Assembly (NCBI RefSeq): GCF_900156285.1
Contig: NZ_FTNC01000008.1
Coordinates: 62,001-126,000, forward strand
DNA length: 64,000 nucleotides
DNA from: Halanaerobium kushneri
GTDB taxonomy: Bacteria > Bacillota > Halanaerobiia > Halanaerobiales > Halanaerobiaceae
Direction of reading: 5' to 3'
The notes beneath the pieces were generated by a model that was not told the origin of the DNA, made no database searches, and was given only the letters and a program-made list of their open reading frames with translations. Each line of letters opens with the position of its first letter. Within the stretch, counting starts at the first letter, position 1. Shown here piece by piece: positions 1-64,000 of the stretch. Position numbers and translations under genes: made by a program.

Positions 1-1
1 G

Positions 2-508
2 CTTTCAGTTTTGTTTGAAGAGCATGATTCATCCTATTTGAGGTATTATCATCAGGATGGTCTGATTATGAGGCACGATAAAAAGAGTTTTATCGGAACA
101 GAGATTAAAAACTCTAAAATTTCAAAGCTGATAGGTGATTATGAGCGGATTATAATTTTTTCTCATTATGTTAGGAATATTTTAAATGATTATCAGCGGC
201 TGAGGGAAGAATTATTTCCCTTTACAGCAGCTTTTATCAGTCAGATTCCGGTTTTATTAATTTATTACCGCTCAATTTTAAAAGCTTATCAGCTGGCTGA
301 GAGTGATGAAAATCAGGCTCTTGATTTTTTAACTGAGCTGACAGAGAGACTTGAGGATATTTATAATAAAGTTGACCAAAATTATTATCAGCAGAGATTT
401 TTGCTGGAGAAAAAAGTCTGGAATGAATATTATCAGATTTTAGATGATGAAAAAGTTGAAGATCAAAAATTATTGGATGGTTTTACAACTAGAATAAAAA
501 TTAAGTAA
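2..508 (+). CDS. Unrecognised protein, C-terminal part (5' end outside window)
   Basis: The reading frame is already open at the window edge. A TTG occurs at 11, but no ribosome binding site can be seen in the ten bases before it, so this is most likely the last 168 or so codons of a longer gene. The visible part is charged and mostly helical, rich in Leu, Tyr, Glu and Asp, with no membrane segment and no motif I recognise. It ends 13 bases before the ATG of the GT4 glycosyltransferase, whose Shine-Dalgarno follows its stop directly, so the two are almost certainly co-transcribed. Its place at the head of a glucosylglycerate-type module makes a role there possible, but that is inference from position only. 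Confidence 0.75.
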   Translation, partial: LSVLFEEHDSSYLRYYHQDGLIMRHDKKSFIGTEIKNSKISKLIGDYERIIIFSHYVRNILNDYQRLREELFPFTAAFISQIPVLLIYYRSILKAYQLAESDENQALDFLTELTERLEDIYNKVDQNYYQQRFLLEKKVWNEYYQILDDEKVEDQKLLDGFTTRIKIK

Positions 509-521
509 TGGAGGTTTGATA

Positions 522-1868
522 ATGAAAATAGCTCTGGCACATTTTCGCACAGGTCAGACTGATGGAGTGTCTCTGGAGATGGATAAGTGGCGCCATGTTT
601 TAGAAAAAAATGGCCACGAGGTAGTTTATATCTCTGGTACTCCAGAAGCTGAAATATATATTGAAGAATTATTTTATAAAGATAAAAAAAATCTAAAATT
701 TGTAGATAATGCCTATCGTAAATTAGAGGATTATAATAATGAGAGAGAATTTAAAGCTGCAGTAAAAAAAGAGGCAGCAGTGATTGAAAAAAAACTGCAA
801 AAAGAGATAAAAGAGGCAGGAATAGAGCTTTTAATTCCCAATAACATTTTTTCTCTGGGCTGGAACCTTCCGGCTGCAATTGCCTTTAAAAATGTAATTG
901 AAAATCTCGGTTTAAATACAATCGCCCACCACCACGATTTTTACTGGGAGCGAGAACTTTATTCCAATCCTGTCTGCAGTTTTGTAGATGATTTATTGGA
1001 AGAGTATTTTCCTCCCCGGATTGAAGAGATAGAGCATGTGGTGATTAATAAAATTGCTCAGAGAGAGCTGGAAAAAAGAAAAGGACTTAATTCTAAAGTT
1101 GTGCCCAATGTTTTTGACTTTAGCGGGCCTCTCTGGCAGGAAGATCAATACAATAGTGATTTAAGAGCAGAACTTGGAATTAAGGAAGATGACATAGTAG
1201 TTCTCCACGCTACAAGAATTGCTGAGCGGAAGGCAATTGAGCTCGCGATAGAGTTTACTGCCAAACTACAGAATGAAGAACTAGCAGGTACCTTATATGA
1301 TGGGCGCAGCTTTTCTGATGAAAATAGAGTTGTTTTTTTACTGCCGGGATTAACAGAAGGTAATGAAGAGTATGTAGATTTTTTAGATGAATATGCTGCA
1401 AAAGATAATGTTGAGTTGATATGGGCGGGCGAATTATTTGCTCACCAGCGACAAAAAGAAAATGGTAAAAAGATTTATTCTCTCTGGGACAGTTACGTAA
1501 TCTCAGATTTAATTACTTATACCAGCATTAAGGAAGGCTGGGGTAATCAGCTTTTAGAAGCATTATTTGCCAAAAAGCCGGTAGTTATTTTAGAATATCC
1601 GGTCTTTAAAAGCGATATTAAAGAACATAATTTAAAGCTGGCTTCACTCGGTGGAGATTATCAGCGCCGAGAAGACGGCTATATTAAAATTGAAACAGAG
1701 AATTATGAGCCTGCACTTAAAGAGGTATTAAAATATTTAAAATCCGGTGATTACAGAAAAAAGGCAGTTGACGAGAACTTTGAAACTGCAGCTAAAAACT
1801 TTTCTTACCAGAGATTAGAAGAATTATTAAAAGAACTGCTTGAGCAGCTCAATATAGATAAGAGTTAA
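522..1868 (+). CDS. GT4-family glycosyltransferase, probably compatible-solute related
   Basis: This is a 448-residue GT-B glycosyltransferase. The N-terminal half opens with a Rossmann-type strand (MKIALAHFRTGQTDGVSLEM). The C-terminal half contains the GT4 nucleotide-sugar signature E-x7-E in EGWGNQLLEALFAKKPVV, and HATRIAERKAIELAIE resembles the usual start of the donor-binding domain. The ATG at 522 is preferred over the upstream TTG because GGAGGT at 510-515 is six bases away. The next gene is a GH13_18 phosphorylase, followed by glycerate-metabolising enzymes. A solute glycosyltransferase acting on glycerate or glucosylglycerate, such as a mannosylglucosylglycerate synthase, therefore fits the setting. 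Donor and acceptor cannot be read from sequence. The GT4 assignment is firm and the substrate is inferred. Confidence 0.8.
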   Translation: MKIALAHFRTGQTDGVSLEMDKWRHVLEKNGHEVVYISGTPEAEIYIEELFYKDKKNLKFVDNAYRKLEDYNNEREFKAAVKKEAAVIEKKLQKEIKEAGIELLIPNNIFSLGWNLPAAIAFKNVIENLGLNTIAHHHDFYWERELYSNPVCSFVDDLLEEYFPPRIEEIEHVVINKIAQRELEKRKGLNSKVVPNVFDFSGPLWQEDQYNSDLRAELGIKEDDIVVLHATRIAERKAIELAIEFTAKLQNEELAGTLYDGRSFSDENRVVFLLPGLTEGNEEYVDFLDEYAAKDNVELIWAGELFAHQRQKENGKKIYSLWDSYVISDLITYTSIKEGWGNQLLEALFAKKPVVILEYPVFKSDIKEHNLKLASLGGDYQRREDGYIKIETENYEPALKEVLKYLKSGDYRKKAVDENFETAAKNFSYQRLEELLKELLEQLNIDKS

Positions 1869-1891
1869 AAAATGAAATTGGAGTGATATTG

Positions 1892-3637
1892 ATGGTTTTT
1901 GAAATTCCAAAATCAAAAAAGGAAATATTGAAAAAGAAATTAAAATTTATTTATGATCAGGAGACAGCAGAAGAATTTTACCCTGAATTAGAATCATTTA
2001 TTCATGATTTTGCCGAAAAACATCCAGAGTTGAGAGAGAAGAATAAAAATGCGGCCAGACTGAGTGAAAAAGACAGTGTAGTCATCTGTTATGGAGATCA
2101 TATTCAGGCAGAAGATGAGAACCCACTGCAGAGCTTAAATAATTTTTTTGAAAATCACTTAAAAGAAAGTATCAGTACAGTTCATATTTTGCCATTTTTC
2201 CCTTATTCATCTGATGACGGTTTTTCGGTTATTGATTATAAGGAGGTCAATCCTGACTTTGGTCAGTGGTCAGATGTAGAAGATATTAGAGAAAACTTTT
2301 CTTTAATGTTTGATGCTGTAATTAACCACATTTCTGCAGAGAGTGAGTGGTTTAAAAAGTATAAAAAACAGCAGGGTAAATATCAGGATTATTTCATTGA
2401 GGCAGATCCAGAACTTGATTATTCTGATGTAACAAGGCCGAGAGCCAAACCGCTTTTAACTGAGGTGGAAACAGCTGCGGGTAAAAAACACGTCTGGACA
2501 ACCTTTAGTCCGGATCAGATTGACCTTAATTATGAGTCAACAGATTTAATGCTTGATATTATAGAAGTACTTTTATTTTATGCTGCTCAGGGAGCAGAGA
2601 TAATTCGCCTGGATGCTATTGCTTATCTCTGGAAGGAGATTGGAACAAGTTGTATTCACCTCCCTGAAACTCATAAAGTGATTCAGTTATTTAAAGAGAT
2701 TTTTAAGCTTGTGGCCCCGGAGACATTAATTTTAACGGAGACTAATGTTCCTCATGAGGAAAATATAAGTTATTTTGGTAATGGTGTTGATGAAGCAGAT
2801 ATGGTCTATAATTTCACCCTGCCTCCACTTGTGCTTTACAGCTTTTTAAAAGGAGATTCGACAAAGCTGACTGAATGGGCTAATTCATTAGAGGAATTGG
2901 ATCAGGGCAATTACTTTTTCAATTTCCTGGCCTCACATGATGGTGTAGGTTTAAGACCTGTTGAAGGTATTTTAAGTGAAAAAGAGATTGAAAAAGTAGT
3001 AGATAAAGTCAAGGCCAAAGGTGGTCTCGTTTCTTATAAGACTAACTCTGATGGTTCAAAGAGTCCCTATGAGTTAAATGTGACTTATGTAGATGCAGTT
3101 AGAGATAAAGAAAAGGACTTAAAGACTCAGGTAGCTCAGTTTATGGCTTCCCAGTCAATTATGCTTTCCATGCAGGGAGTTCCAGGTATTTATCTCCATT
3201 CTCTACTCGGTTCTGAAAACTATCAAGAGGGTGTAGAAGAAAGTGGAGCCAATAGAAGAATCAATAGAGAGAAACTGGATAGAGATCAACTTTTAGCAGA
3301 GTTAAATGAGAAAGGTTCTTTTAGAAAAAAGGTCTTTGATCAATATAGAAAGCTTTTACAGATTAGAAAGAGTAATCAGGCCTTTTCTCCAGCAGCTCAG
3401 CAGGAAATTTTCAATTTAGATAGCAGAATTTTTGCACTGCAGAGGGGGGAAGGCAGTGAGAAGATTACAGCATTAACTAATCTTTCTGCTGAAGAAGTGG
3501 AAGTTAAACTACCGGGAGAAATTTTTGTTGATTCTAAACAATGCTTAAATGATCTAATATCTGGTCAGGAATATGAATTGAAAAAAGAGCAGGTCGAAAT
3601 CACTTTAGAACCTTACCAGATCTCCTGGCTTAAATAA
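1892..3637 (+). CDS. GH13_18 phosphorylase (glucosylglycerate or sucrose phosphorylase type)
   Basis: This 581-residue alpha-amylase-clan protein has the sucrose-phosphorylase layout. Strand-level motifs run in order: HILPFFPYSSDDGFSVIDY, MFDAVINHIS, the nucleophile in IIRLDAIAYLWKE (Asp241), the acid/base in LILTETNVPHEE (Glu283) and the stabiliser in LASHDGVGLRP (Asp350). Family members cleave an alpha-glucoside with phosphate to give alpha-glucose-1-phosphate. Subfamily 18 includes sucrose, sucrose-6-phosphate, glucosylglycerol and glucosylglycerate phosphorylases. A glycerate kinase and a hydroxypyruvate/glycerate-type dehydrogenase follow immediately, which favours glucosylglycerate as substrate. 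ATG 1892 has TTGGAG eight bases upstream and is preferred to GTG 1883. A hairpin terminator follows. Plain sucrose phosphorylase remains possible. Confidence 0.82.
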   Translation: MVFEIPKSKKEILKKKLKFIYDQETAEEFYPELESFIHDFAEKHPELREKNKNAARLSEKDSVVICYGDHIQAEDENPLQSLNNFFENHLKESISTVHILPFFPYSSDDGFSVIDYKEVNPDFGQWSDVEDIRENFSLMFDAVINHISAESEWFKKYKKQQGKYQDYFIEADPELDYSDVTRPRAKPLLTEVETAAGKKHVWTTFSPDQIDLNYESTDLMLDIIEVLLFYAAQGAEIIRLDAIAYLWKEIGTSCIHLPETHKVIQLFKEIFKLVAPETLILTETNVPHEENISYFGNGVDEADMVYNFTLPPLVLYSFLKGDSTKLTEWANSLEELDQGNYFFNFLASHDGVGLRPVEGILSEKEIEKVVDKVKAKGGLVSYKTNSDGSKSPYELNVTYVDAVRDKEKDLKTQVAQFMASQSIMLSMQGVPGIYLHSLLGSENYQEGVEESGANRRINREKLDRDQLLAELNEKGSFRKKVFDQYRKLLQIRKSNQAFSPAAQQEIFNLDSRIFALQRGEGSEKITALTNLSAEEVEVKLPGEIFVDSKQCLNDLISGQEYELKKEQVEITLEPYQISWLK

Positions 3638-3676
3638 TTAAATAACATTTTCAATTTAATAAACCTCCTTAAGCTG

Positions 3677-3706
3677 GCCCTGCTGAAAAGTAGGGCTTTA
3701 ACTTTG
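3677..3706 (+). terminator. Rho-independent terminator after the GH13_18 gene
   Basis: The arms GCCCTGCT (3677-3684) and AGTAGGGC (3689-3696) form an eight-base-pair stem with one wobble and a GAAA loop, followed by a T-rich stretch. It separates the GT4/phosphorylase unit from the dehydrogenase/kinase unit. Confidence 0.7.
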
Positions 3707-3731
3707 CTTTTAGAACTGGCTGTTGTATAAT
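3704..3731 (+). promoter_or_regulatory. Candidate sigma-A promoter for the dehydrogenase and glycerate kinase genes
   Basis: A perfect TATAAT lies at 3726-3731, with a weak TTGCTT at 3704-3709 and a 16-base spacer. It follows the terminator directly and precedes the ATG at 3819 by 87 bases, so the dehydrogenase and kinase probably form their own transcription unit. Confidence 0.5.
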
Positions 3732-3818
3732 TAAAGCAGTTAAATTTAAGCTTTTTAAAAAGAGGAGTAATTGACTGAGAAAGATTTATGTTAAAGAAAT
3801 AAAAGGGAGGAATTTATT

Positions 3819-4793
3819 ATGAAAATAGTAGTTTTAGATGGCTATGCCTTAAACCCGGGTGATCTAAGCTGGGAAGGCATCAAAGAAATGGGAGATGTTG
3901 AAATTTACGAGCGGACATCAGCAGCAAAGATCTTAAAAAGAGCCGAAGGAGCAGAGGTGCTGCTGACAAATAAAACCCCCTTAAGCAGGGAGACAATTAA
4001 GGCCCTGCCTGAACTTAAATATGTAGGAGTACTGGCCACCGGTTATAATGTGGTTGATATTAAAGCTGCAGCTGAAAATAATATTGTGGTTACTAATGTT
4101 CCAACATATGGAACAAATGCAGTTGCTCAGTTTGTGATGGCTCTGCTTTTAGAAGTCTGCCATCATGTTGGTGAGCATAATCGAGCTGTTAAAAATGGGG
4201 CCTGGACTGAAGCAGATGATTTCTGTTTCTGGAATTATCCTTTAATTGAGCTGCAGGATAAGACGCTGGGGATAATTGGTTTTGGCAGTATTGGTCAGAA
4301 GACTGCAGAGCTTGCTTCAGCTTTTGGAATGAAGATTTTGTCTTATGATAGGAGTCCGGAGAAAAAAATTAATAATCCTGAAATTAAAACTGAGGAGATA
4401 GAATTTGTGGATTTAATGGATCTTTATAGAAGAGCTGATGTAATTAGCCTTCACTGTCCCCAAAGCAAAGAGACTGAGGGGATGATAAATAAATTTAGTA
4501 TTGCTCAGATGAAAGAAGGTGTAATTATTATCAATACTTCTCGGGGAGGATTAATAGTGGAATCCGATCTGGCAGCTGCTCTGGAAACAGGGAAGGTTAA
4601 AACTGCTGCTGTAGATGTGCTTTCTACTGAACCCCCGGCAGCATCAAATTCGCTTTTAAATTCTGATAGAACAATTATTACTCCTCATATTGCCTGGGCT
4701 TCTCAAGAAGCAAGACAGCGATTAATGAATACAGTTTTGGAGAATCTTAAAAGTTTTTTAGAAGGAAATGTGATTAATCAGGTTAATGGATAA
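3819..4793 (+). CDS. D-2-hydroxyacid dehydrogenase, glycerate dehydrogenase/hydroxypyruvate reductase type
   Basis: This 324-residue protein is a full-length member of the NAD(P)-dependent D-2-hydroxyacid dehydrogenase family. The cofactor fold appears as TLGIIGFGSIGQ (GxGxxG), followed by the family motifs NTSRGGLIVE (catalytic Arg), DVLSTEPP (Glu) and TPHIAWAS (catalytic His). NVPTYGTNAVAQFVMALLL is typical of hydroxypyruvate reductase-like members. GGGAGG lies shortly before the ATG. A glycerate kinase follows, so the likely reaction is interconversion of D-glycerate and hydroxypyruvate, tying glycerate released by the upstream phosphorylase to central or serine metabolism. A different 2-oxoacid substrate cannot be excluded. 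Confidence 0.87.
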   Translation: MKIVVLDGYALNPGDLSWEGIKEMGDVEIYERTSAAKILKRAEGAEVLLTNKTPLSRETIKALPELKYVGVLATGYNVVDIKAAAENNIVVTNVPTYGTNAVAQFVMALLLEVCHHVGEHNRAVKNGAWTEADDFCFWNYPLIELQDKTLGIIGFGSIGQKTAELASAFGMKILSYDRSPEKKINNPEIKTEEIEFVDLMDLYRRADVISLHCPQSKETEGMINKFSIAQMKEGVIIINTSRGGLIVESDLAAALETGKVKTAAVDVLSTEPPAASNSLLNSDRTIITPHIAWASQEARQRLMNTVLENLKSFLEGNVINQVNG

Positions 4794-4855
4794 ATAAATT
4801 AGTTAATTTATTTAAGTTTGATTATATTTTTTATTTTAAAATGGAGGCGATATAT

Positions 4856-5983
4856 TTGAAAATTCTTGTAGCACCTGATTCATTTAAAGGTTCATTAACT
4901 GCAATGGAAGCAGCTGAAAATATAGAAAGAGGAATATTAAAGGCTGATTCTGAAATAGAAGTTGACTTACTGCCAATGGCAGATGGAGGAGAGGGAACAG
5001 TTCAGTCTCTGGTTGATGCGACTGAGGGGAAAATTATAGAAAAAGAGGTAACTGGACCACTTGGAAATAAAGTTGAGGCTTTTTACGGACTGCTGGGGGA
5101 TGGCAAAACTGCTGTGATTGAAATGGCAGCTGCCTCAGGCCTTCCTTTAGTTCCTGAGGGAAAGAAGAATCCCTTAAAAACAACTACCTATGGAACAGGA
5201 GAGTTAATTGCCTCAGCGCTGGAGCATGGTGTTAAAAAAATAATCATTGGCATTGGTGGCAGTGCTACTAATGATGCCGGGGTCGGGATGGCCCAGGCTT
5301 TAGGAGCAGAAATCTTGGATGCCCAGGGTAAAGAAATTGGCTTTGGCGGCGGCAATTTAGATCAGATAGCAGAGATTAATTTAGAAAATTTAGATTCCAG
5401 ATTAGATGATATCGAAATCCTGGTGGCCTGTGATGTAGATAATCCACTTTTCGGTGAAAATGGCGCCGCCTATGTTTATGCTCCGCAGAAAGGAGCAGAT
5501 AAAGAGATGGTGGAAAAACTTGATCAAAATTTACGTTATTTTAATCAAATTGCAATTAAGGAATTAAATAAAGATCCAAATCAGATTTCGGGAGCTGGAG
5601 CAGCTGGTGGCCTGGGAGCAGGGCTTGTAGTTTTTTTAGATGCAGAACTAAAAGCAGGAGTAAATATTATCCTTGATATTATTGATTTTGAGAGCAAATT
5701 AAAAGGAGTAGACTTAGTGCTTACAGGAGAAGGAATGTTGGATGGTCAAAGTATTTATGGCAAAACTCCTGTTGGGGTTTCTAGAACTGCAGCTAAAAAA
5801 GGGATTCCAGTTGTTGCTGTAGCTGGGACCTTAGGAGATGGAGTAGAAAAAGTTTTAGAACACGGAATTAAATCTTATTTTTCTATTATTGATCGACCGG
5901 CTGATTTAAAAGAAATTGTAGAAAGAAGCCCCGAGCTTTTAGCTAATTTAAGTGAACAAATAATTAGAACTATTAAGCTTTAG
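4856..5983 (+). CDS. Glycerate kinase (GlxK/GarK family)
   Basis: The 375-residue product matches the bacterial glycerate 2-kinase family throughout: KILVAPDSFKGSLTAMEAA at the N-terminus, LLPMADGGEGTVQSLV, the glycine-rich IIIGIGGSATNDAGVGMAQ, ISGAGAAGGLGAGL and DLVLTGEGMLDGQS. It phosphorylates D-glycerate to 2-phosphoglycerate with ATP, feeding lower glycolysis. An ATG at 4841 is in frame, but it sits inside the Shine-Dalgarno-like TGGAGGCG. The TTG at 4856, about eight bases after that element, starts the conserved sequence exactly and is the better start. Together with the GH13_18 phosphorylase it would complete glucosylglycerate breakdown to glucose-1-phosphate and 2-phosphoglycerate. 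Confidence 0.92.
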   Translation: MKILVAPDSFKGSLTAMEAAENIERGILKADSEIEVDLLPMADGGEGTVQSLVDATEGKIIEKEVTGPLGNKVEAFYGLLGDGKTAVIEMAAASGLPLVPEGKKNPLKTTTYGTGELIASALEHGVKKIIIGIGGSATNDAGVGMAQALGAEILDAQGKEIGFGGGNLDQIAEINLENLDSRLDDIEILVACDVDNPLFGENGAAYVYAPQKGADKEMVEKLDQNLRYFNQIAIKELNKDPNQISGAGAAGGLGAGLVVFLDAELKAGVNIILDIIDFESKLKGVDLVLTGEGMLDGQSIYGKTPVGVSRTAAKKGIPVVAVAGTLGDGVEKVLEHGIKSYFSIIDRPADLKEIVERSPELLANLSEQIIRTIKL

Positions 5984-6065
5984 AACATTAAATAATATAA
6001 TAATTTAAGTTTAGAAAATGAATTTATTTTGATGATTTTTTGATGATTGGAGTATATAAAATATT

Positions 6066-6104
6066 TATAATTTATAATTAATTTAATTTATAATTATTTT
6101 GGAT
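6066..6104. repeat. AT-only repetitive tract
   Basis: The 247-base gap between the glycerate kinase and MFS genes contains a nearly pure A/T tract in which TTTATAATT-like units recur in both orientations. It is probably a bent or easily melted promoter-upstream segment. I see no strong promoter hexamer pair in the gap. Confidence 0.4.
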
Positions 6105-6230
6105 TTATTAAAGGTATTTTAATAATTCTCTAGTATTATATAAGTAAGGTGTATTTATTAAAAACTTAAATTAATACTGGAAAGGAGATATTGGGTTCAC
6201 ATAATCTATTAAGTGCCCGGTACCTAAAAG

Positions 6231-7514
6231 ATGTTGAATAACTTGATTAGAAAAATCAAAGCAAATGATTCCTATAAAATAATTGCAGAATTTTCATTTC
6301 TGCAATTTTTCTTCTGGAGCACCTGGGCCATCTACGGTGCTTATTTAGTTTATTATCTAACAGATTTAGGTTACAGCAATATGAGAATTGGAACTCTGAT
6401 GTCGATTAGGACCTTTATGGGTTTAATTGGCCCTCCAATTGTTGGATATTTATGTGACCGTCTGGAAAGCAGAAAAATTGTTTTTTTGATTTCCATGTTT
6501 TTAATGGCGGTTTTTGTAACCCCTCTAACTTTTTATGGTGATTTTATGCTTGCAATTTCTATAGGAGTAGTTGGTTTTCTCTGGGAGCCTCAGCAGTCAG
6601 TTTTAGATAGCTGGATTTTAGAAACTTCTGCTCATACTGCTCATAATTATGGTTTTATGAGGGCCTGGGGTTCGATTGGTTTTGCAATCATTGTAACAGT
6701 TTTTGGTCAGATAATAGAACGATTTGGCTGGCGCATTCATTTTTTAAGTTATGGAGTAGTTGTTTTTATAGTAATTTTAATTGCTTTGAGTATTAAAGAT
6801 AAAAGTTATAGTGGTCTTAATCAAAAAGATGATAATTCAATAAAAAATTCGCAAAAAGAATCTGAGGCTAAAAAATTAAATTTGGAAGCAGCTAAGGAGA
6901 CTCCAGCTGAAGTTAATGAAAAGAATATCTTGCGGCTGTTTAAAAATCCCGATTATATTTTTATTCTTTTAATTACTTTGCTAATCTTTATTCCAAACCA
7001 GATGCTTTTTGTCTATCTGGCACCGATTATTAAATCTGTTGGTGGTAATTCTACGGATTTAGGATATACTCTCTTTTTTAATGCTTTAAGTGAGGCCCCT
7101 ATTTTTTTTGTGGCTAAATATTTTTTAGAAAAGTATAAAACCAACTCATTACTTTTATTTTCAGCTTTCTTTTATTTAATTAGATTTATAATTGCTGCTT
7201 TAGCCAGTTCTCCAGTTTACTTCTTATTTTTTGGGATGCTGCAGTCGCTTTCCTTTGGAGTTTTTCTGGTAACAGTTCGCTATTATGTAAAACTGGTAGC
7301 ACCAGCAGCACTAAAGACAACAGCTCAGAGCATTGCTATGATGTCTGCTTTTGGAGCAGCGGGTATTATTGGCAGTCTTTTAGGTGGCTATTTAATTGAT
7401 AATTTTGGAATGTCAGTAATGTTTAAAGTAGGAATAGTCCTGGCTTCTGCAGCAGTTTTAATTCTTGCCTTGGTAGTTTTTAGAGATAATAAGGGTCTGG
7501 AAAACAGAGCTTAA
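6231..7514 (+). CDS. MFS transporter (nucleoside/oligosaccharide:H+ symporter-like)
   Basis: This 427-residue protein has about twelve hydrophobic segments and a long hydrophilic central loop (about residues 190-235), the usual major facilitator layout. The N-terminal FLQFFFWSTWAIYGAYLVYYL and the loop 2-3 segment GPPIVGYLCDRLESRK are typical of the LacY-like/nucleoside:H+ symporter branch. The substrate is unknown. It lies between a solute-degradation unit and a MATE gene, so it could carry a glycoside or nucleoside. The start is odd: ATG 6231 follows an in-frame TAA directly, and the only good Shine-Dalgarno (AAAGGAGA at 6181-6188) is more than 40 bases upstream, as if sequence had been inserted between them. 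Confidence 0.75.
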   Translation: MLNNLIRKIKANDSYKIIAEFSFLQFFFWSTWAIYGAYLVYYLTDLGYSNMRIGTLMSIRTFMGLIGPPIVGYLCDRLESRKIVFLISMFLMAVFVTPLTFYGDFMLAISIGVVGFLWEPQQSVLDSWILETSAHTAHNYGFMRAWGSIGFAIIVTVFGQIIERFGWRIHFLSYGVVVFIVILIALSIKDKSYSGLNQKDDNSIKNSQKESEAKKLNLEAAKETPAEVNEKNILRLFKNPDYIFILLITLLIFIPNQMLFVYLAPIIKSVGGNSTDLGYTLFFNALSEAPIFFVAKYFLEKYKTNSLLLFSAFFYLIRFIIAALASSPVYFLFFGMLQSLSFGVFLVTVRYYVKLVAPAALKTTAQSIAMMSAFGAAGIIGSLLGGYLIDNFGMSVMFKVGIVLASAAVLILALVVFRDNKGLENRA

Positions 7515-7559
7515 AATATTTTATTGACTTTAATAAGAATATAAGACAGGTGATATATT

Positions 7560-8936
7560 ATGAAAAAAGTAAAACAGAATAAAACAAATAATAGAGAAGC
7601 AATTTTAAATGGTTCAATACCTAAAACACTCTTTAAGTTATCCTGGCCAATTATGGTTGGTAATACAATGCAGGTGCTTTATAACCTGGCAGATACATTC
7701 TGGGTCGGAAAACTGGGAGCGGATTCGGTAGCAGCTATTTCTGTAGGTTTTCCCTTAGTTTTTTTATTAATTTCAATCGGTGGTGGAATGACTATTGCAG
7801 GGACTACCTTAGTAGCTCAGTATACCGGCTCTGATGATAAGGAAATGGCTGATCATGTAGCCGGTCAAATTTTTACTCTTGTAATTTTTCTATCAATTAT
7901 ATTTGGAACAACTGGATTTATTTTTGATAGAACAATTCTCGGCTGGATAGGAGCGCCTGCAAATATTATGGCTGATGCAGTTTCCTATCTGGATATTATT
8001 TTTGCCGGTGTTTCGTTTATGTTTATCTTTTTTGTTTTTACAGCGCTTTTAAGGGGAGTTGGAGATACAAAAACTCCTATGAAAATGATGATTTTTTCAA
8101 CTGTTTTCAATATAATTCTTGATCCCTTTATAATTCTAGGATGGGGATTTTTTCCCCAGATGGGAGTGCGCGGTGCAGCAATAGCTACAGTTTTATCAAG
8201 AGCCTTAGCCGGCCTTTATGGAGTCTATCTATTATTTGAAGGTAAAAAAGGTATTAAACTCCGGGCCAAAAATTTAGTTCCTGATTTTGAAGTTCAAAAA
8301 AAGATCATAAAATTGGGAACACCTTCGGCAGCAGAGCAGTCAATTATTGCTCTGGGAATGACTTTTTTAATGGGTATAGTATCTGAGTTTGGAACTCTGG
8401 CGGTTGCTGCTTATGGAATTGGAAACAGGATTTTATCGGTAGTAATGATGCCGATGCGGGGACTCTCCATGGCCACTACAACTATGGTAGGGCAGACAAT
8501 GGGTGCTGATAACGCCGATAGGGCTGAAAAGATTGCCTGGACATCTGTTGGTCTAACTTTTGGACTAATGACAGCATTAATTTTAATTACTCAATTTTTT
8601 CCGGCTCAAATCATTTCAGTATTTAATAATAATCCAGAAGTAGTTAAAATTGGAGTTGCGTTTCTCAAAATTGTAGGTTTATCTTTTGGCTTCTTAGGAG
8701 TTAGAATAGTAATTGGGGGCTCATTTAGAGGAGCAGGTAATACAGTGGCAGCAATGGTACTGGCAGTGGTTGCTCTCTGGGGTTTTAGAGTTCCTCTAGC
8801 CAGACTTTTATCCGAATATTTTCAGTTTGGAACCAGTGGTATCTGGTGGGGAATGTTTCTTTCCAATTTCTTAAGTGCAATTATTGGTGCTGTCTGGTTT
8901 AAAAGAGGTAAGTGGAAAGAGGAAAAGGCTATTTAA
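7560..8936 (+). CDS. MATE family cation-coupled efflux transporter
   Basis: This 458-residue inner-membrane protein has twelve predicted helices and two MatE repeats. LFKLSWPIMVGNTMQVLYNLAD at the N-terminus and the repeat-2 counterpart IIKLGTPSAAEQSIIALGM are characteristic, as is LLRGVGDTKTPMKMM. Family members export drugs or metabolites in exchange for Na+ or H+, and Na+ coupling would suit a halophile. It starts 45 bases after the MFS gene and is followed by a strong terminator, so the two may be co-transcribed. No substrate can be assigned. Confidence 0.9.
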   Translation: MKKVKQNKTNNREAILNGSIPKTLFKLSWPIMVGNTMQVLYNLADTFWVGKLGADSVAAISVGFPLVFLLISIGGGMTIAGTTLVAQYTGSDDKEMADHVAGQIFTLVIFLSIIFGTTGFIFDRTILGWIGAPANIMADAVSYLDIIFAGVSFMFIFFVFTALLRGVGDTKTPMKMMIFSTVFNIILDPFIILGWGFFPQMGVRGAAIATVLSRALAGLYGVYLLFEGKKGIKLRAKNLVPDFEVQKKIIKLGTPSAAEQSIIALGMTFLMGIVSEFGTLAVAAYGIGNRILSVVMMPMRGLSMATTTMVGQTMGADNADRAEKIAWTSVGLTFGLMTALILITQFFPAQIISVFNNNPEVVKIGVAFLKIVGLSFGFLGVRIVIGGSFRGAGNTVAAMVLAVVALWGFRVPLARLLSEYFQFGTSGIWWGMFLSNFLSAIIGAVWFKRGKWKEEKAI

Positions 8937-8949
8937 TTCAAAAAAATTA

Positions 8950-8986
8950 GACAAATTCCTTAATTTAAGAAGGAATTTGTCTTTTT
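8950..8986 (+). terminator. Rho-independent terminator after the MATE gene
   Basis: A perfect 12-base-pair stem, GACAAATTCCTT (8950-8961) with AAGGAATTTGTC (8970-8981), has an eight-base loop and a run of T. Confidence 0.85.
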
Positions 8987-9003
8987 ATGGTGAATATAAA
9001 TAA

Positions 9004-9019
9004 TGAGATACGTGTTTCA
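9004..9019. promoter_or_regulatory. Putative LacI-type operator, site 1 (TGA-N3-ACGT-N3-TCA)
   Basis: TGAGATACGTGTTTCA is an interrupted palindrome with an ACGT centre. It ends 20 bases before the LacI-family start at 9040. The same pattern recurs twice before the GH127 gene (10116-10131 and 10149-10164), which suggests the regulator binds its own leader and the neighbouring operon. Confidence 0.65.
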
Positions 9020-9039
9020 TTTAGGAAAGGCTGATATTT

Positions 9040-10101
9040 ATGAAAATGAAAAATATAACCATTTCAGATATAGCAGAAAAACTCAATTTATCTCGCAGCA
9101 CCATAGATAGAGTAATAAATAATAGAGGGAGTGTAGCTCCCGAAACTAAGAGAAAAATTTTAGATTATATAGAAAAAATAAATTATAAGCCCAATCGGGC
9201 AGCAAAACATCTTTCTAAAAGAACAAGTTGTACAATTGGGATTTCTTATTATCTTCCTGAGAATTTTGCAGCTCAGATTAGAAAAGGTATTAATGATGTT
9301 TATAATGAGTTGCAGGCATATGGACTTAATTTAATTATTAAAGAGGCCGGTTCAGCTGAAGAACAGGAAAAACAGATTAAGCAAATGCAAACCGAAATAG
9401 ATGGATTGATTGTAGCTCCCTGGAATCCCAAAAATTTAACTGAGTTAATTAATGAATTTATTGAGCAGGATCTTCCTGTAGTAACCTTTAATCGTGATGC
9501 ACCTGAGAGTAAGCGCCTATTTTATTTTGGCTGTGATTATTTTAAAGCAGGGAGAATTTCGGGAGAAATAATTGAAAAAATAACTTCTAAACCGGGCAAG
9601 ATAGCAATTATTAGTAATGAAGATGATTTAGTTGGTAAAAAACGGGTTGAAGGTTTTTATAGTATTTTAAAAGAAAGTTCTATTCACAAAATAATTGGTC
9701 CTTATACTATTTATGATCACTTTGGCATTAGTGATTCCTATACTGATAAAGATATTGATTACATTAAAAAAATTATTGAAGATAATCCAGATCTTAAAGC
9801 ATTTTATGTAGTAAATCAGAGTTTATATTTGGTTGCCAAAGTAGTTAAGGAAATGGGCAAAAAAGATCAGATAAATGTAATTGGCTTTGATCTTTTTGAT
9901 AAATTTATTCCTTTTATTAATGAAGATGTAATTGAAGCAGTAATCTGTCAGGAACCCTACAGCCAGGGTTATTTTCCGGTTCGAATTCTTTTTGAGATGC
10001 TGGCAGAAGATAGAGAAATAGAGAAATCAGAATATATAACCAGACTGGAAGTTGTGATGAGAGAAAATCTGAAATATTATAATGATTATCATTATTTATA
10101 A
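9040..10101 (+). CDS. LacI-family transcriptional regulator
   Basis: The 353-residue product has an N-terminal LacI helix-turn-helix (residues 4-50: ITISDIAEKLNLSRSTIDRV) with the hinge region NYKPNRAAKHLSK. A periplasmic-binding-protein-like effector domain follows to the C-terminus. The recognition helix differs slightly from the common TVSRVLN form (TIDRVIN). The ATG at 9040 has AGGAAAGG nine bases upstream. The gene sits between a strong terminator and the GH127/GH31/ABC locus, with matching 16-base palindromes before itself and before GH127. Autoregulation and sugar-responsive repression of that locus are therefore the most likely roles. The inducer is unknown. Confidence 0.88.
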   Translation: MKMKNITISDIAEKLNLSRSTIDRVINNRGSVAPETKRKILDYIEKINYKPNRAAKHLSKRTSCTIGISYYLPENFAAQIRKGINDVYNELQAYGLNLIIKEAGSAEEQEKQIKQMQTEIDGLIVAPWNPKNLTELINEFIEQDLPVVTFNRDAPESKRLFYFGCDYFKAGRISGEIIEKITSKPGKIAIISNEDDLVGKKRVEGFYSILKESSIHKIIGPYTIYDHFGISDSYTDKDIDYIKKIIEDNPDLKAFYVVNQSLYLVAKVVKEMGKKDQINVIGFDLFDKFIPFINEDVIEAVICQEPYSQGYFPVRILFEMLAEDREIEKSEYITRLEVVMRENLKYYNDYHYL

Positions 10102-10115
10102 ATTTTTAAGTATTT

Positions 10116-10131
10116 TGAAACACGTAACTCA
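10116..10131. promoter_or_regulatory. Putative LacI-type operator, site 2
   Basis: TGAAACACGTAACTCA has the same TGA-N3-ACGT-N3-TCA frame as the site at 9004. It lies 33 bases (about three helical turns) upstream of site 3, a spacing suited to cooperative binding on one face of the DNA. Confidence 0.65.
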
Positions 10132-10148
10132 TTTCTATTTGAGTATAT

Positions 10149-10164
10149 TGACACACGTAACTCA
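10149..10164. promoter_or_regulatory. Putative LacI-type operator, site 3, overlapping a TTGACA element
   Basis: TGACACACGTAACTCA repeats the operator pattern. The hexamer TTGACA at 10148-10153 overlaps its left half and could be the -35 box of the GH127 operon promoter, so binding would occlude polymerase. No convincing -10 box is visible at the ideal distance. Confidence 0.6.
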
Positions 10165-10165
10165 T

Positions 10166-10336
10166 TTTAAGCAGATAAAACCAGCTTTAACAACTATGAA
10201 GGTCAGAAAAGTTGAAATGGGTAAAGAGGCAGCAAATTTATTATTTAATAAATTAAATGGTAATGAAAGAACTTATCCTGTTAAAATTACTGTGCCCACC
10301 AAACTTATGCTTAGGGATTCAACAATAAAAGTTTAA
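10166..10336 (+). pseudogene. C-terminal remnant of a second LacI-family regulator
   Basis: Translation of this stretch gives KPALTTMKVRKVEMGKEAAN, continues through a Leu-rich helix and ends VKITVPTKLMLRDSTIKV. This is the classical C-terminal end of a LacI-family effector domain (the P-x-LTT...MG..A...L pattern and a final strand ending in RxS). No matching N-terminal domain exists upstream: the frame runs back only into the operator region and the end of the intact LacI gene. About 55 codons remain of roughly 340. The intact regulator just upstream has its own complete C-terminus, so this is not its displaced end. It is best read as the fossil of a deleted paralogue. Confidence 0.75.
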
Positions 10337-10375
10337 AGTGTTTTTGTGTTTCGAAATAGAAGAAAGGAGTATAGA

Positions 10376-12325
10376 ATGAGCAAAAAAAATTTAAAAGCAG
10401 TTGATTTAAAAAGAGTAAAATTAATATCAGGATTGTTGGCTCAGAAAAATAAGCTGGTGCGGAAAGAAGTAATTCCCTATCAGTGGCAGGCTTTAAATGA
10501 TGAGCTTCCTGATACTGAACCCAGCCATGCAATTGAGAATTTTAGAATTGCGGCTGGCCGTTCGGAAGGTGAATTTCACGGGATGGTTTTTCAGGACAGT
10601 GATGTGGCAAAATGGCTGGAAGCAGTTGCCTATCAGCTGACAGTTAATCCTGATCCTGAGCTGGAAAAGAGAGCAGACGAAGTTATTGATCTGATTGGAG
10701 AGGCCCAGCAGGATGATGGTTATTTAAATACATATTTTATTGTTAAAGAGCCTGAGATGAAGTGGAAGAATCTGGCTGAATGTCATGAACTCTACTGTGC
10801 CGGTCATCTGATTGAAGCTGCAGTAGCCTATTATAAAGCAACCGGGAAAGATAAGCTGCTGAAGATAATGCAGAAAAATGCTGATTTAATTGACAGCATA
10901 TTCGGTCTGGAAGCTGATAAACTAAAGGGTTATCCCGGCCACCAGGAAATCGAGCTGGCATTAATTAAATTATTTAATGTTACTGGTGAAGAAAGATACA
11001 GAGATTTAGCCAAATATTTTATTGATCAGAGAGGTCAAGAACCATTTTACTTTGAAAAAGAGTGGGAAGAGCGAGGAAAAGTAAACCACTGGCCTGATTT
11101 TAAGCAGAATACAGAACGCGAATATTATCAGGCACATGCTCCGGTTAGAGAGCAAAATGCTGCAGCCGGTCATGCAGTCAGAGCACTCTATATGTACAGC
11201 GGAATGGCAGATACTGCCAGAGTAAGTGGAGATCAGAGTTTAATTGAAGCTTGCAGAAGGCTATGGAGTAATACCACTAAAAAGCAGATGTATATTACAG
11301 GGGGAACTGGTTCAACAGTTCACGGAGAGGCCTTTACTATTGATTATGATCTGCCCAATGATACAGCTTATACAGAAACCTGTGCAGCAGTGGCATTAGT
11401 CTTTTTTGCTCAGAGAATGCTGCATTTAGAAAAAAAGGGTGAATATGCAGATGTAATGGAGCGCGCCCTATATAATGGCGCTTTAAGTGGGATGTCAGAA
11501 GATGGCAGGAGATTCTTTTATGTTAATCCTCTTGAAGTAAAACCTGAGGTAGCTAAAAATAGGAATGATCACCGCCATGTTAAGACTGTAAGGCAGAAAT
11601 GGTTTGGCTGTGCCTGCTGTCCTCCAAATCTGGCCCGCCTCCTGACTTCAATTGGCAGCTATATATATTCTCAAAATGAGGAAGAACTTTATGTTAATCT
11701 TTATAGTGACAGTCAAGCTAAGGTGGAATTTGGTGGTCAGGAAATAGAAATTATTCAAAATACTAATTATCCCTGGGAGGAAGAGGTAGAGATAGAGCTT
11801 AAAGCAGAACAAGCGGCAGAATTTACTTTAGCTTTAAGAATTCCCGGCTGGTGCAGAAAAGCAGCCTTACAGCTTAATGGGAAAAATATTAATATAACAG
11901 AACATCTGGAGGATGGATATCTGAGATTAAAGCGGAGCTGGCAGAATGATAAGCTAAAATTAATTCTCAAAATGCCAGTTGAAAAAGTTTATGCTAATCC
12001 CGAAATAAAAGAAGATCTTAATAAAGCTGCACTTCAGAGAGGTCCTATAGTTTATACTTTTGAAGAAGTGGATAACGGTAAAAATTTAGCTGCTTTAACA
12101 TTTGCAAGAGAGGCAAAATTAAAAGCTGAATTTGAAAAAGACCTGCTGGGGGGAGTAACTACCATAAAAACCAGGGCTAAAAAAGTAGATAGTTTAGGCT
12201 GGGAAGGAGATCTTTACAGCACCCAAAAACCTGGAAGCAGAGAAGTTGAAGTTAAAGCTGTACCCTATTACAGCTGGAACAACAGAGGAGAAGGAGAAAT
12301 GGCTGTCTGGTTAAATTCTAATTAA
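10376..12325 (+). CDS. GH127-family beta-L-arabinofuranosidase
   Basis: This 649-residue protein has the GH127 (former DUF1680) architecture: an (alpha/alpha)6 barrel followed by beta-sandwich domains. The N-terminal IENFRIAAGRSEGEFHGMVF and LAECHELYCAGHLIEAAVAY are family hallmarks. The zinc/nucleophile motif is present as WFGCACCPPNLARL, with Cys412, Cys414 and Cys415; in characterised members the first Cys of the CC pair attacks the sugar while zinc-bound. There is no signal peptide, so it acts on imported oligosaccharides in the cytoplasm. The ATG at 10376 follows AGGAG by six bases and is preferred to GTG 10346. It heads the GH127-GH31-ABC-YicI locus. Other GH127-clan arabinosidase specificities are possible. 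Confidence 0.87.
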   Translation: MSKKNLKAVDLKRVKLISGLLAQKNKLVRKEVIPYQWQALNDELPDTEPSHAIENFRIAAGRSEGEFHGMVFQDSDVAKWLEAVAYQLTVNPDPELEKRADEVIDLIGEAQQDDGYLNTYFIVKEPEMKWKNLAECHELYCAGHLIEAAVAYYKATGKDKLLKIMQKNADLIDSIFGLEADKLKGYPGHQEIELALIKLFNVTGEERYRDLAKYFIDQRGQEPFYFEKEWEERGKVNHWPDFKQNTEREYYQAHAPVREQNAAAGHAVRALYMYSGMADTARVSGDQSLIEACRRLWSNTTKKQMYITGGTGSTVHGEAFTIDYDLPNDTAYTETCAAVALVFFAQRMLHLEKKGEYADVMERALYNGALSGMSEDGRRFFYVNPLEVKPEVAKNRNDHRHVKTVRQKWFGCACCPPNLARLLTSIGSYIYSQNEEELYVNLYSDSQAKVEFGGQEIEIIQNTNYPWEEEVEIELKAEQAAEFTLALRIPGWCRKAALQLNGKNINITEHLEDGYLRLKRSWQNDKLKLILKMPVEKVYANPEIKEDLNKAALQRGPIVYTFEEVDNGKNLAALTFAREAKLKAEFEKDLLGGVTTIKTRAKKVDSLGWEGDLYSTQKPGSREVEVKAVPYYSWNNRGEGEMAVWLNSN

Positions 12326-12373
12326 TTAAAATAATTATTAAAAACGAGTAATATGAGATTAATTATTTATTAT

Positions 12374-12401
12374 AAAAAACCACTCAGAAAGGGGGGTTTT
12401 T
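12374..12401 (+). terminator. Weak hairpin between GH127 and GH31 genes
   Basis: AAAAACC can pair with GGTTTTT around a purine-rich loop; an alternative pairing uses ACTC and GAGT. The stem is weak, so it probably causes only partial termination inside the operon. Confidence 0.3.
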
Positions 12402-12449
12402 GAGTTAAAAATTCTGAAAATATAAGCAATTCAAAAAAGGGGGAGCGCA

Positions 12450-14498
12450 ATGTTCAAGCAAGAAGGAGATAAACTATTATACTTATATGACAACGAAAAA
12501 GTAATGGTTGAAGCCTGGGGTAAAGATTCGCTGAGAGTTCGAGTTACTCATAACAGTGATTTTACCGAGAATGACTGGGCTCTACTTCCACAAAAATCAG
12601 CTGAAGTAGAAATCGAAATTGTAGAAAATGCTAAAGCAAATAAAGATGAACTATTAGAGATGAATCTTGAAGAAGATAAAAACTATGCCAGAATAAGCAA
12701 TGGGAAAATAACAGCGATTTTTAATTCAGCCGGAGTTTTAACTTTTAAAAATCAAAAAGGAGAAACTTTAGTTCAGGAAAACTGGCAGCGGCGCAAAGAT
12801 GATCCAAGTATGTCTCTGGAAATAAGCGGCCGGGAAATGAAGGCTGTAGAAGGAGAAAACTATCGGGCAGTTTTCCGCTTTAAAGCTGATGATAACGAAA
12901 AAATTTATGGAATGGGACAGTACCAGCATAACTATTTGAATCAAAAAGGCTGTACCCTTGAGTTAGCTCACCGCAACTCACAGGCCTCAGTCCCTTTTAT
13001 GCTTTCAAATAAAGGTTATGGTTTTCTCTGGAACAATCCAGCAATTGGTTCTGTTACCTTTGCCAAGAATGGAACAGAGTGGCTGGCCAAAAGCACCAAA
13101 CAGGTAGATTACTGGATAACTGCCGGTGATACACCGGCTGAAATTGAAGAAAATTATGCAGATGTAAGCGGTAAAGTGCCGATGATGCCTGATTATGGAA
13201 TGGGGTTCTGGCAGTGTAAGCTGAGATACCGCACTCAGGAAGAAGTTATGGAGGTCGCCCGCAAACATAAAGATTTAGGTCTGCCGATGGATGTAATTGT
13301 TGTTGACTTTTTCCACTGGACTCAGCAGGGAGAATATAAATTTGATCCTGACTGCTGGCCTGATCCCGAAGCAATGATTGAAGAATTAGAAGAAATGGGG
13401 ATCAAAGTGATGGTTTCTGTCTGGCCAACTGTTGATTATAGAAGTGAAAATTTTGCTGAAATGATGGAAAAAGGATATTTAGTTAGAACAGAGCGTGGGG
13501 TTAGAGTTACCATGCAGATGTTTGGTCAGGAAGTGTTTTTTGATCCTACAAATCCTGAAGCAAGAAAATTTGTCTGGAATAAAATTAAGCAAAATTACTG
13601 GGACAAAGGTGTAAATATCTTCTGGCTTGATGAAGCAGAACCCGAATATACAGAATATGATTTTGATAATTACCGCTATTATCTGGGCTCAAATCTTGAA
13701 GTTGGCAATATTTATCCTGTTAAATATGCCAAAACCTTTTATGATGGAATGAGAGCAGAGGGAATGGAAAACCCGCTTAATCTGCTCCGCTGTGCCTGGG
13801 CTGGAAGTCAGCGTTATGGAGCTTTAGTCTGGTCTGGAGATATTGACTCTACTTTTAATTCACTGCAGCGTCAGCTGCGGGCAGGTCTTTCAATGGGAAT
13901 TGCCGGTATTCCCTGGGTAACTACTGATATCGGTGGATTTCAGGGAGCAAATATAAATGACGAAGACTTTAAAAAACTGCTGATCCGCTGGTTTGAATTT
14001 GGCTGTTTTAGTCCGGTCTTTAGACTGCACGGCTATCGGATGCCAGGCAGTGACTTTGAAAATGATATGATCTCAGGCATTGGAAAGCTGGGAAGTGGAG
14101 CCGAAAATGAGGTCTGGAGTTATGGTGAAAAGTATTTTGAAATTATGAAAAAATACCTTTTCCTAAGAGAAAGAATCAAACCATATATTGCTGAACAGAT
14201 GGAAGCAGCCCACAGGGATGGAACCCCGGTTATTAGACCGCTTTTTTATGATTTTCCTGATGATCAGAGAAGCTGGGATATTGATGATCAGTATCTCTTT
14301 GGCCCTGATCTTCTGGTAGCACCTGTTATTGAAGAAGAAAAATATCAGCGTCAGGTATATTTACCTGAAGGAGCAGTCTGGAAAAATGCCTGGAGCGAAG
14401 AAGAATTTAAAGGTGGCCAGGTGGTAACAGTTAAGGCGGAATTGGATACTATTCCATTATTTTTGAAAAATGATGCAGATTTACCGATAAAAGAATAA
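12450..14498 (+). CDS. GH31 alpha-glycosidase (alpha-xylosidase/alpha-glucosidase group)
   Basis: This 682-residue protein has the GH31 order: N-terminal beta-sandwich, (beta/alpha)8 barrel starting near MPDYGMGFWQCKLRYRTQEE, then C-terminal beta domains. The nucleophile is in FWLDEAEPEYT (Asp394) and the acid/base in VWSGDIDSTFNSL (Asp464). The DEAEPE form of the nucleophile motif is seen in alpha-xylosidase-like members more than in the DGxE-type alpha-glucosidases. No signal peptide is present. GGGGGAGCG precedes the ATG. It sits between GH127 and a sugar ABC importer, so it probably trims imported oligosaccharides. It differs clearly from the YicI-type GH31 further along the same locus, suggesting complementary linkages. 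Confidence 0.85.
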   Translation: MFKQEGDKLLYLYDNEKVMVEAWGKDSLRVRVTHNSDFTENDWALLPQKSAEVEIEIVENAKANKDELLEMNLEEDKNYARISNGKITAIFNSAGVLTFKNQKGETLVQENWQRRKDDPSMSLEISGREMKAVEGENYRAVFRFKADDNEKIYGMGQYQHNYLNQKGCTLELAHRNSQASVPFMLSNKGYGFLWNNPAIGSVTFAKNGTEWLAKSTKQVDYWITAGDTPAEIEENYADVSGKVPMMPDYGMGFWQCKLRYRTQEEVMEVARKHKDLGLPMDVIVVDFFHWTQQGEYKFDPDCWPDPEAMIEELEEMGIKVMVSVWPTVDYRSENFAEMMEKGYLVRTERGVRVTMQMFGQEVFFDPTNPEARKFVWNKIKQNYWDKGVNIFWLDEAEPEYTEYDFDNYRYYLGSNLEVGNIYPVKYAKTFYDGMRAEGMENPLNLLRCAWAGSQRYGALVWSGDIDSTFNSLQRQLRAGLSMGIAGIPWVTTDIGGFQGANINDEDFKKLLIRWFEFGCFSPVFRLHGYRMPGSDFENDMISGIGKLGSGAENEVWSYGEKYFEIMKKYLFLRERIKPYIAEQMEAAHRDGTPVIRPLFYDFPDDQRSWDIDDQYLFGPDLLVAPVIEEEKYQRQVYLPEGAVWKNAWSEEEFKGGQVVTVKAELDTIPLFLKNDADLPIKE

Positions 14499-14519
14499 TT
14501 CTTATAGTAAAGTACTGGC

Positions 14520-14525
14520 TATAAT
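14520..14525 (+). promoter_or_regulatory. Possible -10 element before the sugar-binding protein gene
   Basis: A perfect TATAAT lies 80 bases before the binding-protein start, in the 107-base gap after GH31. The -35 region is weak, so an internal promoter for the ABC genes is only a possibility. Confidence 0.3.
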
Positions 14526-14540
14526 TTAGAATAATAAAAT

Positions 14541-14557
14541 AGGAGGTGAAAATGTAG
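14541..14557 (+). promoter_or_regulatory. Start-stop element (strong Shine-Dalgarno, ATG-TAG)
   Basis: AGGAGGTGAA is followed by an ATG at 14552 whose next codon is TAG. A second, equally strong AGGAGGT and ATG 48 bases later start the real gene. The first element may be a duplication fossil or a minimal ORF that loads ribosomes on the leader. Confidence 0.4.
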
Positions 14558-14605
14558 TTACAGTTGGCTCTGATTATAAGTTAAAAAATTCTAGGAGGTA
14601 AAAAA

Positions 14606-15826
14606 ATGCAAAAACGTTCAGTTTTATTAGTTAGTTTAATTTCAATATTATTGGTTCTGAGTATTTCTACAGCTGTAATGGCTCAGACAACTGTTACTGT
14701 CTGGCACTATTTTGCTCCAGGAACAAATGCCCTGCGTTGGGCTGTTGATAAGTGGAATGGAAGCCATGAAGATATAAAAATTGAACACAGATATATACCA
14801 TTTGCAGATTTTAAGCGTGAGGTGACTAAAGCGATTACAACCAATACAGTCCCGGATATTATTTTTGTTGATAATCCTGACCATGCTCAATATGCTGCTA
14901 TGGGTGCTTTTGCAGATATTACTGAATATGTTGAGGATTGGGGACAGGCAGACCTCTATTTTGATGGTCCCTGGAATTCAACAATGTATGAAGGCCGCAA
15001 CTACGGAATACCACAAAATAGTAATACAATTGTCTTATTCTATAATAAAGATATGGTAAAAGCAGCCGGTTTAGAAGGGCCACCAGAAACCTGGGCAGAC
15101 TTTAGAGAGTATGCAGAAAAGTTGACTGATAAAGAAGCAAATGTAAGAGGACTATCAATGTGTGCCCGCAAAGCAGAAGATGGAGTATTTCAGTTCCTGC
15201 CTTATTTACAGATGGCCGGAGCAGATATTTATAGTCTTGATACTCCAGAAGCAGCAGATGGTTTAAGATTATTAGCTGATATGTATCAAAATGGCTGGAT
15301 GACTCCTGAATCAATTAACTTTGATCAATCCAGTGCCATGGGAGTTTTTGCCAGTCAGAATGCTGCAATGACAATGACAGGTCCCTGGGATTTAGGTCAG
15401 CTGGAAGATGTAGATTTTGATTGGGGTGTTGCACTACTTCCTTATAAAGAAGATGTTGGGATTAGAGCATCTGCGCTTGGTGGAGAAAACTTTGCCATTA
15501 TGAGTGGTGCTAAACATGTCGAAGAAGCCTGGGAGTTTATTAAGTGGACTCAGCGTAGGGATTTTGTCGAGCAAATGTATATTGAAGGTGGTAGATTACC
15601 TTCCAGAAGTGATGTGGCAGAAGAGTCAACCTACTGGACAGATGATCCAGTTCAGAGTAAGTTCCTAGAACAATTGGAATATGCTAAAGCAAGAGGTCCA
15701 CATCCAAAATGGCCGCAGATTTCAAACGAGATTCAGATAGCAATGCAGAAAGCATTAACCGGTCAGGCAACTCCAGAAGAAGCATTAGCAGAGGCTGCAG
15801 AAAATCTAAAATCAATACTTGAATAA
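14606..15826 (+). CDS. ABC carbohydrate transporter, periplasmic substrate-binding protein
   Basis: This 406-residue family 1 extracellular solute-binding protein has a Sec signal peptide (positive MQKR, hydrophobic core, cleavage after AVMA near residue 26). The mature part begins TTVTVWHYFAPG, a typical start for sugar-binding proteins, and contains NTVPDIIFVDNPD and YGIPQNSNTIVLFYNKDM. There is no lipobox cysteine, so the protein should be free in a periplasm. AGGAGG precedes the ATG. Two permease genes follow after a GC-rich hairpin, but no ATPase gene does. Given the neighbouring glycosidases it probably binds xylose- or arabinose-containing oligosaccharides, which is inference from context. 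Confidence 0.9.
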   Translation: MQKRSVLLVSLISILLVLSISTAVMAQTTVTVWHYFAPGTNALRWAVDKWNGSHEDIKIEHRYIPFADFKREVTKAITTNTVPDIIFVDNPDHAQYAAMGAFADITEYVEDWGQADLYFDGPWNSTMYEGRNYGIPQNSNTIVLFYNKDMVKAAGLEGPPETWADFREYAEKLTDKEANVRGLSMCARKAEDGVFQFLPYLQMAGADIYSLDTPEAADGLRLLADMYQNGWMTPESINFDQSSAMGVFASQNAAMTMTGPWDLGQLEDVDFDWGVALLPYKEDVGIRASALGGENFAIMSGAKHVEEAWEFIKWTQRRDFVEQMYIEGGRLPSRSDVAEESTYWTDDPVQSKFLEQLEYAKARGPHPKWPQISNEIQIAMQKALTGQATPEEALAEAAENLKSILE

Positions 15827-15837
15827 AATATCATATC

Positions 15838-15863
15838 AGGGCCCTGGATTTGTACCAGGGCCT
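15838..15863 (+). terminator. Intercistronic GC-rich hairpin between binding protein and permeases
   Basis: GGGCCCTGG (15839-15847) pairs perfectly with CCAGGGCCT (15855-15863) bar the end pair, with a seven-base loop and no real T-run. It is more likely a transcript-stabilising or attenuating stem than a full terminator. It would let the binding protein be made in excess over the permeases. Confidence 0.6.
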
Positions 15864-15893
15864 AATTTAGAAAAAGGAAGGAGTAGAGTCTAA

Positions 15894-16787
15894 ATGAATT
15901 TTAAAAATTGGATGCGTAAAAAAGGTTATTTATATGTTTTTTTAGCACCCTCTATTATTTTTATGGGTATATTTACAGCCTATCCAATTATCTATAACTT
16001 TATTATAAGTCTTCAGGATGTAAATGTAATGACTTTAGCCAGACCGGACAAAGAATTTGTTGGTTTAGAAAACTATATTAATATAATTACTGATTCCACT
16101 TTCCTGGTAGTTTTTAAAAATTCAGTAATTTTTACTCTGGGAAGTGTTTTTTTTCAGTTTATAATTGGTTTTGCGTTAGCTATGTTTTTAGTTAAAAATT
16201 TTCCTTTAAATAATTTTGTCAGAGGTTTTATTGTAGTTGGCTGGGTTATACCACCAGTGGTTGTGGGTACTGTCTGGAAGTGGTTATTAAATACTGATTT
16301 TGGTCTAATTAATTATTTTCTTTCTCAATTTCATCTGCTGACTAATAATATTAGCTGGCTTACTAATCCTGATATGGCAATGATCGGAATCTTAATTGCA
16401 AATATCTGGCTGGGGATCCCCTTTAATATGATGCTTTTAATCGGTGGTTTAACTGGTCTGCCCCAGACTGTTTTTGAGGCGGCAGAAATTGATGGAGCCA
16501 ACTGGTTTCAAAAGTTATTTTTTCTGACTATTCCGATGCTCAGACAGACAATTTCTGCTACTCTGATGCTGGGAATTATTTATACTTTTAAAGTTTTTGC
16601 TCTTATCTGGGTTATGACAGGTGGAGGGCCTGTAAATGCTACTAATGTATTGCCAACCTGGTCCTATCAACTTTCTTTTGACTTTTTCAACTTCAGTCAG
16701 GGAGCGGTAGTTGCCAATTTAATGTTTTTAATTATGCTTGTGTTTTCAATCGTTTATATTAATTATATAGCAGGGAAGGAAGATTAA
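15894..16787 (+). CDS. ABC sugar transporter permease (MalF/UgpA type)
   Basis: This 297-residue inner-membrane protein has about six transmembrane helices. The ATPase-docking EAA loop is EAAEIDGANWFQKLFFLTIP near residue 197. YLYVFLAPSIIFMGIFTAYP is the standard start of MalF-like permeases of the CUT1 class. It overlaps nothing but ends two bases before the next permease start, so translation is probably coupled. It should form the heterodimeric channel with the following gene and accept substrate from the upstream binding protein. Confidence 0.92.
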   Translation: MNFKNWMRKKGYLYVFLAPSIIFMGIFTAYPIIYNFIISLQDVNVMTLARPDKEFVGLENYINIITDSTFLVVFKNSVIFTLGSVFFQFIIGFALAMFLVKNFPLNNFVRGFIVVGWVIPPVVVGTVWKWLLNTDFGLINYFLSQFHLLTNNISWLTNPDMAMIGILIANIWLGIPFNMMLLIGGLTGLPQTVFEAAEIDGANWFQKLFFLTIPMLRQTISATLMLGIIYTFKVFALIWVMTGGGPVNATNVLPTWSYQLSFDFFNFSQGAVVANLMFLIMLVFSIVYINYIAGKED

Positions 16788-16789
16788 TA

Positions 16790-17614
16790 ATGAAAAAATT
16801 AATGAATAATAAATATCTCTATTCAGTGATTGCAATTTTAATTTTAATACTTTATTTTGCTCCCCTGTACTGGATGTTTGTTTCGGGTTTTAAACCTCCA
16901 CAGGATTTGTTTGAATATCCGCCAAAACTGATACCGACGAACATAACATTTGAGCCTCTGCAGAGAGTTTTTGCAGCAGGAGTCTTAAGATATTTGAGAA
17001 ATAGTTTTATAATTGCTGGTTCTTCAATGATTTTTACAATGATTGTTGCTTCTTTTGGTGCTTATGCAATTGCAAGGCTAAAAGCTCGCTGGGCTAATTG
17101 GATTTTGCTGTTTTTCCTGGTGGCTCAGATGTTACCACCAGTTTTAATGGCAACTCCTTTATTTATAATTTTTTACAATATGGGGCTGACAAATACTTAT
17201 CTAGCAGTGATTCTGGCAAATTCAACCCTGGCAGTACCTTTTGCTGTAATCATGCTGAGAACTGTATTTTTACAGGTGCCGAAAGACCTTGAAGAAGCTG
17301 CTATGATTGATGGCTGCACCAGATTTCAGACTGTAATTAAAATTACTTTTCCTGTTGCTAAAAGTGGAATGGTAGTAGTTTCAGTATTTTCTTTCATTTT
17401 TGCCTTTGGAGATTTTATTTATGCACTTTCAATGATGAATCAGGAACATATGCAGCCGGCAACTGTAGGCTTATATAACTTTATGGGTTCCCAGGCCATT
17501 CAGTGGAACAGTGTAATGTCTTTTGCCTCACTGACTGCACTGCCATTAATAATTATTTTTATTGTACTGCAGAAAAGAATTGTGCAGGGACTTTCTGCTG
17601 GTGCATTTAAATAA
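16790..17614 (+). CDS. ABC sugar transporter permease (MalG/UgpE type)
   Basis: This 274-residue partner permease has six predicted helices. The EAA loop is EEAAMIDGCTRFQTVIKITF near residue 168, with MFVSGFKPPQDLFEYPPKLIP in the first external loop, as in MalG-like proteins. It begins two bases after the stop of the first permease, with GGAAGGA before the ATG. No ATP-binding subunit gene follows. CUT1 systems in Firmicutes often share one MsmK-type ATPase encoded elsewhere, which is the likely arrangement here. Confidence 0.92.
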   Translation: MKKLMNNKYLYSVIAILILILYFAPLYWMFVSGFKPPQDLFEYPPKLIPTNITFEPLQRVFAAGVLRYLRNSFIIAGSSMIFTMIVASFGAYAIARLKARWANWILLFFLVAQMLPPVLMATPLFIIFYNMGLTNTYLAVILANSTLAVPFAVIMLRTVFLQVPKDLEEAAMIDGCTRFQTVIKITFPVAKSGMVVVSVFSFIFAFGDFIYALSMMNQEHMQPATVGLYNFMGSQAIQWNSVMSFASLTALPLIIIFIVLQKRIVQGLSAGAFK

Positions 17615-17736
17615 TAGACTGGTCTGTAGAGAAAAATAATTTAACTTTTTATGAGTTTTGATTTGATAATTCGGTTAGTTGGTAATTTTAGTTAATTGTA
17701 AAAATGACAATATTAACTTAGAAATGGAGGCAGAAA

Positions 17737-20094
17737 ATGAAATTTACAGAAGGATACTGGCACAGAAGTGAGAGATCAAATCCAGTTTATGCCGCTCAGG
17801 CCTATAAGATTGAAAAAATAAAAAATGGTATGCGGGTGGTTGCCCCTGAGAAAAAAATTGAGTCACGAGCTGATGCTCTTAATGTGGGGACAATAACTGT
17901 AGAATTTACCTCTACTGCTAAAAATATTATTAGTGTTAGAAGCTATCATCATCAGGGTTATGAAGTAAAGGATGTCGAATTTGATAAAAATACTGACCCT
18001 CAGCCTGTAGAAGTAGAAATCAATGAAAAAGAAGCTTTAATGAAAGTCAATGAAATAACCATAAGAATTGATCGAGAGCATTGGAATTATCAGTTTGAAG
18101 CTGAAGGAGAAATATTAACTTCCTGTGGCTTTAGAAATTTAGGTTATATGCGCTACGATAGGGAAATTTCTTCAATGCTGCCCGGAGACAACTATCTGAA
18201 GGCAGATTATGATCCTTATATGCTGACAGAATTATCTCTGGCTCCTGGTGAATGTGTATATGGACTGGGAGAACGCTTTACTGCTTTTGTCAAAAACGGT
18301 CAGGTAGTAGAAACCTGGAATGAGGATGGAGGAACTTCTTCTCAGGTAGCATATAAGAGCATCCCTTTTTATATGACCAGCCGCGGTTATGGAATTTTAG
18401 TCGATCACGCAGATAATGTTTCCTTTGAGGTGGCAAGTGAGAAAGTGGAATATGTAGGATTTTCTGTTCCGGGAGAAGAGCTGAGATATCAATTTATCTA
18501 CGGTAAAAATAACAAAGAAGTTCTGAGCAATTATACAGCTTTAACCGGCAGACCAGCTTTACCGCCTGCCTGGTCATTTGGACTCTGGCTTTCTACTTCT
18601 TTTACTACTGATTATGATGAAGAAACAACGACCTCCTTTATCCAGGGGATGAGAGATAGAGATATTCCCCTGGATGTATTCCATTTTGACTGTTTTTGGA
18701 TGGAAGAGCTGAACTGGACAAATTTAGAGTGGGATCAGAGAATTTTCCCTGATCCGGAAGCAATGCTTAAACGCTATCACGAAAAAGGATTAAAAATTTC
18801 AGTCTGGATTAATCCCTATCTTGCCCAGGGAACAGAAATGTTTAAAGAAGCACAAGAATATGGTTATTTATTGAGCCGAAAAGATGGAAAGGGTGTTAAA
18901 CAGATTGATAATTGGCAGCCCGGGATGGCTCTGGTTGATTTTACCAATCAGGAAGCTGCCGAATGGTTTCAGGGGAATTTAAAACATTTACTTGATATGG
19001 GAGTGGATTGCTTTAAAACTGATTTTGGTGAAAGAATCCCGGTAGATGTAGAGTATTATGATGGTTCCAAACCAGAAGCAATGCATAATTATTATACTCA
19101 CTTATATAATAGGGCTGTTTTTGAAGTTTTAGAAGAAGTTAAGGGAAAAGAAGAAGCTGTTTTATTTGCCCGTAGTGCTACAGCTGGTGGTCAGCAGTTT
19201 CCTGTTCACTGGGGAGGAGATAGCACAGCCAGCTATGCTTCGATGGCAGAGACTTTAAGAGGAGGATTATCTTTTGCCATGTCAGGATTTTCGTTCTGGT
19301 CCCATGATATTGGTGGTTTTGAAAGGACAACCAATCCGGATTTATATAAGCGCTGGGTGCAATTTGGTCTGCTTTCTACCCACAGCCGCCTGCATGGTTC
19401 TGAGTCTTATAGAGTTCCCTGGAATTTTGACGAGGAATCAGTTGAAATTTTAAAGAAATTTACTAAATTAAAAATGACTCTGATGCCTTATCTTTATTCA
19501 ATGTCAGTAAAGGCTAAAGAATCTGGGATTCCGGTAATGAGACCTATGGTGCTGGAATTCGAAAGAGATCCAGCTGTCAAATATCTTGATATGCAGTATA
19601 TGCTGGGGGATTCATTACTGGTGGCCCCTATTTTTAACAAAGCTGGCAGCGCCGAATATTATTTGCCAGCAGGAAGCTGGACTCATTATCTTACGGGAGA
19701 GGTTAAAGAAGGTGGCCGCTGGTATCAGGAAAAATATGATTATAATTCACTACCTCTTTATGTCAGAGAAAATACTATCCTTCCGGTGGGAAGCAGAAAT
19801 GATAGGGCAGAATATAACTATCAAAATGACTTAACTTTGAAGCTTTATCAGCTGCAAAATAATAGAAAGGCTGAAGTCGAAATTCCAGATATTTACGGTA
19901 AAATAGCTCTAAAAGTTGAAGCCAGTAAAGAAAAAGATAGAATAATAATTAAAATCTCTAAATTAGCTGAAAATCTAAAAATAAAAATTTACGACTTTAA
20001 TGAATTTAAAGCTGTAAATGGAGCAGAAGCAGAAATAGAAGCTAATATTTTAAAGCTATCAGCGTTAGAAAAAGAAGTTGAAATTAGATTATAA
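17737..20094 (+). CDS. yicI: Alpha-xylosidase, YicI type (GH31)
   Basis: The 785-residue product aligns by eye with E. coli YicI along its length: YGLGERFTAFVKNGQ, GGTSSQVAYKSIPFYMTSRG, GRPALPPAWSFGLWLSTSFT, VFHFDCFWME and the nucleophile motif CFKTDFGERIPVDVEYYDGS (Asp429). The acid/base is in PVHWGGDSTASYASM (Asp495). Family members remove non-reducing alpha-xylosyl residues, as from isoprimeverose or xyloglucan oligosaccharides, in the cytoplasm. It closes the GH127-GH31-ABC locus, 122 bases after the last permease, with TGGAGG before the ATG and a strong terminator behind. The C-terminal beta-sandwich appears complete. Confidence 0.93.
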   Translation: MKFTEGYWHRSERSNPVYAAQAYKIEKIKNGMRVVAPEKKIESRADALNVGTITVEFTSTAKNIISVRSYHHQGYEVKDVEFDKNTDPQPVEVEINEKEALMKVNEITIRIDREHWNYQFEAEGEILTSCGFRNLGYMRYDREISSMLPGDNYLKADYDPYMLTELSLAPGECVYGLGERFTAFVKNGQVVETWNEDGGTSSQVAYKSIPFYMTSRGYGILVDHADNVSFEVASEKVEYVGFSVPGEELRYQFIYGKNNKEVLSNYTALTGRPALPPAWSFGLWLSTSFTTDYDEETTTSFIQGMRDRDIPLDVFHFDCFWMEELNWTNLEWDQRIFPDPEAMLKRYHEKGLKISVWINPYLAQGTEMFKEAQEYGYLLSRKDGKGVKQIDNWQPGMALVDFTNQEAAEWFQGNLKHLLDMGVDCFKTDFGERIPVDVEYYDGSKPEAMHNYYTHLYNRAVFEVLEEVKGKEEAVLFARSATAGGQQFPVHWGGDSTASYASMAETLRGGLSFAMSGFSFWSHDIGGFERTTNPDLYKRWVQFGLLSTHSRLHGSESYRVPWNFDEESVEILKKFTKLKMTLMPYLYSMSVKAKESGIPVMRPMVLEFERDPAVKYLDMQYMLGDSLLVAPIFNKAGSAEYYLPAGSWTHYLTGEVKEGGRWYQEKYDYNSLPLYVRENTILPVGSRNDRAEYNYQNDLTLKLYQLQNNRKAEVEIPDIYGKIALKVEASKEKDRIIIKISKLAENLKIKIYDFNEFKAVNGAEAEIEANILKLSALEKEVEIRL

Positions 20095-20109
20095 GAACTT
20101 TATTTTTTG

Positions 20110-20142
20110 AATGGCAGTTTCTTCTGAAGCTGTCATTTTTTT
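20110..20142 (+). terminator. Rho-independent terminator after yicI
   Basis: ATGGCAGTTTC pairs with GAAGCTGTCAT around a TTCT loop (11 base pairs, two wobbles), followed by seven T. Its stem closely resembles that of the hairpin at 39018-39049. Confidence 0.88.
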
Positions 20143-20150
20143 ATGTATTA

Positions 20151-20159
20151 TGATATAAT
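20151..20159 (+). promoter_or_regulatory. Extended -10 promoter element before the GGDEF gene
   Basis: TGATATAAT fits the extended -10 form TGn-TATAAT and lies just downstream of the yicI terminator, 65 bases before the GGDEF start. No good -35 box is visible, as is common for extended -10 promoters. Confidence 0.45.
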
Positions 20160-20223
20160 TAAAAAAATTAGTAACTAATCTTAATTAACTTATAATAAAT
20201 AGTTGACAGAGGGAGTAATAGTT

Positions 20224-21303
20224 ATGGAGAAAGCACCTTTAACAAGAGAAAGTCTTGAAAATAAGATATTTAAGACCATCTTATTGTTTGGCTTAATTAT
20301 TTCTCTGCTGAACATAGTTATTAATTCTTTAATTGGTTTCAGTCTGATAATAAATTTCAAATGGATGGTTATGGCTGGACTCTCATTTTTAATTCTGAGC
20401 TTTATTAAAAAAGAATCATTTAATATTTTTAAATTAAAATTAAGCTATTATCTCTTTTTAATTTTTCTTTTTCTACCATTTTCCTGGTTTCAGTCAGGAG
20501 GAAGTAAGAATAACAGTCTTTCTTATATATTCCTTATTTTAATTTCAATTACTTTTTTGTTTAAGAAACCCGGACTTAGAAACAATCTAGTTTTTAGTCT
20601 GATTTCAGTATTCATGCTAATGTTTACACTTTCACATTATTTTCCCGAACTTTTAATCACTCATAGTGAAAAGGCTCAATTTTTTGATAAATTGATTCAG
20701 ACTCCAATTGTATTATCAGCTTCCTATCTTTTGCTGCTGCAGTTTGCTAATGCTTATAATCAGGAGAAAAGTAAGCTGGGACTTTCAACTAAAAAGTTAA
20801 GACTGGCTAACAAAAAGTTGAAAAATCTGGCTAATCGTGACTCACTAACTCAAAAATATAATAGGCGAGCATTTGATCGGGAAATTAGAAATATTTTCAA
20901 AGAGCAGCTGCATTTAAAAAAAAGTATTACATTAATTTTATTTGATATAGATAATTTTAAAGATATCAATGATAATTTTGGTCATGATATTGGAGATGAA
21001 GTGCTGGTTACACTTGCTGATAAATTGGAAAAAATAATGCCTGCCCAGAGCATGATTTCTCGCTGGGGTGGAGATGAATTTGCCGTAATCTGCTATAAAA
21101 GTGAAATAGAAGCTCAGAGCTTACTTGACAAATATTATAAAGAAATTGAAGATCTGGGTGATGAACGGGGAATTAAAATAACTGTTAGTGCTGGTTTAAG
21201 TAGATTGCAAAAGGGAGATCAGGTCAAGACACTTTTTAAAAGGGTTGATGATATTTTATATCAATCTAAAAAAGAAGGTAAAGCACAATATAAATTGGCT
21301 TAA
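20224..21303 (+). CDS. Membrane-bound diguanylate cyclase (GGDEF domain)
   Basis: This 359-residue protein has about six hydrophobic segments in residues 15-175, a short helical linker, and a GGDEF domain from about residue 200 to the end. The active-site loop is SRWGGDEFAVICY, with LILFDIDNFKDINDNFGHD and VSAGLSRL as flanking motifs. All catalytic features are present, so it should make cyclic di-GMP from GTP. The position of the usual RxxD inhibitory site reads PAQS, so product inhibition through that site is unlikely. ATG 20224 follows GAGGGAG by eight bases and is preferred to TTG 20203. It is monocistronic between two terminated sugar operons. The signal sensed is unknown. Confidence 0.9.
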   Translation: MEKAPLTRESLENKIFKTILLFGLIISLLNIVINSLIGFSLIINFKWMVMAGLSFLILSFIKKESFNIFKLKLSYYLFLIFLFLPFSWFQSGGSKNNSLSYIFLILISITFLFKKPGLRNNLVFSLISVFMLMFTLSHYFPELLITHSEKAQFFDKLIQTPIVLSASYLLLLQFANAYNQEKSKLGLSTKKLRLANKKLKNLANRDSLTQKYNRRAFDREIRNIFKEQLHLKKSITLILFDIDNFKDINDNFGHDIGDEVLVTLADKLEKIMPAQSMISRWGGDEFAVICYKSEIEAQSLLDKYYKEIEDLGDERGIKITVSAGLSRLQKGDQVKTLFKRVDDILYQSKKEGKAQYKLA

Positions 21304-21371
21304 ATTAAGAGAAATCAGGGAACAAAAATATTTTTAAAAAATGTTTTTTTCTCAATTGTTAGAAAATTCGT

Positions 21372-21400
21372 TTGACAAAATAAATACCATATACTATACT
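21372..21400 (+). promoter_or_regulatory. Strong sigma-A promoter of the second LacI gene
   Basis: TTGACA (21372-21377) and TATACT (21395-21400) are separated by exactly 17 bases. The operator at 21414-21425 lies just past the expected start of transcription. Confidence 0.85.
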
Positions 21401-21413
21401 AATATTAGTTTTT

Positions 21414-21425
21414 GGGATCGCTCCC
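21414..21425. promoter_or_regulatory. Putative LacI operator A (GGGA-N4-TCCC)
   Basis: GGGATCGCTCCC is centred about 13 bases after the predicted transcription start of the LacI gene. A second copy of the same pattern (22554-22565) lies before the phosphorylase operon, which supports autoregulation plus operon control by this regulator. Confidence 0.75.
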
Positions 21426-21467
21426 GGCTATTAACTAAATCCTTTTAGTTGAGAAGTGAGGTTACAA

Positions 21468-22496
21468 ATGAAAAATAAAAATATTGATATTTATAAAATT
21501 GCAGAATTAGCTGGAGTTTCAAAAAGTACTGTTTCCAGAGTAATCAACGATAAAGCTGGGGTTAAAGCCTCAACACGCGAAAAAGTTGCGCAGGTGATTA
21601 AAGATTTAAATTATAAACCAAATAGTTCTGCCAAGGGTCTTGCCAGTAAAAAAACACATACGATTGGCCTTGTAATTTCCGATATTACAGATCCCTTTTT
21701 TGCAATGTTTGTAAAAGGGGCAGAAAAAAAGGCTATGGAAGCTAATTATAATATGATGCTAGCCAACAGTCACTGGGTAGTTGAGGAAGAGTTAAAATGT
21801 ATTCAGATGTTTGAAGAAGGTAGGGTTGATGGCATTTTAATGATCAGTGGTGGAAGTGAAGAAAAGCTGGATAATTATTTAGATAATCTGGCAAGTAATA
21901 ATTTGGATATTGTAGTAGTTGATAGAAAGATAAAAAATGAAAATATTCCAAAACTGAATTCTGATAATTTCGATGCTGGATATCGGGCAACAAAGTACTT
22001 AATAGATCTGGGTCACACCAAAATTGCCCATATTAAGGGAGAGGATATTGCTTCTTCCCATGCATCCAGGGACAGAGTGGCAGGTTATGAGAAAGCGCTT
22101 TCCGAAGCTGGAATTAAAGAAAAAATTATTTATCCTGGTTTTTTTGCTCGTAAAAAAGCATATCAGGTAACGAAAAAATTAATAACTGAACATTCAGAGG
22201 TAACTGCTATTTTTTATTCCTCAGATATGATGGCGATTGGGGGGCTTAAAGCTTTAAAGAATATGGGATTGAGAGTTCCAGAAGATATTTCTATTATTGG
22301 AATAGATGGCATAGAAATGTCCGCCTTAATGGATCCACCAATAACTACTCTATCTCAACCAGCTTTTGAGATGGGATATCAGGGTATGGAGAAGTTAATT
22401 AATAAATTAGAAAATGAGATTAATAACTCTCATTCTGAAGATTTAATCTTTCAGATGGAATTAATAGAAAGAGCTTCTACTAAAAAATTAAATTAA
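21468..22496 (+). CDS. LacI-family transcriptional regulator of the phosphorylase operon
   Basis: This 342-residue protein has a canonical LacI helix-turn-helix (IYKIAELAGVSKSTVSRVIN), the hinge LNYKPNSSAKGLASKKT, and a full effector domain (TIGLVISDITDPFFAMFVKG through to the C-terminal PPITTLSQPAFEMGYQGMEK). ATG 21468 has GTGAGG six bases upstream and is preferred to GTG 21456. The strong promoter and operator upstream, and the matching operator before the GH94 gene, point to a repressor of both units. The effector is probably a glucose-containing disaccharide or oligosaccharide, by inference from the downstream enzymes. Confidence 0.92.
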   Translation: MKNKNIDIYKIAELAGVSKSTVSRVINDKAGVKASTREKVAQVIKDLNYKPNSSAKGLASKKTHTIGLVISDITDPFFAMFVKGAEKKAMEANYNMMLANSHWVVEEELKCIQMFEEGRVDGILMISGGSEEKLDNYLDNLASNNLDIVVVDRKIKNENIPKLNSDNFDAGYRATKYLIDLGHTKIAHIKGEDIASSHASRDRVAGYEKALSEAGIKEKIIYPGFFARKKAYQVTKKLITEHSEVTAIFYSSDMMAIGGLKALKNMGLRVPEDISIIGIDGIEMSALMDPPITTLSQPAFEMGYQGMEKLINKLENEINNSHSEDLIFQMELIERASTKKLN

Positions 22497-22508
22497 TATG
22501 GAATAATA

Positions 22509-22545
22509 TATAATTTTACTGCAAAAAAGTAAAATTATATTTTTA
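22509..22545 (+). terminator. AT-rich hairpin terminator after the LacI gene
   Basis: A perfect 12-base-pair inverted repeat, TATAATTTTACT (22509-22520) with AGTAAAATTATA (22528-22539), is followed by a T run. It separates the regulator from the phosphorylase operon. Confidence 0.75.
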
Positions 22546-22553
22546 ATAAATTT

Positions 22554-22565
22554 GGGAGCATTCCC
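22554..22565. promoter_or_regulatory. Putative LacI operator B (GGGA-N4-TCCC)
   Basis: GGGAGCATTCCC shares the arms of operator A and a similar flank (TTTGGGA...TCCCG). It lies about 100 bases before the GH94 start. The promoter it controls is not obvious, since no clean -35/-10 pair is visible nearby. Confidence 0.72.
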
Positions 22566-22665
22566 GAAAAGCATTTAGTTAATAACACAAATCATAGAAG
22601 TTTTGATGATAGGATAAAAAGAGGCTTAAGTTAAGATAATATTTTTATAAAGGTAGGGTTTAAAA

Positions 22666-25344
22666 ATGAGAAAACTGGATAAATGGAAATTTATCGGTGA
22701 CAATGGAGAATTTAAAGTTGAAAATATTGACCAGAGCACTTACTTATATTTTCCCCTGGCAAATGAAGCAGAAATGATGTCGGCAATCACACCACGTCTG
22801 CACGGAGACATCAAGACGGGGCAGAACACCTTTGCAATGAGACCGGTATCTTTAGAGGACCTGCACAATACCAAATCTGCCAGAAACTTCTGGTTAAAAA
22901 TTAATGACCAGCATGTCTGGTCAGCTGCAGGTAATTCTGCCGCTCAATTCTCAAACCAATTTAGTGATGAAGCTGAAGAGGATGTTGAGCTGGAAGCGGG
23001 TCTGCTCTGGCATAAAATTACCAGATCAAACTCGAAATTAAATGTGCAGTCAGAGATCACAAATTTTGTTCCTACTAATTCGGATACAGTAGAATTGATG
23101 CGGGTTAAGATTAAAAATACTGGTGCTGAGGAATTAAAAATTGAGCCAACAGCGGCAGTACCAATTTACGGACGTTCAGCTGATAACTTAAGAGATCACC
23201 GCCATGTAACTTCACTTTTACACAGAACTAAGACTATAGAAAGTGGAGTTGTTGTTAAACCGACTCTTTCTTTTGATGAGCGGGGACACAAGCAGAACGA
23301 GGTTTCTTATGCTGTTTTAGGTGGAGATGAAAATGGAAAAGCTCCAGCAGGATTTTTTCCAGTGCTGGAAGATTATATTGGTGATGGTGGTAATTTAGAG
23401 TGGCCGGAAGCTGTTGTAAAGAGTCTGGATAATTATCTGGCAGCCGGAGAAGAAATAGATGGCTATGAAACAGTTGGTGCTTTAAGGTTTGATGAAGTTA
23501 CTCTTAAAGCAGGGGAAGAGATTTCCTATGTTTTAGCAGTAGCTATTGCAGAAGAAGATATTGATTTTGATCAGCTGGCAGCTAAATACTGCAGCGGAGA
23601 TAAATTTGAGAAATACCTGACAGAAAACAGGGATTACTGGCAGCAAAAACTTGCTGTAGTTGACTTTGACTCTGCCGATCAGGAATTTGACCAGTGGATG
23701 AAGTGGGTAACCCTGCAGCCTATTTTACGAAGAATTTACGGCTGTTCTTTTTTACCCAGTCATGACTATGGACGCGGTGGACGCGGCTGGAGAGATTTAT
23801 GGCAGGACTGTCTGGCACTGCTTTTAATGGAGCCGGAGCCGGTAAGCGATTTATTATACAATAACTTTTCTGGAGTTCGAATTGACGGCAGTAATGCAAC
23901 TATAATCGGATCAGAGCCGGGAGAATTTAAGGCTGATCGAAATGATATCAAAAGAGTCTGGATGGATCACGGTGCCTGGCCTCTTTTGACAACGAAATTA
24001 TATATTGATCAGAGCGGAGATTTAGAATTTTTGTTAAAAGAACAGAGTTATTTTGAAGCGGGCAGTGAACTTAAAGATAAAAATGATGAGATTTATCAGG
24101 GAAGTGTAATTGAGCATTTTCTGGTTCAGCACCTAACTCACTTTTTTGATGTAGGAGAACATAATAACTTCCTGCTTAAAAATGGTGACTGGAATGACGG
24201 CCTCGACATGGCGGAAAATAAAGGTGAAAGTGTAGCCTTTACGGCCCTTTACGGAAGCAATCTGCTTGAGCTGGCTGAACTTTTAAAGGCCCTGGCTGCA
24301 GAAAAATCAATTGAAAAGATTGACTTAGCCGAAGAACTGAGTATTCTGCTCGATACAATAGAAAGAGATTTTAATTATCAGTCAGTTGACTATAAAAGGG
24401 AAGTTTTAAGTGATTATCGCCGCACCTGTAAGCAGGGAATTAGCGGCCGCAAAATAGAAATTACTTTAACTGATCTGATCAGTGACTTAGAAAGCAAAGG
24501 GCAGTCTATTTTTGATCATTTAAATAAAAATGAATGGATTGAAACAGAAGCCGGAGATAAATTTTATAACGGTTATTATGATGACGACGGTCAGCGACTG
24601 GAAGGCGACCATCCTAAAGGAGTTAGAATGACTCTTACCGGACAGGTATTCCCGGTAATGGCAGGTGCAGCAGATGAGGATCAAATTCAGCAGGTTGTGG
24701 ATTCAGCCGATAAATATCTTAAAGATTTAAGTGTTGGCGGTTATCGACTAAATACTGATTTTAAAGAACTTAAGACGAATCTGGGCCGCTTATTTGGTTT
24801 TGCCTATGGCCACAAAGAAAATGGAGCAATGTTCAGCCATATGGCAGTAATGTACAGTAACGCTCTCTATAAACAGGGCTTTGCTGAGGCAGGTCACAAA
24901 GTAATTGATTATATCTATCAGCACTGCAGAGATTTTGATACAAGCAGAACTTACCCCGGTATTCCTGAGTATATTAATCAGCGGGGAAGGGGAATGTATC
25001 CCTATCTAACAGGTAGTGCCAGCTGGTTACTTTTAACAGTAGTAACACAGATTTTTGGTGTCAGGGGTGAACTGGGTAATTTAATTATTGATCCTAAATT
25101 ACTTAAATCTCACTTTGATGATCAGGGTGAAGCTGCAGTGAAAACTATTTTTGCTGACAAACTTTTAAATATTACTTATTTAAATACAAATCAGCTTGAA
25201 GCAGCTGAATATCAGGTTCAGGAAGTTAAAATTAATGGTCAGGCTGTAGGTTTTGAAAACAAAAGCAGAGCTGCAGTTATTGAGCGCAGTTTAATTGCTG
25301 ACAGCGGAGAAGAAGAACTAAAAATAGAAGTAGTTTTGAGTTAA
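22666..25344 (+). CDS. GH94 disaccharide phosphorylase, laminaribiose phosphorylase-like
   Basis: This 892-residue protein has GH94 architecture: N-terminal beta-sandwich (about residues 1-300), helical linker and (alpha/alpha)6 catalytic barrel. The catalytic acid lies in LKNGDWNDGLDMAE (Asp511). Other family features are GRGGRGWRDLWQDCLALLL and KRVWMDHGAWPLLTTKLYID. It is longer than cellobiose or chitobiose phosphorylases (about 800 residues) and closer in length and in the GDWNDGLDMAE motif to laminaribiose phosphorylases, as I recall them. It would release alpha-glucose-1-phosphate from a beta-glucoside without hydrolysis. No signal peptide is present. It is the first gene of an operon with a cupin and a giant phosphorylase. 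The precise linkage is not proven. Confidence 0.82.
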   Translation: MRKLDKWKFIGDNGEFKVENIDQSTYLYFPLANEAEMMSAITPRLHGDIKTGQNTFAMRPVSLEDLHNTKSARNFWLKINDQHVWSAAGNSAAQFSNQFSDEAEEDVELEAGLLWHKITRSNSKLNVQSEITNFVPTNSDTVELMRVKIKNTGAEELKIEPTAAVPIYGRSADNLRDHRHVTSLLHRTKTIESGVVVKPTLSFDERGHKQNEVSYAVLGGDENGKAPAGFFPVLEDYIGDGGNLEWPEAVVKSLDNYLAAGEEIDGYETVGALRFDEVTLKAGEEISYVLAVAIAEEDIDFDQLAAKYCSGDKFEKYLTENRDYWQQKLAVVDFDSADQEFDQWMKWVTLQPILRRIYGCSFLPSHDYGRGGRGWRDLWQDCLALLLMEPEPVSDLLYNNFSGVRIDGSNATIIGSEPGEFKADRNDIKRVWMDHGAWPLLTTKLYIDQSGDLEFLLKEQSYFEAGSELKDKNDEIYQGSVIEHFLVQHLTHFFDVGEHNNFLLKNGDWNDGLDMAENKGESVAFTALYGSNLLELAELLKALAAEKSIEKIDLAEELSILLDTIERDFNYQSVDYKREVLSDYRRTCKQGISGRKIEITLTDLISDLESKGQSIFDHLNKNEWIETEAGDKFYNGYYDDDGQRLEGDHPKGVRMTLTGQVFPVMAGAADEDQIQQVVDSADKYLKDLSVGGYRLNTDFKELKTNLGRLFGFAYGHKENGAMFSHMAVMYSNALYKQGFAEAGHKVIDYIYQHCRDFDTSRTYPGIPEYINQRGRGMYPYLTGSASWLLLTVVTQIFGVRGELGNLIIDPKLLKSHFDDQGEAAVKTIFADKLLNITYLNTNQLEAAEYQVQEVKINGQAVGFENKSRAAVIERSLIADSGEEELKIEVVLS

Positions 25345-25371
25345 AAATTAATTCAACAGGAAAGTGATAAT

Positions 25372-25794
25372 ATGAGAAAAAGAGAAGAATTAATTGAAAT
25401 TAAAAGCTATACAGAAGAAGGATATCAGCCGGTTATTGATTTTAATAGCTGGCGGGTAGCTGTTTTAAACTACTGTGAGGAGCTGCTGGTAGAAAATATA
25501 GATAAGATGCAGAAACACAATCAGACTGACGAAGTTTTTATTCTGCTTAAAGGAGAATGTACTCTTTTTCTGGCTGAAGGAGAAGAAGAGATTGAGAATA
25601 TTTATGCTCAAAAAATGGAGCCCTTTAAGCTCTATAATATAAAAAAATCTGTCTGGCATACCCATACGCTGAGTAAAGAGGCGATGGTTTTAATAGTAGA
25701 AAATCAGGATACGGATCTCAGTAATTCTCCCGAAATTGATTTAAATCAGAATCAGCAGCAGCGTTTAGTAGAACTCAGTCAGAGTCTTTCTTAG
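25372..25794 (+). CDS. Small cupin-domain protein
   Basis: This 140-residue protein folds as a single cupin barrel. The first motif region is MQKHNQTDEVFILLKGECTL and the second is NIKKSVWHTHTLSKEAMVLI, with plausible metal ligands His, Glu and His. It lies in a tight operon, 27 bases after the GH94 gene and 33 bases before the large phosphorylase. Cupins of this kind can be isomerases, mutarotase-like enzymes or sugar binders. Its conserved place between two phosphorylases suggests it handles the same sugar, for example an anomer or an oxidised end, but no specific activity can be read from the sequence. Confidence 0.75.
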   Translation: MRKREELIEIKSYTEEGYQPVIDFNSWRVAVLNYCEELLVENIDKMQKHNQTDEVFILLKGECTLFLAEGEEEIENIYAQKMEPFKLYNIKKSVWHTHTLSKEAMVLIVENQDTDLSNSPEIDLNQNQQQRLVELSQSLS

Positions 25795-25827
25795 CTTTTA
25801 ACAAAGGCAAATCGTGCAGGAGGTTAA

Positions 25828-28800
25828 ATGATGAAAGATGTCTATTCATTAAATAATGAAGGTCAATTTATTATAAAAAATTATCAGGATCAGAAAACAT
25901 TTGCCAGTTTTCTGCCGGGGATTGCAGGTAAATTTGGTATTCCAATCTGGGCTTTCTATGTAAATCGCGGTCAGGGAATTGCAAGTTTTGGCTCTCGGGA
26001 TAAGGATAATGCCATCATGGAGTTTTATCCGGCCAATAAATCCTATCAGAATGTGGCAACTAAAGGTTTTCGGACCTTTATCAAATTAAAAGAGGAAAAT
26101 TTAGTTTATGAAGCATTTAGAAATTTAAATGAAAATATAGAAAGTAAGATGATTATTGAAGCGGATTCTCTAAAAATTGAGGAAGAAAATAATGAGCTTG
26201 GTTTAAAAACTACTGTCAGCTATTATATTCTGCCCAATGAGGATTTTGGAGCCCTGGTTAGAGAAGTCAAAGTAGAAAACACTTCTGATCAGGAAAGGGA
26301 AATTGAAGTTTTAGATGGAATGCCGATTTTAATTCCTTTTGGAATTGAAAATGGGGCTTTAAAAGAGGTCAGTCAGACTATTTCTGCCTGGGCTAAAGTA
26401 GATTCTTTTGAGACAAAAACTCCCTTTTATAAGCTGAGAGCTTCGGCTGAAGATGAGGCTGAAGTTAAAGAAATGACAGCCGGTAATTTTTATATTTCTT
26501 TTGAAAAGGGAAGCAGAAATCAACTTTTAACACCACTTGTCGACAGGGATGTAATTTTTGCTGAAAAGACCAGTCTGGAGACAGCACCGGGTTTTGCAAG
26601 AAAAAAACTGGCTGAATATCAGGGTGAACAGATTTTAGAAAATCGCTTCCCCTCAGCTATGGCAGCCACAGAAAAGAAATTAAAAGCTGGTGAAAAATTA
26701 GAAATTTCTTCAGTCTTTGGTAATCTGGCTGATGAAGAGAGATTAAGTGAAGTTAAAGATAGAGTTTTAGAATCTGGTTATCTAGAGCAGAAGCGTAAAG
26801 AGTCAAAAAAGATTCACAATTATTATGCAGATCATATCTTAACTGTCAGCGGCAATAAAGAGCTTGATGCTTACAGCCGTCAGACTTTTATGGATAACCT
26901 ACTCCGAGGTGGTTTTCCACTCACACTGGGAAAAAATAATAAAAAGACTTATCATATTTTCTCCCGCAAACACGGTGATTTAGAAAGAGATTATAATGAA
27001 TTTCTTTTAGAGCCCACATATTACTCTCAGGGAAATGGTAATTTTAGAGATGTTAATCAGAACAGACGCTGTGATCTCTATTTTAATCCGGAAATTAAGA
27101 GAGATAATCTAAAGGTTTTTGCCGATTTAATTCAGACAGATGGCTATAATCCCCTGGTAATTGAGGGAAGTAAATTTATCTTAACTAACAGTAATGCTCT
27201 TGAAAAAGTTATGGGAGAACTTACTGGTGAGGCAAAGGATAAATTTAGAAAGCGTCTGGAAAAAGCTTTTACACCAGGAGAAGTTGCTGTTTTCATTGAC
27301 AGCCATAATCTAGAAACTAAAACTTCTCTTACTGACTTTATAGACCTTTTAGTTGAAGAAGCAGAAAGCTGGACAGAGGCTAAGTTCGGTGAAGGCTACT
27401 GGATTGATCACTGGACCTACAACCTTGATTTAATCGAAAATTATCTGGCTTTATATCCGGAAAAAAAGGAAAGACTCCTTTTTGAAGATCAGGATTATAC
27501 ATTTTATGATTCCCATGTTCGGGTAAAACCCCGCAGCGATAAATATTTCTTAACTGAAAATGGAGTTCGTCAGTATAATGCGGTTGCTGCAGACAAGAAA
27601 AAACAGGAAGAGATTGCTTCCCGCAGTAAATTTCCATACTATCTGCGAACTAAAAAAGGAGAAATTTATAATACCAGTCTTTTCAACAAGCTCCTTACTT
27701 TAGTGCTCAATAAAACTGCCAGTCTTGACCCTGCTGGAATGGGAGTCGAAATGGAGGCTAATAAGCCCGGTTGGTATGATGCTTTAAATGGACTGCCCGG
27801 TATTTTTGGCTCATCAATTGCTGAGACAATGGAATTACTGAGGCTGGTTAGATTTATGTCAGAGGCTCTATCTGAACTCAATTTGGAGACAGAAATTGCT
27901 CTGGCAGCAGAAATCCATGATTTCTTTGCTAATCTTGATCACCTACTAACTGAACTTAAATCTGATCAGGACTTCCTTTACTGGCAGCAGGCCGGTAAAA
28001 TCAAAGAGGAATATAGGGAACAGGTGTTTGCCGATCTAACTGGCAGAGAAGTTGCAGTATCTATAAGAAAAATGATGGGCTTTTTAAATAAAGTTGAATC
28101 CAAACTTGAGCGGGCTGTAAGGCTGGCTGAAGAAGATAATGGACTCTTTACAATGTACTACAGCTATCAGGCTGAAGAATACGAAAAGCTCGGTCAGAGA
28201 TCAGAAAATGGACTGGGAAAGGTAGCTGTTAAGAAATTTAAGCAGCACAGACTGCCGCCATTCCTGGAAGCTCAGGTAAGAGGAATGAAAATTTTAAAAG
28301 ATGATCAGAAAGCTCAAAAACTTGCTAAAGCAGTTCAAAATAGTGAACTATTTGACGAGAAGCTTAAGATGTACAGAGTTAATGGTGATTTAAGTGCAGA
28401 AAGCTATGAGATTGGAAGAGCAAGAGCCTTCAGTCCTGGCTGGCTGGAAAATGGATCAATCTGGCTGCACATGGAATATAAATATTTACTGGAACTTCTA
28501 AAGAGTGGCTTATATGAAGAATATTATCAGGCAATCAATGATGCACTGGTTCCATTTCAGGATCCAAACAGATATGGTCGCAGTATTTTAGAGAATTCAT
28601 CATTTATCTTGAGTAGTTTAAATGGAGACACTAAAAATCACGGCCGCGGTTATATAGCAAGACTCAGCGGTTCAACTGCCGAATATATCAATATGTGGTC
28701 TTTAATGGCCTTTGGTGAACAGCCATTTAAGTATGAGTTTGAAGAATTAATCTATCAGCCGGAACCAAAATTAAGCGCAGATTTATTTACTGAAGATGAA

Positions 28801-29085
28801 AGAAAAGTAAAACTGCAGCTTAGTGAAACTGAGACAGCTGAAGTAGTGATTCCGGAAGCGGCATTTGCTCACAGATTTTTAGGGCAGACTCTGGTAATTT
28901 ATCATAACCCGAGCCGCAAAGATACATTTGGCGAGGATAAGGCCGAAATTTCAAAATACAAATTAACTGCCATTAATGGTAAAGAGTTTGAAGTTGAAGC
29001 TGGGGAGATAATTGGAGAACTTGCTTATCAGATAAGAAATAGAGAATTTGAAAGAATAGATATCTTTTTAGTATCAGGTTCCTAG
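25828..29085 (+). CDS. Large GH94-like oligoglucan phosphorylase, possibly 1,2-beta-oligoglucan phosphorylase
   Basis: At 1085 residues this is far longer than ordinary GH94 enzymes. It matches the size of 1,2-beta-oligoglucan phosphorylases and of the beta-1,3-oligoglucan phosphorylase families GH149 and GH161. An N-terminal beta-rich region (FASFLPGIAGKFGIPIWAFY) precedes a long helical barrel with FGEGYWIDHWTYNLDLIENY and the probable catalytic acid in NKPGWYDALNGLPGIFGSS (Asp651). No signal peptide is present. It is the third gene of the operon and ends at a bidirectional terminator. It would shorten beta-glucan oligomers with phosphate, while the GH94 partner finishes the disaccharide. 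Phosphorylase is likely; linkage and family number are uncertain. Confidence 0.75.
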   Translation: MMKDVYSLNNEGQFIIKNYQDQKTFASFLPGIAGKFGIPIWAFYVNRGQGIASFGSRDKDNAIMEFYPANKSYQNVATKGFRTFIKLKEENLVYEAFRNLNENIESKMIIEADSLKIEEENNELGLKTTVSYYILPNEDFGALVREVKVENTSDQEREIEVLDGMPILIPFGIENGALKEVSQTISAWAKVDSFETKTPFYKLRASAEDEAEVKEMTAGNFYISFEKGSRNQLLTPLVDRDVIFAEKTSLETAPGFARKKLAEYQGEQILENRFPSAMAATEKKLKAGEKLEISSVFGNLADEERLSEVKDRVLESGYLEQKRKESKKIHNYYADHILTVSGNKELDAYSRQTFMDNLLRGGFPLTLGKNNKKTYHIFSRKHGDLERDYNEFLLEPTYYSQGNGNFRDVNQNRRCDLYFNPEIKRDNLKVFADLIQTDGYNPLVIEGSKFILTNSNALEKVMGELTGEAKDKFRKRLEKAFTPGEVAVFIDSHNLETKTSLTDFIDLLVEEAESWTEAKFGEGYWIDHWTYNLDLIENYLALYPEKKERLLFEDQDYTFYDSHVRVKPRSDKYFLTENGVRQYNAVAADKKKQEEIASRSKFPYYLRTKKGEIYNTSLFNKLLTLVLNKTASLDPAGMGVEMEANKPGWYDALNGLPGIFGSSIAETMELLRLVRFMSEALSELNLETEIALAAEIHDFFANLDHLLTELKSDQDFLYWQQAGKIKEEYREQVFADLTGREVAVSIRKMMGFLNKVESKLERAVRLAEEDNGLFTMYYSYQAEEYEKLGQRSENGLGKVAVKKFKQHRLPPFLEAQVRGMKILKDDQKAQKLAKAVQNSELFDEKLKMYRVNGDLSAESYEIGRARAFSPGWLENGSIWLHMEYKYLLELLKSGLYEEYYQAINDALVPFQDPNRYGRSILENSSFILSSLNGDTKNHGRGYIARLSGSTAEYINMWSLMAFGEQPFKYEFEELIYQPEPKLSADLFTEDERKVKLQLSETETAEVVIPEAAFAHRFLGQTLVIYHNPSRKDTFGEDKAEISKYKLTAINGKEFEVEAGEIIGELAYQIRNREFERIDIFLVSGS

Positions 29086-29156
29086 AATGCTTTCTAGTGC
29101 CGGTTTGAAAAAGAAACTAAGACAAAAGATTCTACAAAATAATTAAAAGTTTTAAA

Positions 29157-29190
29157 AAAGGCTAAAGCCCTGAGCAGGGTTTTAGCCTTT
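29157..29190. terminator. Bidirectional terminator between convergent genes
   Basis: AAAGGCTAAAGCCCT and AGGGTTTTAGCCTTT form a 15-base-pair stem with one wobble and a GAGC loop. A-rich and T-rich flanks allow it to act on both strands. Confidence 0.9.
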
Positions 29191-29226
29191 AACTATCTTC
29201 ATTAATTTTTTAGTATTCGCCACCAA

Positions 29227-30219
29227 TTAGTCGGCTACTATTGCTTCAATTGCAGCCAGTTCTTCGTTGGTAAAGCCTGTGTTATTTAAAGTTCCAGCAT
29301 TTTCGATAATCTGTTCAACCTTGCTGGCACCTACGAGAACAGAAGTAACTCCCTGTTCTAAGATCCAGGCTAAAGCCATTTGAGATAAACTCTGTCCTCT
29401 GTCAGCAGCAATATCATTAAGCTGTCTTACCTTGTCTAATTTTTCTTCAGTAATACTTTCTTCTTTGAGGAAGCCGCTTTCTTTGGCAGCCCTGGAGTCT
29501 TCCGGAATACCACCGAGGTACTTATCAGTTAAAAGCCCCTGAGCCAGCGGCGAAAAGATAATTGAACCCATTCCAACCTCTTCCAGTGTGCCTAAAAGAT
29601 CTTCTTCTTCTGACCAGCGATCAAAAATTGAATAATTATATTGATTTAAAAGCAGATTAACTCCCATTTTATCTGCAACTTCTACAGCTGCTTTAGTTTG
29701 CTCGGAGTTATAATTAGAGATCCCTACATAGAGAGCCTTTCCCTGGTCCTGAATCTGTTTTAAAGCACCGATTGTTTCTTCAAGTGGAGTATCTGGATCC
29801 GGGCGGTGATGATAGAAAATATCTACATAATCAAGTCCCATTCTTTTTAAACTCTGATCAATACTTGAAATCAAATATTTGCGAGAACCCCATTCACCAT
29901 AAGGTCCGGGCCACATATAATAACCAGCCTTTGAAGAAATAATTAATTCATCACGATAGGGTTTAAAATCTTTTTCCATTAAAATCCCCATTGTTTCTTC
30001 CGCAGAACCGGCCGGTGGTCCGTAATTATTGGCAAGGTCAAAGTGAGTAATTCCCAGATCAAAAGCTTTGCGCAGCATTTTGCGGGCATTTTCCAGAGTA
30101 TCAACCCCACCAAAATTATGCCAGAGTCCTAAAGAAATTGCCGGAAGTTTTAGTCCGCTGTTTCCGGTGTAATTGTACTCCATTTTTTCATAACGATTTT
30201 CATCAGCTAAATAAGGCAT
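29227..30219 (-). CDS. Aldo/keto reductase, YghZ-like (glyceraldehyde-3-phosphate reductase family)
   Basis: This 330-residue NADPH-dependent reductase belongs to the AKR14/Kvbeta-like group. LPAISLGLWHNFGGVDTLEN, the active-site Asp and Tyr in HFDLANNYGPPAGSAEE, the Lys in ISSKAGYYMWPGPYGEWGS and the His in VDIFYHHRPDPDTP are all present, along with the coenzyme loop SPLAQGLLTDKYL. The ATG at 30219 follows AGGAGG by seven bases and is preferred to a TTG one codon earlier. Relatives detoxify methylglyoxal or reduce glyceraldehyde derivatives, so a detoxification role is plausible. It is convergent with the phosphorylase operon. Confidence 0.88.
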   Translation of the reverse strand: MPYLADENRYEKMEYNYTGNSGLKLPAISLGLWHNFGGVDTLENARKMLRKAFDLGITHFDLANNYGPPAGSAEETMGILMEKDFKPYRDELIISSKAGYYMWPGPYGEWGSRKYLISSIDQSLKRMGLDYVDIFYHHRPDPDTPLEETIGALKQIQDQGKALYVGISNYNSEQTKAAVEVADKMGVNLLLNQYNYSIFDRWSEEEDLLGTLEEVGMGSIIFSPLAQGLLTDKYLGGIPEDSRAAKESGFLKEESITEEKLDKVRQLNDIAADRGQSLSQMALAWILEQGVTSVLVGASKVEQIIENAGTLNNTGFTNEELAAIEAIVAD

Positions 30220-30273
30220 CAAAAAACCTCCTTTTGGAATTTTTATTTTAATTTTTATTCAATTCTAATTTAT

Positions 30274-30282
30274 ATTATATCA
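30274..30282 (-). promoter_or_regulatory. Extended -10 promoter element for the aldo/keto reductase gene
   Basis: On the minus strand this reads TGATATAAT (TGn-TATAAT), about 55 bases before the reductase start. An imperfect palindrome lies just upstream. Confidence 0.4.
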
Positions 30283-30302
30283 AATAGGAGACAGTAATTA
30301 AA

Positions 30303-30341
30303 TGTAAATTGACTACAATTAAACTGTAGAGATCAATTACA
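30303..30341. repeat. Imperfect inverted repeat upstream of the aldo/keto reductase
   Basis: CTACA (30313-30317) and TGTAG (30325-30329) pair around a seven-base gap. TTGA/TCAA and TGTAA/TTACA extend the symmetry with bulges. It could be a regulator site for the reductase gene or a weak terminator for the upstream minus-strand gene. Confidence 0.4.
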
Positions 30342-30346
30342 GATTA

Positions 30347-31735
30347 TTAGTCCTTCAATCTTTGAAAAACAGTTAACAAATAGGCATAGGCTACATCAAT
30401 ATTCATCCACCAGCGCAGTAAAGTTCCCTTTAAAAAACCATATTTCTTTTCTTTTAGAGTTTGATAATATTCGAACTTTTGCCAGCTATAACCGTTTCCC
30501 TGTCTTTTTGCTATAAAATTCAGTCCGGCTTCGATACGATAGCGGTATTTAAAATGTTCAGGCAATTTATTCCAGAGTTCACGCCTTAAGGCTCTTTCAC
30601 CAGAATTTAAAGCAAATAGAGTTACTGCTTTTTGCATAACGTTATTTCTTACTCCAATGAACATATCATATTTTCTTTTAACAACAGGTTGAACAATTTG
30701 CTCAACAATTTCTGGTGTCAGACCTTTTAAGTCAGCATCACAGAAAAATAAAATTTCTGCATCAGTATTTTCAACTCCCTGCTGCATTGATTGAGCTTTG
30801 CCCTGATTACTATTATTTTTTAATAATTTTACTTCCTTAAATCTGCTTACGACTTCGGAAGTATTGTCAGTTGAGCCATCATCAATTACTATAACTTCAT
30901 TTAAAATATCAGTCTCAGTTAAAATATCTAAAACCCGACTAATATTTTGCCCCTCATTATAGGCTGGTATAATAGCAGCTATTTTATTTTCTTCTTTTTT
31001 CGTTTCTCTGCTAATCGATTTATAAAAATCCCTAATATTTTCGTAAATTTCAGAACTTTTATTTGAAAAAAATAGATTATGATTTTTATTATCCACAATT
31101 TTTATATAGTGAGGTGCCTCAATCTTACGGCTGATATAACCAATTGCTTTATAATTACCGATCGGATCATTTTTAGAATAGATGGTTAAAACAGGACAGT
31201 TAATTTTAGGCAGCTCTGTTTTTAATAATTTATTTGCTTTTTTAACAATTTTTAGACCATTTGCATGCATCTGTTTATAATAAAATGTTTGTTTTCGTAT
31301 TTCCTTTTCCTGATTTGAGATCGGTTTTTCCCAGTATTTTTTGAAAAAGCTGAGTATTGATAATCCCGGTAAATTAAAAGGAAATTTTAATTTATAAGGG
31401 AGACAGACATTAAAGACCCCATCAACAGGAAATTTACTGGCAAAATACATTGCCATTTGAGCTCCAAAAGAAACCCCCCCGAGAATAATTTGTTCATATT
31501 TTTCTAAATCAGCTTTTAGCTCTGGCTCAATTTGATTAGTAAAATCTTTTAATTTGATATTATCAAGATCCTGAACTTGAGTTCCATGGCCCTTAAGCAG
31601 CATTACCTTAACATCGACTGCAAGGTTTTTAGACAAATATTCCGGTAAACCATTAAAATCGTTTGGGCTACCTGTGTAGCCGTGAATTAAGAAAAATAAC
31701 GTTTTAGAATTTGATTTCAAATTAATAGTTTGCAT
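30347..31735 (-). CDS. Fusion of alpha/beta-hydrolase and GT2-like glycosyltransferase
   Basis: A single uninterrupted frame of 462 codons joins two enzymes. Residues 1-245 form an alpha/beta-hydrolase of the esterase/monoacylglycerol lipase type: LFFLIHGYTGSPNDF (oxyanion region), the nucleophile elbow LGGVSFGAQMAM, the acid in YSKNDPIGNYKA and the His in VDNKNHNLFFS. After a Lys/Glu-rich linker, residues 250-462 form a GT-A glycosyltransferase: AAIIPAYNEGQNI, VIVIDDGSTDNTSEV and FFCDADLKGLTPE. The later SGERALRR and RYRIEAGLNF loosely recall GT81/GpgS-type enzymes. ATG 31735 has GGAG eight bases upstream and is preferred to ATG 31759. No signal or membrane segment is evident. Substrates are unknown; a lipid or acylated glycoside is a guess. 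Confidence 0.8.
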   Translation of the reverse strand: MQTINLKSNSKTLFFLIHGYTGSPNDFNGLPEYLSKNLAVDVKVMLLKGHGTQVQDLDNIKLKDFTNQIEPELKADLEKYEQIILGGVSFGAQMAMYFASKFPVDGVFNVCLPYKLKFPFNLPGLSILSFFKKYWEKPISNQEKEIRKQTFYYKQMHANGLKIVKKANKLLKTELPKINCPVLTIYSKNDPIGNYKAIGYISRKIEAPHYIKIVDNKNHNLFFSNKSSEIYENIRDFYKSISRETKKEENKIAAIIPAYNEGQNISRVLDILTETDILNEVIVIDDGSTDNTSEVVSRFKEVKLLKNNSNQGKAQSMQQGVENTDAEILFFCDADLKGLTPEIVEQIVQPVVKRKYDMFIGVRNNVMQKAVTLFALNSGERALRRELWNKLPEHFKYRYRIEAGLNFIAKRQGNGYSWQKFEYYQTLKEKKYGFLKGTLLRWWMNIDVAYAYLLTVFQRLKD

Positions 31736-31983
31736 AAAACCATCTCCATAATATATCATTTATGATTTATTATTAACCTCTTAATTTATTATATCACTTT
31801 ATACCATAAATATTAAAATATTATTAAAAAATTCCATTAATAAATTATTAGCAGCTGAGTTTATACATAGATTTAATTAAAGTATTAATCGGGAAAATGG
31901 CAACTTTTTTGAAAACAATCCTGAGTAATTTGCTTTATTTTAACTTTTCTTGTAAAATAATTATATAGTCTAAAATTCAACTG

Positions 31984-33372
31984 GTGGTGGTTAAAATTAA
32001 GGACAAACGCACAGTTTTTTTATTTATTGGAATAGCAGTAGCTCTACTTATCTGGAATCTCGATCTACCCGGTCTTTCTTTAGTCGGACGGAAAATGTTT
32101 TCCATAACTCTGATGACAGTGATTTTCTGGGCTGCTAAAGTGGCTGATTCAGCTTATGTAGCAGCACTATTTTTGATGTTGATGTTAATTTTTGAGATTG
32201 CTCCGGCAGAAGAAGTCCTTTCTCTCTGGACTTCCCAGACGGTCTATCTGGTGATTGGGGCATATTTAATAGCAGCTGCAGTAGAGCAATCAGGTTTGGG
32301 GGAAAGGATTGCTTATAAATTTATTATTCACTTTGTGGATTCCTACAGGTCAATTATAGTTTCTATTTTTGCTCTAACCTTTCTTTTAAGTCTGATTATT
32401 CCACATCCCTGGCCGCGAGCATTTATCATTATGTCCGTTATGTCAGTAGTAATTGAAAATGCTGGAATTAACAAAAAGGATGCCTCCAAGATTGGGCTGA
32501 CTGTTTTTGCAGCTTCCATTCCAATATCAATGATTTTTTTAACGGGGGAAAGTACTCTTAATTTTATGACACTGGAGTTTGCAGGAGTTGATTTAAGCTG
32601 GGGAAGATGGTTTTTATATATGGGAGCTCCAGCAGCACTGGCAGCTTTATTAACTATGTTAGTAATTTTAAAATTATTTCAGCCTGATGAAGAAGTGGAG
32701 ATCAATAAAAAACAAATCGGGCAGAGATTATTAGACTTAGGGATGATGTCAGCAGAAGAGCAGCGGACAGTTTTCTGGTTAATCGTAGCTGTGGTTTTAT
32801 GGATGACGGACTCATTTCATGGTGTTGAACTGGGGTGGCTTACCCTGACGATTGCAGTAATGATGAGCCTGCCAGTGAGTGGAGATATACTAAAAAAAGA
32901 AGACTGGAACCAGGTTCCAATCAAAGTCTTAATTTTTTTAACGGCAGCAGTAGCAATTGGTAAGGTAGGTTCTCTAACCGGGATGAATCAGTGGCTGGCT
33001 GAAGTAGTACTGCCGGCTCAAACTCCAAATAATATGTTGATTTTTGCCCTGATGACAGCTGGAATTTCGATCTTTCTACACATGTTTTTGGGAAGTGTAA
33101 TTGCGGTGATGGGAATAGCTATTCCAGCCTTTATTATTTTTGCCAAAAGCTGTGGTATTAATCCATTGGTACCTGCTCTTTTTGTCTATACTGCAATTGG
33201 TACTCATTATATCCTCCCTTTTCATCATTTAAATATTCTGGTTGGAATGGGAAAAGAAAATGGTAATTACAGTGAAAAGAGTGTCATTAAGCTGGGCATT
33301 CCTCTAACAGCAGTATCTCTAATTACTGTTGTTTTTGAATACTTTTGGTGGCAGTTAACAGGTTTAATTTAA
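31984..33372 (+). CDS. SLC13/DASS-family anion:Na+ symporter
   Basis: This 462-residue protein has eleven to twelve hydrophobic segments arranged as two inverted repeats, as in SLC13 (divalent anion:Na+ symporter) and related ion-transporter superfamily members. VYLVIGAYLIAAAVEQSGLG, LLSLIIPHPWPRAFIIM and PALFVYTAIGTHYILPFHH correspond to re-entrant and pore regions. Substrates in the family include dicarboxylates, sulfate and phosphate. The start is uncertain: GTG 31984 or 31987 with no clear Shine-Dalgarno (only CTGGTGG). About 225 bases separate it from the divergent fusion gene, AT-rich with no convincing promoter pair. The usual SNT substrate motif is not obvious, so the substrate is left open. 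Confidence 0.78.
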   Translation: MVVKIKDKRTVFLFIGIAVALLIWNLDLPGLSLVGRKMFSITLMTVIFWAAKVADSAYVAALFLMLMLIFEIAPAEEVLSLWTSQTVYLVIGAYLIAAAVEQSGLGERIAYKFIIHFVDSYRSIIVSIFALTFLLSLIIPHPWPRAFIIMSVMSVVIENAGINKKDASKIGLTVFAASIPISMIFLTGESTLNFMTLEFAGVDLSWGRWFLYMGAPAALAALLTMLVILKLFQPDEEVEINKKQIGQRLLDLGMMSAEEQRTVFWLIVAVVLWMTDSFHGVELGWLTLTIAVMMSLPVSGDILKKEDWNQVPIKVLIFLTAAVAIGKVGSLTGMNQWLAEVVLPAQTPNNMLIFALMTAGISIFLHMFLGSVIAVMGIAIPAFIIFAKSCGINPLVPALFVYTAIGTHYILPFHHLNILVGMGKENGNYSEKSVIKLGIPLTAVSLITVVFEYFWWQLTGLI

Positions 33373-33440
33373 TTAGTTTTTACAGGGGCAGGTGCAATAT
33401 AATTTTAAGCCATAAACTAAACTTTTCAGAAAATTTATGT

Positions 33441-33446
33441 TATAAT
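33441..33446 (+). promoter_or_regulatory. -10 element before nhaC-like gene
   Basis: TATAAT lies 100 bases before the antiporter start, with only a weak TAAACT 17 bases upstream as a -35 candidate. Confidence 0.4.
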
Positions 33447-33545
33447 AGTAAATGGTATTTTAAGCTGTTTTTAAGATTTGAGCTTATTTAGATAATCAGA
33501 AGCAGCAGGCTAATATCAGGAATATAAATTATGAGGAGGGAAAGT

Positions 33546-34976
33546 ATGGACTATGGTATATGGAGTATTTTACCACCGTTAATTGCGATTTTACTTGCTT
33601 TAACCACAAAACAGGTTTTTATTTCACTAATTTTAGGTATTTTTTCGGGTGCTATGATATTAACTGACTGGTCTTTTTTTGCGGCTGTTAATATGACTTT
33701 AGAAGAAATTGTGGCTATTTTCTCGGAAGCCTGGATTACAAAAACTATAATTTTTTCATTTATGGTTGGAGGTTTGATAACTGTAATTTCTGCTTCGGGT
33801 GGAGTGCAGGGATTTATAAATTACCTTACTCAAAAAAGAGATATTGTTAAAGATAAAAGGGGTGCTCTGCTTCTGGCCTATATTACAGGTCTGATCATTT
33901 TTATAGAGTCCTCAATTACCAGTCTTGTTTCCGGTACAGTTGCCAGGCCTCTAACAGATAAGTATAAGGTATCTCGCGAAAAACTTGCTTATGTTTGTGA
34001 TTCAACCTCTGCACCAGTTTGTGGTTTGATTCCCCTTAACGGGTGGGGAGCTATGCTGATGGGGGTAATTGGAGTTCAGATAGCAAACGGAGTTGTGGAT
34101 GGAACTTCTGCTGAGCTGCTGGCTAAATCGCTTCCTTTCCAATTTTATTCAATTATTGCAGTTCTGGCAGTTGGCTATTATATCCTGACTGGCAATGACT
34201 GGGGACCAATGGCTAAAGCAGAGAAAAGAGCAGCTGAAAAAGGCCTTTTGTTAAGAGAGGGTGCTACTCCAATGGTTTCTGAGGAAGCAACTGCTACTCC
34301 TCCTAAAGAAGGCATTATTCCCAATATGTGGAATATGATCTTGCCTATTTTAGTTTTGATTTTTATGATGCCTCTTAGTCTTTACATAACTGGAGCTGGA
34401 AATATACTTCAGGGCTCAGGTTCAACCTCGGTTTTTTGGGCTGTTATTACAGCAGTTACTTTTGCTGGATTTTTATATGTTATTCAGGGTCTTATGAGTT
34501 TAAAAGAATATATTGATTATATATATCAGGGAATTGGAGCGATAGTTCCGGTGGCTATTCTTTTAATCACAGCTTTTGCAATTGGAAATGTAATTGGTTA
34601 TTTAGAGACAGGAGAATATATGGCTTCTCTGGTTGAAGGTAGAGTTAGTGGAGCATTTGGACCGGCAATAGTTTTCATCATGGCTTCTTTGATGGCTTTT
34701 GCAACCGGAACCAGCTGGGGGACTTTTGGTATTATGATGCCAATTGGAATTCAAATGGCTGTAGCAATGGGTGCGCCTTTATATCCAACAATTGGCGCTG
34801 TAGTTTCTGGTGGTATTATGGGAGATCATTGTTCTCCAATCTCAGACACCACTATTATTTCTTCAATGGCTTCTGCTTCAGATCATATTGATCATGTAAA
34901 TACTCAGCTGCCTTATGCACTGGCCAATGGGGCAATAGCTTTAGTTCTTTATCTGGCGGCAGGATTTATGATATAA
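33546..34976 (+). CDS. nhaC: NhaC-family Na+/H+ antiporter
   Basis: This 476-residue membrane protein has about eleven helices. NhaC-family signatures include FSFMVGGLITVISASGGVQG, the helix with IFIESSITSLVSGTVARPL, DSTSAPVCGLIPLNGWGAML and, near the end, GGIMGDHCSPISDTTIISSM, whose Asp and His are conserved in the family. ATG 33546 follows AGGAGG by six bases and is preferred to ATG 33531. Family members exchange cytoplasmic Na+ for H+ or move organic acids or amino acids against such gradients. In a halophile, Na+ extrusion is the obvious role. Its own TATAAT lies upstream, and the HAD phosphatase follows 46 bases later. Confidence 0.87.
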   Translation: MDYGIWSILPPLIAILLALTTKQVFISLILGIFSGAMILTDWSFFAAVNMTLEEIVAIFSEAWITKTIIFSFMVGGLITVISASGGVQGFINYLTQKRDIVKDKRGALLLAYITGLIIFIESSITSLVSGTVARPLTDKYKVSREKLAYVCDSTSAPVCGLIPLNGWGAMLMGVIGVQIANGVVDGTSAELLAKSLPFQFYSIIAVLAVGYYILTGNDWGPMAKAEKRAAEKGLLLREGATPMVSEEATATPPKEGIIPNMWNMILPILVLIFMMPLSLYITGAGNILQGSGSTSVFWAVITAVTFAGFLYVIQGLMSLKEYIDYIYQGIGAIVPVAILLITAFAIGNVIGYLETGEYMASLVEGRVSGAFGPAIVFIMASLMAFATGTSWGTFGIMMPIGIQMAVAMGAPLYPTIGAVVSGGIMGDHCSPISDTTIISSMASASDHIDHVNTQLPYALANGAIALVLYLAAGFMI

Positions 34977-35022
34977 TATTAAAAAAGAAATATAAAATTA
35001 TAAATAATTGGGTGATAAATTA

Positions 35023-35688
35023 ATGATTAAAGCAGTGATTTTTGATATGGATGGAACAATTATTGATTCAGAACCAATTTATGAAAAAATAAATGAAGAA
35101 ATATATGAGAAGTATGGTTTCAATTTGAGTCAGGAAGACTATGATCGACATATGGGTGCCAACCTAAAAGATATCTGGACAGATATTTTAGATCGTTATC
35201 AGGTTAAAGAAGAGTATTCTCATTATAAGATTGAAGATTTTATGGAAGATCATATTCATAGTTCTTACGTGGGGCTGGCTGAAGCTGAAGATTTAGAATT
35301 GATGCCGGGAGTTGAAGGGTGGTTTCAATTTTTTAAAGATCACGGTTATAAAATGATTATTGCTTCTTCTTCCTATGAGCCAGTAATTGAGCATATTTTT
35401 CAACGTTTTGGTCTTGAAAAGTATATGGAAGGTTATGTAGATGGGAATGCTATTGAAAATGGTAAACCTGCTCCTGATATTTTTCTTGAGGCCGCAGAAA
35501 GACTGGGAGTTGAGCCGGAAGAATGCATTGTAATTGAAGATTCGGAGAATGGAGTTAAGGGTGCTCACCGAGCAGGAGCAAAGGTAATTGGTTTCAACCG
35601 GGCTAAAGATGAAAGTCAGGATCTTTCCAGTGCTGATCTAATTATTGAAGAATTTAATCAGGATAATTTAAATAAAGTCTTAAAATAA
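35023..35688 (+). CDS. HAD-superfamily phosphatase (beta-phosphoglucomutase-like)
   Basis: This 221-residue subfamily IA haloacid dehalogenase has motif I in FDMDGTIIDSEPIYEK (nucleophile and general-acid Asp), a helical cap, motif II in IIASSSYEPVIEHIF, Lys in GKPAPDIFLEAAERL and motif IV in IVIEDSENGVKGAH. The enzyme type covers sugar-phosphate phosphatases and beta-phosphoglucomutases. With glucose-1-phosphate-producing phosphorylases nearby, a mutase role is conceivable, but those yield the alpha anomer. ATG 35023 has GGGTGAT upstream and is better than TTG 35008. A strong terminator follows. Confidence 0.85.
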   Translation: MIKAVIFDMDGTIIDSEPIYEKINEEIYEKYGFNLSQEDYDRHMGANLKDIWTDILDRYQVKEEYSHYKIEDFMEDHIHSSYVGLAEAEDLELMPGVEGWFQFFKDHGYKMIIASSSYEPVIEHIFQRFGLEKYMEGYVDGNAIENGKPAPDIFLEAAERLGVEPEECIVIEDSENGVKGAHRAGAKVIGFNRAKDESQDLSSADLIIEEFNQDNLNKVLK

Positions 35689-35697
35689 TAATTCAAG

Positions 35698-35730
35698 CGG
35701 AGATCTTTAAAAAGATCTTCGTTTTAGTTT
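35698..35730 (+). terminator. Rho-independent terminator after HAD gene
   Basis: CGGAGATCTTT (35698-35708) pairs with AAAGATCTTCG (35711-35721) with one wobble, and T-rich sequence follows. Confidence 0.82.
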
Positions 35731-35811
35731 TAACTATTAATTTTTCAGAAAATTAAAGCTTGTATTAAATTAAAATATTACTTTTGCTGATTAAAGTATT
35801 GTGGTATAATG

Positions 35812-35820
35812 AATTTTAAG
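35812..35820 (+). promoter_or_regulatory. Extended -10 promoter element for the amino acid ABC operon
   Basis: TGGTATAAT fits TGn-TATAAT and lies 76 bases before the binding-protein start, downstream of the HAD terminator. TTAAAG at 35791-35796 is a weak -35 candidate. Confidence 0.5.
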
Positions 35821-35895
35821 ATTAATTTTTATCATTTTTCGCCGGTTAAAAGTAGCGAGAAGGTAGAATATCAATTTAAAGGAGGAAATAGTTAA

Positions 35896-36630
35896 ATGAA
35901 AAAAACTTTAGTAACAATTTTAGTGATTCTGGCAGTATTGGCTTTTAGCTCAGGGGTTATGGCTCAGCGCTATGTTGTAGGAACAAATGCAAGTTTCCCA
36001 CCTTTTGAGTATGTAGAGAAGGGTGAGATTGTTGGTTTTGATATTGATCTGGTTAAAGAAATAGCAAAACTGCAGGACTTTGAAGTTGAATTTAGAGATA
36101 TAAGTTTTGACTCTTTAATTCCTGGTCTTGCTTCAGGTAGTTTAGATATAGTAGCGGCTGGAATGACGATTACTGATGCCAGGAAAGAAGTGGTATCATT
36201 TTCAGATCCTTACTATTCTGCTAATCAGTCAGTTTTAGTTCATGAAGGATCGGAAGAAGATTTAACAGTTTTGTTTGGTTCCAATGATATTGGTGTTCAG
36301 ACAGGAACTACAGGTGATACCTGGGTCAGAGATAAACTGGTTAAACCTGATATTTTAACAGGTGAGCTCAGAAATTATGATTCTTATGTTTTTGTTATCA
36401 GAGACTTAGCAAACCAAAACATTGATGCAGCTGTTTTAGATAAACCTGTTGCTGAAACTTATAGCAAAAATAATCCGGTTAATGTTGTAGCAGAAGTAAT
36501 TACCGGTGAAGAATATGGTATTGCTGTTGGTAAAAATAATCAGGCACTGCTTAAAGAAATCAATGCAGGTCTGGCAAAAGTTATTGAAAATGGAACTATG
36601 GATAAGTTGATTGAAAAGTATTTTGAGTAA
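35896..36630 (+). CDS. ABC polar amino acid transporter, periplasmic substrate-binding protein
   Basis: This 244-residue family 3 solute-binding protein has a signal peptide (MKKT, hydrophobic core, cleavage after GVMA near residue 23) and no lipobox cysteine. The mature part begins RYVVGTNASFPPFEYVEKGE and contains IVGFDIDLVKEIAKLQDFEV and DIVAAGMTITDARKEVVSFS, the classical HisJ/GlnH pattern. The Arg in DARKE normally binds the amino acid carboxylate. AGGAGG precedes the ATG. It heads an operon with two permeases flanking an ATPase. The exact amino acid cannot be told. Confidence 0.92.
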   Translation: MKKTLVTILVILAVLAFSSGVMAQRYVVGTNASFPPFEYVEKGEIVGFDIDLVKEIAKLQDFEVEFRDISFDSLIPGLASGSLDIVAAGMTITDARKEVVSFSDPYYSANQSVLVHEGSEEDLTVLFGSNDIGVQTGTTGDTWVRDKLVKPDILTGELRNYDSYVFVIRDLANQNIDAAVLDKPVAETYSKNNPVNVVAEVITGEEYGIAVGKNNQALLKEINAGLAKVIENGTMDKLIEKYFE

Positions 36631-36648
36631 AATCTGATCAGGCTTTTT

Positions 36649-36705
36649 CTCTGCTGTCAGGGTCTGGAAAGTTTTCTGAACCCTGCAGCGGAGTAAGGCC
36701 TTTTA
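36649..36705 (+). terminator. Intercistronic hairpin between amino acid binding protein and permease
   Basis: CTCTGCTG-T-CAGGGT (36649-36663) pairs with ACCCTG-CAGCGGAG (36680-36693), a 14-base-pair stem with one bulge, followed by TAAGGCCTTTTA. It is probably a partial terminator or 3'-end protector favouring binding-protein mRNA. The rest of the 223-base gap to the permease is AT-rich, with no other feature seen. Confidence 0.65.
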
Positions 36706-36853
36706 TATTTTTAATTTATAATTTTATTACTTGTTTAGAGCCAATTTTGTTCTCAAGAGTTTAATTATTAAGCAGCAGAAAACACTTGAACTTTAGGGTG
36801 TAAAATTGGATTCTTAAATAATTTTTATCAAAAAATTTTAGAAAGGACAGATT

Positions 36854-37540
36854 ATGAATAATTTAGAATTAATAAAAAGTGCACTACCTTATCTTCTGGA
36901 AGGGACCCTGGTAACAATACAACTGACATTCTGGAGTCTTTTAATCGGAATAGTTGTTGGGTTACCAATCGCCTTTGCTCAGGTGTATGGAAATAAAATA
37001 CTTCAGGCTACTGTTGCAGTCTATGAGCGTCTTGCTCGCAGTATTCCCCTGCTGGTAATGCTTTTACTTTTAAATTATGGTCTACCAATGCTGGGATTAA
37101 GAATTCCAATTTTTAGAGCCGCAGTTATTGGGATTGGACTTAGATCAGCAGCCTATCAGTCTCAGATTTATCGAGGTGCAATTCAATCGGTAGGTGGGTC
37201 TCAGATGAAGGCTGCCCGTTCTTTGGGAATGAGTAAAATGAAAGCTTTCTTTTATATTATTGCTCCCCAGGCAATTAGAATTGCAATTCCACCGGTGGCA
37301 AATGAGTCTGCAATTGTGCTCAAAGATACCTCACTTGCCTTTACCATTGGGGTGGTTGAGCTTTTAAGACAGGGTGAGTATTTTATTGCGACTTCAAATG
37401 AGCCAATGGTGATTTATTTAACCATTGCTGCGATTTATTTTATTTTAACTACGATAGTAAACGGTGGTTTATCCCTTTTTGAGAAAAAATATCAAATTCC
37501 AGGGATAGGAATTGAAGGAGGACATTCAGATGCCTACTAA
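36854..37540 (+). CDS. ABC polar amino acid transporter permease 1
   Basis: This 228-residue HisM/GlnP-type permease has about five helices. The N-terminal [20 protein letters not shown] and [20 protein letters not shown] are family features, and the ATPase-contacting loop reads [20 protein letters not shown]. Its 3' end overlaps the ATPase gene by 11 bases, so the two are translationally coupled. It most likely pairs with the second permease (38288-38932) in a heterodimer. Confidence 0.92.
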
Positions 37541-38288
37541 GCATTTATTGAGAATAGAAAATTTGCACCATAGCTTTGAAAATGAAGAGGTTCTCAAAGG
37601 AATTTCATTTTCACTTGATAAGGGTGAGACCAAGGTTATTGTTGGTCCCAGTGGTACCGGAAAGAGTACTGTTTTAAATAATATTATTCGGCTGGTACCT
37701 CCCACCAGAGGTAAAATTTATCTTGAAGATACTGAAATTACTTCTGCCAAAAACATAAATGAAATTAGACAGCAGATTGGTTTTGTGTTTCAGGATTTTG
37801 GTCTTTTTAATCACCTGACAGCAAAAGGTAATGTAATGATTGGCCTGACTAAAGTCAAAAAGATGGATAAAAATGAGGCAGAAGAGCTTGCCTTATTTGA
37901 GTTGGATCGGGTTGGACTTAAAGATTATGCTAATTCTTATCCTTCTCAGTTATCAGGTGGACAGAAACAGCGGGTGGGTATTGCTAGAGCTCTGGCAATG
38001 CAGCCTAAACTTATTCTATTTGATGAACCAACTTCGGCCCTGGATCCAGAGCTGACTGGCGAGGTTCTTAAAGTTATGCGTAATTTGGCTGAAGAGGGGA
38101 TGACCATGCTTGTTGTAACTCATGAGATGGGTTTTGCCCGCAGTGTTGCTGATGAACTAATTTTTATGGAGGGTGGCAATATTGTAGAACAGGGTGATCC
38201 TGAGAAACTGTTTACCGATCCTGATCATAAAAGAACCAAAGAATTTCTCTTCCAGCTGACTAATTTATATGGTGAGGGTGAGAAATAA
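37530..38288 (+). CDS. ABC polar amino acid transporter ATPase (GlnQ/HisP type)
   Basis: This 252-residue nucleotide-binding subunit has Walker A in [15 protein letters not shown], the Q-loop in [14 protein letters not shown], the signature [16 protein letters not shown], Walker [14 protein letters not shown] and the switch His in [15 protein letters not shown] lies before ATG 37530, which is therefore preferred to TTG 37512. It overlaps the upstream permease by 11 bases, and its TAA overlaps the ATG of the next permease by one base. It energises import by the two permeases on either side. Confidence 0.95.
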
Positions 38289-38932
38289 TGTTAGATATTT
38301 TTATGGAATATTACCCTTTATTTTTAAGAGGACTTGGGGTAACGGTTTTTGTAACCATTATTTCCTGTTTTTCCGGTACAGTTCTGGGAACTTTTCTGGC
38401 TCTGGGTAAGATTTATGGAAATAAATTTGTTTCAGCACTGGTTCGACTTTTTATTTCGATTATTAGAGGTACCCCACTTTTAGTTCAGCTATTTATTATC
38501 TATTATGGACTTCCTGCTTATGGAATTAGACTGACTCCAATCATAGCAGCAGTGATCAGTTTCATTATTAACAGTGGAGCTTATCAGGCTGAATACTTAA
38601 GGGGGTCAATTCAGTCAATCAGCGGCAGCCAGCTTAAAGCAGCCCAATCAATCGGGATGACTAAATGGCAGGGGATTAGACACATTATTTTACCTCAGGC
38701 TCTGCGCCGGGTAATTCCTTCCTGGACTAACGAGTTTATTTATATGATTAAATATTCTTCTCTGGCTTATGTAATTGGAGCCAAAGAATTAATGACAGAA
38801 GGAAAGCTGATTGCCAGCCGTAATTATCAGTTTTTTAATGTTTATTTTATTGTAGCTTTAATTTATCTGGTAGTAATTGTTATTTTTGTTTATCTTTTTA
38901 ATAAAATTGAGAAAAAAGTTACTATCCCTTAA
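38288..38932 (+). CDS. ABC polar amino acid transporter permease 2
   Basis: This 214-residue HisQ/GlnP-type permease starts inside the stop codon of the ATPase gene (TAATG), so it is translationally coupled. Motifs include LFLRGLGVTVFVTIISCFSG, RGTPLLVQLFIIYYGLPAYG and the EAA-like loop SQLKAAQSIGMTKWQGIRHI. The two permeases of this operon share only moderate similarity, consistent with a heterodimeric channel. The permease-ATPase-permease order is less common than two adjacent permeases. Confidence 0.92.
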   Translation: MLDIFMEYYPLFLRGLGVTVFVTIISCFSGTVLGTFLALGKIYGNKFVSALVRLFISIIRGTPLLVQLFIIYYGLPAYGIRLTPIIAAVISFIINSGAYQAEYLRGSIQSISGSQLKAAQSIGMTKWQGIRHIILPQALRRVIPSWTNEFIYMIKYSSLAYVIGAKELMTEGKLIASRNYQFFNVYFIVALIYLVVIVIFVYLFNKIEKKVTIP

Positions 38933-38949
38933 AATTAAGGTATATAATC

Positions 38950-38978
38950 TTGTCTTCTTAAAATTAAAGTGCTATAAT
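38950..38978 (+). promoter_or_regulatory. Promoter upstream of the adenosyltransferase gene
   Basis: TTGTCT (38950-38955) and TATAAT (38973-38978) have a 17-base spacer and an extended TGC before the -10 box. A T-tailed hairpin lies 40 bases downstream, before the gene, so transcripts may be attenuated. Confidence 0.55.
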
Positions 38979-39017
38979 TAATTAAAGGAAATAAATGTAA
39001 TCTAAAAGGGTTTTTGA

Positions 39018-39049
39018 AAGGCAGTTTCTGGTCAGGAGCTGTCTTTTTC
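39018..39049 (+). terminator. T-tailed hairpin between a promoter and the adenosyltransferase gene
   Basis: AAGGCAGTTTCT pairs with AGGAGCTGTCTT around GGTC, with wobbles, followed by TTTCT. It may terminate the upstream ABC operon or act as an attenuator for the promoter at 38950. Its stem resembles the yicI terminator. Confidence 0.72.
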
Positions 39050-39130
39050 TGATAAATAACAGATTGATTTTCATAAATTGCTTGGGGAAATGGTGCGGAC
39101 AGCGACAGGTTCACATAAAAGGAGGGAAAG

Positions 39131-39670
39131 ATGAAAATTTATACCAAAAGCGGCGATAAGGGTAAAACCAGTCTTTTTGATAATACAAGGGTGGCTAAAG
39201 ATTCACTGCGGGTTGAAAGTTATGGTACTATTGATGAATTAAATTCTTCACTGGGTTTTGCCAAAAATTTTGTAGAAGAAAAAGAAGTTTATAATATTAT
39301 CCGTTCTGTACAGCGTAAACTTTTTAATCTGGCAGGAGAGCTGGCTACACCGGATTGGGAAAGTTTCCCTGAAAAAATCAGTCAGGAAGATATTAAGTTT
39401 TTGGAAGAAAAAATTGATCATTATTTAGATCAGATGAATAAAAAAGAGAGGTCAATGTTTATTATTCCCGGCAGCTCAAAGGCAAGTGGTGCTCTGCATC
39501 AATCCCGGACAATTTGTCGGAGAGCTGAACGCAGAATTACAGCTCTTGCAAAAGAGGCGGATATTAGCAGTGATCTTCAGAAATATATTAACCGTCTTTC
39601 TGATTTGCTTTATACACTGGCTCGTTATTTAGAGAAAGAACTTGACTATGTGGAGTTTAAAAAACAGTGA
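39131..39670 (+). CDS. Cob(I)alamin adenosyltransferase, PduO type
   Basis: This 179-residue protein has the ATP-binding N-terminal motif KIYTKSGDKGKTSLFDNTRV, then YGTIDELNSSLGFAK and the C-terminal helix SRTICRRAERRITALAKEAD. It transfers the adenosyl group of ATP to reduced cobalamin, supplying coenzyme B12 to dehydratases and mutases. GGAGGG precedes the ATG. The DUF188 gene overlaps its last bases (GTGA), so the two are translationally coupled. No B12 riboswitch or B12-dependent enzyme gene is visible next to it. Confidence 0.92.
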   Translation: MKIYTKSGDKGKTSLFDNTRVAKDSLRVESYGTIDELNSSLGFAKNFVEEKEVYNIIRSVQRKLFNLAGELATPDWESFPEKISQEDIKFLEEKIDHYLDQMNKKERSMFIIPGSSKASGALHQSRTICRRAERRITALAKEADISSDLQKYINRLSDLLYTLARYLEKELDYVEFKKQ

Positions 39671-40113
39671 GAATTTTAGTTGATGGGGACGGATGTCCAG
39701 TAATTGAAATAATTACCAAGGTTGCTGCAGATAAAAATTTAGAATTAATAGTTTACACTGACTTAAACCACCGTCATCAGCTCGCTTATGGGACTTTAGA
39801 GGTTGTTGATCAGGGGTTTCAGTCAGTTGATATGATTTTATATAACAAGATTCAGGCTGGAGATCTTGTAGTTACATCTGATTATGGGTTGGCTGCCTTA
39901 GCTTTAGGTGCGGGAGCATTAGTTCTTGGTTTTTCCGGCAGAGAATTTACTAATCAGAATATAGAAAGACTTCTGGCCACAAGACACCGTCAGTTTAAAG
40001 AGAGAAAAAGAACAGGCCGTCATACTTCTCATAAAAAACGGAGTCCAGCTGATGATCAGCGTTTTAAAGAAACTCTATTAAATTTAATAGAAAACAGAAC
40101 AACAGAATTATAA
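39667..40113 (+). CDS. DUF188 family protein (YaiI/YqxD)
   Basis: This 148-residue protein matches the YaiI/YqxD (UPF0178) family: MRILVDGDGCPVIEIITKVA at the N-terminus (an Asp-rich PIN-like start), VVDQGFQSVDMILYNKIQAGDLVVTSDYGLAALAL split over two motifs, and the basic tail KERKRTGRHTSHKKRSPADD. The fold resembles PIN nucleases, but the function is not established. It starts with GTG inside the stop of the adenosyltransferase gene (four-base overlap). Confidence 0.88.
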   Translation: MRILVDGDGCPVIEIITKVAADKNLELIVYTDLNHRHQLAYGTLEVVDQGFQSVDMILYNKIQAGDLVVTSDYGLAALALGAGALVLGFSGREFTNQNIERLLATRHRQFKERKRTGRHTSHKKRSPADDQRFKETLLNLIENRTTEL

Positions 40114-40174
40114 TATAAATTGTTAATAATTAGAACCGTTATTTTTGCCAATATTAAAACAGAGGGTGAGCTCA

Positions 40175-41443
40175 ATGGATAAAAAGAAAAAAACAGTTTA
40201 TGCCTGGGCCATGTATGATTGGGCTAATTCTGCTTTTGCCACAGTAATTTTAGCCACAGTCCTGCCCATCTTTTACAAAGATGTGGCTGGAATTAATTTA
40301 CCAGGTAATTTGGCTACTTCTTACTGGGGATATACGCAGACTATTGCTATGATTATTATTGCTATTATTTCTCCAATCCTGGGTGCAGCTGCTGATTATT
40401 CTGATTCAAAAAAAACTTTTCTCAAATTTTTTGTATTTCTGGGTATTACAGGCACCTCTCTTTTGTTTTTTGTTAATGAAGGCAATTATTTACTTGCCTC
40501 TTTCTTTTTTATTATCGCCAACATTGGTTTTTCTGGAGGTAATGTATTTTACGATGGTTTTTTAACCGACATCAGTGATGCTGATTCAATAGATTATATA
40601 TCAAGCCTTGGTTATGCAGCTGGCTATCTGGGAGGTGGTCTGTTGCTGGCATTGAATTTATTAATGATTTCCAAACCTGCTCTATTTGGAATAAGTACAG
40701 TAACTTTAGCAACTCAAATATCGTTTATCACTGTTGCAGTCTGGTGGTTTATATTTTCTTTGCCTGCTTTTAAATATCTCCCTGCTCCTGAAAAACGGGT
40801 TGAAAAAATACCGCTGGCTAAATACACCAAAATGGCTTTTGGCAGACTTAAATCTACCTTTGTTCATATCCGTAAATATCGAGAACTGTGGAAATTTTTA
40901 CTGGCTTTTTGGATCTATAATGATGGAATTGGAACTATCATCAGGATGGCTACAATCTATGGTCGGGAAGTGGGTATTGGTCAGACTGACCTGATTGGAG
41001 CCCTGCTTTTAACACAATTTATCGGAATACCCTTTGCTCTTATTTTTGCTAAAATAGCTGGGAAAATCACAGCTAAAAAAGGCATTTACCTTGCTCTAAC
41101 CATTTATACTGCAATAACTTTTTATGGTTATTTTTTGGATTCAGCTCTTGACTTCTGGATTTTGGCAGGTATTGTGGGGATGGTTCAGGGAGGAGCACAG
41201 GCTTTAAGTCGATCTTTATATGGAGCAATGGTACCGGAATCAAAATCAGCAGAATTTTTTGGGTTCTATGGAGTCTCCAGTAAATTTGCTGCCATAATTG
41301 GTCCGACAGTTTTTGCTTATGCAGGACAGTTAACGGGCTCAAGTCGTTATGGAATAATTGCAGTTGCCTCCTTTTTTGTTCTAGGTATTATATTTTTAAG
41401 TAGAGTTGATGTAGAAAAGGGAAAATTAGAAGCCAAAAGTTAA
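40175..41443 (+). CDS. MFS transporter, UMF1/Atg22-like
   Basis: This 422-residue protein has twelve predicted helices. The N-terminal VYAWAMYDWANSAFATVILA with the DWANSAF motif is diagnostic of the Atg22-like (UMF1) major facilitator group, and GMVQGGAQALSRSLYGAMVP is its second hallmark. Eukaryotic Atg22 exports amino acids from vacuoles, while bacterial substrates are unknown. ATG 40175 follows GAGGGTGAG and is preferred to TTG 40145. The gene stands 31 bases after a short gap following DUF188 and may share its transcript. Confidence 0.88.
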   Translation: MDKKKKTVYAWAMYDWANSAFATVILATVLPIFYKDVAGINLPGNLATSYWGYTQTIAMIIIAIISPILGAAADYSDSKKTFLKFFVFLGITGTSLLFFVNEGNYLLASFFFIIANIGFSGGNVFYDGFLTDISDADSIDYISSLGYAAGYLGGGLLLALNLLMISKPALFGISTVTLATQISFITVAVWWFIFSLPAFKYLPAPEKRVEKIPLAKYTKMAFGRLKSTFVHIRKYRELWKFLLAFWIYNDGIGTIIRMATIYGREVGIGQTDLIGALLLTQFIGIPFALIFAKIAGKITAKKGIYLALTIYTAITFYGYFLDSALDFWILAGIVGMVQGGAQALSRSLYGAMVPESKSAEFFGFYGVSSKFAAIIGPTVFAYAGQLTGSSRYGIIAVASFFVLGIIFLSRVDVEKGKLEAKS

Positions 41444-41485
41444 AAGCAATATAATTAATATCACAAATTATTAGGGGGGAGAAAG

Positions 41486-42373
41486 ATGCCAGATTTCTGG
41501 ACACATATTATTGCTGGCGAAGAAATAGTTGCTGGTCTTGAAGATAAAAATATTAAAGCAATGTTAAATAAGAATTATCAGCTTTTTAATTATGGTTGTC
41601 AGGGCGCAGATTTTTTCTTTTATAATGACTTTTTACCCTGGCAGTGGGCAAAAAAAGGGCCTAAAAAAGGGGAGTTAGTCCATTCGCTGAGTGGTAAGAA
41701 AATTTTCTCCGAACTGCTTACTGCTTTGAAGAGAGAGGGGATTTATTTCCGGGCTAAGCTTCCTGACTCTGAGTACTGGCAGCATAATCTGGTTTATCTA
41801 CTGGGGTTTATTTCGCATTATGCCCTGGACCGCGAATGTCACCCGTTTATTATTAAAAATGGGGGAGAAGGTAAAAATCACAAGTTAATTGAGGCCAGTA
41901 TTGATATATATATTATGCAGCAGAGATGGAATCAAAGTCCAGTAGTTGTTGATCCCCTTCCTTATTATCAATTACAGGACAAACATCAGCAGAATCTTAA
42001 TTATTTTTATCAATTGATTTTTGAGAATCTTATTGAGGAAAAACTTGATCAGGATTTGATCTGGGAATCTTACTTAGACCTACGTAAATATCATAGATTA
42101 TTTATTTCGGATAGTTCTTTAAGACATCATATTTTTAGGGTTTTAAATTTAATTCTACCTCAAAACTTAAGCCAGTACAGCTATCTGCTTAACGAAAAAC
42201 AAAGTATCTGGCCTGCAGAAAATTATCAACAGTTTGAAAATCATTTTAATAGAGGAATTGCTGTTGCCCGCTCTTTAATCGGACAGAGTTTAAAGTATTT
42301 GCAGTCAGAAGAATCTCTTTCAGAAAGCCTGATCTTATTTAGTAACAAAAATTTCATGGGAGAAGAGAGCTGA
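41486..42373 (+). CDS. Zinc-dependent phospholipase C-like protein
   Basis: This 295-residue protein has the N-terminal MPDFWTHIIAGEEIVAGLED and the central LLGFISHYALDRECHPFIIK typical of the zinc-dependent phospholipase C-like domain family (Zn_dep_PLPC). His-11 region, His/Asp in SHYALD and His in CHPF are likely metal ligands. No signal peptide is visible, so it is probably cytoplasmic, unlike secreted phospholipases. Many Firmicutes carry such cytoplasmic relatives of unknown substrate. A GGGGGGAG sequence precedes the ATG. It is convergent with the rhodanese gene. Confidence 0.82.
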   Translation: MPDFWTHIIAGEEIVAGLEDKNIKAMLNKNYQLFNYGCQGADFFFYNDFLPWQWAKKGPKKGELVHSLSGKKIFSELLTALKREGIYFRAKLPDSEYWQHNLVYLLGFISHYALDRECHPFIIKNGGEGKNHKLIEASIDIYIMQQRWNQSPVVVDPLPYYQLQDKHQQNLNYFYQLIFENLIEEKLDQDLIWESYLDLRKYHRLFISDSSLRHHIFRVLNLILPQNLSQYSYLLNEKQSIWPAENYQQFENHFNRGIAVARSLIGQSLKYLQSEESLSESLILFSNKNFMGEES

Positions 42374-42390
42374 TATTATTAATTTTGAAA

Positions 42391-43314
42391 TCACTTCAGT
42401 TCAATTGGTAAATCACTGCGGTTGCTCCAGCCAAGCCATGATTCATCAAATAATTTTAAGTTATCATATCCCAGGAGTTTAAGAGCAAAAAAACTGTGAG
42501 CTGCTCTGACCCCAGTGTGGGAGATAAGAGCAATCACTTCTTTATCTTTTGTAATTCCTTTTTCCTGATAAATTTGTTTGATTTCTGAAGCAGATTTAAA
42601 ATTGTAGTTTTCTTTTAAAACTCTATTCCATTCTAGGTGGATAGAGTTTGGTATTCTACCTTTTCGCGGAGCACTAGAACCTTTTTTTTGCCCCAGATAT
42701 TCAGCCTCAGTTCTTGTATCAAGAACTATAAATTTTTCATTATCAAGATTTTCAGCAATAGTATCAGAATTTACAATCCACTCATTAATTACATCCTGAA
42801 CTAAAAAGTTACCCTTGTCTGGATAGTTGGGCAGTATATTTGTTTCAAAATCATTATCCTTCCAGTTATCATATCCACCTTCCAAAACTTTTATATTTTG
42901 ATGTCCATAAACTCTGAAGACCCACCATAATCTGGCTGCCCAGACACTGTTATTTTCATCATAGACAATAATTTTGGAGTCATTATTTATTCCCTTTTTC
43001 TGTACAGTAACACTAAAAGCTTTTGGGTCAGCAATCAATCCTTCCACCCAACCTTCAGGATCAGAAAAATCAGATCCCCACATATTAACTGCTCCCGGTA
43101 GATGTCCGAGTAAATATCTGGCACTGTTGCGAACATCAATTATTTTCAGTTTATTATTTTCATTTTTGAGTCTCTTATTCAATTCAGAAGCTGAAATTAA
43201 AAGGTCTGGATTTTCAAATCCTCTTTCTTCAGCAGCTACAGCTGAAAAACTTAAGCTGGTAGAAATTATAATAATTGAAATAAAGATAAGAATTAATATT
43301 TTATCATTATTCAT
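42391..43314 (-). CDS. Exported two-domain rhodanese-like protein lacking the catalytic cysteine
   Basis: This 307-residue protein has a signal peptide (about residues 1-27, ending SFSAVAA) and two rhodanese domains: LKIIDVRNSARYLLGHLPGA starts the first and FIVLDTRTEAEYLGQKKGS the second. The active-site loop of domain 2 reads ALISHTGVRAAH, where the usual Cys is Ser265, encoded by TCC. Domain 1 has DENNSVWA at the equivalent place, as in inactive N-terminal domains. Sulfur transfer by the normal persulfide route therefore seems impossible. It may bind rather than transfer, or use a different residue. AGGAGG precedes the ATG. It is divergent from the nucleoside hydrolase gene, with a 176-base AT-rich gap between them. 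Confidence 0.87.
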   Translation of the reverse strand: MNNDKILILIFISIIIISTSLSFSAVAAEERGFENPDLLISASELNKRLKNENNKLKIIDVRNSARYLLGHLPGAVNMWGSDFSDPEGWVEGLIADPKAFSVTVQKKGINNDSKIIVYDENNSVWAARLWWVFRVYGHQNIKVLEGGYDNWKDNDFETNILPNYPDKGNFLVQDVINEWIVNSDTIAENLDNEKFIVLDTRTEAEYLGQKKGSSAPRKGRIPNSIHLEWNRVLKENYNFKSASEIKQIYQEKGITKDKEVIALISHTGVRAAHSFFALKLLGYDNLKLFDESWLGWSNRSDLPIELK

Positions 43315-43490
43315 TGTGATTCCTCCTTAAAATTTGTCTCTTTCTTCATAAACTATTATATACCTTAAGTAACAAATTTGCATTATTATTACATAAATTA
43401 CTCAGATAATTTTAATAAGGCAGGATTTTATAGATTTTTGTTGAAATTAAATTAAGAGAGAATAGAAAAAATCACTGTTAGGGGGATAAA

Positions 43491-44405
43491 ATGAAAAAGG
43501 TTATTTTAGACTGTGATAATACAATCGGAATTCAGGAAAAAGATGTTAGTGATGGCCTTGCTTTTTTATTTTTACTTGGGCGTGAGGATATAGATCTGAT
43601 GGCGGTTACCAGTGTCTTTGGGAACAGTAGTTTAGAAGCTACTTATGAGACAACGGAAAAAATGATCAGTGATTTTGGTTTAGAAAATAAAATTAAACAT
43701 TATAAAGGAGCAGCTGAAGCTGGAGACGATAAGACGGAAGCTGCAAAATATTTGGCTCAGACTGCTGCCGAAAATAAAAATGAGATTACTTTAATTGCTA
43801 TCGGACCTCTGACTAACCTTTATGCTGCCTGGAAAATTGACAGTGACTTCTTTAAAAATTTGAAAGAAATTATTATTATGGGTGGAATAACTGAACCACT
43901 GCAGTTTGGAGAGCAGACTATTAATGAAATTCATTTTAGTCAAGACCCAGAAGCAGCAGAGCAGGTAGTTAAAGCTGAGGTTCCAGTGGCCCTAATGTCC
44001 GGCAACTTATGTCTGGCAGCGCGTTTTGGGGAAAAATCATGGCAGCGGATTAATCGTTCAAAAAATAAGGCTATTCGTGCCTATATCAGTGATAAAATTA
44101 AGCCCTGGTATGAATATTCTTCAGAGATGATTGGTTTAACAGGTTTTTATATGTGGGATGTAGTAGCAGTTGTTTATATGATGGCACCTGAGATCTTTCC
44201 TTATAATAAAAGGAAATTTGTTTCCAGTAGGGAGGATTTAAAAACTGGACAGATAAAAACAGAAAAAGCAGCAGGCCGTCTGCAGGATTCTGGAATTATA
44301 AACCTACCTTCTACTATTCTTGATACTAAAAGATTTAAAGATATTTTATTTTCTGCCTGGGATCAAATTAAGATTGTTCCAAAAGGATACAGCAGCGAAG
44401 GATAG
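43491..44405 (+). CDS. Nucleoside hydrolase (inosine-uridine preferring family)
   Basis: This 304-residue protein begins KKVILDCDNTIGIQEKDVSD, the Asp-rich calcium-binding start of the nucleoside hydrolase fold in its DNT/DVxDGLA variant. ITLIAIGPLTNLYAA, EIIIMGGITE and the late TGFYMWDVVAVVYMM (metal-binding Asp) complete the family signature. It would hydrolyse the N-glycosidic bond of ribonucleosides for salvage. GGGGGAT precedes the ATG. The frameshifted DUF2064 gene follows 55 bases later. Substrate range is not predictable. Confidence 0.88.
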   Translation: MKKVILDCDNTIGIQEKDVSDGLAFLFLLGREDIDLMAVTSVFGNSSLEATYETTEKMISDFGLENKIKHYKGAAEAGDDKTEAAKYLAQTAAENKNEITLIAIGPLTNLYAAWKIDSDFFKNLKEIIIMGGITEPLQFGEQTINEIHFSQDPEAAEQVVKAEVPVALMSGNLCLAARFGEKSWQRINRSKNKAIRAYISDKIKPWYEYSSEMIGLTGFYMWDVVAVVYMMAPEIFPYNKRKFVSSREDLKTGQIKTEKAAGRLQDSGIINLPSTILDTKRFKDILFSAWDQIKIVPKGYSSEG

Positions 44406-44460
44406 AGTTTTGATCTTTTTATAATAGTTTTTAATTTCAAGCAGATAGGAGGAGATTATC

Positions 44461-45143
44461 TTGCAGGCTGCAGTAGTGCTTATGAGAGGAGCTTCCGTAG
44501 CAGGGAAAACGAAGACTAAGCTTAATAGTCATTTAAAAGCAGAAGAATGTGCTGCCCTGGATAAAGCTTTTTTAAAAGATATGAATTTTAAGCTTTTAAA
44601 CTTAAAAAAAGTTGCTCAAAATTGGAGCTTTTTTTGAGTTATAAGCCAGAGCAAAGCCCAAAAATATTTGCTGAGGTTATTGCTAAAGACTTTATTAGAA
44701 TTCCTCAGCGTGGAGAAAGTTGTGGGGAGATAATGTATAATGCAGTAACTGAAGCTTATCAAAAGAGTAAATTACCTGTAGTTATTGTTGGTTCTAATTT
44801 TCCTCTGCTGGCTACAGACACTTTTACTGAAGCCTTTGCAGGTTTAAAAGAGAGAGATATTGTTATTGGACCGTCTGTGGATGGCAGTTATTATCTTTTA
44901 GGAATGAAAAAGCCAGAAGAATCTCTTTTTTATTTTAAGGACTGGAGAAAGCAGTCAATACTAGAAAAAACTATTAAAGCAGCAAGTCAGCATAATTTAA
45001 AGATTCATTTTTTGCCGGAGGCAGCTGAAATAAACACTTTTAAAGAATTACTTCGATTAAGGTTTGAATTGATTGGGAAAAATATTGATTCAAATTATCT
45101 TAAAAATACCCGAAAAATAATAGATGAATTGTTTATTTATTAA
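44461..45143 (+). pseudogene. Frameshifted DUF2064/TIGR04282-type glycosyltransferase-like gene
   Basis: A TTG at 44461, seven bases after AGGAGG, opens a frame reading AAVVLMRGASVAGKTKTKLN, which resembles the family start (AKAPxPGxVKTRL). It stops at TGA 44635-44637. The rest of the protein continues in a different frame from about 44618: ELFLSYKPEQSPKIFAEVIA, VVIVGSNFPLLATDTFTEAF and VIGPSVDGSYYLLGMKKPEE. The offset equals one missing base (or two extra) near 44610-44622. Active-site positions have also drifted: the expected GSDSP reads GSNFP and the N-terminal Pro and Arg are changed. This favours a decaying gene over a sequencing slip. Confidence 0.75.
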
Positions 45144-45252
45144 TAATTTTAAGTTTAGCCAGCTGAATAGTTGGTGGTTAAGTCAACAAATATTTAGCTT
45201 TATGGTAATAGTATTATTTTATATTTATTTTTGAGAACTGTGGGGTGAAAGA

Positions 45253-45531
45253 ATGAACTCACTATCAGATGAGGATAAGAAAAATTTAATTGTGAGACTG
45301 CGGCGGGTCGAAGGTCAGGTCAGGGGACTGCAGAGGATGATTGATCAAGAAAAGTACTGTGTTGATATTTTAACACAGATTAATGCCTGTCGGGGTGCCT
45401 TAAAAAAAGTAGGACTTAAAATATTGGATCGACATGTTAATGGTTGTGTTAAAAATGCAATTTCTCAGGAAGAAGGAGAAGAAGAGATTATATCTGAATT
45501 GATGGATGTTTTAGACAAATTTACTGATTAA
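45253..45531 (+). CDS. csoR: CsoR/RcnR-family metal-responsive repressor
   Basis: This 92-residue all-helical DUF156 protein has metal ligands at the positions known for copper-sensing CsoR of Mycobacterium: Cys36 (EKYCVDILTQ), His61 and Cys65 (DRHVNGCVKNAI). Lys/Arg residues in helix 1 (IVRLRRVEGQVRGLQRMIDQ) contact DNA. The Cys-His-Cys set favours Cu(I) over the nickel or persulfide sensors of the family. It is not next to copper pump or chaperone genes: the next gene encodes a YdcF protein and the previous one is a pseudogene. Its regulon must lie elsewhere. A terminator follows directly. Confidence 0.87.
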   Translation: MNSLSDEDKKNLIVRLRRVEGQVRGLQRMIDQEKYCVDILTQINACRGALKKVGLKILDRHVNGCVKNAISQEEGEEEIISELMDVLDKFTD

Positions 45532-45537
45532 ATTTAT

Positions 45538-45562
45538 CCCCGCTGCTGGCGGGGTTTTTTTA
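45538..45562 (+). terminator. Rho-independent terminator after csoR
   Basis: CCCCGC (45538-45543) pairs with GCGGGG (45549-45554) around a five-base loop, followed by seven T. The Shine-Dalgarno AGGAGGG of the next gene starts at once after it. Confidence 0.85.
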
Positions 45563-45572
45563 GGAGGGAATC

Positions 45573-46331
45573 ATGTTAGTTTTAGAAAAAATTATTGCTT
45601 CTCTAGTTATGCCGCCAGGATTATTTATATTATTATTGATAATTTTGACTGGCTATTTATTTAAAAGATCAAAGTCAGGGATCATAAAATTAACAGCTTT
45701 ATTTATGCTGTTTTTATGTTTTTTTCTTTCCACTGCCTTTGGTGTTCAGCTGTTACTTCATCCACTGGAAAATTATGCCGAAAAAATTTCAGTTAATCCC
45801 TTTAAAAGATATCCAATTGTGGTACTTGGGGGAGGGTTAAATTATTATTCTGACAACGAAGTGGCTCCTTCACTGCACAGTATTCAGAGACTGGTCAGAG
45901 GGTATCAGCTGCAGCGACGTTTAAAAACACCTTTAATTTATTCAGGGGGAGTTGCTATTGGCCAGGAAAAGATTTCCGAGGCTGATGCTGCGGAAGATTT
46001 CCTGGAGAGTCTGGGAATGAATAAAGAATTTTATATTAGCGAAGATAGGGCTCAAACAACATTTGAGAATGCAGCTTATTTAAAGAAATGGCTTGAAGAA
46101 AACGAAGTTGAAAAAGTTTATCTTGTAACGTCAGCCTATCATACTTTACGGGCTGCAGCTGTTTTTAAAGCTCAAAATATAGATTTTTTGGCAGTGCATT
46201 CTGGTTTTATTTATGATCATCAATTTAGCTGGCTTGATTATCTGCCAAATAGAGGAGCTCTTAGTGCCAATCTTGCAGCACTGCATGAGTGGGTTGGGTT
46301 ATTCTGGTACTATATTCGTGGTCGGATTTAG
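45573..46331 (+). CDS. YdcF/ElyC-family membrane protein (DUF218)
   Basis: This 252-residue protein has two N-terminal transmembrane helices (about residues 8-27 and 37-60) followed by a soluble DUF218 domain. That domain contains IVVLGGGLNYYSDNE, TPLIYSGGVAIGQEKISEAD, EDRAQTTFENAAYLKKWLEE and YLVTSAYHTLRAAAVF. Relatives such as E. coli ElyC and SanA affect envelope integrity and peptidoglycan precursor use, but their biochemical activity is unclear. AGGAGGG lies before the ATG, only a few bases after the csoR terminator, so transcription may depend on read-through. Confidence 0.87.
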   Translation: MLVLEKIIASLVMPPGLFILLLIILTGYLFKRSKSGIIKLTALFMLFLCFFLSTAFGVQLLLHPLENYAEKISVNPFKRYPIVVLGGGLNYYSDNEVAPSLHSIQRLVRGYQLQRRLKTPLIYSGGVAIGQEKISEADAAEDFLESLGMNKEFYISEDRAQTTFENAAYLKKWLEENEVEKVYLVTSAYHTLRAAAVFKAQNIDFLAVHSGFIYDHQFSWLDYLPNRGALSANLAALHEWVGLFWYYIRGRI

Positions 46332-46551
46332 ATAATTTAAAGCAGAAAGAGTTCGGAGAGTAGTTTAATATTTTGGATTTTGAATAAATTATTTTAGATT
46401 AATTGTTAAACTTTAATGATATTTTAAAGTTTTTCTGATAAACTATAAATGTATCTTAGAGAGAGTATTTAAAATCAAAGAGCAGAGAGTAATCAAATCT
46501 CTTTTTAAGTAAATTAATGATAAAAATTACTCTTAAGGAGCTTGATATTTT

Positions 46552-47418
46552 ATGGCTAAAGATATGTTTAAGAAAAGGAAGAAAATTGATCTGCATATGC
46601 ATACAACTGCCTCTGATGGTGCTTCCACTCCGGCAGAATTGGTAAAAAATTGTATAGAATTAGGTTTAAAAATTATTGCTGTGACCGACCATGATAATTT
46701 GACTGCAGTTAAGGAAGTACAGGAGTTGGGCCAGAAACAGGGATTAAAAGTTGTGCCTGGAATAGAAATTTCTACTTATCGTGGGGAAGCAGAATATCAT
46801 ATCCTGGGTTATTTTGTTGATCCAGAAAATGATGCCCTACTGGGTTTAACCGAAGCAATTTTAGATTCTAGAGTCGAGAGAACTCATAAAATGATAAAAA
46901 AATTGACAGAGATGGGTTATCCGCTTGAATTTAAAGATGTTAAAAAATATGCTACTGGTGTCAGTCTTGGTCGTCCCCACGTGGCAAGGGCCATGGTTGA
47001 GAAAGGATATATTGAAGAAATTGGTGATGCTTTTACTGAAGAGTTTATTGCTGGTGGAGGCAGGGCCTATGTCGAAAAGAAAAATGTTCTACCCGCTGAA
47101 GCAATAGAAGTTATTTTAAAAGCAGGAGGAATACCTGTAATTGCACATCCGCATGTTATTAATCACGGTCAGTCACTGGCTAAAGAGGAGATAGCTCGTT
47201 TAAAAAGTGTTGGTTTAAGAGGGGTAGAAGTCTATCAGACAAAACATAACCAAAGAATCACTCAAAAATATAAAAAGATTGCAGAAGAACTTGATCTTTT
47301 AGTTACAGGAGGTTCTGATTATCACGGCGAAAACTCACCCGGGATTTTGCCTGGCGATTGTGGAATAACAAAAGCTGAATTTGATGAGCTGGAAAGTTAT
47401 GCCCATTCTATGCTATAA
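46552..47418 (+). CDS. PHP-domain phosphoesterase (RNase AM/YciV type)
   Basis: This 288-residue protein has a complete PHP metal site: IDLHMHTTASDGASTPAELV, AVTDHDNL, PGIEISTYRGEAEYHILGYF, IPVIAHPHV and the final VTGGSDYHGENSPGI. This layout fits the YciV/TrpH group, which includes 3',5'-nucleotide bisphosphate phosphatase and 5'-3' exonuclease RNase AM. AAGGAG is somewhat far from ATG 46552, and ATG 46564 is an alternative start. A terminator follows. The upstream 220 bases are AT-rich with no clear promoter pair. Confidence 0.88.
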   Translation: MAKDMFKKRKKIDLHMHTTASDGASTPAELVKNCIELGLKIIAVTDHDNLTAVKEVQELGQKQGLKVVPGIEISTYRGEAEYHILGYFVDPENDALLGLTEAILDSRVERTHKMIKKLTEMGYPLEFKDVKKYATGVSLGRPHVARAMVEKGYIEEIGDAFTEEFIAGGGRAYVEKKNVLPAEAIEVILKAGGIPVIAHPHVINHGQSLAKEEIARLKSVGLRGVEVYQTKHNQRITQKYKKIAEELDLLVTGGSDYHGENSPGILPGDCGITKAEFDELESYAHSML

Positions 47419-47459
47419 TAAATATCAGTCATTATAAGGGCTGATTATTTTGAAAATGG

Positions 47460-47485
47460 AGCCGGATAAAAGTCCGGCTTTTTTC
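47460..47485 (+). terminator. Rho-independent terminator after PHP gene
   Basis: AGCCGGA (47460-47466) pairs with TCCGGCT (47473-47479) around TAAAAG, followed by a T run. Confidence 0.85.
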
Positions 47486-47598
47486 AAACTTACTTATTAA
47501 TATTTTAGTTTATTAGGCTAGAATAGAGGAACAGTCAAAGTTTTGAGATTGTATAATTTGATTATTTAATAATTAAAAAGGAGTAGTGAGTAAAGAGA

Positions 47599-48606
47599 AT
47601 GTATAATGTAACAATGATTGCTGGAGATGGTATTGGTCCTGAAATTTCTGCGGCTGTTGCAGAAATTATTGCTGCTGCAGGAGTGGATATTAACTGGGAC
47701 AGGGTAGAAGCCGGGGCAGGCGTAATGGATAAGTATGGAACACCACTGCCAGAGGAAGTATTTAAATCAATTAGGAAAAATAAAGTTGCCTTAAAAGGGC
47801 CGATTACAACTCCTGTGGGTAGTGGATTTAGAAGTGTAAATGTGGCTATTCGTAAAGAATTAAACTTATATGCCAATGTCCGTCCCCTACAGGTGCATGC
47901 TAAAAAATTTGCCAAAGATGAAAATATTGATATGGTTGTTTTTCGAGAGAATACAGAAGGTCTTTATGTAGGGATTGAGCATTATGTAGGAGACCAGGCT
48001 GCAGAAAGTATTAAAATTATCACCCGCAAAGCTTCTCGCAAAATTACCGAAAGGGCTTTTGAATATGCAGTCCGGGAAGGTCGCAAAAAAGTAACAGCTG
48101 TGCATAAGGCTAACATCTTAAAATACAGTGATGGTCTATTTTTAGAAGAGGCCCGTAAAGTTGCTGAGAAATATAAAAAAACAAATCCCGAAATAGAATT
48201 TAATGATAAAATTGTAGACAATATGTGTATGCAGATGGTTCAGTATCCAGAGCAGTATGATGTTTTAGTTATGCCTAATCTCTATGGAGACATTGTTTCT
48301 GATCTTGGGGCCGGCCTGATTGGTGGGCTTGGACTTGCTCCGGGAATGAATCTCGGTGATGAGATTGCAGTTTTTGAAGCAGTTCACGGCAGTGCACCTG
48401 ATATTGCCGGTCAGAATAAGGCCAACCCAGTAGCACTGTTATTTTCTTCTGTTCTGATGCTGAGGCATTTAGGAGAGACTAAGGCGGCTGAGAGAATAGA
48501 AAAAGCAGCTTCTGCAGTTTTAAATAAAGGTGAAGTTTTAACTGGGGACTTAGGTGGTAGTGCTGCCACTGATGAGATTACTAAAGCAATTATTAATGAA
48601 CTATAA
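47599..48606 (+). CDS. NAD-dependent isocitrate dehydrogenase (isocitrate/isopropylmalate family)
   Basis: This 335-residue beta-decarboxylating dehydrogenase has [20 protein letters not shown] at the start, the substrate loop [37 protein letters not shown] and the family signature [20 protein letters not shown]. The Ser/Asn-containing substrate loop (RSVNVAIRK) fits isocitrate better than isopropylmalate. The coenzyme region [15 protein letters not shown] suggests NAD. An aconitase gene follows after 54 bases, so together they convert citrate to 2-oxoglutarate for glutamate synthesis. AAGGAG is 14 bases before the ATG, which is rather distant. Homoisocitrate or isopropylmalate use is less likely. 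Confidence 0.85.
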
Positions 48607-48660
48607 TTAATATAAGTCTGTCCATATGTTGGGCAGAAGATAAGGGAGGAGAGTTAGTTA

Positions 48661-51234
48661 ATGGAAGAAAAATTAAAAATTTTATTGGACTGTTTAGAAG
48701 AATATAAGAGTAAAGCAGTAGCGAGAAAAAATACTTATGGACTGGATCCCCGTCCTCTGGAGGCTGAAGAGGTTGAATGTCTATTTAGTGGTTTGCAGGC
48801 AGAGGGGCTTGAGCATAAAAGTTTTGAGATATTTAAAGAAGAAAGGCTTGATCTTCTGGTATTGAGGCTTTTAAGGGAAGAGGTTAAGCGTGGTACTTTT
48901 CCTGCTTCTCACGCAAAGGCTCAAGGTCTGGCTCAAATTATAAAGGAAGCAAAGATTAGGGAAGAAGAAAATAAATATTTAACTGCTGATCAGGCACTTG
49001 AGCTGCTGGAAGCTATGAAGGGAGGGGCTGCTACTTCAAGACTAATTGATCTTTTTGCTAAGGAGATATATAGAGATCAAATCACTGAAATTTTAAAAGA
49101 AACAGTACTTGTTACTCAGGCTGATTTTGAACAGCTGGAAGAACTGGCGGGCGAAAATCCTTATTTTAAAAAGAAAATTAATGAGCTGATGCTGAGCTGG
49201 GCCTACCGAGATTTTTCAGCTGACTGGGAGCTTAGAGATCAGTATTTTGGTTTATCGCTGCGGGTCGGTGATAATATTACTACAGGTCACCTGAGTCCTT
49301 CCAAAAATGCAGACAGCAGAACAGATCAGCCCCACCATGCACAATTTGTAATGGATGGACGTGATGACGAAGAAGATCTTTGGGGGCGTCTGGATAACTT
49401 AAAGTCTAAAACCAGTAAAAATGAAAGTGTATTTTTTACTGCTGGTAAGGCTTTAGGAGAGGGTTCATCCCGTAAATCTGCAACTTACACAATGCAGCAG
49501 CTTTTGGGTGAGGTAGTTAAAGGTGAACCGGAAAAGAAAAAAGGTGGTGTGGTAGTAGCTAAGAGTTTTGCTCCTATTTTTAAAGAATCTCTGGTGGCAT
49601 CAGGTATTTTACCACTGGAAGCCGATACAACTGAGATTAAAGAAGGAGACAGTTTAAAAGTAGATTTGAATTCTAAAAAGCTTTTTGTTAATCCTGATTC
49701 TGATTCTGAATATGAGCTGGAGATAAAACTGCCAATTGACTATAAAATGAAAAAAATTGCTGCTGGTGGCATGACCTATTTTGATGCTGGTAATGAACTA
49801 CAAAAAATGGCGCTTAACTATTGTAAAAAGAATGGAATTGAAACAGGTGATGTTAAAACTCCTGCTGAAGAGAATGTTGTTGAGGAAGATTCGAAACCTC
49901 CTCAAACTCTGGCCCAGAAAATTGTAGCCTATAATCGACTTGATGGTAAGGATACAATTTTGCCGGGGGAAACAGCCCAGGTTAAAATGAGAGGAGCTTT
50001 TTCTCAGGATACCACCGGACCAATGACAATGGATGAATACCAGTCAATGGCCGGGGGAGATTTTGGAGCTGAATTTGTAGTTCAATCTCTATGTCATACA
50101 GGTGAGTGTCCTTCCAGTGCTGAAAGAGATACTCATAAATTTTTACATGATTTCGTTACTGAACGTGGTGGAGTTTGTCTGCAGACTGGTGAAGGAATTA
50201 TCCATACAATTGGGAACCGGTTTGTACTGCCGACTGATGTAATTGTTGGTGGGGATTCTCATACCAGAACTCCCAGGGGAGTTTCTTTTCCTGCGGCTTC
50301 GGACATTGTAGCAGGAGTTATGAAATATGGTAAACAGGATCTGACCATGGACGAATCAGTAAAAGTTAAATTTATCGGTCGTCCTCCGGAGGGAATTACT
50401 GCTCGTGATTTAGTTTCGGCTTTAGTTATTTACGCAGATAAAACTGTTGGTAAAGATATTTATAACGGACGGATTATTGAAATGGAAGGAGTAGAATTTT
50501 TAAGTTCTGATGAGCGCTATATTTTAACAAATGCTGTTGCTGAAAGAAGTGCTTCAGCAGGTGTTGTACCTTCTGATAAGACTACAGTTAAGACGATTGA
50601 AGATAATCTCCAATATTTAAAATCTAGACCTGATGCTGAAAGCTCACCATCTGTAAGAAATACGATTAAGGCAATAGAGGATTATCTGGAGGCTCCAGTT
50701 TTATTTACAGCAGATGAAGATGCAGAATATGCTGCAGAAATTGAAATTCCTCTTGAAGAACTTGATCAACCTCTGGTTGCCAAACCGCATCATCCTGATA
50801 ATGTTGCTCCCTTAAGTGAAGTTGAAGGAGAAAAAATTGATGAGGTTTATATAGGTAGCTGTGTAGGTGGAGATTTGAAAAGTATTAAGGAAGCAGCAGA
50901 TGTTATAGAAGGTCATAAGATTCCTCAAAGTGTTAATGTAGTAGTCGGACCTGCTTCGCGGGATATTTATGAGGAATTAATTGTAGATGGAACAATGGCT
51001 AAATTGACACACGCAGGGGCAACAGTGATTATGCCAGGCTGTGGCCTTTGTATGGGTAATAAACGTAGAATTGGATCAGGAGCAACTGCTTTTACCACAA
51101 CTACCCGGAACTACCAGTCCCGGATTGGACCTTCTGATTCTCGTACTTATCTTGGAAGTGCTCAGGTGGCAGGCTGTGTGGCTGTACTTGGTCATATACC
51201 TTCCAGGGAAGAGTATTTTAAGTTATATAAATAA
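48661..51234 (+). CDS. acnB: Aconitate hydratase B (AcnB type)
   Basis: The 857-residue product has the AcnB order: N-terminal helical HEAT-like domain (residues 1-160), the swivel domain placed before the catalytic part (about 165-380, GDNITTGHLSPSKNADSRTD), then the iron-sulfur catalytic domains. Cluster ligands are Cys in YIGSCVGGDLKSIKEA and two Cys in MPGCGLCMGNKRRIGSG. Substrate motifs include VVQSLCHTGECPSSAERDTH and VGGDSHTRTPRGVSFPA. It isomerises citrate and isocitrate through cis-aconitate. AcnB is common in Proteobacteria and found in some anaerobic Firmicutes. It is co-directional with, and probably co-transcribed with, the isocitrate dehydrogenase. Confidence 0.93.
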   Translation: MEEKLKILLDCLEEYKSKAVARKNTYGLDPRPLEAEEVECLFSGLQAEGLEHKSFEIFKEERLDLLVLRLLREEVKRGTFPASHAKAQGLAQIIKEAKIREEENKYLTADQALELLEAMKGGAATSRLIDLFAKEIYRDQITEILKETVLVTQADFEQLEELAGENPYFKKKINELMLSWAYRDFSADWELRDQYFGLSLRVGDNITTGHLSPSKNADSRTDQPHHAQFVMDGRDDEEDLWGRLDNLKSKTSKNESVFFTAGKALGEGSSRKSATYTMQQLLGEVVKGEPEKKKGGVVVAKSFAPIFKESLVASGILPLEADTTEIKEGDSLKVDLNSKKLFVNPDSDSEYELEIKLPIDYKMKKIAAGGMTYFDAGNELQKMALNYCKKNGIETGDVKTPAEENVVEEDSKPPQTLAQKIVAYNRLDGKDTILPGETAQVKMRGAFSQDTTGPMTMDEYQSMAGGDFGAEFVVQSLCHTGECPSSAERDTHKFLHDFVTERGGVCLQTGEGIIHTIGNRFVLPTDVIVGGDSHTRTPRGVSFPAASDIVAGVMKYGKQDLTMDESVKVKFIGRPPEGITARDLVSALVIYADKTVGKDIYNGRIIEMEGVEFLSSDERYILTNAVAERSASAGVVPSDKTTVKTIEDNLQYLKSRPDAESSPSVRNTIKAIEDYLEAPVLFTADEDAEYAAEIEIPLEELDQPLVAKPHHPDNVAPLSEVEGEKIDEVYIGSCVGGDLKSIKEAADVIEGHKIPQSVNVVVGPASRDIYEELIVDGTMAKLTHAGATVIMPGCGLCMGNKRRIGSGATAFTTTTRNYQSRIGPSDSRTYLGSAQVAGCVAVLGHIPSREEYFKLYK

Positions 51235-51304
51235 AAAATGTGCAGGTACCTGGTACCACCCGATATTTGTCGAAATATGCGATAAAAGATTTGCTGAAAT
51301 AAGC

Positions 51305-51333
51305 TTGTAATTTAAGTTGAATTTCTATATAAT
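51305..51333 (+). promoter_or_regulatory. Promoter between acnB and the helicase gene
   Basis: TTGTAA (51305-51310) and TATAAT (51328-51333) are 17 bases apart. A long T-tailed hairpin starts 25 bases downstream of the -10 box, before the helicase gene. Confidence 0.55.
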
Positions 51334-51357
51334 TAGTAATCGTTGCACCAAAATATT

Positions 51358-51404
51358 AGCTGTCTGTTGATTTGATATTTTATCAGCAGGCGGCTTTCTT
51401 TTGT
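51358..51404 (+). terminator. Long T-tailed hairpin before the helicase gene
   Basis: A 14-base-pair stem (51358-51371 with 51382-51395, several G-U pairs) has a ten-base loop and a T-rich tail. It can serve as the acnB terminator or as an attenuator for the promoter just upstream. Confidence 0.75.
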
Positions 51405-51442
51405 TTTAACTTATAAAATTCTGAAAATAGAAGGAGACAAAA

Positions 51443-53476
51443 ATGAGTCATTTATTAAATGATTTAAACCCAAAACAAAAAATAGCTGCCGAGACTCTGG
51501 AAGGTGCAGTATTAGTGCTGGCTGGAGCAGGTAGTGGTAAGACCAGGACTTTAACATATAGAACAGCTAATTTAATTAACAAGGGAGTCAGTCCCAGTAA
51601 TATTTTGACAGTAACATTTACAAATAGGGCTGCCGATGATATGAAAGCTAAAATTGATGATTTAGTTGGTTCAGAGACCATTGAAGAAATGAATCTTGGG
51701 ACGTTTCACAGTATTTGTCTTAAAATACTAAGAGAAAATCTGGCAGAGGTTAATCGTTCTGAAGGTTGTTTGATTTATGATACTAATGATTCTATTGCCA
51801 TAGTAGAGGATATTATTTTCGAATTTGGTCTGGAAGAAACAGAATATGCCCCTAAAATGATCTTCAATATTATTTCTAAAGCCAAAATGGAGTTGGTTAT
51901 TCCATCTGAACTGATCGAAGAATATGCTCAGAAAGATAATCAGGGCTCCCAACATTTTTATCAGATTATAAGCAGAATTTATAGTGAATATGAGCGAGTA
52001 CTGGAGAATAATAACTGTTTTGATTTTAATGATTTAATTAAAAAAACTATTGAACTTCTTGAAGATAATTTGGAGATTCTAGCTAAATACCAGAATCAGT
52101 TTCAGTATATTCAGGTAGATGAATATCAGGATGTAAATCATTCACAATATCAGCTCGTATCTCTTCTGGCCAGACCCCAAAACAATATTTTTGTTGTTGG
52201 AGATGACTGGCAGGGAATTTATGGTTTTCGCGGTGCAGATATCAGTAATATTTTAGAATTTGAGCATGATTATCCGGAAGCTAGAACTGTAAAACTGGAA
52301 AGAAATTATCGCAGTTCTAATAATATTATTACTGCTTCTAATCAGCTAATTAATAACAACAGTCAGAATAAAGTTAAGGAGGCCTGGACTGAAGCTGATG
52401 ATGGTGCTCCTATCTTTGTAGCCCGGGCAGAAAATCCTCTGGTAGAAGCTAAATATGTTTGTAAGCGAATTAATCATCTGGTTGATTTTTATAATTACAA
52501 ACTTAGTGATGTCGCAATTTTATGCCGCAGTCACTTTCAATCAATGCAGCTTCAGAATCAGCTGCCAAAGTTTAGAATTCCTCACCAGTTGGTGGGAGGA
52601 GTCAGCTTTTTTGACAGACAGGAAATCCGATATTTTGTTAATTATTTAAAACTGCTGGTTAACCCAAATGACAGATTGGCTTTAAAACGACTATTTAGAA
52701 TTGAGGTCCATGGTGTTGGAGAAATTTTACTCAGTGAAATTAATAAATATGCCAGAGAACATAATTTAAAAATTACAGATGTCTTTGAAAGTCCAACTCG
52801 GGTTAAGGGAATTGGAAATAATAAGGCAGCCAATATTATTGAATTTCAAAGGCGGGTAATTGACAGTATTTATGATCTCCGGGAGGAAAAGCTGCCGATG
52901 CAGAAAAAAGCCCTTGAACTTTACCAGCGAGTTAACTTTGACCAGAATGTTCTGGCAGAGCTTGATAATCCAGAGGAACGAAAAAAATATATGGATATGT
53001 TTTTAGAAGATATGGCAGATTTTCAGAAAAATAATCCTGGACGTGGATTATATGATTATTTATTAATTAATAAGTTGATTACGGATAAAGATATAACAGA
53101 GGATACTCAGGAAAAGGTCAAGGTAATGACTGCCCATTCTGCTAAGGGGCTTGAGTTTCCAGTGGTTTTTATAATTGGAGCGGAAGAAGAAGTTTTCCCT
53201 CATTTAAAAAGTCTGGAGGAAAAAGCTGCTGGCTTAAATCCCTATGCTGTTGAAGAAGAAAGAAGACTATTTTATGTAGCGATGACTCGGGCAGAAAAGC
53301 TGCTGTTTATTTCATTTTCCAATCGTAGAGTTTCTGGAGATCAGGGCCAGTATAAGCAGATTGTACCTTCCAGATTTTTATATGAACTGCCTGAGCAGCG
53401 ACTTGATTTTACCAGTGTGGAGAGCAAAAAAGGCGGTTCAGGGATTCAAATGAGGAAAAATGTAGAGGTGATATAA
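51443..53476 (+). CDS. UvrD/PcrA-like superfamily 1 DNA helicase
   Basis: This 677-residue ATP-dependent 3'-5' helicase has all SF1A motifs: motif I LVLAGAGSGKTRTLTYRTA, Ia TVTFTNRAADDMKAKI, motif II YIQVDEYQDVNHSQYQLVSL, motif III GDDWQGIYGFRGAD, motif IV VKLERNYRSSNNI, motif V VMTAHSAKGLEFPVVFIIG and motif VI EERRLFYVAMTRAEKLLFIS. It is somewhat shorter than PcrA or UvrD (about 720-740 residues), lacking most of the C-terminal tail that carries the RNA polymerase-binding region. It should act in repair or replication restart. AGGAGAC precedes the ATG. Confidence 0.92.
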   Translation: MSHLLNDLNPKQKIAAETLEGAVLVLAGAGSGKTRTLTYRTANLINKGVSPSNILTVTFTNRAADDMKAKIDDLVGSETIEEMNLGTFHSICLKILRENLAEVNRSEGCLIYDTNDSIAIVEDIIFEFGLEETEYAPKMIFNIISKAKMELVIPSELIEEYAQKDNQGSQHFYQIISRIYSEYERVLENNNCFDFNDLIKKTIELLEDNLEILAKYQNQFQYIQVDEYQDVNHSQYQLVSLLARPQNNIFVVGDDWQGIYGFRGADISNILEFEHDYPEARTVKLERNYRSSNNIITASNQLINNNSQNKVKEAWTEADDGAPIFVARAENPLVEAKYVCKRINHLVDFYNYKLSDVAILCRSHFQSMQLQNQLPKFRIPHQLVGGVSFFDRQEIRYFVNYLKLLVNPNDRLALKRLFRIEVHGVGEILLSEINKYAREHNLKITDVFESPTRVKGIGNNKAANIIEFQRRVIDSIYDLREEKLPMQKKALELYQRVNFDQNVLAELDNPEERKKYMDMFLEDMADFQKNNPGRGLYDYLLINKLITDKDITEDTQEKVKVMTAHSAKGLEFPVVFIIGAEEEVFPHLKSLEEKAAGLNPYAVEEERRLFYVAMTRAEKLLFISFSNRRVSGDQGQYKQIVPSRFLYELPEQRLDFTSVESKKGGSGIQMRKNVEVI

Positions 53477-53537
53477 AAGAATATTGGGTAACAGGAAATT
53501 ATTTCTAGTTACCCGGTTTTAAATAAGCAAAAAATCC

Positions 53538-53566
53538 TTGACAGAGTTAAAATTGAGTGATAAACT
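53538..53566 (+). promoter_or_regulatory. Promoter of the SAM riboswitch-metNIQ operon
   Basis: A perfect TTGACA (53538-53543) and TAAACT (53561-53566) have a 17-base spacer, and the riboswitch begins about 27 bases later. Confidence 0.7.
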
Positions 53567-53592
53567 ACTATATAACTTAAAAAGAAAATAAA

Positions 53593-53700
53593 AATCATCA
53601 AGAGTGGTGGAGGGACTGGCCCTTTGATACCCGGCAACCTACTTAAACATTTAGTAAGGTGCTAATTCCAGCATTTCCAGTGGGGAATGATAGATGAGAG
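53593..53700 (+). ncRNA. SAM-I riboswitch (S-box leader)
   Basis: The sequence holds the conserved S-box core in order: AGAGTGGTGGAGGGACTGGC, CCTTTGATACCCGGCAACC, GGTGCTAATTCCAGC, and the closing GATAGATGAGAG that pairs with the 5' ATCATCAAGAG region. An intrinsic terminator follows at once, as in transcriptional-OFF S-boxes. Binding of S-adenosylmethionine would favour the terminator and shut off the methionine importer genes downstream. Confidence 0.97.
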
Positions 53701-53707
53701 GTAAATA

Positions 53708-53732
53708 AATCCTCTCAGGAGGATTTTTTTCA
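53708..53732 (+). terminator. Riboswitch expression-platform terminator
   Basis: AATCCTC (53708-53714) pairs with GAGGATT (53719-53725) around TCAG, followed by a T run. CCTCTC can alternatively pair with GATGAGAGG of the aptamer 3' end, giving the antiterminator switch. Confidence 0.88.
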
Positions 53733-53738
53733 TTTCTG

Positions 53739-53770
53739 ACTGCTCTTGTGGACACTGGAGCAGTTTTATT
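53739..53770 (+). terminator. Second hairpin in the metN leader
   Basis: ACTGCTC (53739-53745) pairs with GAGCAGT (53758-53764), followed by TTTATT. It stands between the riboswitch terminator and the metN start and may act as a back-up terminator or RNA-processing stem. Confidence 0.6.
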
Positions 53771-53792
53771 ATTTTTTAGAGGGTGATTAGTT

Positions 53793-54815
53793 TTGATTAA
53801 AATAGAAAATTTGACAAAACATTATCATGCAGCCCAGGGAAAGGTTGAAGCAATAAATGGCCTTAATTTGGAAGTTGATGATGGTGAGATATTCGGCATG
53901 ATTGGTCCCAGTGGGGCAGGTAAGAGTACTTTGATTAGAATGCTCAACTTATTAGAGCAGCCTACTTCGGGCACTATAAACATTAATGGAACGGATTTAA
54001 CAGAATTAAGTTCTCAAAATTTAAGAGCAGCCAGACAGAAGATTGGAATGATTTTTCAGCATTTTAACCTTTTATCTTCTCGAACGGTGCTGGGAAATGT
54101 AGCGTTTCCTCTAGAGATAGCAGGTGTAGCAAAAAAAGAGCGAATAGCAAAGGCCAAAGAACTAATAGAACTGGTTGGCCTTTCTGATAGAGCAGATCAT
54201 TACCCGGCTCAGCTTTCTGGCGGTCAGAAGCAAAGAGTCGGTATTGCAAGAGCACTGGCCAATGATCCGGATCTACTTTTATCTGATGAAGCAACTTCAT
54301 CACTGGATCCTGAAAGTACAAAATCAGTATTGGAGTTATTAGCAAAAATCAGGGATGAGATGAATTTGACAATTATTTTAATTACCCATGAAATGGGAGT
54401 TATTAAAGATATTTGTGACCGGGTGGCGGTTTTAGAGGCCGGACAGATTATTGAAGAAGGTTCAATACTTGATATTTTTGCCAGACCAAAGCAGACTTTA
54501 ACTAAAAAGTTTATTAGTTCAGTAATTGATTTTGATCTGCCAGAACGAATCATAAAATATGTAAAAGCAGAAAGACCAGGAGAGTTAATTAGAATTTCTT
54601 TTGTTGGAGAAAAAACTCATGATCCTTATATTTCTGATTTGGTAAAACATTATTCAGTAGATGCCAACATATTATATGGCAATATTGATGAGATTCAGGG
54701 AGTTCCATTTGGGACTCTGGTTTTAGATTTAGAGGGTCAGCTAACAAATATTGAGGAAAGTATTAACTATCTTCAGAGTCAGGATTTAAGAGTAGAGGTG
54801 TTGGACAATGTTTGA
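53793..54815 (+). CDS. metN: Methionine ABC transporter ATPase MetN
   Basis: This 340-residue protein has an ABC ATPase domain (Walker A MIGPSGAGKSTLIRML, Q-loop MIFQHFNLLSSRTV, signature [18 protein letters not shown], Walker B LLLSDEATSSLDPES, switch His ILITHEMGVI). A C-terminal NIL domain (about residues 265-340) binds methionine for trans-inhibition. It starts with TTG after GAGGGTGATT. The S-box leader upstream makes the methionine role firm. It overlaps metI by eight bases. Confidence 0.96.
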   Translation: MIKIENLTKHYHAAQGKVEAINGLNLEVDDGEIFGMIGPSGAGKSTLIRMLNLLEQPTSGTININGTDLTELSSQNLRAARQKIGMIFQHFNLLSSRTVLGNVAFPLEIAGVAKKERIAKAKELIELVGLSDRADHYPAQLSGGQKQRVGIARALANDPDLLLSDEATSSLDPESTKSVLELLAKIRDEMNLTIILITHEMGVIKDICDRVAVLEAGQIIEEGSILDIFARPKQTLTKKFISSVIDFDLPERIIKYVKAERPGELIRISFVGEKTHDPYISDLVKHYSVDANILYGNIDEIQGVPFGTLVLDLEGQLTNIEESINYLQSQDLRVEVLDNV

Positions 54816-55479
54816 TCTTATAACAGATTTAGCCCGCTATAATGATTTAATGATCAGCGGTTCTTTAGAAACCTTATATATGGTGGCAATGTCTTTGTTT
54901 TTTGCTATTGTTGGTGGAATCCCTCTTGGAGTTTTAACAACAATCACCAGGGAAAATCATATTATACCAAATAAACCACTCAATTTTGTTTTAGACGGAA
55001 TTATAAATATTGGGCGCTCTATCCCTTTTATTATTTTGATGGTAGCTGTAATTCCTTTTACCAGAATGATTGTGGGAACTTCAATTGGTACTAATGCAGC
55101 TGTTGTTCCTCTTTCACTGGCAGCAATTCCTTTTATGGGAAGAGTTACAGATAATGCTATTTTAGAAATAGAGCATGGTGTTATAGAATCCGCTCAATCA
55201 ATGGGGGCCAGTCCACTGCAGATTGTATTTAAGGTTTTACTGCCAGAATCACTGCCGGCAATTATTTTAGGACTGACCCTGACAGCAATCAGTCTGGTCA
55301 GTTATTCAGCCATGGCAGGAGCTGTTGGTGGGGGTGGTCTTGGCGATATCGCAATCCGCTATGGTTACCAGCGTTTTCAGCTGGCTATTATGCTGGAGAC
55401 TATTGTCATTTTAGTAGTTATGGTGCAGTTGATTCAATTTTTCGGTAACAAAATAGCTTCATTTTTTGATCATAGATAG
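54808..55479 (+). CDS. metI: Methionine ABC transporter permease MetI
   Basis: This 223-residue inner-membrane permease has five to six helices. SGSLETLYMVAMSLFFAIVG, NIGRSIPFIILMVAVIPFTR and the coupling loop VIESAQSMGASPLQIVFKVL are typical of MetI. It would act as a homodimer, with MetN as its motor. The ATG lies inside the 3' end of metN (eight-base overlap), which indicates translational coupling. Confidence 0.95.
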   Translation: MFDLITDLARYNDLMISGSLETLYMVAMSLFFAIVGGIPLGVLTTITRENHIIPNKPLNFVLDGIINIGRSIPFIILMVAVIPFTRMIVGTSIGTNAAVVPLSLAAIPFMGRVTDNAILEIEHGVIESAQSMGASPLQIVFKVLLPESLPAIILGLTLTAISLVSYSAMAGAVGGGGLGDIAIRYGYQRFQLAIMLETIVILVVMVQLIQFFGNKIASFFDHR

Positions 55480-55610
55480 TTAAATAATTACTATTTTCAA
55501 TTTGAAACTTAAGATATTATTGTTTCGAAATAGGAATTATTTCTGGCGGATAAATAGAAAGTCAGAATTAATTTAATAAATTTATAACAAGTAGAAGAGG
55601 AGAGATAATT

Positions 55611-56399
55611 ATGTTTAAGAAAACTATTTTAATTTTAGTGCTGTTTGCTTTCGTATTTGCAGGTGCAGTTCAGGCTGATAATCATGTACTTAAGGTTGGC
55701 GCTACTCCTGTACCACATTCTGAGATTTTAAATTTCATTAAAGATGATCTGGCTGCTGAGGGTATTGAATTAGAAGTTGTTGAGTTCACTGATTATGTAA
55801 CTCCCAATATTGCTTTAGATGACGGCAGTATTGATGCTAACTTTTTTCAGCATGTACCTTATTTGAAGCAGTTCAATGCTGATCGCGGTCTCGATTTGGT
55901 ATCAGCAATTAAAGTTCATGTTGAACCTATTGGACTCTATTCTGATAAATACACAAGTTTAGAAGAAATTCCAGAAGGTGCTTCTATTGCACTTCCAAAT
56001 GATCCATCTAATGAAGGTAGAGCCTTAATTTTACTGCACAACAAGGGAGTAATTACTTTAGATGATCCAACAAATTTAAGTGCAACTCCAATTGATATTG
56101 CAGAGAATCCTAAGGATTTGAACTTTGAAGAATTAGAAGCCGCTCAATTACCAAGAGTTTTGCCTGATGTTGCAGGAGCAATTATCAATACAAATTATGC
56201 TCTTGAGGCTGATTTGAATCCTCTAGAAGATGCTCTGGTTATGGAGGGTAGTGATTCGCCATATGTAAATGTAGTTGCAGTTAGAAATGGGGATCAGAAC
56301 AGCGAAAAAATTCAGACCCTCAAAGAAGTTATTCAGTCAGAAAAGGTTAAAGAATTTATTCTTGAAGAATATGAAGGTGCAGTTGTACCAGCATTTTAA
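55611..56399 (+). CDS. metQ: Methionine-binding protein MetQ (periplasmic, no lipobox)
   Basis: This 262-residue NlpA-family binding protein has a signal peptide (MFKKTILILVLFAFVFAGAV, cleavage after QA near residue 22) and the mature start DNHVLKVGATPVPHSEILNF. VTPNIALDDGSIDANFFQHV and EEIPEGASIALPNDPSNEGR are family motifs. Most MetQ proteins are lipoproteins with an acylated Cys at the cleavage site, but here there is none, consistent with a soluble periplasmic protein in a diderm. It follows metI by 131 bases, under the same S-box control, and ends at a strong terminator. Confidence 0.94.
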   Translation: MFKKTILILVLFAFVFAGAVQADNHVLKVGATPVPHSEILNFIKDDLAAEGIELEVVEFTDYVTPNIALDDGSIDANFFQHVPYLKQFNADRGLDLVSAIKVHVEPIGLYSDKYTSLEEIPEGASIALPNDPSNEGRALILLHNKGVITLDDPTNLSATPIDIAENPKDLNFEELEAAQLPRVLPDVAGAIINTNYALEADLNPLEDALVMEGSDSPYVNVVAVRNGDQNSEKIQTLKEVIQSEKVKEFILEEYEGAVVPAF

Positions 56400-56433
56400 T
56401 CCAGGAATTAATTATTAATTAAATATTATCAGC

Positions 56434-56465
56434 AAAGGAACAGTTTGATTACTGTTCCTTTTTTG
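56434..56465. terminator. Rho-independent terminator after metQ
   Basis: AAAGGAACAGT (56434-56444) and ACTGTTCCTTT (56451-56461) form a perfect 11-base-pair stem with a TTGATT loop and T run. Confidence 0.92.
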
Positions 56466-56526
56466 TTTTTCAGTTAAAAATGATGTATAATAAAAGGTAG
56501 TTAAGAGACAAAATGAGGTGGAAATT

Positions 56527-56820
56527 ATGAGTAAAAGCCTGGCAAATATAGTAAATATAATCCGTTTGCTGAAAGATTCGGATGTTAAACTGAGCAAAAA
56601 AGCATTGTTTTTGGTACCAGTTGCCTACCTTATTTTTCCTTTTGATCTGGTTGGAGATTTTTTCCCTTTGCTGGGACAACTAGATGATATAGCAGTATTT
56701 ATTTTAATGTGGCCCTTTTTAAGGAATATTTTAAATAAATATCAGTCGGGTGATCCAGAGGTTGAGAAAACGAAAAAGGATCCGGAGGCAATAGACATTG
56801 ATGATTATACTGTAGAATAA
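56527..56820 (+). CDS. YkvA family protein (DUF1232)
   Basis: This 97-residue protein carries the DUF1232 motif with a hydrophobic helix: ALFLVPVAYLIFPFDLVGDF followed by FPLLGQLDDIAVFILMWPFL. The sequence YLIFPFDLVGDFFP with conserved Pro and Asp residues is diagnostic. It is probably anchored in or attached to the membrane. The function is unknown. ATG 56527 has GAGGTGG upstream and is better than GTG 56518. The rubrerythrin-like gene follows after 57 bases. Confidence 0.85.
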   Translation: MSKSLANIVNIIRLLKDSDVKLSKKALFLVPVAYLIFPFDLVGDFFPLLGQLDDIAVFILMWPFLRNILNKYQSGDPEVEKTKKDPEAIDIDDYTVE

Positions 56821-56877
56821 TTGCTGGTTAATTTTATAAAATAGAAATAAATAAAATTATATTTGGAGGGATGAATT

Positions 56878-57366
56878 ATGAAAGAAAGATTTAGTGCACT
56901 CGAAGTAATGGAAATGGCTAAGGATATTGAAAAAAGAGGAAAGAAATTCTATTTAAAACATGCTGAAGCAACAGAAAATAGAGATTTACGCGAACTGTTT
57001 AAAAAGCTGGCCCAGGATGAACAGGATCATTATGAAAAATTTGTGGCTTTAACTGAAGAATTGCGTGAGGATAAGAAAGATGCTGATTATCTTTATGAAG
57101 AAGATGTAAGTGCCTATTTTAATTATTTAGTTGAGTATTCAGTATTTCCTAAAGACGATAGTGAAGAGTCAATTGAGGCTTTAAATGATGTGGAAAGAGC
57201 TTTAAAATTGGCTATTCAAGCTGAAAAGGATTCGATTTTATTTTATCGTGAAATGTGCGAATTTAATGAAGGGAAGACTATTGAAGCAGTTAATAAGTTA
57301 ATTGAGGAAGAAAAAGATCACTTAAGGGCTCTGGGTAAGTATATTAAAGAATATGGCCAGAAATAA
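56878..57366 (+). CDS. Rubrerythrin-like ferritin-family diiron protein
   Basis: This 162-residue four-helix-bundle protein has paired diiron ligands: Glu in [20 protein letters not shown], ExxH in [10 protein letters not shown], Glu in [16 protein letters not shown] and ExxH in [10 protein letters not shown]. No C-terminal rubredoxin Cys4 domain is present, so it resembles the erythrin or half-rubrerythrin type. Rubrerythrins reduce peroxide in anaerobes, and without rubredoxin it would need an external electron donor. It overlaps the GIY-YIG gene by 14 bases. Confidence 0.87.
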
Positions 57367-57601
57367 ACACTATATATACATCTTAGAATGCAGTGACGGC
57401 AGCTTTTATACTGGATATACAACTGATGTTGAGCGAAGGTTAGAAGAACATAACAACGGTCAGGGGGCAAAATATACACGTGGACGTCTGCCGGTTAAAC
57501 TTTGCTATCAGGAATCTTTTAAAAGCCGCAGCCTGGCCCAGAAACGAGAATATCAAATTAAACAGCTCCCCCGTAGTAAAAAGGAGGAGCTAATTGGCTA
57601 A
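57353..57601 (+). CDS. GIY-YIG domain protein (YhbQ/UPF0213)
   Basis: This 82-residue stand-alone GIY-YIG domain has [20 protein letters not shown] (the two Tyr-rich strands, in YIY...YTGYT form), the Arg in [20 protein letters not shown] and Glu in [20 protein letters not shown]. The UPF0213 group is widespread and proposed to act as a DNA nuclease, though its true role is open. The start ATG at 57353 lies inside the previous gene. Its stop overlaps that of convergent murB by three bases. Confidence 0.9.
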
Positions 57602-58524
57602 AATTCGCCCAAAAAGCGGGGTTCAACTTCGAGCTGGACTCCGCTTATTTTGTATACTTCTTTCTTTACTTTTTCAATTAAATTTACTATATCTTCAGCA
57701 GTTGCGTTATCTTTATTAACAATAAAACCTGCATGTTTGGTAGAAACCTGAGCACCACCAATTTGATATCCCTTCATTTTTGCTTTTTCGATTAATGGAC
57801 CAGTATAATAGCCGGGAGGTCTTTTAAAAATACTACCTGCGCTTGGCAGATCCATCGGTTGTTTGCTCCAGCGTTTATGATGCAGTTTTTCCATCTGGGC
57901 TTTTATTTTTTTCTTTTCCGATTTATTAAGCTCCAGAGTTACACTAACTGCAATCCAGTCGGGATTTTCTTTCTGTAAAATACTTGTTCTATATTCAAGT
58001 TTTAGTTCTGTCCGGTTAAGTTCAATTAGTTTTCCTTTTTGGTTTACAAATTTTGCTTTAATAATTACATCTTTCATTTCACCACCATAGGCACCAGCAT
58101 TCATATAGAGTGCTCCGCCTAGAGAGCCAGGGATACCCGCAGCAAATTCAAAGCCACTGAGAGAATTTTCATAGGCTAATTCAGCAATTTCTTTGAGCTC
58201 TAGTCCAGATTCAGCTTTAATCTGGTTTTCTTTCAGCTGATAATTGTTCAATTGACCGGTGTAGATAATTATACCCCGGTAACCTTTGTCAGAAATTATC
58301 AAATTACTTCCTTTTCCCAGAATAAAATAGGGGATATCTATGTTAGTAATCAGCGGCATTAGTTGTTTTAAGGCACTAATTTTTTGAGGTGTCAGAAAAA
58401 GATCAGCCGGGCCACCTACCTTAAAACTTGCAAAATCAGCCATATTTTTATTTTTTTCTACCTGAAGATATTTTATTTTTTCCAGCTTATTTGTTAAACT
58501 ATTTATATCAGAGAGTTTTGTCAT
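57598..58524 (-). CDS. murB: UDP-N-acetylenolpyruvoylglucosamine reductase MurB
   Basis: This 308-residue FAD-dependent reductase of peptidoglycan synthesis has [20 protein letters not shown] and [20 protein letters not shown] (FAD-binding region), [20 protein letters not shown] and [13 protein letters not shown] with the catalytic Ser. [20 protein letters not shown] follows. It is type II (no Tyr-loop insertion), usual for Firmicutes. GAAGGAG precedes the ATG. The gene is isolated from other cell-wall genes and convergent with the GIY-YIG gene, with the stops overlapping. Confidence 0.95.
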
Positions 58525-58694
58525 ATTTTATGCTCCTTCTAAAAATTAAATTTTACAGACTGATAATTAATAAATATTATACAGTTTTTAATCTATATAA
58601 TATAATATGTCAAAATAGAACAAAAATCAATTTTATTAAAGTTAATTTTAGATCAATTTGGGGAATAAGCAAAAGTTAAATTGGGGGGATAAGA

Positions 58695-59627
58695 TTGAAA
58701 TATAAGGAGATATTACTGCGAAATATCGAAAGTCGCCCTGAGCAGGTAAGACAGGATTTTTCAGATGAGAAAATTGATAGTCTGGCAAAATCCATTGCAG
58801 AAGTGGGACAACTGCAGCCAATTATTGTTCAAAAAAAAGACAATCATTATCTTTTAATAGCAGGAGAAAGAAGATTAAGGGCAGTAAAAAAAGATAAAAA
58901 AGAAAAAATAGCTGCTGTTATTTTAGAGGAAGAAATATCAGCAGAAAAGTTTCGGCAGATCCAGTTGATTGAAAACTTACAGCGTCAGGACTTAAATCCG
59001 CTGGAAAGAGCAGTTTCAATTAATAAGTTTATGGAAGCTAATAAATTGAGTAAAAAAGATGCAGCAGAAAAACTTGGAGTTGCCAGAACAACATTAACTC
59101 TCTGGTTAAATATCCTGGAGATGAAAGAAAAATATCAAAAAGAAGTTTTAAAAGAGGATTCGCCAGTAACTCTTTCTCATTTAAGCCTGGCTCATGGTCT
59201 GGCTTCTAAAAGTGGTGATCCCAGTAAAGCCAACCAGCTGTTGGATGCTGTAATTAAACATAATTTAAGCCGTAAGGAGACTCAGGCAGTTATAGATTTA
59301 TTTTACAGATATCTGCATTTGCCTGTTGAAGAAGCTGTTGCAGCAGTGCTCCTAAAAAGAGAGCGGATGAAGATGAAGGATTACTGGGATAAAGGTAGTA
59401 AAAATAACTCTCACGATTCTGTGCGCAAATTATTTCGTTCGTTTAATAATATCAATGATAATCTTGAAGAATTTATGGAAGTAGAAGGAGATCTACCGGA
59501 AGATGAGCAGGAGGAATTACTGGATGAATTTTTATATCTTTATCAGATAATGGGGATTTTAATTCCTGATTTAAAAGAGAAGTCTTTAGAAAAAATGGTT
59601 AATGATATTAAAATTGATTCAAAATAA
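58695..59627 (+). CDS. ParB/Spo0J-like protein without adjacent ParA
   Basis: This 310-residue protein has a ParB N-terminal CTPase-type domain (RPEQVRQDFSDEKIDSLAKS, GQLQPIIVQ, the arginine patch IAGERRLRAVKKDKKE and IENLQRQDLNPLERA). A helix-turn-helix follows (SKKDAAEKLGVARTTLTLWL). The C-terminal third is acidic and helical and unlike the usual ParB dimer domain (about residues 230-310, with DDNLEEFMEVEGDLPEDEQE-like acidity). No parA gene adjoins: murB is divergent and deoB follows. It could be a nucleoid-occlusion or other ParB-like regulator. TTG start after GGGGGGAT. Confidence 0.85.
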   Translation: MKYKEILLRNIESRPEQVRQDFSDEKIDSLAKSIAEVGQLQPIIVQKKDNHYLLIAGERRLRAVKKDKKEKIAAVILEEEISAEKFRQIQLIENLQRQDLNPLERAVSINKFMEANKLSKKDAAEKLGVARTTLTLWLNILEMKEKYQKEVLKEDSPVTLSHLSLAHGLASKSGDPSKANQLLDAVIKHNLSRKETQAVIDLFYRYLHLPVEEAVAAVLLKRERMKMKDYWDKGSKNNSHDSVRKLFRSFNNINDNLEEFMEVEGDLPEDEQEELLDEFLYLYQIMGILIPDLKEKSLEKMVNDIKIDSK

Positions 59628-59634
59628 AGCAGGA

Positions 59635-59662
59635 ATTCGCCAGTTATTGGCGAATACTTTTT
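59635..59662 (+). terminator. Rho-independent terminator after the ParB-like gene
   Basis: ATTCGCCA (59635-59642) pairs perfectly with TGGCGAAT (59648-59655) around GTTAT, followed by ACTTTTT. Confidence 0.85.
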
Positions 59663-59752
59663 AAGAATGGTGGTCTGACGTCTAACGATAAAACTAATTT
59701 TTAACTTAAAGTATAAGCTTTATAAAAAATATAATAACTTAGGGGTGGAAAT

Positions 59753-60934
59753 TTGAAAAATATTAAGAGAGTAATTTTAATGGTTATGGACAGTGTTGGG
59801 ATTGGTGAACTGCCTGATGCAGGCGATTATGGAGACCAGGGAGCTGCAACTCTGCAGAATATTGCTGCAGAAATGAATGGACTTAAGTTACCTAATTTAG
59901 AAAAAATTGGACTTGGAAAAATTGAAACAATAAACGGAATTAAATCTGAGCTTAAAGCTGAAGGTGCTTATGGTAAAGCAGCTGAAAAGTCAAGAGGGAA
60001 AGATACCACAACCGGCCACTGGGAGATTGCTGGTCTGATTTCTAAGACAGCTTTTCCTACCTATCCAGATGGTTTTCCGAAAGAAGTGATGAATAAATTT
60101 GAACAGGAAATTGGACGAGGAACTCTCGCAAATAAACCTGCTTCCGGGACTGCAATAATTGAAGAATTAGGAGAAGAGCATCTTAAAACTGGAAAACCGA
60201 TTATTTATACATCTGCTGACAGTGTTTTTCAGATTGCAGCCCATGAGGATATAATTCCAGTGGCGAAGCTTTATGATTACTGTAAAAAGGCGAGAGAAAT
60301 TCTGCAGGGAGAACATGCAGTAGCTAGAGTTATTGCCCGTCCATTTGTGGGAGAGCCAGGTAATTTTGAACGAACAGAGAGAAGAAAAGACTTTTCGCTA
60401 ACCCCTCCTGAGCCAACTATTTTAAATCTGCTTGAAGATCAAGGTCTTGAGGTAAATGCAGTAGGAAAGATAACTTATATATTTAATCACAGTGGAATTA
60501 CAAGTTCGGTTACTACTTCCGATAATATGGATGGTGTCGATAAAACCATTGAATATCTGGATCAGACCGAAAAAGGATTGATTTTTTCTAATCTGGTTGA
60601 TTTTGACCAAAACTATGGTCACCGTCGCAATGTTGAGGGTTATGCAGCTGCCCTAAAGGCTTTCGATCAGAGAATTCCAGAGATAACAGCTGCAATGCGT
60701 GATGATGATCTACTAATAATTACTGCTGACCATGGCTGTGATCCAACTCATCAAGGAACAGATCACACCCGGGAATATATTCCATTATTGGTTTACGGAA
60801 AAGGTGTAAAACATGATCTAAATTTAGGGATCAGAGATAGTTTTAGTGATATTGCTGCAACTATTGCTGATATTTTTGAGATTGATAATTTTAAAACCGG
60901 AGAAAGCTTTAAAACAGATTTAATCAGAGATTAA
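59753..60934 (+). CDS. deoB: Phosphopentomutase DeoB
   Basis: This 393-residue alkaline-phosphatase-superfamily mutase interconverts (deoxy)ribose 1- and 5-phosphate. RVILMVMDSVGIGELPDAGD holds the first metal site, GKDTTTGHWEIAGL the phosphorylated Thr, VYTSADSVFQ-type sequence (IIYTSADSVFQIAAHED) the middle, and IITADHGCDPTHQGTDHTRE the second metal site with its Asp and His ligands. It starts with TTG after GGGGTGG, following the ParB-like terminator. It links nucleoside salvage (compare the nucleoside hydrolase at 43491) with pentose phosphates. Confidence 0.96.
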   Translation: MKNIKRVILMVMDSVGIGELPDAGDYGDQGAATLQNIAAEMNGLKLPNLEKIGLGKIETINGIKSELKAEGAYGKAAEKSRGKDTTTGHWEIAGLISKTAFPTYPDGFPKEVMNKFEQEIGRGTLANKPASGTAIIEELGEEHLKTGKPIIYTSADSVFQIAAHEDIIPVAKLYDYCKKAREILQGEHAVARVIARPFVGEPGNFERTERRKDFSLTPPEPTILNLLEDQGLEVNAVGKITYIFNHSGITSSVTTSDNMDGVDKTIEYLDQTEKGLIFSNLVDFDQNYGHRRNVEGYAAALKAFDQRIPEITAAMRDDDLLIITADHGCDPTHQGTDHTREYIPLLVYGKGVKHDLNLGIRDSFSDIAATIADIFEIDNFKTGESFKTDLIRD

Positions 60935-60968
60935 TAATTAATTTATTAAAGGCTGTTTATTTTTAATT

Positions 60969-62099
60969 TTATTCTTTTCTTAAAAAGTCAAGCTTATTAT
61001 TTTCAGCTAATTTTAGGCAGGAGTCAACGATTTCAGACTCGTACTTAACTCCTCTGTGTTTTAATAATTCCTGGCAGGCCTTATCGAAACCAGGTTTTTT
61101 GCGGTAAGGTCTGTCACTATTCATGGCTTCAAAGACGTCTGCTACAGCAATTATTTTGGCTTCAATTCTTATTTGATCTTCTTTTAAACTATCAGGATAG
61201 CCCGAGCCATCAAGTCTTTCATGATGCTGTAAAATTATCTGTGCAATATCTCGATTAAAATCACTAAAAATTTCCGACCCAAATTGACTGTGTTCTTTTA
61301 TCAATTCAAACTCAGATTTTGTTAAATCTCCTTTATTTAAAAGTTGACTGGGCAGTACTAAAAAACCGATATCGTGAATACTACTACTCTTTATGAGTAG
61401 TTTTTTCTTTTTATCATTTAATTTAATATCATCTGCGATTAATTTGCTTATTCTTTTTACTCGTTGATTATGGTTTTTAAATAAGGGCAGCTTATTTTTG
61501 AAGATATTTTTAAGCATTGAAGAAAAAAAGTCGATACTTGTTAAATTGTTATTAGAGCTGTTCCTATCAAAAATCGTTGAGTATAAAATCTTTTTATCAT
61601 TGATAGTTAAAGTACTGCTGAAAACAGTAACCTGCCTCATTTTACCTGAGGCCAGTTTGTGTTGAAAATTGAATGTCATGCTACCTTTTTCCATTATTTG
61701 CTCAATTTTTTTTTGAATAAGTTGATTGTCCATACTGTTAATTTCAAAAATGCTTTTCTGGAACATTTCTCTTTTAGAAAATCCATAATATTGAACAGCA
61801 CTTTTATTAAAATCAACTATCTTTCCACTTTCAGGTTCGATTAAAAGTACAGGTGTTTTGAAATTATCTATTACAAGGTCTTTAAAGACATTTCTGATTT
61901 CAGTCCTTCCTAGTAGATAATCAAGTGATACCTCAAAAAAATCAGCTATAGAGAATAATGTATCTATGGAAGGAAATCTTGTTGCCTGTTCATAATTGGC
62001 TATAGTGGTTCTAGCATAACCAAGTTTTTCTCCTAAATCAGCTTGACTTAAGCTATCCTCTTTGCGTAATTTTTTTAGTCTCTTGGCAAATCTCTCCAT
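60969..62099 (-). CDS. XRE-type HTH, PAS and HD-GYP three-domain signalling protein
   Basis: This 376-residue protein combines three modules. Residues 1-65 are an XRE/Cro helix-turn-helix (ERFAKRLKKLRKEDSLSQAD, LGYARTTIANYEQATRFPSI). Residues about 75-180 are a PAS domain (PVLLIEPESGKIVDFNKSAV). Residues about 190-370 are an HD-GYP domain with HD in SSIHDIGFLVLP and the signature ILQHHERLDGSGYPDSL. All HD-GYP metal and GYP residues seen are intact, so cyclic di-GMP hydrolysis is likely. An XRE DNA-binding head on an HD-GYP enzyme is unusual and suggests ligand-controlled transcription. ATG 62099 follows AGGAGG and is preferred to 62141. It is divergent from cheR. Confidence 0.88.
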   Translation of the reverse strand: MERFAKRLKKLRKEDSLSQADLGEKLGYARTTIANYEQATRFPSIDTLFSIADFFEVSLDYLLGRTEIRNVFKDLVIDNFKTPVLLIEPESGKIVDFNKSAVQYYGFSKREMFQKSIFEINSMDNQLIQKKIEQIMEKGSMTFNFQHKLASGKMRQVTVFSSTLTINDKKILYSTIFDRNSSNNNLTSIDFFSSMLKNIFKNKLPLFKNHNQRVKRISKLIADDIKLNDKKKKLLIKSSSIHDIGFLVLPSQLLNKGDLTKSEFELIKEHSQFGSEIFSDFNRDIAQIILQHHERLDGSGYPDSLKEDQIRIEAKIIAVADVFEAMNSDRPYRKKPGFDKACQELLKHRGVKYESEIVDSCLKLAENNKLDFLRKE

Positions 62100-62332
62100 A
62101 AATCCCTCCTGTAATTCTAAGAAATTTAAGTTAGTTATCAACTTGTACTACTATTATACATGAGAAAAATATAATTATAAAGATTTTAACTACTCAATTT
62201 GTGTAATAATTACTTAAAATAACAATTAATTATTTAAATTTCTATAATTTACACATATTGCATAATTTGTAGTATAAATATTAAATATGATTTATAATAC
62301 AGATACAGATATTAATTGGGGGTGGTAAGATA

Positions 62333-63139
62333 TTGAAGGTAAAAAAAGAAGATATTGAATTACTCAATCAGCTTCTATCAACTGAAATTGGGATATCCAT
62401 TTCAGATGACAAAAGCAGTATGTTAGAGTTGAGACTTTCTAAAAGAATTAAAGAGCTTAAACTGAAAAATGTTAATCACTATCTAGATTATATCGCTGGA
62501 GAAGAAGAAGAGAAAAATATATTATTTAATCTATTAACTACTAATTATACTAAATTTTTTCGGGAGAAGTTTCATTTTGAATTGCTCTTTAAAAAGATCA
62601 TTCCCGGTATCCTAGAAAATAAAAGTAAAATTAGAATCTGGAGTGCAGGTTGTTCAACTGGAGAAGAACCTTATACAATTGCCATGATGCTTGCAAAAAA
62701 TGATTTAAAATATAGTATTATAGCAACAGATATTAACACCGAGGTTTTAAAATATGCCAGAGGAGGTATTTATAATAAGCAAAAAATAAAAAATATCAAT
62801 TCGGAATATTTACATAATTATTTCCGGAAGGGAGTTGGCAAATATAAAGGTTATTATAAAATCAAAAAATCAATAAGAGAAAGAATTAGTTTTAAAAAAC
62901 TAAATTTAAACTCTTCATTTTCGGCAGAATTTTCGAAAGATTTTGATATAATTTTTTGTCGTAATGTGTTGATTTATTTTGAAAACGAGAAGAAAAAACA
63001 GGTTTTAAGAGAACTTAAAAAAACAATGATTGATGGTGGTTATTTAGTTCTGGGTCATTCCGAATCTATTGATTTAAGTATTAAAGATAATCTGGGCTGG
63101 AGAAAAATAGGGAAAAATTCTTACCAGAAATTAAGTTAA
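62333..63139 (+). CDS. cheR: Chemotaxis protein methyltransferase CheR
   Basis: This 268-residue S-adenosylmethionine-dependent enzyme methylates glutamates of chemoreceptors. The N-terminal helical domain (residues 1-75, with TTNYTKFFREKFHFELL at its end) precedes the methyltransferase domain: KIRIWSAGCSTGEEPYTIAM (SAM loop), IIATDINTEVLKYARGGIYN, FDIIFCRNVLIYFENEKKKQ and GYLVLGHSESI. It starts with TTG after GGGGGTGG. A chemoreceptor-like gene begins 16 bases downstream, so this opens a chemotaxis cluster. The 233-base divergent gap before it is very AT-rich; TTGCAT (62259-62264) with TAAATA 17 bases on is a weak promoter candidate. Confidence 0.94.
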   Translation: MKVKKEDIELLNQLLSTEIGISISDDKSSMLELRLSKRIKELKLKNVNHYLDYIAGEEEEKNILFNLLTTNYTKFFREKFHFELLFKKIIPGILENKSKIRIWSAGCSTGEEPYTIAMMLAKNDLKYSIIATDINTEVLKYARGGIYNKQKIKNINSEYLHNYFRKGVGKYKGYYKIKKSIRERISFKKLNLNSSFSAEFSKDFDIIFCRNVLIYFENEKKKQVLRELKKTMIDGGYLVLGHSESIDLSIKDNLGWRKIGKNSYQKLS

Positions 63140-63155
63140 AACAAGGGGGATTTTA

Positions 63156-64000
63156 GTGAAGAATCCATTAAAAAAAATGACTGTAGGCAATAAACTAATT
63201 ACTGTATTTATCCTGATTATTTTTATAAGTCTTGCAGTAACGACATATATTAGTTATACTGACTCATTAAAATTAGCAAGCAATCAGACAAAAGAACAGC
63301 TGACAGTAGTGAGAGACTCTAAAGCTTCAGAAATCAAAAAACTATTTACTGAGCTAAAAATAAAGATGAGAATTTTGCGGGAAAATGATTTGATAAAAGA
63401 AAACATAAATCAATTAAGTTCTGATAACAGCAGGTTTAATACTGGATTCAGTAGTAATACTTACAATAATTTAGATCAGCGAATAAAAAACTATAAAGAA
63501 GAATTTAGCTGGGAGAATATTTATTTAATAGATAAGGAAGCAAATTTGGTTTATACAACTGCTGAAACTGAAGATTTAAATACCAATTTGAAAAATGGAA
63601 TTTATAAAGACAGTATATTGGCTAAAGCTTTTAAGCAGGGGCTAAAAGGAGAATCAATTCTTGATTTTGCTTATTATGAACCGTTAGAAAGAACTGCTGG
63701 TTTTATAGCGATGCCTGTCTATAATGAGGAAAATGTTCAGGGAGTTCTGGCAGTTCAAATTCCTGCCGAAAAGATAAATATGATTATGGAGAAGAAAGAG
63801 CTAAAAGAAGTAAGTGGAAAAACCTTTCTGGTTGGCTCGGATTATTTAATGAGATCCAATACCAGTTTTATCGAAGAAGATACATTTTTAAATTATAAAG
63901 TGGAAACAGAAGCGGTAAAAAATGCTTTAAAAGGAGAAAGAGGGATTGAATTAACCACCGATTTTAGTGGAGTCGAAGTATATAGTGCCTTTACACCTGT
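63156..64000 (+). CDS. Chemoreceptor-like sensory protein with dCache-type domain (3' end outside window)
   Basis: A GTG at 63156, after AGGGGGA, opens a frame that runs to the window end (281 codons). After a short basic cytoplasmic start comes a transmembrane helix (NKLITVFILIIFISLAVTTY), then an extracytoplasmic region of at least 240 residues. ENIYLIDKEANLVYTTAETE and TAGFIAMPVYNEENVQGVLA are typical of double-Cache/PAS-like ligand-binding domains. The second membrane helix, HAMP and signalling domain must lie beyond the edge. Its tight spacing to cheR makes a methyl-accepting chemotaxis protein most likely; a histidine kinase or cyclase is possible. Confidence 0.8.
   Translation, partial: MKNPLKKMTVGNKLITVFILIIFISLAVTTYISYTDSLKLASNQTKEQLTVVRDSKASEIKKLFTELKIKMRILRENDLIKENINQLSSDNSRFNTGFSSNTYNNLDQRIKNYKEEFSWENIYLIDKEANLVYTTAETEDLNTNLKNGIYKDSILAKAFKQGLKGESILDFAYYEPLERTAGFIAMPVYNEENVQGVLAVQIPAEKINMIMEKKELKEVSGKTFLVGSDYLMRSNTSFIEEDTFLNYKVETEAVKNALKGERGIELTTDFSGVEVYSAFTP

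Follow-up and report, generated by a model that had tools for sequence, protein, structure and literature searches.

A mobile gene fusion of an alpha/beta-hydrolase and a GT-A glycosyltransferase in Halanaerobium

We describe a single gene in Halanaerobium kushneri that joins an alpha/beta-hydrolase to a GT-A glycosyltransferase in one 462-amino-acid protein, a combination that is real and apparently undescribed. The gene lies at 30347..31735 on the minus strand of the analysed window, a 64,000-nucleotide stretch of contig NZ_FTNC01000008.1, and is supported by its open reading frame, Pfam matches, four full-length orthologues and dN/dS ratios. Both component enzyme kinds are already known; their fusion is narrowly distributed and mobile. 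The first-pass annotation had not recognised the domain pair as a described enzyme, and none was found in the libraries searched, nor was a description of a hydrolase-glycosyltransferase fusion found in the open-licence literature.

The gene runs in one uninterrupted frame from an ATG at 31735 to a stop codon at 30347-30349, and both halves score above curated Pfam cut-offs in this same frame. An alternative in-frame ATG at 31759 would yield 470 amino acids; the 462-amino-acid start is preferred because GGAG directly precedes the ATG at 31735, where the ribosome-binding region GGAGATGG occupies 31736..31751 (minus strand). The first-pass description of one frame linking a complete hydrolase to a complete glycosyltransferase through a short charged linker proved accurate, with exact coordinates, an intact catalytic triad and intact DDGSTD and DAD motifs. 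The linker itself, residues 239-251 (~13 residues; 30983..31021, minus strand), is short and charged, and sequence comparison of the copies shows it to be variable, with 31% identity between the window copy and the others. The dN/dS ratio of the glycosyltransferase half is 0.05-0.09 in all pairs, and that of the hydrolase half is 0.13-0.17 in five pairs and 0.27 in the nearest pair (dS 0.06). Purifying selection acts on both halves; from these low ratios and the linker identity it follows that both domains are selected, and the linker not visibly so. A frame error, which the first-pass annotation had named as one outcome that would undo its reading, is not what we find, since three other assemblies carry the uninterrupted 462-amino-acid fusion elsewhere and dN/dS is low, which also argues against chance. 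An artefactual junction of two genes, by frame or assembly error, therefore has negligible probability: nothing speaks in its favour, and it is ruled out by four assemblies, four loci, identical architecture and purifying selection on either side of the junction.

The N-terminal domain (residues 1-238; 31022..31735, minus strand) appears to be of the Est30/monoacylglycerol-lipase type, as indicated by Pfam, matches to solved structures and alignment. PF00561 matches residues 13-103 with 27.0 bits, above its gathering cut-off of 25.8, and PF12697 gives a weaker match over residues 15-223. The domain encodes an oxyanion motif HGYTG (18-22), a nucleophile elbow GVSFG with Ser89, Asp190 (SKNDPIG) and His219 (NKNHN), and the three triad columns are invariant when it is aligned full-length with stand-alone Firmicute hydrolases. 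Its nearest relatives among solved structures are Est30 carboxylesterases and bacterial monoacylglycerol lipases (E 1e-9 to 1e-14), which share the triad layout and oxyanion motif, and hydrolysis of short acyl esters or monoacylglycerol would be predicted from this sequence similarity. However, the fusion hydrolase is only ~19-28% identical to the stand-alone proteins, its elbow reads GVSFGA where these have GLSMGG, its N-terminus is shorter and a glycosyltransferase is attached. The full-length AF2 model, built from four sequences only, was poor, with a pLDDT of 41 that is too low for reading the hydrolase fold or the relative orientation of the two active sites, and a wider full-length alignment was left out because its hydrolase rows were misplaced. 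On viral contigs, tblastn detected no hydrolase relatives, and a DNA-pattern search detected one (L211).

The C-terminal GT-A domain (residues 252-462; 30350..30982, minus strand) was recognised by Pfam, a structural model, structure matches and alignment. It carries DDGSTD (285-290), DAD (333-335), SGERA (378-382), RIEAG (400-404, including Glu402) and Gln425, and ends in an amphipathic helix with a modest helix moment. The GT2 family PF00535 matches residues 254-370 with 81.5 bits, above its gathering cut-off of 23.3. The domain model (pLDDT 80.7) has GpgS (Z 21.2, 202 residues, rmsd 2.6), MpgS (Z 20.8) and ArnC (Z 20.6) as practically tied best structural matches, with DPMS at a Z of ~19, and the best NCBIfam match is GpgS (4e-17), at 62.3 bits against an equivalog cut-off of 262. 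In the GpgS of M. tuberculosis, Asp136 binds the metal and His258 stands at the place of the MgS metal-ligand His217, while PLSGE and Glu232 point towards the donor sugar, and the carboxylate of the acceptor is held in place by Val186/Thr187 (PMC2581804). The fusion shares with GpgS (family GT81) the GT-A fold and a DxD motif, and its SGE (378-380) and Glu402 align with PLSGE and YGVE. It differs in its low identity (22-24%), far under the curated cut-off, in the absence of the GR-x-T acceptor motif and of the extended C-terminal region, and in the added hydrolase. The acceptor stretch GRVTE (Val186/Thr187), present in Tsukamurella GpgS, is absent from all aligned fusions, and by family pattern the metal-ligand His258 is replaced by Gln425 in all of them. 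Judging from these motifs, the resemblance to GpgS would hold on the donor side and fail on the acceptor side. The GpgS-like traits that had been noted at first pass thus stand in part, namely the SGE motif, the donor Glu and the (tied) top structural match, whereas the acceptor motif, the metal His and the NCBIfam score contradict them, and membership in GpgS is ruled out on these three counts. Because a few stand-alone relatives (L196, L204) also have Gln at the metal-His position, this residue need not imply lost activity. No true GpgS was found elsewhere in the genome by a whole-genome NCBIfam search, in which the fusion scores 60.8 bits.

The polyprenyl-phosphate transferases ArnC, DPMS and GtrB have the same GT-A fold (Z 19-20.6 for ArnC and DPMS), and their genomic company resembles that of the fusion in two species. 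ArnC and GtrB possess membrane parts, whereas the fusion protein has no transmembrane segment (maximum KD19 1.09).

Among relatives within the phylum, the glycosyltransferase half is 30-38% identical to a very common stand-alone GT2 of ~215 amino acids, and its profile matches 225 of 398 sampled phylum genomes at E <= 1e-34. These stand-alone proteins (L042:8702-9346, L043:8288-8935, L033, L036 and many others) bear the motifs SGQRA, GR-x-x-TDLAQ and THVMKEEK, and in the loci inspected are often encoded near ispG, proS, mgtC-like or polC genes; the first match of their profile among solved structures is GpgS. To our knowledge they have no assigned function. They share with the fusion the domain layout, SG-x-RA, Y/F-x-V/I-E and KE-x-K-x-G. 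However, most of them have both GR-x-x-TDLAQ and SGQRA, and the fusion, which has neither and forms a separate clade, does not belong to this widespread family. Tree inference instead placed the fused glycosyltransferase as sister to stand-alone phage glycosyltransferases (support 100/98), apart from the phylum family; GpgS and two other rows are on long branches and their placement is unsure. The fusion-phage group shares GERA, QT/QV-x-KE-x-K and a Gln where most stand-alone proteins have His, and lacks GR-x-x-TDLAQ. Unlike the fusion, the phage proteins (IMG/VR L105, L106, L229 and L230; 39-42% identity for L105 and L106) have no hydrolase and reside in an HD/kinase, SSB-like and UvsX/RecA-like cassette. 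Four IMG/VR loci (L227, L228, L229 and L230) encode a conserved phage glycosyltransferase of the fusion's subfamily next to an HD/kinase-like gene, with UvsX/RecA-like and usually also SSB-like genes close by, a placement resembling membership of a replication or DNA-modification cassette. The PHROGs annotation of the glycosyltransferase is GtrB-like.

The same 462-amino-acid fusion is encoded by three further Halanaerobium genomes, 79-82% identical and each time at another locus, namely H. saccharolyticum MA284_T2, H. congolense DSMZ 11287 and Halanaerobium sp. MA284_MarDTE_T2 (filed under another genus in the genome set). A fifth copy, in genome G003, is a fragment that stops short close to the end of a contig. 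The 12 same-genus genomes, the window's included, hold three full copies and one fragment, and a further genus of the family adds one copy. No further fusion was detected among 519 genomes searched (relatives, class and phylum) or when 84,980 species were scanned using conserved peptides, and no match in the plasmid collection spanned 80% of the query. Scanning genome contigs with the single protein returned nothing, and scanning with the four-sequence alignment recovered the three other species.

In the window the fusion lies between an aldo/keto reductase gene (29227..30222, minus strand) and a sodium:sulfate/dicarboxylate-type (SLC13) transporter gene (31984..33372, plus strand). These two genes are adjacent without the fusion in three genomes (G008, G009 and G011), and G004 has a different gene at this locus; loss elsewhere could explain part of the empty sites. 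The copies of H. congolense (G005) and the MarDTE strain (G013) are 97% identical (dS 0.09), whereas their IspG proteins are 71% identical and the PLD-type protein beside the MarDTE fusion is 72% identical to its counterpart, and we attribute this to a recent transfer between the two lineages. Contamination as the source of the identity is ruled out because that PLD-type gene, at only 72% identity, is adjacent to the fusion on the same contig. The segment common to the transferred copies comprises the gene with about 70 bp before and 13 bp after it, and the GC content of the window gene is 31.5% compared to 38.7-40.3% in the flanking genes. Inspection of flank repeats at the window site revealed neither a convincing target-site duplication nor convincing transposon ends. 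A palindrome, TTGAATTTAATTCAA, is found ~10-35 bases before the fusion ATG at different loci in three genomes (L054, L055 and L056, with one mismatch in L056) and is absent from the window copy; it may act as an operator or belong to the mobile unit.

The fusion follows a VTT(DedA)-PAP2-LssY_C gene in H. saccharolyticum and precedes one in H. congolense, with gaps of 5-30 bp, and the surrounding islands encode ArnT-like PMT_2 proteins and, variously, WaaA, a LAB_N protein, a Kdo/WaaP kinase, an O-antigen ligase and a sugar epimerase (WaaA, LAB_N and epimerase were identified by eye from sequence). The same Kdo/WaaP kinase is upstream of the G003 copy, and the gene upstream of the MarDTE copy encodes the PLD-type (cardiolipin-synthase-like) protein. 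DedA proteins may act as Und-P flippases and their fusions to PAP2 have been read as Und-PP recycling proteins (PMC10127716), and LPS outer membranes occur in Halanaerobiales (PMC5007114). Because the fusion gene moves alone, its two adjacencies to DedA genes carry less weight than conserved synteny would. The window copy is outside such an island, the genome's own DedA-PAP2-LssY gene being on contig C33 and the fusion on C32, and G009 has this gene and no fusion.

Several Halanaerobium encode triple-domain DedA(VTT)-PAP2-LssY_C membrane proteins (L040:11028-13136, L039:6285-8441, L065:3475-5595 and L066:6224-8344), with genes for ArnT-like transferases close by in G001, G005 and G009. Genomes G000 and G009 are almost identical around this gene (L065/L066), whereas their transporter and reductase genes are only 82-83% identical, which suggests a recent exchange of the island. 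On the Fuscovulum blasticum plasmid pRsa (L185:5479-8705), an overlapping operon encodes an LpxH-like phosphoesterase, a ceramide glucosyltransferase (GT21), a VTT protein and an SGER-type glycosyltransferase; the latter is related to that of the fusion and its gene overlaps the VTT gene.

The first-pass annotation had also connected the fusion to a glucosylglycerate module in the window. The genes concerned (1883-5983, plus strand) encode a GH13 phosphorylase-like protein, a dehydrogenase-like protein and a glycerate kinase, and are probably for glucosylglycerate breakdown rather than synthesis. We reject the connection based on distance (25 kb), the opposite strand and the missing GpgS acceptor motif and metal His; the lipid-carrier and LPS genes beside the fusion in two of three relatives also speak against it. 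A further window feature, a 1085-amino-acid ORF at 25828-29085, comes directly after a GH94 gene and a small ORF of cupin-like type; it has no match to Pfam at E 1e-10 and looks like a divergent phosphorylase.

We tentatively propose that the fusion is a mobile, Halanaerobium-specific, two-domain cytoplasmic enzyme whose targets are envelope lipids or the undecaprenyl-phosphate/LPS system; donor, acceptor and acyl substrate, as well as any joint action of the two sites, are inferred. The GT-A domain, of GpgS/polyprenyl-phosphate-transferase type, could use a nucleotide sugar to add a hexose to a membrane-borne acceptor; by analogy with GpgS, this might be a retaining transfer of glucose from UDP-glucose. 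The Est30/monoacylglycerol-lipase-type domain could cleave an ester-bound acyl group off the same or a neighbouring lipid. Membrane association would be through the C-terminal amphipathic helix. Modification of envelope lipids or lipid carriers is favoured over osmolyte synthesis because the protein is not a GpgS, its sister group is of phage type and in two genomes it lies beside a DedA-PAP2-LssY gene within islands with ArnT-like genes. The adjacency in two genomes in opposite gene orders within ArnT-like islands, the PLD-type and Kdo/WaaP kinase genes upstream of two other copies, the Fuscovulum operon, the ArnC/DPMS structural neighbours, the GtrB-like PHROG and the carboxylesterase/monoacylglycerol-lipase matches are all consistent with an envelope role. 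However, the window copy sits between a reductase and a transporter gene away from its own DedA-PAP2-LssY gene, G009 has that gene alone, a mobile gene may simply have inserted into variable islands, and the lack of a transmembrane segment and the modest helix moment also count against an envelope role. A more specific version is highly speculative, namely that the protein is a single-chain deacylase-glycosyltransferase which deacylates an envelope lipid (or a lipid A/Und-P-linked intermediate) and adds a sugar at the position thus exposed, in a coupling with lipid-carrier recycling by DedA-PAP2-LssY, as a new lipid-remodelling type spreading horizontally in halophilic diderm Firmicutes.

Alternatively, the fusion could serve co-expression of two enzymes that act alone with no common substrate. 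We regard this as somewhat unlikely; the short, poorly conserved linker, the separate and different constraint on the domains (dN/dS about 0.14 versus 0.07) and the stand-alone relatives of each half are in agreement with such a tethered pair, but the copies are fused at constant length in 4/4 cases, also through transfer between genera. An unlikely reading is that the glycosyltransferase makes a glucosylglycerate- or glucosylglycerol-like solute while the hydrolase prepares the acceptor by release or trimming (glycerol from monoacylglycerol, for instance). The GpgS matches, the retained donor motifs and a halophilic host with no true GpgS elsewhere suit an osmolyte or other soluble-metabolite enzyme, whereas the score far below the cut-off, the deletion of the stretch with Thr187, the exchange of His258 for Gln, the distant GH13/glycerate kinase genes and a patchy presence, unexpected of a core osmolyte enzyme, do not. 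It is less probable still that the gene is a phage or mobile-element accessory gene (moron) modifying surface glycans, e.g. altering phage adsorption. Its closest glycosyltransferase relatives are from phages, it moves as a single gene with a short upstream sequence, its PHROG is GtrB-like and its GC content is below that of its flanks; however, no phage or integrase genes were seen beside the fusion at any copy, and the phage homologues lack the hydrolase and belong to a replication rather than a seroconversion cassette.

In this two-domain protein both active sites are kept; the gene is confined to one genus-level group and moves between genomes on its own. If the two active sites act on a common substrate, deacylation and glycosylation of an envelope lipid would be linked in one polypeptide. 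The fusion would then help to explain envelope variation in diderm halophilic Firmicutes; otherwise it would be a neat if minor gene fusion.
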